Below are positions 1 to 24,684 of a DNA stretch of 24,684 nucleotides, piece by piece; positions within the stretch are counted from its first letter, which is position 1, and the number at the start of each line of letters is the position of its first letter. Made by a program: the position numbers and the translations under genes. This DNA is from a virus, in IMG/VR virus record IMGVR_UViG_3300021081_000019, positions 1 to 24,684 of that record; one strand, written 5' to 3'. The notes below the pieces were generated by a model. The model did no database searches. It saw only the letters and a program-made list of their open reading frames with translations, and was not told where the DNA came from.

Positions 1-1
1 T

Positions 2-211
2 GGCTGCTGGCTCTCTACCCGGCTTGGACTGACGGCCGAGACGTACCGCACCTGGTTTGCGGAAGGCACGCCGGCGGAATGGGTGCAGGCGCTCGACGCC
101 ATCCAGCAGACGCTGACGCAGTGCAAACGCGAGGCGGCGCAGGCCGCGCTGGCGCACCCCAGCAGGCCCGTGCAGGGCGCCTTGTTCGACAAGGAGGACG
201 CTCCACCATGA
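2..211 (+). CDS. C-terminal fragment of an unidentified protein (cut by window edge)
   Basis: The frame is open from the left edge to TGA at 209-211 and encodes the last 69 residues of a longer protein. Its stop overlaps the ATG of the next gene (ATGA), the coupling seen throughout this small operon. The fragment is partly helical, with a TWFAEGTPAEW segment followed by an amphipathic helix rich in Gln and Ala, and ends in a short acidic tail (FDKEDAPP). No domain is recognised. Its position upstream of small zinc-ribbon proteins suggests an early or accessory phage operon, but that is inference. The reading frame choice rests on the four-base overlap and the absence of stops. Confidence 0.6.
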   Translation, partial: GCWLSTRLGLTAETYRTWFAEGTPAEWVQALDAIQQTLTQCKREAAQAALAHPSRPVQGALFDKEDAPP

Positions 212-429
212 CCACCTGCACCATCTGCGCCGCCCCCTGCCCCGGCGCCGACACCGACGACGAGGCGGTCTGCCTGGCGTGCCACGCCGCCAACCTCGCC
301 GGCGCGGAGCTGCGGCCCCCGGCGAGTGTCACACGGCGCTGGCGTCGGCTGCTGGGCGAAGGGGAGCGGGCGCTGCCGGGGTATCTGCGGGCGGTGGTGG
401 CGGGCGAGGACGAAGGGAGGGAGGCGTGA
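208..429 (+). CDS. Small CxxC zinc-ribbon-like protein (73 aa)
   Basis: ATG at 208 overlaps the preceding stop by four bases and follows an AAGGAGG-type ribosome binding site. The 73-residue product opens with two cysteine pairs: CTIC near residues 4-7, then CLAC after the acidic DTDDEAV stretch, with an extra Cys-Pro between them. This is the layout of a small zinc ribbon or treble-clef fold. The remainder is basic and helical (VTRRWRRLLGEGER). Such short zinc-binding proteins are common in phage early regions and may bind nucleic acid or host proteins, but no specific family is recognised. The stop overlaps the GTG start of the next gene. Confidence 0.72.
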   Translation: MTTCTICAAPCPGADTDDEAVCLACHAANLAGAELRPPASVTRRWRRLLGEGERALPGYLRAVVAGEDEGREA

Positions 430-884
430 GCCAGACCACATCTGAGTCTGAGAGCATCGCAATCGTCGTGACGTGTACCTCGTGTGGCGAACCGCTGAGC
501 GCGGAGGAAGAGGACGCCCCACGCCCCGGCGAAGGTGACGCCGAGCTGTGCGACGACTGCTGGCGCGAGTTCTACGAGTTCGACTGCGCCTGGTGCGAGG
601 ATAGCGAGCACCAGGACGTGCAGCATGTGCTGCTCGTCGTGTTCGACGCCGCGGAGGCAGGGGTGGCCCTCCCTGGCGTCTACCGGATCGACGCGCTCCC
701 CTATTTCAGCCAGCCCGCCGTCGGGCACGGACGGCTCTGGGAGGACGCGCTGACCTGGCTCGGCTCCCTGCCCGCCTGTCACGCGGACGGCTACCCTTGC
801 GGGCACCTGTGCCGCAGGTGCCAGCGCCGTGCCCTGGACGATGTGCTGTACGGGACGCGCTGCGGCGTGGCGGCGCTGCCATGA
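426..884 (+). CDS. Cysteine-rich putative zinc-binding protein (152 aa)
   Basis: A GTG start at 426 overlaps the previous stop (GTGA) and is preceded by a strong GGGAGGGAGG stretch; this start is preferred over longer in-frame extensions, which lie within the upstream gene. The 152-residue product has at least four cysteine pairs: CTSC, CDDC and CAWC in the first 60 residues, and CGHLCRRC near the C-terminus. This suggests one or two zinc-binding modules flanking a hydrophobic beta-rich middle. The CGHLCRRC part resembles a RING- or zinc-ribbon-like knuckle, but I cannot assign a family. It is coupled to the next gene by ATGA at 881-884. Confidence 0.72.
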   Translation: MSQTTSESESIAIVVTCTSCGEPLSAEEEDAPRPGEGDAELCDDCWREFYEFDCAWCEDSEHQDVQHVLLVVFDAAEAGVALPGVYRIDALPYFSQPAVGHGRLWEDALTWLGSLPACHADGYPCGHLCRRCQRRALDDVLYGTRCGVAALP

Positions 885-1003
885 GCGCGGTCGAGGAGGA
901 GTGCCTGCGACTGCTTGCCGCAGACTATGCCATCTGGCGCATGCGGCACGGCGTGCGCCTCAACTACCTGGCCTACCTGCGGGCCCTCGGACTGGACCTG
1001 TGA
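881..1003 (+). CDS. 40-aa helical peptide, paralogue of the gene at 1519
   Basis: ATG at 881 overlaps the stop of the preceding gene by four bases, and its own TGA (1001-1003) overlaps the next GTG start. The 40-residue product is essentially one or two helices. Its core (EECLRLLAADYAIWR) closely matches the product of the gene starting at 1519 (DECLALLAAAYAVWR), so the two are paralogues within one operon. The overlaps at both ends, at the same four-base spacing as its neighbours, argue that this very short frame is translated. Function is unknown. Confidence 0.6.
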   Translation: MSAVEEECLRLLAADYAIWRMRHGVRLNYLAYLRALGLDL

Positions 1004-1221
1004 GACACGAGAGCCGCAGCACGGCGGCGCACGACGCCAAACACCACCCGCTCTCCATGGCCCACACCGAGGCGGCGGCGGCGAACGGCCTGCTCGTCTA
1101 CGTCGTGTGCGGGTGGCAGGGCTGTCCGCAACGCCTGGAGGTGGACGCGGCCGTGTGGCAGGCGGAGGTGGCGAGGCGGGGGAAGGCGGGGCTGGAGAGA
1201 CCGGAGGAGGACGAGGCATGA
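1000..1221 (+). CDS. Hypothetical protein, 73 aa
   Basis: The GTG start at 1000 is chosen because it overlaps the upstream stop (GTGA), matching the rest of the operon. An in-frame ATG at 1057 would give a 54-residue alternative. The conserved-looking part is the C-terminal half: a hydrophobic strand (LLVYVVCGWQGC) with two cysteines four residues apart, followed by an amphipathic helix and a highly charged tail (RPEEDEA). The CGWQGC knuckle could be half of a metal site. No family is recognised. The stop overlaps the ATG of the next gene at 1218. Confidence 0.55.
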   Translation: MRHESRSTAAHDAKHHPLSMAHTEAAAANGLLVYVVCGWQGCPQRLEVDAAVWQAEVARRGKAGLERPEEDEA

Positions 1222-1526
1222 CGACGGTGGCACTGTTCGAGGAGTTGTGTACGCTGGTGGACGGCCTGGCCTGCCAGGTGCACCTCCTGGCGCCGTCGCC
1301 GGAGCAGTACGCGCTGCAGGCGCTGCTGGGGCGCTTCGAGGCGCTGGTGCAGCAGGTCCGGGAGGACGGGGGCACGGAGGCTGGTCCCCAGCCTGGCCCC
1401 CAGCCTGGCCCCCAGCCTGGCACCGCCGGCTGGAGCCAGGCCCACCCGCCGGTCTACGGCACGCTGCCGGAGGCGTTCTACGCGGCGCTCGGGGAGGACA
1501 CAGAGGAGGAGGCGCCGCATGCCTGA
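1218..1526 (+). CDS. Hypothetical protein with a PQPG tandem repeat (102 aa)
   Basis: ATG at 1218 overlaps the previous stop by four bases and follows GGAGGAGGAC. Residues 1-50 form a leucine-rich amphipathic helix pair (FEELCTLVDGLACQVHLL, then LQALLGRFEALVQQV) that may oligomerise as a coiled coil. Residues about 55-70 are a flexible Pro-Gln-Pro-Gly linker made by a 12-bp triplicated DNA unit. The C-terminus has aromatic residues (VYGTLPEAFYAAL) and an acidic end. The helix-linker-short-motif design suggests a small adaptor, but function is unknown. It overlaps the next gene by 8 bases. Confidence 0.65.
   Translation: MTTVALFEELCTLVDGLACQVHLLAPSPEQYALQALLGRFEALVQQVREDGGTEAGPQPGPQPGPQPGTAGWSQAHPPVYGTLPEAFYAALGEDTEEEAPHA
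1386..1421 (+). repeat. 12-bp tandem repeat, three perfect copies
   Basis: CCCCAGCCTGGC occurs three times back to back at 1386-1397, 1398-1409 and 1410-1421. It is in frame in the host gene and encodes a Pro-Gln-Pro-Gly linker. The copies are identical in DNA, which suggests recent slippage expansion. Confidence 0.9.
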
Positions 1527-1818
1527 CGACGTCCGCGACGAGTGTCTCGCGCTGCTTGCCGCCGCCTATGCCGTCTGGCGGTGCCGGCGCGGCCGCCGGC
1601 GTGGGAGGCGGCGCTGGGAGAAGGGGAGGCGGCGGGCTAGCCCTCGCACGTCTGACACGGCACCGCCTGCGCGCGCAGCAGCACGCCGCGCACGGTGGTC
1701 ACATAGTCCACATGGCAGTGCGCCTGCGTGTCGTCGTCGTACAGCACCCACAGCACGACCGTGCCCTGGAGCACCACACAGCGCGTCCCGCCGACGACCA
1801 CCGTCGTCTGCGGCGTGA
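1519..1818 (+). CDS. Small paralogue of the 881 gene with uncertain 3' end (possible frameshift; natural stop near 1640)
   Basis: ATG at 1519 follows GAGGAGGCG and overlaps the previous stop. The first 25 residues (core DECLALLAAAYAVWR) are clearly paralogous to the 40-aa product at 881. After this the annotated frame becomes an arginine-rich run and continues to 1818, antisense for 180 nt through the convergent minus-strand gene, which looks non-coding. Shifting frame near 1590-1600 gives PAWEAALGEGEAAG ending in TAG at 1638-1640, which would converge with the minus-strand gene through a shared CTAG. I read it as a real small gene whose frame is either broken in a GC-rich run or misread. The start is fairly sure; the 3' end is not. 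Confidence 0.4.
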   Translation: MPDDVRDECLALLAAAYAVWRCRRGRRRGRRRWEKGRRRASPRTSDTAPPARAAARRARWSHSPHGSAPACRRRTAPTARPCPGAPHSASRRRPPSSAA

Positions 1819-2185
1819 GCACATCGCCGGCGTCGGAGTGCTGCGATTCGGAGGCGCGACCATGCTCCGGATAGCGTATCCACGTGAAGCTCACCACGTC
1901 TTTGGCGCGCTGGTATTTCAGCAGCGCATCGCCTGACTCGCACAGCGTCACGCCAACCTCGACGCCGTCTGCGAGCGTGACCGCGTAGACGGGCTTGAGC
2001 CGCAGACACGGCAGGTTCTTTTCCCAGAGCCGCTGTTGTTCCTGCACCTGCTGCACCTGCTGCGACTGCACGCCCAAGCGCCAGGCTTTGATTTCATTCC
2101 AGACGGTCGGGACGGAGCCACCCAAAGACAGGATGAGGCCAGGGTAGAGGAGTGCCCAGTGGTACCATTTTGAAGGCTCTGCCAC
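1637..2185 (-). CDS. Membrane-anchored hypothetical protein at the 3' end of the late operon (182 aa)
   Basis: The GTG start at 2185 sits five bases after AAGGAGG, just downstream of the OmpA-like gene, and the gene ends at the convergent junction at 1637. The 182-residue product has one N-terminal hydrophobic segment (about residues 9-30, ALLYPGLILSLGG), then a glutamine-rich helix (QSQQVQQVQEQQ), then a beta-rich domain with several valine runs (TTVVVGGTRCVVLQGTVVLWVL) and a terminal CQTC. This suggests an inner-membrane anchor with a coiled-coil stalk and a soluble domain. It follows the FecR- and OmpA-domain genes with the same orientation and tight spacing, so it probably works in the same envelope process. 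No family is recognised. Confidence 0.7.
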   Translation of the reverse strand: MAEPSKWYHWALLYPGLILSLGGSVPTVWNEIKAWRLGVQSQQVQQVQEQQRLWEKNLPCLRLKPVYAVTLADGVEVGVTLCESGDALLKYQRAKDVVSFTWIRYPEHGRASESQHSDAGDVLTPQTTVVVGGTRCVVLQGTVVLWVLYDDDTQAHCHVDYVTTVRGVLLRAQAVPCQTCEG

Positions 2186-2195
2186 CCTGCCTCCT

Positions 2196-2777
2196 TCACC
2201 TCACCACGATCTCCACGCGTCGGTTGCGCGGTTCCGCCACCTCGTCCGCCGTGGGCACCAACGGCGACCGCTCCCCCCGCCCAACGACCCGAATGAGCGA
2301 GGCCCGCAGCCCCCGGAGCAGCAGCGCCTCCCGTACCGCGACGGCCCGTTCTTTCGAGAGACGGTCATTGGCTTCCAGTGAGCCCTTGCGATCCGTATGG
2401 CCGGTAATCTGCACCTCGACTATCTGGTGCGCCTTGACGTCCTCCAGCAACGCCGTCACCGTACTATCGGCCTCGAGCGGGAGGGCCTGTGCGCCCGTCG
2501 CAAAGAGAATGGTATAGGTGCGTGACGCCGCCGGCGTCGCCTCGAGCACCGTCCCAAAGACCGCCTGCACCTCCGCCGGCGTACTGCTGCGGAGCTGCAC
2601 CCCCGTGCCGCGCAGATCAGCGGTCTGCAGCGGCTCGCGGAGGGTGCGCGTCTCGCTGGCGCTCTCGACCGTCACCTCGGCCGGCGTGTCGGACAGGCTG
2701 CGCACCAGCGTGACGAGGTCCGGAGTGGCGCACGCTGCGAGGAGGAGACACAGACTCACCAGGGCAGACAGACGCAT
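2196..2777 (-). CDS. OmpA-family peptidoglycan-binding lipoprotein (193 aa)
   Basis: The start at 2777 is chosen because it begins a lipoprotein signal (MRLSALVSLCLLLAAC) and follows GGAAAGGAG; an upstream in-frame ATG would add 12 residues ahead of the signal. Cys16 is the predicted lipidated residue, and the following Ala-Thr favours outer-membrane sorting. Residues about 85-193 form an OmpA C-terminal domain. Visible hallmarks are YTILFATG, TGHTDRKG, NDRLSKERAVAVREAL and the closing RNRRVEIVV. This fold binds diaminopimelate-type peptidoglycan. It is separated from the FecR-like gene by one base, so the two are translated together. Such a gene at the end of a phage late operon is unusual; it may be a moron, an exclusion factor or part of a lysis apparatus. 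The domain call is secure, the role is not. Confidence 0.9.
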   Translation of the reverse strand: MRLSALVSLCLLLAACATPDLVTLVRSLSDTPAEVTVESASETRTLREPLQTADLRGTGVQLRSSTPAEVQAVFGTVLEATPAASRTYTILFATGAQALPLEADSTVTALLEDVKAHQIVEVQITGHTDRKGSLEANDRLSKERAVAVREALLLRGLRASLIRVVGRGERSPLVPTADEVAEPRNRRVEIVVR

Positions 2778-2778
2778 C

Positions 2779-3225
2779 TCACTCCTTTCCGGCGCGAATC
2801 CCCACCTGCGCATCGCTCACCCGCACCGTCGCTTTCGGTGTCGTCACGGCCAGGCTGTTGCCACGCTCGCGCTTCCCGAGCAGCCCTGACTGCACGGCGA
2901 GCGTGCCCGCCGGCAACTCAGCGCGCATCTGGCCTGTCTGCCTCGTGGCATCCCACGAAAAATGGCGCAGCACCAGCCGACTCCTGGGACCAAGCGCCAG
3001 GCGGGTGTCATCGACCAGTGTGACCGCGACACTACTCGCCTTGTCGCCGGTCATGAGACTATCCCCCTCGTGCAGCACCATCCCAGGAGTGGCCGGCTGG
3101 GACGTCTGCGACCGCAGGAGCGTCACGACGCCCGACGTGGACTTCACCAGGCCAATCGCCGCCGGCTCCTGGGCCCAGACCGGCAGGGCCAGGAGCAGGG
3201 CGAGGCTGACCACCACGGACACCAT
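2779..3225 (-). CDS. Secreted FecR-domain protein (148 aa)
   Basis: ATG at 3225 starts a classic signal peptide (VVVSLALLLALPVWA) with likely cleavage before Gln19, placing the mature protein in the periplasm. Residues about 28-140 read as a FecR domain: a beta-rich repeat with LHEGDSLMTGDKASSVAVTL, the DDTRLALGPRSRLVL stretch and a late VTTPKATVRV segment. FecR domains are known from periplasmic sensing of siderophore receptors, and stand-alone secreted versions occur beside OmpA genes in many bacteria; the partner here is the OmpA lipoprotein one base downstream. No sigma factor or TonB receptor is nearby, so classical Fec signalling is unlikely. It could bind peptidoglycan or an outer-membrane protein. 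Confidence 0.82.
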   Translation of the reverse strand: MVSVVVSLALLLALPVWAQEPAAIGLVKSTSGVVTLLRSQTSQPATPGMVLHEGDSLMTGDKASSVAVTLVDDTRLALGPRSRLVLRHFSWDATRQTGQMRAELPAGTLAVQSGLLGKRERGNSLAVTTPKATVRVSDAQVGIRAGKE

Positions 3226-3228
3226 CAG

Positions 3229-3369
3229 TCAGCGGCCGAGCGGGACAGCGCGCAGGAATGCAATGATTGCCAGGAGCCATACAGCCGGCCAGAGCATGCA
3301 CTTGCCCATGGCGTGGACGATCGTCACGACACATGCTGCGACCGCGAGGAGGATCTGGACCGTCAGCAT
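3229..3369 (-). CDS. 46-aa membrane protein with two hydrophobic helices (holin-like candidate)
   Basis: ATG at 3369 follows AAGGAG at a six-base spacing, and the frame ends with TGA at 3229-3231, four bases before the FecR-like start. The 46-residue peptide has a first hydrophobic helix (about residues 3-18, VQILLAVAACVVTIV), a short turn with His, Gly and Lys, then a second (about residues 25-39, LWPAVWLLAIIAFL) and a basic end. Two-helix hairpins of this size include class II-type holins and other phage membrane peptides. Its place directly after the appendage genes and before three envelope-targeted proteins supports a membrane or lysis role. No sequence family is recognised, so holin is only a hypothesis. 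Confidence 0.6.
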   Translation of the reverse strand: MLTVQILLAVAACVVTIVHAMGKCMLWPAVWLLAIIAFLRAVPLGR

Positions 3370-3380
3370 GGGGGACTCCT

Positions 3381-3716
3381 TCACCAGGTGCGTTCCTGCA
3401 CGGTCAGCCGGCCGGTGAGGGTCCCGCGCTGATCCGCCCCGTTGTCCACCGTCAGCGTCGCGAGCACCGTACTGCCGGCCGGCGGCAGCACGACCGTGTC
3501 GCGGATGACGCCCTGGAAGAACCCCTGCGAGCCAGGCACATAGGCCAGTGCTTGCGGCCAGGTCTCCCCACCCAGCGCCACGCCGGCGCTATCGGTGAGC
3601 GTGTACTGCACGGTGGCTGCCGAGGTGAGATAGACGACGGCGCCGGTCTGATCAATGGTCGAGAGCTGCCGCGCGCGGAGAAGGCTATCGTTATCTAAGA
3701 AGAGTAAACCGGACAT
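3381..3716 (-). CDS. Small beta-rich baseplate/appendage protein (111 aa)
   Basis: ATG at 3716 is preferred because AGGAGG lies just upstream; longer in-frame starts produce an arginine-rich shadow of the neighbouring gene. The product reads as one compact beta-sandwich: a ligand-like opening (GLLFLDNDSLL), alternating strands (GAVVYLTSAATVQYTL, DSAGVALGG) and a later pair (GSTVLATLTVDNG, GTLTGRLTV). The pattern of tandem strands around a DxxG turn resembles the N-terminal Ig-like domain of upper-baseplate (BppU-type) proteins, but the similarity is at pattern level only. It overlaps the upstream gene by 22 bases and lies in the appendage block after the fibres. Confidence 0.72.
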   Translation of the reverse strand: MSGLLFLDNDSLLRARQLSTIDQTGAVVYLTSAATVQYTLTDSAGVALGGETWPQALAYVPGSQGFFQGVIRDTVVLPPAGSTVLATLTVDNGADQRGTLTGRLTVQERTW

Positions 3717-3958
3717 CCGCAGACCTCCTGAGCCGGACACGTCGTCGTGACCTGTCCGACACCGATACGTGGACCGCATACCACCACGCCCGTCACCGCT
3801 GGCGTGACCTCCACGGCGGCACAGCCAATCACGGGCACGACGTCGATCATGCCGCAAATGGCGATGCGACGCGGCACCGACGCGTAGGTGCCCCGGCCCA
3901 GGCGAAAGACGCCGATCCCCAGGCCGAGGACCTGGCTGCGCAGATCGCCAGCGGGCAT
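3695..3958 (-). CDS. Hypothetical appendage-region protein (87 aa)
   Basis: ATG at 3958 follows GGGGGGTAAC and starts immediately after the stop of the 588-aa gene, which supports this start over an extension that would run back into that gene. The 87-residue product is mainly short hydrophobic strands (VLGLGIGVFRLGRG, MIDVVPVIGCAAVEV, VTGVVVCGP) and contains five cysteines, four of them in the last half and three within TTCPAQEVCGCP. It could be a small beta-barrel or a structural cap protein. No family is recognised. The C-terminus overlaps the next gene by 22 bases, so the two are translationally coupled. Confidence 0.6.
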   Translation of the reverse strand: MPAGDLRSQVLGLGIGVFRLGRGTYASVPRRIAICGMIDVVPVIGCAAVEVTPAVTGVVVCGPRIGVGQVTTTCPAQEVCGCPVYSS

Positions 3959-3959
3959 G

Positions 3960-5726
3960 TTACCCCCCTGCTGACACGATGGGCTCAGCCGCGTCATCCA
4001 TGACTAAAGGAATCTGGGCTAATTCCGTGGTGCCATTCACCCGGTAGACCGTGAGAGAGCCCTGATGCGAGGTGGTATCTCTGCGATGTCCGCTGCCAAT
4101 CGCCATGAGCCCATAGAGTGAGTTGATGGCTAAGGCCTCGCCGTCGGGACTCGCCTCGATGGCGCTGGTGTGGCGCCGCGCCAAGATGTCGGCCATCTTC
4201 TCGCACGCCGCCGCCGCCAGCGCCACCGCCGTCACCGCGTTTGCCGCCAGCGTCATCGGCGAGCCGACGGCGGCCGGTTGCGGCGGCAGATTATCCGTCT
4301 TGGCTTTGATCGCTGCCACCTCTGTGTCGATATACCCGGCAATCGTCGCCAGCTCCGCACTGAGGGCACTGAACGACGCGGCAAGCACTGAGGCATCTGC
4401 TGGGTCAGGCGGCAAGGCATCGGTTTTGGCCTTTACCTGGTCCACAGTCGATTGCGACGCCACCAGGTCACCAATGCCCAGGTTGTCGAGAAAGCCAGCT
4501 CTGAGAGCCGTCAGGCGTGCAAGAAGGGCATTCGTATCGGTCTTCACGCCGGCGACATCCGCAGAGACGCTCGCGCCTGCTGGCGCCCCGAGCCTGACAA
4601 AGGCATCCCCGGTCTGCGGGGTATTGCCCGTGTAGGTGGTCACCGTGTCGGTGAGCGTCACGCGCGCCACGGCGCCGGTAGCCTCGTCGAGTTGCACGTC
4701 GCCGTCCGGATTGGCGGTACCGACGAGATAGTTTTTACTGGGCAGCTTGTTAAAGACCGCCGTCAGATGCGCCGCATCGGTGGTGCTCCAGGTGGCAGAG
4801 ACGACGTCGAGGACCTGGGCGTAGGCCGACAGAGTAAACGTGCTCCCGCCCAGCAGCGCGCTGACGTCGAAGCGTATCTGCTCCAGGGTGGCCACACTCG
4901 ATACGGTGTACATCCAGCGGGAGACCCCCAGCGCCGGCTGCGCCACCGGGAAGAGTGCGAGGGAGAGATCCCCGCTGAGTGAGCCGGTCGCCGTCAGTGT
5001 CGGCGGTGTGTCGGCGTTGACCGCTGCCCCATCACCGTCATAGGTGCGCAGCTCGACGGTATACAGCACGCTCCCGGTCTCGGGCCGCTCGAACTGCTGC
5101 ACGGTCGTGAGGACCAGGCGGCGACTGGCGGACTGGTTCAGCGCCTCGACGTCGGCCCGGCTCGCGACGGGACCGCCCACGTTCAGGGTGTCGAGATAGG
5201 CCGCCCTGGCCGCTGTCAGCCGCGTCGTGAGTGTCCCCGTGTCCGCATGCACGGCGGCGACGTCGGCGCTGACGCTGGCGCCGGCGGGGGTCCCGAGCCG
5301 GGCGTAGGCGTCACCGCTCTGAGGGGTGTCGCCGGTGTACGCCGTGATGGTGTCGGCGAGGGTGACGCGCGGCAGCACCACGCCGGTCTGCGCATCCGCA
5401 GAGAGCAGCGTCTTGAAGTCGGTGCCCAGTGTCCGCGTCGGCTGGATCTGCACCGTGACGTCATCCCACTGCCCGTCCGGATCATGCGCCACGACGTCCA
5501 CCTGCTGCGTCACGGTCATTTCCGTGGCGCTGAGCTGCACGCGCACCAGGGCGGAGCCGGCCGGTGCCACGGTCGGCAGGGTGGCGAGGTTCACCAGAGC
5601 GCCGTGGTCCTGGCTCACCTGAAAGTCGCCGGCTGCCAGCGTCGGATTGGCGCGCAGGGCGCCGGTGGCAGCGTCGATCAGGGTCAGGGTAAAGTCGTAG
5701 GCGACGCCGCGGATGGGGTCTGGCAT
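3960..5726 (-). CDS. Phage tail fibre/baseplate protein with two internal repeat modules (588 aa)
   Basis: ATG at 5726 follows AGGAGGACGT; the frame upstream of it is antisense-like, arginine-rich shadow and is left out. Residues 1-100 are a beta-rich Ig-like start (YDFTLTLIDAATGAL). Residues 121-195 and 356-430 are homologous modules with the signature YTGxTPQxGDAxxRLGxPAGASVSADVA, each followed by a helix. Residues about 196-350 form another beta domain. The C-terminus (about 480-588) has the MADILARRHTSAIEAS helix and a LTVYRVNGTTELAQIPL hairpin, a combination I recognise from many phage tail and fibre proteins. It probably forms part of the tip or side-fibre complex. Receptor binding is inferred from position, not shown. 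Confidence 0.82.
   Translation of the reverse strand: MPDPIRGVAYDFTLTLIDAATGALRANPTLAAGDFQVSQDHGALVNLATLPTVAPAGSALVRVQLSATEMTVTQQVDVVAHDPDGQWDDVTVQIQPTRTLGTDFKTLLSADAQTGVVLPRVTLADTITAYTGDTPQSGDAYARLGTPAGASVSADVAAVHADTGTLTTRLTAARAAYLDTLNVGGPVASRADVEALNQSASRRLVLTTVQQFERPETGSVLYTVELRTYDGDGAAVNADTPPTLTATGSLSGDLSLALFPVAQPALGVSRWMYTVSSVATLEQIRFDVSALLGGSTFTLSAYAQVLDVVSATWSTTDAAHLTAVFNKLPSKNYLVGTANPDGDVQLDEATGAVARVTLTDTVTTYTGNTPQTGDAFVRLGAPAGASVSADVAGVKTDTNALLARLTALRAGFLDNLGIGDLVASQSTVDQVKAKTDALPPDPADASVLAASFSALSAELATIAGYIDTEVAAIKAKTDNLPPQPAAVGSPMTLAANAVTAVALAAAACEKMADILARRHTSAIEASPDGEALAINSLYGLMAIGSGHRRDTTSHQGSLTVYRVNGTTELAQIPLVMDDAAEPIVSAGG
4437..4661 (-). repeat. Internal protein repeat, copy 2 (residues 356-430 of the 588-aa protein)
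   Basis: This copy encodes YTGNTPQTGDAFVRLG and PAGASVSADVAGV, then a matching helix (LTALRAGFLDNLG) and the start of a VKAKTDALPP linker. It aligns with copy 1, 705 nt away. Confidence 0.8.
5142..5366 (-). repeat. Internal protein repeat, copy 1 (residues 121-195 of the 588-aa protein)
   Basis: This copy encodes YTGDTPQSGDAYARLG and PAGASVSADVAAV followed by a Thr/Leu helix. It is about 225 nt long and aligns with copy 2 without large gaps. DNA identity is still visible, for example around the sequence encoding PAGASVSADV. Confidence 0.8.
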
Positions 5727-5959
5727 ACGTCCTCCTCTTGCGGACTGGCGAGCAGTTCTTCTAAGACCTGCACGGCGCCGCTGATGCGCAGCAGGGTCTC
5801 GGTGAGAGACGCGCGGCGTTGCTCCAGGAGCGCCAGGGCCTGCTGCCCGGCGTACAGCTCCTGGCGCAGCGCCTGCAGGCGGGTCTCCAGCGCCGCCGGC
5901 GTCACGCCGCCGCCGCACGCCGCCGCCACGCACGCGGCGAGGGCGCCTGGGCGGGTCAT
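5684..5959 (-). CDS. Small coiled-coil protein in the fibre block (91 aa)
   Basis: ATG at 5959 overlaps the upstream stop by four bases (ATGA), and the 3' end overlaps the 588-aa gene by 43 bases. After a short Ala/Cys-rich start, residues about 20-70 form a long amphipathic helix with heptad leucines (LETRLQALRQELYAGQQALA, then LLRISGAVQVLEELL). This is a probable oligomeric coiled coil. The C-terminal 20 residues are Ser/Thr/Pro-rich and lie entirely in the overlap. It may be a fibre-assembly chaperone or a structural rod, but no family is recognised. Confidence 0.7.
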   Translation of the reverse strand: MTRPGALAACVAAACGGGVTPAALETRLQALRQELYAGQQALALLEQRRASLTETLLRISGAVQVLEELLASPQEEDVCQTPSAASPTTLP

Positions 5960-6243
5960 AGGAATCTCGCCGCGAGCTGTGCGAGCGCCGGATAGCCCTG
6001 CTGGATGGCCGGCAGCAGCAGGGTCGTGAGCACATACAGGCCGTCATCCACCTGCGTTTTCGTGAGGCCGGACAGCTCCGCCACTTCATCCAGTTCCTCC
6101 TGCGTCAGCGTGGTCTTGACGCCGCCGGCGCTGTCGTAAATCTGCGCCAGGCCGGCGAGCTTCGGCTGAACGTCGAGCAAGAGTTGTTTGCAGACCGCAA
6201 ATGATTTCGCCAAGGTATCGCGTTCCAGAGTACTCATAGGCAT
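5956..6243 (-). CDS. Small helical hypothetical protein (95 aa)
   Basis: ATG at 6243 sits seven bases after AAAGGA; a second ATG two codons later is an alternative. The 95-residue product is all-helical in appearance: DTLAKSFAVCKQLLLDVQPK, a Gly-Gly loop, TLTQEELDEVAELSGL and a final helix (LYVLTTLLLPAIQQGYPALA). The TQEELDEVAELSGLT part looks like a small helix-turn-helix-type or four-helix bundle surface, but no DNA-binding role is implied in this structural context. It lies between the fibres and the 588-aa appendage protein with a four-base overlap to the next gene. It may be an assembly factor. Confidence 0.7.
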   Translation of the reverse strand: MPMSTLERDTLAKSFAVCKQLLLDVQPKLAGLAQIYDSAGGVKTTLTQEELDEVAELSGLTKTQVDDGLYVLTTLLLPAIQQGYPALAQLAARFL

Positions 6244-6256
6244 AGGACGTTCCTTT

Positions 6257-7219
6257 CTATGTTGGTGCTGCTTCTAAGGCCTCGACACGTGCCAGCAGGG
6301 CTTGCACAGCGCCGACGAGCCACACCACCAGTTTGCTATGATCCACCTGTTGCGGGCGGATCGTGCCATCGTCGTTCACGGCATCGGACTCGCCGGTCAC
6401 GGCATGCGGCAAGACCTGTTGCAGTTCGTGGGCGAGGAAGCCTTCATCCGGGCTGTCGTCGACATTCCACCGGAAGGTCACAGGCCGCAACGCCCGGACG
6501 TTCTCCAGCGCGTCCGTGAGCGTCTCAATCGCGTGCTTGAGCCGTGCGTCAGAACTCGTGTTAAAGGTGGTCGCGCTTGCCGTCGTCACAATCGTCCCCA
6601 CGATCGCCTGGGCCAGATTGGAAAACTGAATGGCCGCGCCCGATCCGGTATCATTATCCTGCGTCACCAGGAGAATCCCCGCATTACTCGTCGCTTTCGA
6701 ATAGCCGACATAGGCACTGACATTCGCCATGGGCGCGATGCGTATGCCGAGACCCGTTTGAATATAGGCGCTATTGCCAACGGTGAGCTGGGCGAGGAGG
6801 TTCGTCGTGCCGACCCCCACCTGTCCCGCGAGATAGTTCGGCGCCAGGCCATCCGCAAAGAGATTCCAACGCTGCGTTCCTCCAGTCGCCACGAGTCGCA
6901 GCAGCAGGCCATATTGATTGCTGCCACTGCGCTCAGGCACCTCCAGCGCACTCAGCCCCGTCACGCTCCCCCCCGTCACCGCCACCGCGTTCGCGTTCTG
7001 CGTCGCCAGCGTCCCCAGCCCCAGCGTCGTGCGCGCCGTCGCCTGGTCGACGTCGTCCAGTAACGTCCGCGCAAACGGCGTAATCGTCATCAGCGCCGCT
7101 GCGTCGACGCCGGTAAAATACGGCGCCGTGTCGGCACTCGTGGCTAAGGCCGCGAGGGCCTGCAGGGTGGCGTCGAAGGGTTGCGCGGCGGCGAGGCCGG
7201 GGTACGGGTCAACGCTCAT
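6257..7219 (-). CDS. Tail fibre with C-terminal S74 intramolecular chaperone (320 aa), second of two
   Basis: ATG at 7219 overlaps the upstream fibre stop by four bases; an upstream in-frame ATG would add 28 arginine-rich residues and is rejected. Residues 1-60 are a repeat-like N-terminus ([19 protein letters not shown]). Residues about 60-220 are a beta-helical shaft with [11 protein letters not shown] and a VGVGTT strand region. From residue 222 the S74 (intramolecular chaperone auto-processing) domain begins with SSDARLK, containing the Ser/Lys pair used for self-cleavage in this family, followed by ALRPVTFRW and [12 protein letters not shown]. The domain trimerises the fibre and is then released. 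It ends in a leucine coiled coil. The product is very likely a receptor-contacting fibre. Confidence 0.9.
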
Positions 7220-8370
7220 AGTGCGCCTCCTTCCAGCGCAGTGACACGGGTCCTGAGCGTTTCGACCTGCGCGAGCAACTCTTGCAGACCAGCCGTGAGC
7301 CACACCACGAGTTTGCTATGATCGACTTGTTGCGGACGGATGGAGCCATCGTCGTTGATGGCATCCGGCTCGCCCGTCACGGCGTCAGGAATCACCTGCT
7401 GCAGCTCGTGCGCCAGGAAGCCGACGCCAGGCGAGCCATCCGCCTGCCACCGGTGGCTGACGGGACGCAGCGCACGGAGGACGTCGAGGGCGCCGGCGAG
7501 GGGCGCCATGGCGTATTTGAGACGGACATCGGAGGAGGTGTTGTAGGCGGTGGCGGAGGCGGTGGTGGTAATCGAGCCGACCACCGCAGTTCCACTGTTG
7601 CGGAACAAGACCGCACTCCCTAGTCCAGTATCATTATCGTTTGGCATAATCACTATGCAATCCTGCGTCTGCTTCGCATACCAGAGCACCTGCTTGTTAT
7701 TGAACGTAATGGGAGTGCCGCTGCCAATACGTACTTGCGAAGGAGTGTCCACTACCCCGCCAAAATGACTCGGCGCGTCACTGGTACAATAGAAGGACCA
7801 GCGCTCCGCCCCGCCTGCTGCCGCAATATACGAGACAAAACCGTAGACGCTGCTCCCGGCGTAATTCTGCGCATTGACCCCCGCACTAAAATTCGCGGTA
7901 CCAGTCACGCTAATGGCACTCAGCCCCGTGACATTCCCCCCCGTAATCGCCACCGCGCCCGCGTTCTGCGTCGCCAGCGTCCCCAGCCCCAGGTTGCTGC
8001 GGGCGGTGGCGGCGTCTGTCGCCCCGGTACCGCCCACCGACACCGCCAGCGGCGTATTGAGCACCGCCAGCGTCCCCAGCCCCAGCGCCGTGCGCTGCGC
8101 CGCCGCGTCGGCGCCGGCCACCAGCGTGCGCCCGGCCGCCGTGAACGTCGCCAGCGCCGCCGTGCCGGCGCCCGTGAAGTACGGCAGGCGGTCGGCGGCA
8201 GAGGTGAGGCCGGCGAGGGCCTGCAACTCGACGTCCTGCGCCTGCACGTCGGTGCCAGGCACCAGCCCCAGCGCCGAACGCGCCGCCGCCGCCGTGGTGG
8301 CGCCGGTGCCGCCGCGGGCGAGCGTGAGCGGGTTGGGCAGGGTCGGGCGTTGGATGGTGAGCGGTGCCAT
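7216..8370 (-). CDS. Tail fibre with C-terminal S74 intramolecular chaperone (384 aa), first of two
   Basis: ATG at 8370 begins a collagen-like N-terminus rich in fibre repeats: [19 protein letters not shown] and later [20 protein letters not shown], the GGTGAT repeat common in phage tail fibres. Residues about 45-75 ([19 protein letters not shown]) match the N-terminus of the downstream fibre. The middle is a variable beta shaft. The S74 domain starts at residue 279 with SSDVRLK, then ALRPVSHRW and [12 protein letters not shown], and ends in a leucine-rich coiled coil. This copy is 64 residues longer than its neighbour, mainly in the N-terminal repeats. The two genes overlap by four bases and clearly arose by duplication. 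Confidence 0.9.
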
Positions 8371-8371
8371 G

Positions 8372-9019
8372 TTAAATACCCTCCAGGCTGAGCATGTCCA
8401 TCAGCACGGTAAACGCGCCGCCAAAGCCCTCGATGGCGAAGACCCCTTCGGTGACCGTCGTCGTGAGCGGCGACACCAGATCTGTATAGGCCGCGACTTC
8501 GATCAGGTTGCTATAGTCGAGCGCGCTGCCACGCCAGGCGCGCAGTTGCACGCCGCCCAACTGCGCCAGATCGAGCGTCCACTGGAGTTGTATGGCATGG
8601 GTCGTATTGAATGGCACCACGCCAGCAGCGGTCGCGAGCTGACTTGGAGGGCTGCCGATGAGCCCCGTGCCGTTCAATTTGCACAGGTCCAGATTCTCGC
8701 CACGCACCCTGAGCAGGTACGCACTGCCCGTCGTCTGTATATTGCGCTGCGATTGCATGCAGACCAGGCCAAATTGTTGACTCGTCGAGCCGCCAACGGT
8801 GTGCTTGAGCAGCACGCGCAACTGGCCGATGGTCGTCGCCTGACGCTTGCCAGCTTTGGGGGCCATGGTGAGGGTGGACACACTCCCGCCACTGACGCGG
8901 TAAATCTGCAAAGACGCGTCGTCGACCAGCGCCAACGCAGTCGTGTTGAGGATGGCGTTGATTTGCACACTGCTCATCACAACGTCGAAGTCCGTAAACA
9001 GCAGCGTCTCCTGGGCCAC
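8372..9019 (-). CDS. Beta-rich tail tip protein (215 aa), paired with the 9032 gene
   Basis: The GTG start at 9019 follows GGAGGCGGGAAG. The 215-residue protein is dominated by beta strands, with a central [20 protein letters not shown] motif and a following [11 protein letters not shown]. The upstream gene product has the same order (GIQLQWLSDPQIG, then GTALDLSDLVE), so the two are paralogues. The overall look is a concanavalin/jelly-roll-type sandwich of the kind found on phage tail tips, but the fold is inferred from strand pattern. It lies between the tail-tip hub and the S74 fibres, where fibre-attachment or glycan-binding proteins usually are. It ends one base before the fibre start. 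Confidence 0.72.
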
Positions 9020-9031
9020 CTTCCCGCCTCC

Positions 9032-9661
9032 TTAGATTTCTTCCGTACTGGTTTGATCGAAGCGCACATCGCCGTTCGCGGTGAGAGAGGCGAGTGGTCC
9101 CTCGCCCTGCGAGGCGCTCAGAAACACGCTCGGCTCCTGCACCACCGGCTGCTCCACCAGGTCGCTCAAATCGAGCGCCGTGCCAAACGCCAGCCGCAGC
9201 GCCGTGCCGATCTGCGGGTCCGAGAGCCACTGGAGCTGGATCCCGAAGGGTTGGCCAAAGGCCATCGGGATCACATGCGTCTGGAGCACCGTCAGTGCAG
9301 AGCCAAACCCTGCCGTCACTTTGACGAGGTTCACGCTCCAGGCCGTGGGGATGCCTCCGACGACCAGCAGTGCCGCATAACACGTCCCCGTGGTGCCCGT
9401 CAGGTTACTCTGGGACGTCGCCCCGTACACGCCGTACATATCCTGCACGGCGACGCCAGCCAACGGCTGCACCAGCGTCGTGACGCGCCCTTGCCTGAAG
9501 CCTCGATTCGACGCCTGCGCCCAGCGGCCCTGCACGGCTCCCGTGCCGGCGGCAGCGCCAACCAGGCGCAGCGAACCGTTGCCGACCACAGGTGCGGTGA
9601 GGTCGACGTAGGCTTGCTGTGCCGAAAAAGCCTTCAGAAATTCCCACTGAAAGAATGCCAC
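9032..9661 (-). CDS. Beta-rich tail tip protein (209 aa), paralogue of the 8372 gene
   Basis: The GTG start at 9661 follows GAGG immediately after the hub gene's stop. The N-terminus (MAFFQWEFLKAFSAQQAYVD) is followed by many strands and a Gly/Ala-rich segment (LVGAAAGTGAVQG). The core GIQLQWLSDPQIGTALRLAF matches the equivalent part of the neighbouring 215-aa protein, as does the following ALDLSDLVE. The C-terminus ends with a polar LTANGDVRFDQTS. It is probably a sandwich-fold tail protein that binds fibres or surface glycans; this rests on position and on the shared core. Spacing to the next gene is 12 bases. Confidence 0.7.
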   Translation of the reverse strand: MAFFQWEFLKAFSAQQAYVDLTAPVVGNGSLRLVGAAAGTGAVQGRWAQASNRGFRQGRVTTLVQPLAGVAVQDMYGVYGATSQSNLTGTTGTCYAALLVVGGIPTAWSVNLVKVTAGFGSALTVLQTHVIPMAFGQPFGIQLQWLSDPQIGTALRLAFGTALDLSDLVEQPVVQEPSVFLSASQGEGPLASLTANGDVRFDQTSTEEI

Positions 9662-9663
9662 GT

Positions 9664-12600
9664 TTATGCCTCGAAGGGTGCCACCCAGTACGGCTCTGGC
9701 GGTACCGGAGGCACGTATTCAAACGGCGCTACCCAGCCCGGCTCCCATCCCTCGTTCACCCGTACGGCTCCGGTGCTGATGGCATAGTCCCAGGTTTCCC
9801 ATACGCCCCGCAGCGTCCCAGAGGAGCGCAGCGTCAGCGCCACCGCCAGGCCAGGCGCCGCGGGCGAGACGCTGAAGGCGGCCCGGCGCACTTCGCCAAC
9901 AAACGGCCGCTGCCCAAACAGCGGCGCCCGTACGGCGACATGATCCGTCAGCGAGAGCGGCACGGCCGGCAACGCCGCCTGGAGGCTGACATCCTGGCGT
10001 ATCACCCCGCGCTGCCGCACCAGGCGTGACAGGAGCAAGTCTGCCGTCGCCGGGTCCGCGATGAAGTCGGCAAAGAAATCAAAGCGCTGGCGCGTGTTGA
10101 CGCTGGCCTGCGCTTGCGAGCAGATTGTTTGGAGTTCGGGGTACTGACTGGTTGACTGGTCTGGCGTGACAAACAGGACCGCCGCGTATTGCCCGGCTTT
10201 GGTCGTCGTCACCTGCGTGCTCACGCGCTGGTACCACAGGTAAAAATCGGTAGACACCTGCGCCATCGGCAATGACTGGATGTCGAGTGAATCCCGGTAC
10301 ACGTCCTGCGCGCTGTCGAGCCAGAGGACCGGCAGCAGGTCGGGATCATCGGCGGTGATCTGGTAGACGCCTGTCACGTCTTTATACACCGTACACCAGC
10401 ATTCCTGGGACATCTTGACGAGGAGGTCCCTGGTATTGCCAGGATCGGGTATAAAGCCATTAAAGAGCCATTCGTTGCGCCGGTTGGCGGCCGTCTGCAC
10501 GCTCGTCTGGTTGAGGGTCAGATGCGGCAGAAATTGCGCAAAGACCTGCGCCATGACGAGCACCGGGTTGCGGCCTGGAGGCAGAAAACGCAGACCGTCA
10601 TACTCCACGGTCGCCGGTCCCTGCGCGGCCTGGCCAAGCAAGGAGATACGCACGGTCGTCTCCACCGCCACGAACGGCACCACGAGTTGTTGCCAGGTGG
10701 AGGGACCGGTCAGCTCCCGCGTCGTATAGCGCGCCGGGTTGGTCGGTGTGCCGAGCTGAAGCAGGCCGGTGCCCTGGAGTACCACGTCCTCCGGAGGGTC
10801 TTCCGGGGCCGCTGGTGTCGCAGCCACCACGGCACTGAGCACTTCGATGGGCTGAATCTTCCCGATGTAGCGGCCTTGAATGGTGATGACCAGGCGATAG
10901 GTGGTGTCGGTCGGTGTGAAGGCGCGGTTGATATCCTGGAGACGAAATTCGGCCACGGTGCCCTGGGTGGTCGCCGCTTGATCGGGCTGGAGATTCCAGA
11001 CAAACTCCTCATCCGGCGTCGCCAGCGAGGCCAGGCCCACGCGCACCTGCACCTCGGAGAGCGGTGGAAGGACTGGCACCGAGACGCCCAGGCTGCCCGA
11101 GACCCCCGAGGGGCCTCCGCCACCCGCCAGCGCGTAGTGCATCCCTGGGATGGACGTGAGGAGAAACGCGCGCACACGGACATCGAACGTCGTCAGCACC
11201 CCCGGCGTCAGAGTAAGCGGCGTCGGCGCGTCCTGGCGCATCTCGATGCGGTACGAGGCATAATCAGTCGCGACGCGGATGAACTCTGGTGGTCCCAGGG
11301 GATTCTGCGGTGGGAGGACCACCGAGGCGCTCGGGATGGTGAACGCGACCTGCCCCGTGTCCGTGCCACTCCCTGGTCGGTAGTCCGACGTCACAGACTG
11401 CCCTGGCACCGACGTAAACGTACTGATCTGCCAGTTCCCCAGCGTCGGTGCCGTAAAATCCCCGTTGTCCACCGTATTGTCTTGCTGGAGAAGCGGCGTG
11501 CGCCAGTTGAGGAGCAGCGTGTAGCGCTTTCCCACGACCACGGCAACCTGCTGGTAGGCCCCGACGACCGTTGGTCCCACGTCTTGCACTTGCAGCTTAT
11601 AGTTGCCGGTCTGCGCCGCTTGTGGGGTGACGGCCACGGTCGAGCCCGGCAGCGCCACCCAGGGCGACAGCGCTCCCGTCTCGAAGCCGCCGTTGATCAG
11701 CGGCGGCGGGGGCGGGTCAGGGATGGCCTGCACGTCGACGCTGACGCCCTCGTGCACCTCTGCGAGGTTGAGGACCGCTGTCCCGGGTGGCAGAGTAGGC
11801 AGGTTCGTGTCGAACTGATAATTGGCAATCGGCCCGTCCTTGTCCCGCACCGCCAGGAGTTGGAGGCCCGGCAGCCCGATACCCACGAGGTAGCGGTACT
11901 GAATCGGCGGCGCCGTCTGGACCACGGTCGCAGCCGCGTGGACCGCCGGCGCGTGGCGCAGCGGGCGCAGGAGCTGGAGGGCGGTACTGCCATCGAGCAG
12001 GAGCCCGACACGCTGCCCGTCATAGAAAATCTCTTCGGTGCCGCCCACGAGGACTGACCCCCCAGCACCAAACCCGGCGTTAATTTCCGCGAGGTCGATG
12101 GTCTCGACATCCGCCGCCGGCAGCGCGGTCGCCAACGTGCCATTGGAGATGCCTGCGACCAGGAGCGGTTCAAGCCCCAGGGCTGTCCCAATAATCAGCG
12201 GCACGGCGATGCCGCGTGCCGCCAGCGGGCTGCCAGGGAAGACGCTGGCGCCGACTGGGATCTCGATGTCGCGGTGGTCTTCACTGGCACCGTCCACAAT
12301 GGTAAACGTGAGCACGCCCCGCGCCAGGCGCGGCTGGGCCACCCGCCCACGAAAGAGCGTCAGGATCTCGCTCTGGTCACGGAGCGCGCCGCCCAGGAAG
12401 CCGCCCCAGACCACCGCCTCTTGCTGCGCAATCGTTAACAGTTGCTGCTGCACCTGGTCCAGCACCGTCCCGACCTGTCCGGCCAGCACGCGCACCTGAC
12501 AGGCGACGTTCCCCAGACGCGACGAGCGGTCATCAGCCAGTTCAATGCTGATGGCGCCGAGGCCTGTCCCCGTGGGCGCTAGGAAGGGATAGACGACGAT

Positions 12601-12747
12601 GCCGGACGGCAGCCAGCCCTCGGGCCAGGGACGCGCCGTGAGCGCCAGGTTGCGGCGTGGAATCAGCACCGCCAGGTAGTCTTCGACACCCACGCCCTGG
12701 CGAAAGGCTGCCACCAGCGGCGCCCAGGCTGCCGAGACGTCCCGCAT
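9664..12747 (-). CDS. Tail-tip hub / host-specificity protein with carbohydrate-binding-like modules (1027 aa)
   Basis: ATG at 12747 follows the distal-tail-like gene by three bases. Residues 1-300 form a hub-like region (LFRGRVAQPRLARGVLTFTI, with a G-x-P surface loop IPVGASVFPG), as in baseplate hub proteins. After a PDPPPPPL linker, residues 351-430 read as a CBM-like beta sandwich (NGGFETGALSPW, then GNYKLQV, with a later YTLLLNW strand); a second NGDF module starts near 428 and a third related beta segment near 675-720. Residues about 730-1000 resemble the C-terminal hub domain (NEWLFNGFIPDPGN to LTDHVAVRAP). By size and order after the tape measure it is the TipJ/Tal-type adhesion protein. 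The CBM-like parts suggest polysaccharide receptor binding. Confidence 0.82.
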   Translation of the reverse strand: MRDVSAAWAPLVAAFRQGVGVEDYLAVLIPRRNLALTARPWPEGWLPSGIVVYPFLAPTGTGLGAISIELADDRSSRLGNVACQVRVLAGQVGTVLDQVQQQLLTIAQQEAVVWGGFLGGALRDQSEILTLFRGRVAQPRLARGVLTFTIVDGASEDHRDIEIPVGASVFPGSPLAARGIAVPLIIGTALGLEPLLVAGISNGTLATALPAADVETIDLAEINAGFGAGGSVLVGGTEEIFYDGQRVGLLLDGSTALQLLRPLRHAPAVHAAATVVQTAPPIQYRYLVGIGLPGLQLLAVRDKDGPIANYQFDTNLPTLPPGTAVLNLAEVHEGVSVDVQAIPDPPPPPLINGGFETGALSPWVALPGSTVAVTPQAAQTGNYKLQVQDVGPTVVGAYQQVAVVVGKRYTLLLNWRTPLLQQDNTVDNGDFTAPTLGNWQISTFTSVPGQSVTSDYRPGSGTDTGQVAFTIPSASVVLPPQNPLGPPEFIRVATDYASYRIEMRQDAPTPLTLTPGVLTTFDVRVRAFLLTSIPGMHYALAGGGGPSGVSGSLGVSVPVLPPLSEVQVRVGLASLATPDEEFVWNLQPDQAATTQGTVAEFRLQDINRAFTPTDTTYRLVITIQGRYIGKIQPIEVLSAVVAATPAAPEDPPEDVVLQGTGLLQLGTPTNPARYTTRELTGPSTWQQLVVPFVAVETTVRISLLGQAAQGPATVEYDGLRFLPPGRNPVLVMAQVFAQFLPHLTLNQTSVQTAANRRNEWLFNGFIPDPGNTRDLLVKMSQECWCTVYKDVTGVYQITADDPDLLPVLWLDSAQDVYRDSLDIQSLPMAQVSTDFYLWYQRVSTQVTTTKAGQYAAVLFVTPDQSTSQYPELQTICSQAQASVNTRQRFDFFADFIADPATADLLLSRLVRQRGVIRQDVSLQAALPAVPLSLTDHVAVRAPLFGQRPFVGEVRRAAFSVSPAAPGLAVALTLRSSGTLRGVWETWDYAISTGAVRVNEGWEPGWVAPFEYVPPVPPEPYWVAPFEA

Positions 12748-12750
12748 GCG

Positions 12751-13125
12751 TTAGCTCTCCTCGCGCAAGATAAGGGTCACATCGAGGCGGCCAGCAGACG
12801 TCTCCTGCCAGGTAAACGCGCTGTCAAGCAGCCAGCGCACCTCCCGGCTGACGCCCAGCTCATCCACCCACGTAAACGGCTGCTGTCCGCCGTCGATACG
12901 GGGATGCCACAGGAAGGCCCACAGGGCATCGAAAGCGCTCTGCGACAGGCCCGTGAGCTGCACGGTGTAGCGCGCGCGCGCCGCGGCGAATTTCAGCGCC
13001 AGGGCCGCCGTGCCATCGCTCAGCGCGACGACCTGCCCGGTCTCGATACTCGTCTGCGCCGGCCAGCTCTGGCCTCTCGTCAGCGTGACGGTCGGTACGC
13101 CGGCTTTCACGAATTGCGGATACAC
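12751..13125 (-). CDS. Small tail-tip protein, possibly distal-tail or minor-tail-M-like (124 aa)
   Basis: The GTG start at 13125 lies between tape measure and hub genes with three-base gaps on either side. The 124-residue product is a compact beta barrel in appearance: VTLTRGQSWPAQTSIETG, a hydrophobic helix (LSQSAFDALWAFLWHP), then QPFTWVDELGVSREVRWL. This size, the FTWVDE hairpin and the position immediately after the tape measure fit the minor-tail-M-like or reduced distal-tail proteins of siphophages, which plug the tube end onto the hub. The exact family cannot be settled by eye. Confidence 0.75.
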   Translation of the reverse strand: MYPQFVKAGVPTVTLTRGQSWPAQTSIETGQVVALSDGTAALALKFAAARARYTVQLTGLSQSAFDALWAFLWHPRIDGGQQPFTWVDELGVSREVRWLLDSAFTWQETSAGRLDVTLILREES

Positions 13126-13128
13126 GTC

Positions 13129-16100
13129 CTAGCCTCCCAATGGTCGCTGTGACAGATCCGCCTGGCGCAAGTAGGGCACCAGGTCCCGCGCCAGCGTGGC
13201 GGCGTCCTGCGCCTGCGTGTGGACCGTCAGGTTATACACGATGGTGCGCTGCGTCGGCGCCAGCGTCGGCACCGTGCCACCGATGACGGGAAAGCCGGGC
13301 GGTTGCCCCCCGCCGCTGCCGCCGCCGACCACCAGGGAGCCGGAGCCACCGCCCACGAGCGGCCCGGTCGGCGCCAGCGGGGCGCCCGGACGTTGCAGCG
13401 CCCCGGGCGAGGTCGGGCTGAGGCCGCCCCCGCCGCCCGGGCCCATGCCCGGCGCGCCAGGACGCTGCGTCAGCGTCGGGGAGGTGGGACTGAAGACCCC
13501 GAGACCGCCACTGCCGGCGGTGGGGGCGCTGGACGCCAGCGGCGCCGCCGTGGTCCCGCCGCCGGTGGCGCCCGTGCCGGTGCCGGTGGCGGGGGTGCCG
13601 GTGCCGGTGCCGGGGGTGGGGGTGCCGGGGGTGCCGGGGGTGGACGCCGCCGTCTGCTGCTTGAGGTCGGCAATGCGTTTTTCCAGCTCTGTGATGAGCT
13701 TCTGGAGTTCGCCCTGCTCACGCCGAATGCTGTCCACCCCGAGCCCGGTGGCACCGTAGCCTAGGAGGTTGAGATCCTTATAGGCTTTGGCGAGCTGCTC
13801 CTGGAGCCCGGCAAGTTCCGTGGCGAAGGGAATCTCGATGGGAAGGATCTTCAGGCTCATGAGCTTGTCCCATTCTGACACCACCTTCTTGATCTTTTCG
13901 CCATTCTCGTCCAGGGTAAAGCCCAGCCGTTTCTCCTCCTCCGTCAAGGCTTTCGTACTCTTCGCGGCCTCGTCCGTGCGCCGGCCAAGGTCCGTGGTCG
14001 CCTGGCTCGCCCGCTCCAGGGCGCCACGGGTTTGCAGCCAGGAGGTGTCGATTGCCTCGGCAGCGCTTTGCCCGGCAACGGCTATCTCGCCAAAGGCGTT
14101 CACGATGGGTTGGGGTAACTCGACGCCGAGTTTCCTGGCAATCTCCTGCATGCGCGTGCTTGAGGCCTGGAACCCCTCGGGCAGGATCTTGAACGCGCCC
14201 TTGTCGATCTGGTCAACGACGTCAAGCCAGGCGTCCAGCAGGGCGCGCGGTGAGGCGGTCCCGGCTTTTTCGATGGCCTGAAAGTCTGCCAGGGCATCGG
14301 TGGCCGTCCGCTGCAAGGCATCACGGGTTTGCAGACCCATACGTTCAAACGCCAGCGCAATGCCATCCGCTGTCGTACTCGCTCTGGCGCGCATGGCATC
14401 GAACGCGCGTTGAAAGGCATCAGGCAAGACGCCAAAACGCTCACGTAGCACTGCCGCAGCCTCGTCATACGCGCGGGAAATTTCCCGCGCCGTGAACGTG
14501 CCAGCCTTTTCCATCTCGATGAGTTTCGCGGTCACGGTCCCGAGTGTGTGCGTCAGCTCATCTGCCGAGATAGCCTTGAATGCATCCCCCGGTTTCAATT
14601 TGTCGAGCGTGCCTTGCAAGGTGCTTGCGGCATCATTGGCATCATCCAGTGTTGTCTTCAGCTTTTGCTGCGCTTCCGTGAGTTGGGCAGTCCCAGCGGC
14701 CGCTGCGGCCGCTGCGGTGCCTTGCTGGGGCAGCGCCGTGCTCTGCGCGTTGACCGCCGCTGTCGTCGTCGCCACCGCCTTGCTGGCGCCGTCCTGGGCC
14801 ATGCCTATGCGGTTCGTGCCCAGCACAAACTCATCGGCCATGCCCTGGAACGTGGCGCTTGCCAGAGCCAGGTCAGCACTGAGTTGCTGACTCGTGGCCG
14901 CAAGCTGGCTGAAGCGCCCATCAGAAATACCGAGCGCGGTTGCTGCCTGGTCGAGGGCCGTGAAGACCTGCGCCAGCGGCGTGACCAGTCCGTCAATGAG
15001 ATACTGCCCGAGCTTGATGACGCCAGCCGCCGTGTAGTCAAAGGCGGCGTTGAGCAGGTCCCAGCCGGCCGTCACAAAGTCGATACTGGGCCGAACATTG
15101 CCCTTCAGGAGTTCGTCGAGGATGACAAAGGCGTTGTACGTGTCCGTGGTGTTGCCGGTGGTCGTCAGAAGGTTCGCGTTCAGCGTCTGGAAGGCAGCGG
15201 ATTGCCCGATGACCTGAAAGAACTGCTCGAAATCCGCCACCATCGTGCGCAGCGTCTCGCTCTGCGCAAAGGCGCGGTAGAGCTTGGTGACATCAGCGGC
15301 AAGCACGCTCGCTGCCCGCGTGATGTTGGTAAATACTTCCAGGAGCGGTGGGGCGACTTCCTGCACCAGACGGTCGAGCGTGTTGATGAACGTCTTCCAG
15401 GCGGCCCCGGCATCTGCCAGGTTCTTGCTGGCCGCTTGCTGCGCCAGGCCGGTGACGTTGGCATAGGAGCCGACCGTCTCGTTGAACGTGTTGAATTGGT
15501 TGCCCGTCAGCGTGAGGGCGGCCCGAAAGCCCTCGGAATCGTTAATCAATTCCTTGAGCCGCTCGGCACTCCCCCCTGTAACCTCGTTCAAGCGCCGAAA
15601 GAGCCCCGTTAAGCCTTCTTCAGCCAGGACCTGCTTAACGTTAATCCCCTCAGCAGCAAACTTGGCGCTGTTCTGAATGAGTTGCTGGAAAAAGGAATTC
15701 AGGCCAGTGGCGGCCGTATCGGCGTTCTTGAAGGTCTGGGTGAGCACGGCGATGGCGGCGTTCGTGTCGATGAACGAGGCCCCCGTGGCGGCGGCGGTGG
15801 CGGCGACTTGCGGGAAGGCCTGCGCGAATTCCTCGAGGCGCCCTTGCCCACGGATGACCGTCTGGGTAAAGACATCCGTGACAAACTGCGCCTGTTCCAG
15901 CGGGATACCAAACGCGGCGGCGGATTTGGTGACCGCGTTAATGGCCGTATCGAGGTTGCCCAGGCCGCCTTTCGCCAGTTCGGCGGAGCGGGTCAGGACA
16001 GTGATGGCGTTGTCAGCGGGGACGTTGGCACCCAGAATGTCGTAGAGCCCCTTGGCGAGTTCGGTCGAGGAACCCAGCGCCGGCGGCAGTGCCAGCAGTT

Positions 16101-16434
16101 GCTCACGCAGCGTACTCAGTTGCCTCGCACTGACAGTCCCCAGGGCGTTGATGCTGTTGAGCGCCGCCTCGAACCCCGTCGCCGCTGTCGCCGCTGCCCC
16201 AAGCGTCGTGGCGATACCGGCCACGCCGGCGAAGCCCAGGGACAGGCCGATGGCGGATTTCGTCGTCGCCGCCAGGCTGGCGCCGAAGGAGGTGGTGCTC
16301 TGCGCCGCCTGGTGTTGGGCCTGGCTGGTCTGCTGCGTCGTCTTGGCGGTATCACTCACGGCTTTATCGAATTGCCGCAGTGCAACGATGCCCTTGTCTG
16401 CGTCTACCAGTATTTCCAAAACGACTGGTGGCAC
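13129..16434 (-). CDS. Phage tail tape measure protein (1101 aa)
   Basis: The GTG start at 16434 follows AGGAGGG directly after the tail chaperone stop. Residues about 40-330 are a TP901-type tape-measure core: an early hydrophobic region (SAIGLSLGFAGVAGIATTLG), then AELAKGGLGNLDTAINAVTK and LTQTFKNADTAATGLN. The middle third is largely helical, with related segments (GLQTRDALQRTATDAL and WLQTRGALERASQATTD) that suggest internal repeats. Residues about 920-1050 are a low-complexity Pro/Gly/Thr linker before a short folded end (IVYNLTVHTQAQDAATLA). At about 0.15 nm per residue the protein would set a tail near 160 nm, assuming it is helical throughout. It scaffolds the tube and is ejected during infection. 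Confidence 0.93.
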   Translation of the reverse strand: MPPVVLEILVDADKGIVALRQFDKAVSDTAKTTQQTSQAQHQAAQSTTSFGASLAATTKSAIGLSLGFAGVAGIATTLGAAATAATGFEAALNSINALGTVSARQLSTLREQLLALPPALGSSTELAKGLYDILGANVPADNAITVLTRSAELAKGGLGNLDTAINAVTKSAAAFGIPLEQAQFVTDVFTQTVIRGQGRLEEFAQAFPQVAATAAATGASFIDTNAAIAVLTQTFKNADTAATGLNSFFQQLIQNSAKFAAEGINVKQVLAEEGLTGLFRRLNEVTGGSAERLKELINDSEGFRAALTLTGNQFNTFNETVGSYANVTGLAQQAASKNLADAGAAWKTFINTLDRLVQEVAPPLLEVFTNITRAASVLAADVTKLYRAFAQSETLRTMVADFEQFFQVIGQSAAFQTLNANLLTTTGNTTDTYNAFVILDELLKGNVRPSIDFVTAGWDLLNAAFDYTAAGVIKLGQYLIDGLVTPLAQVFTALDQAATALGISDGRFSQLAATSQQLSADLALASATFQGMADEFVLGTNRIGMAQDGASKAVATTTAAVNAQSTALPQQGTAAAAAAAGTAQLTEAQQKLKTTLDDANDAASTLQGTLDKLKPGDAFKAISADELTHTLGTVTAKLIEMEKAGTFTAREISRAYDEAAAVLRERFGVLPDAFQRAFDAMRARASTTADGIALAFERMGLQTRDALQRTATDALADFQAIEKAGTASPRALLDAWLDVVDQIDKGAFKILPEGFQASSTRMQEIARKLGVELPQPIVNAFGEIAVAGQSAAEAIDTSWLQTRGALERASQATTDLGRRTDEAAKSTKALTEEEKRLGFTLDENGEKIKKVVSEWDKLMSLKILPIEIPFATELAGLQEQLAKAYKDLNLLGYGATGLGVDSIRREQGELQKLITELEKRIADLKQQTAASTPGTPGTPTPGTGTGTPATGTGTGATGGGTTAAPLASSAPTAGSGGLGVFSPTSPTLTQRPGAPGMGPGGGGGLSPTSPGALQRPGAPLAPTGPLVGGGSGSLVVGGGSGGGQPPGFPVIGGTVPTLAPTQRTIVYNLTVHTQAQDAATLARDLVPYLRQADLSQRPLGG
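13273..13650 (-). repeat. Low-complexity Pro/Gly/Thr-rich coding segment in the tape measure
   Basis: Coding for about 125 residues, this part alternates PGTPGTPTPGTGTG, GATGGGTTA and RPGAPGMGPGGGGG units, with two related SPTSPxxLxRPGAP copies. GC content is very high and short GGTGCCGGT-type units repeat. The boundaries are approximate. Confidence 0.7.
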
Positions 16435-16446
16435 AAGTGCTCCCTC

Positions 16447-16761
16447 CTAGCGCTGTTCTTGCGCCTCACGTTGCTGCGCCTGCACGTAATCCTGCAACGT
16501 CACGAGCCGTACTAACAGCCAGTCCGCGTCGTAGGCGTCAAGCTGGTCGAGCTGGCGCAATGTCCGTACTGTCTCCCAGCCGACTCTTTGCACCTGCCAG
16601 TAGATCTCCCACGCCTGCAGGTCATCTGCATGTACCGGCGTGCCAGGTGAGTACCCATGCGTGCGCCAGAAGTAGCACGCCGCCAGGCCGCCGGTGTCGC
16701 AGGGAATCGCCTCGCCTTCCTCGCCTAGTTGTGCCCGACAGGTCCAGCAGGTGATGGGCAT
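16447..16761 (-). CDS. Tail assembly chaperone, frameshifted part (T domain; 104 aa as a stand-alone ORF)
   Basis: This frame lies between the upstream chaperone ORF and the tape measure, overlaps the former by 37 bases, and is -1 relative to it. It begins with a CWTC pair and two further cysteines (IPCDTGGLAAC), possibly a small zinc knuckle, then a helical region (AWEIYWQVQRVGWETVRTLRQLDQL) and a glutamine-rich end. It corresponds to the T part of lambda-type G/GT chaperones. The -1 frame stays open from the slippery site at 16797-16803 to the ATG at 16761, so the natural product is probably the fusion of about 246 residues rather than independent initiation. ATG 16761 has only a weak upstream signal. 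Confidence 0.82.
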   Translation of the reverse strand: MPITCWTCRAQLGEEGEAIPCDTGGLAACYFWRTHGYSPGTPVHADDLQAWEIYWQVQRVGWETVRTLRQLDQLDAYDADWLLVRLVTLQDYVQAQQREAQEQR

Positions 16762-17186
16762 GCCGGTTGTGGGAGAGAGGAGGGCGAAGCGGCTGTCAAA
16801 AAAGCCGTGTACCTCTCCAACAGCTCCTCAGGGGATCCCTGCATCGCCAGCTCATCGATGCGCTGAATCACTGCCCAGGGCAGATACGGAATGACCTCTT
16901 CCAGAAATGGTACGGGTTGCATGGTGGCATCCAGGACGTTTTCCCAGCCACGAATACAGTACGTGGCGATGGCGAGCTGGAGTCCTGCGACGCCCTGCAG
17001 ATCAAAGACACCCCGGCTTGCATGCACGGTCAGCAATTCGTGCCGCTTTGATGGCGGTAAGCGTCGATAATAGAACCGCGCATCATCCACCAGAAAGCTC
17101 AGTCGTTCCTTGTCGGTGATGAGAAAGACAGGCCGCTTCCCCGGAGGCGAGAGTGCCGCTTGCCCATTGGAACTGTCTTCTGCCAT
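16725..17186 (-). CDS. Tail assembly chaperone, upstream part (G-like; 153 aa)
   Basis: ATG at 17186 is preceded by AGGAGATT, eight bases after the stop of the second tail-tube gene; longer in-frame extension runs into that gene. The 153-residue product is helical: KRPVFLITDKERLSFLVDD, PSKRHELLTVHASRG, a hydrophobic middle (LQLAIATYCIRGWENVL) and EEVIPYLPWAVIQRIDELA. Its position between the tail tube and the tape measure is diagnostic of the tail assembly chaperone that coats the tape measure before tube polymerisation. Most ribosomes should stop at 16725, giving this short form, and a minority slip -1 at 16797-16803. The last 23 residues, after the slip, are Pro/Ser-rich. Confidence 0.85.
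   Translation of the reverse strand: MAEDSSNGQAALSPPGKRPVFLITDKERLSFLVDDARFYYRRLPPSKRHELLTVHASRGVFDLQGVAGLQLAIATYCIRGWENVLDATMQPVPFLEEVIPYLPWAVIQRIDELAMQGSPEELLERYTAFLTAASPSSLPQPACPSPAGPVGHN
16797..16803 (-). promoter_or_regulatory. -1 programmed ribosomal frameshift site T TTT TTG
   Basis: On the minus strand the upstream ORF is read GCT TTT TTG; the heptamer T TTT TTG fits the X XXY YYZ rule exactly in the zero frame. After a -1 slip, reading continues as GAC AGC CGC and joins the 104-aa chaperone ORF with no intervening stop. Site, frame and position between tail-tube and tape-measure genes match the G/GT system. The fusion would hold 130 codons from the first frame and 116 from the second. 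I see no strong downstream stem-loop. Confidence 0.85.
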
Positions 17187-17194
17187 AGAATCTC

Positions 17195-18313
17195 CTAAAG
17201 GAGTGGATGATGGCGCGCGCCAGAGACGACCTCGACCCCCACCGGCCCCGGCTGCGCCGTCGCCGGCATGCCGGCCGCCGGCTGCGCCGGCACCTCCGCC
17301 TGGAGCACGTGCCGCACGCTGGGGAGCCCCACCTGCACCGGCGAGGGCCGCACGTCCGTCAGGCGCAGCGCCGGGAGGTACCAGGTGAGCTGATACGCCT
17401 GCCCACTGCCGCCTACCTGCGGCCCCAGGAAGCGCAGCTCGCCCATGAGGGTCGTCTGCGCCTGCCATGTCTGCAGCCAGGCATCGGACAGATACCGCGG
17501 CGTGTCGACCGTCAACGTGAGGGCTGGCGGTGTGGTCCGGCCGTACTGCTCCGGCGCCAGCCCAGTCCGCGGGCCGTAAGACGCCGCAAGCTGGTTGTCC
17601 AGCCGCACCGCGCACGTGCTGTAGCACACGTCGTTGGCACTCGACAGCGGCGTGGTGGGGCTCGCGAGACCCAGCCGCAACCGCCCGTGCCGCACGCCCA
17701 GCAGCGGCCAGCCGCAGCCCGGGAGGGCCTGGAGGGCGGCAGCAGTGTTGACGGTCGAGACCTGCGACAGGCCGGCGCCGACCAGCGTGACCGCACCGGT
17801 GACCCGCTCGCCGTCACTGACCAGCGCCAGGGACTGCACCATGCAGGACAGCACCTCCCATGTGGACACCTGGCGCCACGCTGCGAACGTTCCCCTTCGC
17901 ACCAGTCGGGTCGTTGGCGGCTGGGCATCGGCCGTGGGCCATGGTGTTGCCTCGAGGTCCGCACTCACCTCGTACAGATGCCGGTACGCAGTAGTGCCGA
18001 GCGGCGTCGGCAGCGCCGCCGGCATGTAGCCGAGGGCACACGCGAGCAATGAATCGAGTCCCTGGTACCGCCACCTGAACGCCACCCGCACGCTCGGGGC
18101 CTGGCTCACCACGTCTACGCCGGTCGGTCCCAGGGTCTGTGCACGCGTGACCACCGGCGCCTGGCTCATGCCAGGGTCGAAATCGGCGCTGACAATGGGC
18201 CAGCGCTCGGTGACCTGGGCGGCGGCGATCGCCGGCCACTGCGAGCCGTCGGTGGCGGACTCGACGGCAAAGCCGGCAATGGTCGCCGTGCCACTGGAGA
18301 CTGGTGCAGCCAT
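17195..18313 (-). CDS. Second tail-tube-like protein (372 aa)
   Basis: ATG at 18313 lies three bases after the stop of the first tube-like gene. The protein is beta-rich, with an early ATIAGFAVESATDG segment, a VAFRWRYQGLDSLLACALGY element, a middle TGAVTLVGAGLSQVSTVN barrel, and a C-terminal half (LMGELRFLG, YQLTWYLPALRL) typical of tail-tube proteins. The end is Pro/Gly-rich. Weak similarity in layout to the preceding gene suggests two tube or tube-plus-collar subunits. Known siphophages usually have one, sometimes with a decorated variant. It could instead be a tail-tube initiator or decoration protein. Confidence 0.65.
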   Translation of the reverse strand: MAAPVSSGTATIAGFAVESATDGSQWPAIAAAQVTERWPIVSADFDPGMSQAPVVTRAQTLGPTGVDVVSQAPSVRVAFRWRYQGLDSLLACALGYMPAALPTPLGTTAYRHLYEVSADLEATPWPTADAQPPTTRLVRRGTFAAWRQVSTWEVLSCMVQSLALVSDGERVTGAVTLVGAGLSQVSTVNTAAALQALPGCGWPLLGVRHGRLRLGLASPTTPLSSANDVCYSTCAVRLDNQLAASYGPRTGLAPEQYGRTTPPALTLTVDTPRYLSDAWLQTWQAQTTLMGELRFLGPQVGGSGQAYQLTWYLPALRLTDVRPSPVQVGLPSVRHVLQAEVPAQPAAGMPATAQPGPVGVEVVSGARHHPLL

Positions 18314-18316
18314 GCG

Positions 18317-19501
18317 TCACGTCTCTAACATGTAAATCGGTGGATTACTGACGCTCACCGTGATCGACGCCCCCGCCGCCTCATCGGTCAGCGCCGGCGG
18401 CGTCGCCAGCGTCAGCGTCAGCGGCGTCCAGGCGGCGGCCGTGAAGGTGCCATTATTGGCCGGGGTGGCCGCGCCGCTGATCGTGACTTGCGCCCCGGCC
18501 GCCACAAAGGGGAACGTGCCCCCGGTGATCGCGAGCGCATTCCCCGTAGCGGTGATGGCGATTTGCGCGCTCGTGGTCACGTCCTTGCCCTGCGAGATCG
18601 CCGCTTCGGTCGTGAGCACGCGCGGGCCAGGGCCCGCCGTTGGCGCGGTCGCTGTCACAAAGACCAGGTTCGGAATGATGATCGTCTTGGTGTCGCCCGT
18701 GACCGGATGTGTATAGACCAGGCTCGCCTGCAAGCGCGTATAGTTCTTGCGCCAGGTGATGATTTGCTCCTCTTCCGTGCGGAATCGTGGGAACGTCATT
18801 GCCAGACGAAAGGACAAGAAGGCGTTCTCAATCGGCTCCATGGGCGTCTGGGCGCAGTTCGTGTAGTCTATTGCCATAGGTCTACTAAGAGTAAGGGTCA
18901 ATTCACTGAGGCAGAGATCGTCGGCGGGATGCGTCAGCGCGTGATCCTGCGTGCCGACCAGCAAGCGCAGATGGTGATGCAGCACGCGCTTGGCATCTTG
19001 CAGCAGCCCGACCAGGTGGGCATGCGTGTTGAGCGTCGAGTTCAGCGTCAGCGCGCCAGGAATCATGGACGTTTGGAGATTGACGCCATCCGCGTTACTC
19101 GTCCAGACGATCTGGGTCGCTTTCGTATCGGTATAGTCCCAGACGCCTTGCACTTGCTTGTCGATGCTGACGGTCAGGGCTTTGCCTTGAATCGATGGCA
19201 GGAGATCGTAGCGCCCCGTGGCAAACTGCCCAAAGAAATGCTTCAGCAACACGAACTCGTTGAGATAGCGCATCGGGACAAGCATGTCACCAGTCGCACT
19301 GAAGTTTCCTTGCTCAGGAGTATCGACGATGGGGCTGCCCTGCAACGACTCGTCAGGGATTTCGGCATAGACGTCGTTGAGCGACTCGCTGACGCTCGGG
19401 AGCACTTGCGTGGTGAGGATAGGCGTGCCGATGGCCGCCTGCTCGCCCACGCCGATACGGGTTAAGTAACCGATAGAGGTGATGCTCGGCGGTACGGCCA
19501 T
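18317..19501 (-). CDS. Major tail tube protein (394 aa)
   Basis: ATG at 19501 follows AAGGAGATTC. The opening GYLTRIGVGEQAAIGTPI resembles the start of many siphophage tail-tube proteins, followed by a QGSPIVDTPEQGNFSATGD stretch and a long tube domain with LCLSELTLTLSRPM and PIENAFLSFRLAMTFPR. Residues about 290-394 form an appended Ig-like domain (ALAITGGTFPFVAAGAQVTI, NNGTFTAAAWTPLTLTL) that probably decorates the outer tube surface. It forms stacked hexameric rings around the tape measure. Position, length and the added C-terminal domain make this the best candidate for the main tube subunit. Confidence 0.8.
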   Translation of the reverse strand: MAVPPSITSIGYLTRIGVGEQAAIGTPILTTQVLPSVSESLNDVYAEIPDESLQGSPIVDTPEQGNFSATGDMLVPMRYLNEFVLLKHFFGQFATGRYDLLPSIQGKALTVSIDKQVQGVWDYTDTKATQIVWTSNADGVNLQTSMIPGALTLNSTLNTHAHLVGLLQDAKRVLHHHLRLLVGTQDHALTHPADDLCLSELTLTLSRPMAIDYTNCAQTPMEPIENAFLSFRLAMTFPRFRTEEEQIITWRKNYTRLQASLVYTHPVTGDTKTIIIPNLVFVTATAPTAGPGPRVLTTEAAISQGKDVTTSAQIAITATGNALAITGGTFPFVAAGAQVTISGAATPANNGTFTAAAWTPLTLTLATPPALTDEAAGASITVSVSNPPIYMLET

Positions 19502-19519
19502 AGGTGAATCTCCTTGTGA

Positions 19520-20446
19520 TTATGCGCTCAACGCCAGCGCCCACGCCTCCACCGGCAGCGCGCATTGCGCGACATGACACAGGTGCGTCTGCCCGACCAT
19601 GCTGTGTGCCACCTGTTCGATCTGCAGCGGCCCCACCCGGTCAAACGTCCCCACCGTATGCGACGGCCGCAGCAGCGCAGCGATCTGTTCAAGCAGGTCC
19701 TGCATCACCAGCTCACTCGCCTGGCTGTCATCCACGCTAAGATAGCCCCGCAGCACCAGCCGCTCTTGCCCGCGGTGTTCCAGGCCAGGGTTGCGGTCGT
19801 TCTGCACGCTTTCCCGCGTCAGCGTCCAGGCCCGGATGGCCTGTGGGTTGCCGAACACCGCCGGCGCGAGATCCGGCTCCACCGTCAGCCGCTCATAGGG
19901 GTGCACGGTGCCGATGGCGGGGATGGTCAGGAGCTGCGCCGTGAGCCAATCTGCCAGGTCGCGGTAGTCCTCAATGGTCCCACCTGGCACGTCCACAGGC
20001 GTGACACTGAGATACTCAGACGCCACCACGAACGTCTCGCTGAAGTGCACGGGCACCGTCTCGGCCAGCATGCGGGCTTCCTGACGCTCCAGAAGCGGCG
20101 CCGTGAGGTACTCCGCACTCCCTGGCACGGTGATGACGTCACTCAGCGTGGTGAGGACCTCATCAAGCAGGTCCTGATACATGCGTTCTGAGGCCTGCGG
20201 GTCGTCCAGCGCCAGATACCCTCGCAGCCGCAGCCGGTGCAGACGCTCGACGCTGGCATTGCCGCGCCAGACTTCCTGCGTCGCCGCCCGCGATAGGCAC
20301 CAGAAGCGCAGCGTGCTGAGCGGCCCCACGGTGCCGTTCAGGGCCGTCGGGTCAAGGGCAATGCGGTCGTAGGGGTAGACGTGGCCGATGTCGGAGATGG
20401 CCTGAAGCGGCGTCAGGAGGGCGGTCAGAATGTCACTGAGCGGCAT
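19520..20446 (-). CDS. Internally duplicated tail-terminator-like protein (308 aa)
   Basis: ATG at 20446 is chosen because an upstream in-frame ATG lies inside the preceding gene. The protein is two homologous halves of about 150 residues. IGHVYPYDRI at 19-28 pairs with IGTVHPYERL at 178-187; RGYLALDDPQASE at 75-87 pairs with RGYLSVDDSQASE at 233-245; and QDLLDEVL pairs with QDLLEQIA, a constant offset near 158 residues. Each half has the size of a usual tail completion or terminator protein, which caps the tube and joins it to the neck. Position just before the tube genes supports that role. A fused dimer would form a cap with three, rather than six, chains. Confidence 0.75.
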   Translation of the reverse strand: MPLSDILTALLTPLQAISDIGHVYPYDRIALDPTALNGTVGPLSTLRFWCLSRAATQEVWRGNASVERLHRLRLRGYLALDDPQASERMYQDLLDEVLTTLSDVITVPGSAEYLTAPLLERQEARMLAETVPVHFSETFVVASEYLSVTPVDVPGGTIEDYRDLADWLTAQLLTIPAIGTVHPYERLTVEPDLAPAVFGNPQAIRAWTLTRESVQNDRNPGLEHRGQERLVLRGYLSVDDSQASELVMQDLLEQIAALLRPSHTVGTFDRVGPLQIEQVAHSMVGQTHLCHVAQCALPVEAWALALSA

Positions 20447-20681
20447 GCGGCTCTCCACCTGCTTCCGGCACCAGCATGAGATGCACGGTCTCGAGATCGA
20501 GCCTATCGATCCCTGCGAGCGCACGGGCAAAGCTGTACGTGCGCAGGAGGCCTTCGACGCGAAAGCGCTGCGGTCCGTCCGGCACGGGCAGGATGCACGA
20601 TTCCCCTACGCGTGGCAGATCCTGCGGTTCGGCGAGGATATCGAGCACGGATGCCAGACCCACAAAGCAGCGTAGATGCAT
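20433..20681 (-). CDS. Small neck-region protein (82 aa)
   Basis: ATG at 20681 follows AGGAATGTCGCT. Longer in-frame extensions would run through the non-coding, inverted-repeat-rich leader of the opposite-strand gene and are rejected. The 82-residue product has two strand-rich parts (LRCFVGLASVLDILAEP and QRFRVEGLLRTYSFARAL) around a Pro-rich turn and ends with LETVHLMLVPEAGGE. It could be a small beta-sandwich adaptor between the neck and tail terminator. No family is recognised. The 3' end overlaps the terminator start by 14 bases. Confidence 0.65.
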   Translation of the reverse strand: MHLRCFVGLASVLDILAEPQDLPRVGESCILPVPDGPQRFRVEGLLRTYSFARALAGIDRLDLETVHLMLVPEAGGEPHAAQ

Positions 20682-20839
20682 AGCGACATTCCTAGCATAG
20701 GTCACAATATACGAGGTATACTTTCTCTGTAGCATCGTGCTACATTGGCTCCTGGCCGGGTAGGGTCTAGCTAACCCTCGCAAGGTCGGAGCCTCTACTC
20801 TGACGCCTGGTCCGCCACACATCATAGAGGAGATGTCGT
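20682..20839 (+). promoter_or_regulatory. Intergenic leader between opposite-strand genes with two perfect inverted repeats
   Basis: This 158-nt stretch is the longest gap in the window and is less GC-rich than its surroundings. It holds TATAC-GAG-GTATA (20708-20720) and TGTAGCA-TCG-TGCTACA (20728-20744), both perfect, plus AGGGT/ACCCT arms at 20762-20778. TATACT at 20717-20722 could be a -10 box for the plus-strand gene, but I find no good -35. It likely carries a promoter and operator; the repeats could bind a repressor. Confidence 0.45.
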
Positions 20840-21079
20840 ATGGACCCGCAACTACTCGCCTCGCTCAACACGATTGCCCAGAACCAGCAAATTACCTATA
20901 CCTGGACGGTCGGCGCCGCGCTCGTCTATCTCAGCGGCCTCTGTTTCGTCTGGTGGCGACTTTCTGTCCGTCTCGACAGGCGCCATGACGAAACCCGGAC
21001 CGCCCTCGCCGCCATGCAGGCGACGTCACAGGCCATCGTCGCGCAGACCGCTGAACTGCTCCGGCGCACCAGCCCCTAA
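20840..21079 (+). CDS. Single-span membrane/coiled-coil protein on the opposite strand, moron-like (79 aa)
   Basis: ATG at 20840 follows AGAGGAG at a good spacing. The 79-residue product has a polar N-terminus (DPQLLASLNTIAQNQQ), one transmembrane helix at about 20-41 (TVGAALVYLSGLCFVWW), a basic stop-transfer stretch (RLDRRHDE), then a helix likely to coil (TRTALAAMQATSQAIVAQTA). It is the only plus-strand gene inside the minus-strand late operon, has its own leader and converges on the gp10-like gene with a four-base overlap. That is the arrangement of a moron expressed separately from late genes. Candidate roles are superinfection exclusion, holin regulation or membrane sensing; none can be proven here. 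Confidence 0.7.
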   Translation: MDPQLLASLNTIAQNQQITYTWTVGAALVYLSGLCFVWWRLSVRLDRRHDETRTALAAMQATSQAIVAQTAELLRRTSP

Positions 21080-21581
21080 CGCCCTCCCTGGAGCATCCTG
21101 GCCGCCCGCGCCATCGCCTGCTGGAGTATCCCCTGCATCTGCGGTCTCACGGCGGTCATGGCATCGCGAAACATATGCCGCCCCCGTGTGCCCCGCCGGG
21201 CGACGCCCGCTGCACGCGGTAGGCCGCCCGTTCGTCGCCCAGCACCCGCCGCGCCCACAGGAGCAGCGGCCCGATGGGCGCCCAGTGCGGCGCCGTGCCT
21301 TCTTCGACGTACCGCGCGTAGGGCACCTGGGCTCCGGTGAACACGGTCCCCCGGATGGCGGCGCTGAGCGACGTGCCCGTCGTCACATCGGTGTAAATCG
21401 AGGCCCGCAGCAGGCCGCTGACGCCCACGGGGGTGCGGCTGCGCGCCTCTTTCGCGATATCCTCCACGATCGTCTGCACGGCGGCGCTGGCCTCACGAAA
21501 GAGAATGGCCCGGCTCTGCTCGGGGTTGAGCAAGGGAATCGGCGGCACGGTCAGCTTGTACGTGATGAAGGGTTCAGCCAC
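21076..21581 (-). CDS. HK97 gp10-like neck protein with an apparent frameshift near 21190-21210
   Basis: The GTG start at 21581 overlaps the upstream stop by 8 bases. The first frame (to 21156, 141 aa) contains VEDIAKEARSRTPVGVSGLLR and VPYARYVEEGTAPHWAP, which are hallmarks of the HK97-gp10-like head-tail proteins that join portal and tail. Its last 15 residues look wrong (SPGGAHGGG). In the -1 frame the sequence continues as ARRGTRGRHMFRDAM and a helix (LQQAMARAARML) ending at 21076, the expected family C-terminus. One missing base in the CGGGCGTCGCCC region would join the two into about 168 residues. The cause may be a sequencing error, a real mutation or frameshifting; no clear slippery heptamer is present. 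Confidence 0.78.
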
Positions 21582-21777
21582 GTGGGGCTCCTGTCTCGTG
21601 ACGCGCCTGGCGCTCGACGAGGGCCTTCAGCGCTTTCAGCTCGGCTTCGAGCGTCTCGATCCTGGCCTGGAAGGCTTGCCGCACGGTATGGAAATGTTTC
21701 GCCTGCTCGTCCATGCGGCGCTGGAGATCCGTGATGTCTGTCTGGACATTCGGGAACGGAGGACGATTGTCAGCCAT
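21574..21777 (-). CDS. Small coiled-coil protein (67 aa)
   Basis: ATG at 21777 is preferred over longer in-frame starts, which overlap the zinc-ribbon gene. After a short Pro-rich N-terminus (MADNRPPFPNVQ), nearly all of the protein is one long charged helix with heptad spacing (DLQRRMDEQAKHFHTVRQAF, then RIETLEAELKALKALVERQ). This points to a dimeric or trimeric coiled coil. It overlaps its neighbours by 8 bases on both sides, so it is translated with the neck genes. It might be a small assembly factor; no family is recognised. Confidence 0.72.
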   Translation of the reverse strand: MADNRPPFPNVQTDITDLQRRMDEQAKHFHTVRQAFQARIETLEAELKALKALVERQARHETGAPRG

Positions 21778-21988
21778 GAGCGGGTCTCCAATCGTCGTCA
21801 GGCATCTCCCAACACGCCTCGTCCTCGTCGCTCTCGTCATCCCAGTCGTATTGGATCTGTACAGGCTCCTCACACCGCTCACACTGATAGCTGATCAGTC
21901 CATGCCCCTGATCATCGACGAGGTAGGTTTTGCCGCCACACTCGCAGCGGATACCATCATCACGGCCAAAGTTGCGATCATCCCACAT
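21770..21988 (-). CDS. Small acidic zinc-ribbon protein (72 aa)
   Basis: ATG at 21988 lies just downstream of the head-closure gene. The protein has two cysteine pairs, CECGG near residue 15 and CERC near 36, separated by YLVDDQGHGLISYQ: the spacing of a rubredoxin-like or zinc-ribbon fold. The C-terminal half is very acidic (DWDDESDEDEACWEMPDDDW) and could mimic DNA or bind a basic partner. It sits between head-closure and coiled-coil genes with an 8-base overlap. No specific family is recognised. Confidence 0.75.
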   Translation of the reverse strand: MWDDRNFGRDDGIRCECGGKTYLVDDQGHGLISYQCERCEEPVQIQYDWDDESDEDEACWEMPDDDWRPAHG

Positions 21989-21992
21989 AGCA

Positions 21993-22337
21993 CTACCCTA
22001 CCTGCCTCACTTGCAGCTTGTACCACGGATGCCCCTTCCCCAAGGCGATGTTCAGCACCTGCCAGGTCGTGCCATCCTCCCGGTCGAAGTCGTCATAGCG
22101 CGTCGGCGTCCAGGTCACGAGACACGTCTGGAGGCGGCATTCCAGATCGTTGCGCAGGATCTGCTCCAGGTCGATCTCGCCTGCCCGAAAGTGCTTGAGC
22201 CGCGCACACACGTTCGGATACACGACCGGTGTGGCGTTCGGCGCGCTGCGGTGGCGATACGTGAGCGGCTCCATGAGCGCGCCGTACATCTGCACCGCGT
22301 GGCGACCGAGCTGGTCCATCACGGCTTGTGACAACAT
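21993..22337 (-). CDS. Head-closure/head-tail joining protein candidate (114 aa)
   Basis: ATG at 22337 follows GAGGAG. The 114-residue product has an N-terminal helix (VMDQLGRHAVQMYG), then a beta barrel-like body with PLTYRHRSAP, LECRLQTCLVTWTPTRYD and TTWQVLNIALGKGHPWYKL. This length, the strand pattern and its place between connector adaptor and gp10-like neck protein fit the head-closure (stopper) group of siphophages. The terminal WYKLQVRQ strand is typical of such barrels. The functional call is from order and shape, since no diagnostic motif exists. Confidence 0.68.
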   Translation of the reverse strand: MLSQAVMDQLGRHAVQMYGALMEPLTYRHRSAPNATPVVYPNVCARLKHFRAGEIDLEQILRNDLECRLQTCLVTWTPTRYDDFDREDGTTWQVLNIALGKGHPWYKLQVRQVG

Positions 22338-22347
22338 CTCGCACTCC

Positions 22348-22701
22348 TCAATAGAGCGTGATCACCGTCCGCTTGCGCGTGCCCAGCGCTCGCAGCGTCC
22401 CGGTGCCGTCGAGCGCCAGCGCCGCCTGCCCGTACTGCGTCGAGGCCAAGCCCGTGCCGTCCTGCCCACGTTGCAGGCGTACGCGCGTATCGCCGTCGCC
22501 GATGTCCGTCGCACGCGGGTCGGCACAGCAGGCGAAGTGCGCCGCCAGGTACAGCTCAATTTCCCGCAGCACGCCTTCCGGCGTGCCGGTACCGGCCAGG
22601 TACGTGTCCACGTACACGCTCGCCGTGGTGATAAACGGCTGCGTGTTCATGGCCGTCGGGAAAATGGCCTTCACGTCCGCGTCGCTCACCCGTTGCGGCA
22701 T
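22348..22701 (-). CDS. Head-tail connector adaptor candidate (117 aa)
   Basis: ATG at 22701 is selected because TGGAG lies eight bases upstream; a farther in-frame ATG gives an arginine-rich extension. The product begins with a DVKAIFPTA motif and a helical core (TASVYVDTYLAG, then VLREIELYLAAHFACC), as in connector adaptor proteins that bind the portal and gate DNA exit. A loop with GDGDTRVRLQRGQDG and the YGQAALALDGTGTLRALG end resembles the DUF4054-like adaptor group. The helical bundle with an AAHF motif and its position directly after the capsid genes support the call. Confidence is moderate. Confidence 0.72.
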   Translation of the reverse strand: MPQRVSDADVKAIFPTAMNTQPFITTASVYVDTYLAGTGTPEGVLREIELYLAAHFACCADPRATDIGDGDTRVRLQRGQDGTGLASTQYGQAALALDGTGTLRALGTRKRTVITLY

Positions 22702-22760
22702 TTTTGGCTCCACTCTCCTTCGAACGCACAGAGGTCGAGATGCCTGCTGCAACCACCATT

Positions 22761-22777
22761 CGCGCCAAACTGGCGCG
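22761..22777 (-). other. Perfect GC-rich stem-loop in an intergenic gap
   Basis: CGCGCCA and TGGCGCG flank a three-base loop in the 99-nt gap between the 70-aa gene and the connector adaptor. No U-tract follows in the reading direction, so it is not a typical terminator. It may be an mRNA processing or stability element that sets the ratio of capsid to connector products. Confidence 0.35.
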
Positions 22778-22800
22778 CTCTATCCAGCCGTCCGCAGGAC

Positions 22801-23013
22801 CTAGCGCCGCGAGCGCGTCGTCGGTTCGTCGGGTGCCGGCGCGGCCGCGTCGGGCGCCGGCTCCAGGCGGTCGCCAAACGCCGCCAGCTCGGCCTCCGTG
22901 GGCGTAATCACGTCGCCCGCCTGGTACTGCTTCGTCTGTGGCTTGCCTTCCGCGTCGGGCTCGACGCGCGAGATGGGAGACAGCAAGCGATGCGGCCCAA
23001 TGGTCTCAGCCAT
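22801..23013 (-). CDS. Small capsid-linked hypothetical protein (70 aa)
   Basis: ATG at 23013 follows AAAGGG and lies 13 bases after the major capsid stop. The first half is a short strand-rich part (IGPHRLLSPISRVEPD and YQAGDVITPTEAELAAFG), and the second half is a Pro/Ala-rich disordered tail with an RSRR end. The KQYQAGDVITPTEAEL pattern occurs in small head proteins encoded next to capsid genes; it resembles a tiny SH3-like fold that ends at AAFGDRL. It may decorate the capsid or link to the connector. No family is assigned. Confidence 0.7.
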   Translation of the reverse strand: MAETIGPHRLLSPISRVEPDAEGKPQTKQYQAGDVITPTEAELAAFGDRLEPAPDAAAPAPDEPTTRSRR

Positions 23014-23026
23014 AGCAACCCTTTCT

Positions 23027-24028
23027 TTAGGCCACGCCCGTATAGTGCACAAGGCCCACCTTGTTCTCGCCATCCGCCTTGATGCGGGGCACCAGGGACC
23101 CGATGACGCGCACGTGCTGCGCCAGCCCGCCCATGATTTCCCACGGCACGTTGGCCGGGTCCATTTTCACCGCCACATCAACGGTGCGCCGTTGCAGCTC
23201 GACGAGCAGGAGTTCGCCCGCAGGCACGGCGAACGATGGTTTGATCGAGACGATCTGCGGAAACGACTCGACAATGCGCCGGTACACGTTCCAGGCCCGG
23301 TCGACGCCTTCTTCGGCGTGCATCTGGCCAAATTGCAGCACGTTCATATAGAGCCCGTACGGGCCTGGACGCCGCAGCGTGAGCATATCCGTGTACATCT
23401 TGAGCACGGTCGGATAGATATTGTCGGCGGTCGCCCACGAGGTGCCTGCACCGATGACGCGGTTCGGATGCGTGCGGTAGCCATAGATCGTGTTGCCATC
23501 GACCTGAAAGGCGGACGCCCCGTTCACCAGCCACGACTCGAACGTCTCCGAGACGCTGCGCATGGCTTCTTCCGCGTAGGCCGTATCGAGCGTGCCTCCT
23601 AAACGCTGCACGGCTTCGAGTTCGGTGATGTCGAATTCATAATCCTCAAACGCGAACGGGAGCGGAATGAGATGCGGCGTCACCGTCAAGCGCTGGTTGT
23701 TGCCCGCGGCCGAGGCGCGCATGTCGGTCAGCGCGGGTTCCATGCGCCCGATGGCCGCATACTGGGAGGCGGCCACGCCGAGCGAGGGAATCGTCTGCGT
23801 CAGTCCCCGGCTGGTGAGATCGAGCACGGCGCCCATGTACTGATCCGCCACGCGCAGCCAGAGATTGTCGATTTCGAGCCACTGCTCGCGCAGCAGCGTG
23901 GCATGCGTATAGAGCTGCGCCTGGCGCTGCCGGGCGGCCTGCACGCGCAAGTGGGCAATGCCCGCGGGCGAGAGAATCGACGCCGGTGGCCCGCCGCGCA
24001 GGGCCTGGGTTTCGAGAGCAACGGTCAT
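23027..24028 (-). CDS. Major capsid protein, HK97-fold, encapsulin-like (333 aa)
   Basis: ATG at 24028 follows AAAGGG. The protein has an N-terminal helical arm (LRVQAARQRQAQLYTHATLL), a spine-helix region (TLDTAYAEEAMRSVSETFES), the GNTIYGYRTHPNRV loop at about 178-191, and a strand-rich end (GELLLVELQRRTVDVAVKM and VPRIKADGENKVGLVHYTG). The layout fits the HK97 fold, and the YGYRTHPNR segment resembles encapsulin-like or Linocin-type phage capsids. There is no obvious delta domain, so a separate scaffold or the cut upstream gene may supply protease or scaffold. It is flanked by a cement protein and connectors, which makes the capsid assignment strong. Confidence 0.85.
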   Translation of the reverse strand: MTVALETQALRGGPPASILSPAGIAHLRVQAARQRQAQLYTHATLLREQWLEIDNLWLRVADQYMGAVLDLTSRGLTQTIPSLGVAASQYAAIGRMEPALTDMRASAAGNNQRLTVTPHLIPLPFAFEDYEFDITELEAVQRLGGTLDTAYAEEAMRSVSETFESWLVNGASAFQVDGNTIYGYRTHPNRVIGAGTSWATADNIYPTVLKMYTDMLTLRRPGPYGLYMNVLQFGQMHAEEGVDRAWNVYRRIVESFPQIVSIKPSFAVPAGELLLVELQRRTVDVAVKMDPANVPWEIMGGLAQHVRVIGSLVPRIKADGENKVGLVHYTGVA

Positions 24029-24039
24029 CAGAGCCCTTT

Positions 24040-24480
24040 CTATTGCGCCACGATGCGCACGAGTATCCGGCCTGGCGTCGGGTCGCCCGTGGCGAGTTCC
24101 GCCTCCATCGCTTCCGCGACGGGGACGCCGGTGGTGGCGGCGCGGAGCAGGCCTGCCCCAGCCGATTCAAGCGCCGTGCCGACGGTGATCGCCGTGCCCG
24201 AGGCACATCTGGCATAGATGCGCGCCCCCGCGCTGGGCGCCAGGGTCGGCACCGTCTCCCCGGCGGCGTAGGCATCGTCCTGGCCTTTGCCGAATTGCCA
24301 GTTGCCGTCGGCAAAGAGCGGCGCCGCCCGCGCCGCCGCCGTGCTGTGCGGACGCACTTTGCCGTTGTCGGCCCCGGCGGTGGGGATGATTTCAATCAGG
24401 TCGCCAGGCGTGATGGCCGCCTGGGCGGTGGCATGGGCCTGGGTGCAGGGCCCCCAGCGCATGATCTGCTCATTGGCCAC
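24040..24480 (-). CDS. Capsid decoration/cement protein (146 aa)
   Basis: The GTG start at 24480 follows a strong AAGGAGGAG; an in-frame ATG 18 bases later and a much longer upstream start are less well supported. The product is a small beta-rich protein with ITPGDLIEIIPTAG, a middle AAGETVPTLAPSAGARIYA and a GTALESAGAGLLRA turn, ending with GRILVRIVAQ. This pattern matches phage capsid stabilising or cement proteins (DUF2190-like), which bind outside the shell after expansion. Its location immediately upstream of the major capsid gene fits. It overlaps the upstream gene by 11 bases. Confidence 0.78.
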   Translation of the reverse strand: MANEQIMRWGPCTQAHATAQAAITPGDLIEIIPTAGADNGKVRPHSTAAARAAPLFADGNWQFGKGQDDAYAAGETVPTLAPSAGARIYARCASGTAITVGTALESAGAGLLRAATTGVPVAEAMEAELATGDPTPGRILVRIVAQ

Positions 24481-24684
24481 GGCGCTCCTCCTTCTTCGTG
24501 AGGATGGACAACGGCTGCCAGCTCTCCTCGCCGCCGTCCTGCGGTCGCACATGGGGGAGTCCCTGGCCGGCGTAGGAGGTGCCTGGATCTGCGGTCAGGG
24601 CCGCGAGCCGCTCCAGTTCGTCCAGATCGAGTGCCGTCAGCCGCGTCTCGCTGAGGGGATATTTGGCGGCGACGAGCGCCGTGA
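24470..24684 (-). CDS. C-terminal 70 residues of an upstream head gene (cut by window edge)
   Basis: The frame is open from the right edge (first full codon at 24682) to TGA at 24470-24472. The fragment reads as a helical region (LVAAKYPLSETRLTALDLDE, then LERLAALTADPG), followed by a GQGLPHVRP motif and a charged end (SILTKKEERRGQ). It overlaps the cement gene by 11 bases. By position, before cement and capsid, it is likely a prohead protease, scaffold or other head-morphogenesis protein, but the visible part is not diagnostic. Confidence 0.6.
   Translation of the reverse strand, partial: TALVAAKYPLSETRLTALDLDELERLAALTADPGTSYAGQGLPHVRPQDGGEESWQPLSILTKKEERRGQ

Follow-up and report, generated by a model that had tools for sequence, protein, structure and literature searches.

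A late, envelope-directed MemC-OmpA gene pair in phages and its possible part in exit from diderm hosts

The DNA analysed here, a linear IMG/VR virus record of 24.7 kb (the window), carries four envelope genes at the 3' end of a head and tail late operon on the minus strand (Table 1). Two of them, encoding an OmpA-domain lipoprotein and a membrane protein named MemC, form what appears from its sequence to be a conserved, late, envelope-directed pair, which by sequence belongs to no known spanin or holin family. We tentatively propose that these genes constitute a late envelope module aiding phage exit from a diderm host, in a spanin-like or holin-like manner, a role that seems to us plausible if somewhat short of probable. 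It is the most economical reading because of the position of the genes, the cassette that they form with an endolysin gene in one complete phage (G025), and the missing alternatives.

The initial annotation, which placed four envelope-targeted genes at the end of a late operon, is borne out in its open reading frames, strand, domains and spacing. The intergenic gaps within p46-FecR-OmpA-MemC are 3, 1, and 10 nt, the first being that between the p46 stop and the FecR start, and 11 nt separate p46 from the upstream 111-aa gene. Ribosome-binding sites of the AAGGAG type precede three of the four starts. A search of positions 1200-4100 gave no promoter-like site, and the two terminator-like sites near the cassette both lie within genes. 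Pairwise dN/dS is about 0.1-0.4 for each of the four genes, values that are rough as dS is often near saturation; these ratios, together with homologues in other phages, identify the four ORFs as real genes under purifying selection rather than chance ORFs. Homologues of the 588-aa tail-tip-region gene stand immediately before MemC-OmpA in G002, G004, and G021.

Table 1 Features of the window discussed in the text (context genes are marked as such).
Feature	Position	Strand	Product	Remarks
p46	3229..3369	-	46 aa, two hydrophobic helices	SD aaggag; accessory
FecR-domain protein	2779..3225	-	148 aa, signal peptide, predicted periplasmic	PF04773
OmpA-domain outer-membrane lipoprotein	2196..2777	-	193 aa, lipobox LAAC, +2 Ala	PF00691
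MemC	1637..2185	-	182 aa, one N-terminal TM helix, bridge helix, predicted periplasmic beta domain(s), 6 cysteines	
Upstream late gene (context)	3381..3716	-	111 aa	Homologue at corresponding place in G006
Tail-tip-region late gene (context)	3960..5726	-	588 aa	Homologues in relatives

Other parts of the window also have distinctive features. Beyond MemC, the gene after OmpA, lies a convergent cluster of small ORFs (1-1526, plus strand) with homologues in related phages, several of whose products have CxxC zinc-ribbon-like motifs. Two tandem tail-spike-like proteins (6257-8370, minus strand) each show by eye an S74 chaperone-like C-terminal motif, and Peptidase_S74 was detected in the scans of G004 and G014/G023. 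A 79-aa one-TM protein (20840-21079, plus strand) is encoded against the late operon; small helix-TM-coil genes like it, some with weak DUF4381 similarity, occupy antisense or moron positions in G001, G002, G004, G008, G010, G014, and G023, and are possibly prophage-expressed membrane morons.

Among the relatives, G001 is a nearly identical longer contig that adds upstream late genes. The ends of G004, G017, G021, and G025 overlap exactly, by 79-127 nt, and these genomes were taken as complete circles; in G014 the end overlap is 224 bp at 92%. Twelve phage lineages carry both MemC and OmpA; the two genes are neighbours in 11 of them and distant from each other in G016. In G017 (complete), G018, and G024, the last of which may be a fragment, MemC is present but OmpA is not. 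The search for the same four-gene order in other phages, proposed by the initial annotation, recovered it once more, in G022 (two phage lineages in total). MemC and OmpA are the conserved core, and the full set is rare. In 7 of 12 genomes, the stop codon of MemC overlaps with the start codon of OmpA, which suggests that their translation is coupled. A search for hosts in bacterial genomes using the major capsid protein gave no relative. As further observations, the 66-kb phage G022 encodes two very large proteins of 1986 and 1769 aa (43686-54966, L109/L110), and G004 encodes, near its integrase, a Pro- and Cys-rich predicted lipoprotein of 102 aa with an SMAC box (L028:15239-15547).

The other two genes are more sporadic. 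Homologues of p46, which had no match in the phage collection, are present in G002, G004, G022, G023, G026, and G027 (seven lineages in all), two hydrophobic segments being seen in five homologues, and in some phages the gene lies on the opposite strand, adjoining OmpA. The window FecR matches PF04773 above the curated cut-off (E 4.8e-6). Among these phages, FecR is found only in the window phage (with G001) and in G022, where a homologue 58% identical occupies the same place (L048), and a search of more phages returned nothing beyond these two lineages. We infer that FecR and p46 are optional accessories of the module.

The window OmpA belongs to the OmpA-like peptidoglycan-binding family, with a PF00691 match (E 2.1e-16, 60.5 bits) above the curated cut-off of 27.2 bits and an Asp/Arg pair, D129/R144. 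The 15-residue spacing of this pair is kept in all 12 phage homologues and matches that of D271 and R286, the diaminopimelate-binding residues of A. baumannii OmpA (PMC6572160), so that peptidoglycan binding by the phage proteins is likely. A lipobox is found in 11 of the 12, that of G021 being marginal, and the +2 residue is never Asp, from which sorting to the outer membrane is predicted.

Concerning the origin of these genes, the initial annotation described FecR plus OmpA as a known bacterial pair. Indeed, chromosomal FecR-OmpA loci were found: a FecR gene lies near 16 of the 17 best OmpA matches covering nearly the whole query (Pseudomonadota genomes), and both downstream genes tested at such loci carry CHASE2. 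As in the bacterial locus, FecR in the window and in G022 is directly upstream of this OmpA subtype, whose similarity extends over the full length. The phage set differs in lacking CHASE2, MemC standing at the next position in the window with no CHASE2 gene near the cassette, in having MemC and the 46-aa protein in addition, and in its presumed late expression. In the tree, all phage OmpAs group in a single clade (support 96/87) next to the FecR-linked bacterial OmpAs, and the two phages with FecR are sister to those without it. This points to a single old capture of a bacterial chromosomal FecR-OmpA pair, with FecR probably lost later in most phages; the direction of transfer is a deduction, because the tree was rooted at its midpoint and includes some long bacterial rows. 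Recent host contamination was rejected since the phage sequences fall into a single deep OmpA clade and phages ranging from 42 to 66% in GC content have the genes in common.

MemC is a new, previously undescribed family, with no usable match in Pfam, PHROG, PDB sequences, or INPHARED (50,697 phage records). Alignments of 11 and 18 sequences were used. All 18 homologues have one N-terminal hydrophobic segment and share W54, N57, C60, C82, G85, D86, L88, and W102, and the cysteine count is exactly 2 (in the short homologues) or 6 (as in the window protein). The conservation of even cysteines, down to the bacterial homologues, suggests a periplasmic disulfide domain, and the 2 or 6 conserved cysteines would place the C-terminus in the periplasm, i.e. 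an N-in/C-out topology with the beta domain outside the inner membrane. In AlphaFold models (pLDDT 60-67, low confidence), a TM/bridge helix is followed by beta strands. The initial annotation had described this protein as a coiled-coil inner-membrane protein, which we reject, both models being mostly beta, if at low confidence. A Foldseek search with these two models gave nothing below E 0.001. Within one Hyphomicrobiales family, 7 of 30 genomes carry a bacterial homologue, and six of these seven genes (L086-L088, L157-L163) lie between accA and a gene for a YkuD-domain L,D-transpeptidase lipoprotein. Since these homologues are stable chromosomal genes that cannot be constitutively lethal, the MemC family is not inherently lethal.

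The link to lysis is most direct in the complete circular genome G025, where MemC, OmpA, and a GH24 endolysin gene (PF00959, E 1e-36; PHROG category lysis) are consecutive on one strand, overlapping or 9 nt apart. This endolysin should need a holin, because it has no evident N-terminal signal/SAR helix. By simple hydropathy, none of the 62 G025 genes predicted with our own gene caller, other than MemC, encodes a convincing small TM protein, the other hydrophobic proteins looking soluble or tail-type, and a scan of the unassigned G025 space for SD-preceded small TM ORFs returned none. G018, a relative with many late proteins about 80% identical, lacks the MemC-OmpA-GH24 block at the corresponding site and has a lone MemC between two head-region genes, a difference that would fit the three genes being gained or lost together. 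The complete genome G021 has a GH24 gene convergent with OmpA that overlaps its 3' end by 11 nt; being on opposite strands, the two are not on one transcript. Among the GH24 relatives, MemC/OmpA were found at only 2 of 80 loci, those of G021 and G025, so the pair was rejected as a general feature of these endolysins, and the link was noticed post hoc, in two genomes.

No endolysin family was recognised in the protein scans of G004, G014, G016, G018, G022, G023, G024, and G026, the one exception being a 715-aa SLT-domain protein of G023 that resembles a virion or ejection protein. This absence is provisional, because the scans omitted very small, very large, and fetched-segment-edge proteins, covered G017 only partly, and for G004 gave a table of 25 of 27 families. 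Since it was judged by profile searches only, unrecognised endolysins are likely elsewhere. Within the same 25 of 27 families, complete G004 also yielded no canonical lysis cassette, the finding of which was one part of what the initial annotation had said would speak against its proposal. As a separate observation, G006, which has no MemC-OmpA, carries at the equivalent late-operon 3' end a gene for a 117-aa protein with a TM/lipobox, a coil, and a Pro-rich part, a spanin-like layout (29005-29358; L033:9005-9358).

How would such a module work? Partly captured from a bacterial FecR-OmpA locus and expressed late, it would set MemC in the inner membrane and OmpA in the outer membrane and wall at the end of infection, and after the wall has been cut the two may function together like a spanin pair. 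As in the two-component spanin Rz/Rz1, the genes of MemC-OmpA are neighbours or overlap, one coding for a predicted inner-membrane protein with a single TM helix and the other for an outer-membrane lipoprotein, and in two genomes an endolysin gene lies close by. The lipobox is, by prediction, as in o-spanins; the single N-terminal segment would suit an i-spanin if, as the cysteines suggest, the C-terminus is periplasmic. However, the o-spanin of Rz/Rz1 is a short Pro-rich peptide, whereas the phage lipoprotein is a 175-residue OmpA peptidoglycan-binding protein; its partner is beta-rich, the gene order is reversible, MemC also occurs alone, and the two partners are not always linked (G016). 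A fusion role of MemC-OmpA is putative, and a spanin-like pair is, in our view, a doubtful assignment. Alternatively, MemC itself would be a holin like T of T4, assisted by OmpA at the outer membrane. T has a short N-terminal region, a single TM helix, a bridge helix, and a periplasmic globular disulfide domain (PMC12162936), a layout that MemC may share, to judge from its model (pLDDT about 67) and its cysteine pattern. Nevertheless, no Pfam, PHROG, PDB, or Foldseek match connects the two (the models being of low confidence), nor does MemC match any other holin or spanin by fold or sequence, and, in contrast to T, it has bacterial chromosomal homologues; a pore role is putative, and a holin function for MemC quite unlikely. 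That a captured OmpA-type lipoprotein and MemC do holin and/or spanin work, with FecR optional, as a diderm lysis module of a new class is possible, if questionable. In the literature searched, neither OmpA-type o-spanins nor a precedent for OmpA-MemC has been described.

The unconventional lysis or spanin-like system suggested by the initial annotation is partly supported: its late position in line with tail genes, envelope targeting (with an OmpA whose peptidoglycan-binding pair is intact), and spanin-like layout are upheld, and a link to lysis is favoured by the G025 cassette and, more weakly, by G021, but it falters where the OmpA partner is missing (G017, G018, G024). Also against lysis are the lack of a recognised endolysin in G018, the chromosomal, non-lethal MemC homologues in Hyphomicrobiales, and the restriction of endolysin linkage to two genomes, in one of which the genes are on different strands.

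Two other explanations are serious rivals to host exit. The module may remodel the envelope without lysis, an outer membrane-wall tether and its inner-membrane partner stabilising or tuning the host envelope during infection or lysogeny and keeping an ancestral role. Such a role, which we consider rather unlikely, is in line with the conserved bacterial FecR-OmpA pair beside CHASE2 proteins, with the peptidoglycan-binding residues intact in all 12 phage OmpAs, and with the YkuD L,D-transpeptidase gene next to six of seven bacterial MemC genes; it fits less well with the collinearity of the genes with virion genes and, in G025, an endolysin gene, or with a window cassette that has no CHASE2 partner nearby. 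Pelagiphages and Melnitz similarly carry bacterial-origin FecR and CHASE2-cyclase genes as host-derived modules, but these come with curli and cyclase genes and have no OmpA or MemC annotated beside them. The Methylophilales phage Melnitz has a CsgF-CsgG-curlin-FecR-curlin-CHASE2/cyclase cluster (L246:3954-10099), tied by its CHASE2 domain to the bacterial FecR-OmpA-CHASE2 locus, and its authors also proposed a role in lysis timing for the curli pore (PMC9004378). The other serious rival is superinfection exclusion or receptor shielding, in which OmpA (with MemC) would alter the outer membrane late, so that relatives cannot inject and progeny avoid debris. The cassette lies just after tail-tip-region genes in several phages, as T5 Llp lies beside the receptor-binding protein gene (PMC9586334), and an outer-membrane lipoprotein in both temperate and non-integrase phages would fit. 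Llp and Cor, however, are much smaller lipoproteins with neither an OmpA domain nor a MemC partner, MemC is a predicted inner-membrane protein that in G018 and G016 lies in head or terminase regions without OmpA beside it, and the GH24 adjacency is left unexplained; we regard exclusion as unlikely.

The initial annotation also considered a lysogenic-conversion cassette, i.e. host-derived moron genes expressed from the prophage for host benefit. Integrases are encoded by G004, G014, G017, and G021, and FecR-OmpA is of bacterial ancestry, but the cassette shares strand and tight spacing with the late operon, with neither a promoter-like site nor a convincing terminator between them. Moreover, MemC/OmpA are also carried, collinear with virion genes, by phages in which an integrase was not detectable (the search gave none in G016, G018, and G022-G027, of which G025 is complete), which makes a function restricted to lysogeny unlikely and the moron reading, now weakened, improbable. 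That OmpA and MemC are virion components, present in the particle or used in tail assembly or ejection, could be argued from their place among tail genes in G025 and G026, but lipobox and TM sequences target the envelope and the position is not fixed among related phages, leaving this highly improbable.

A gene for outer-membrane lysis cannot be recognised in many phages: a survey of spanins found none in 91 of 677 phages (PMC6139136). If MemC-OmpA does carry out outer-membrane lysis, it would offer a searchable and testable answer for part of the phages with no recognised gene, and phages would be turning a bacterial wall-anchoring lipoprotein against the envelope. If its function is not lysis, MemC would still be an envelope family that is widespread in phages and previously undescribed, and whose bacterial counterpart is encoded beside a peptidoglycan enzyme.
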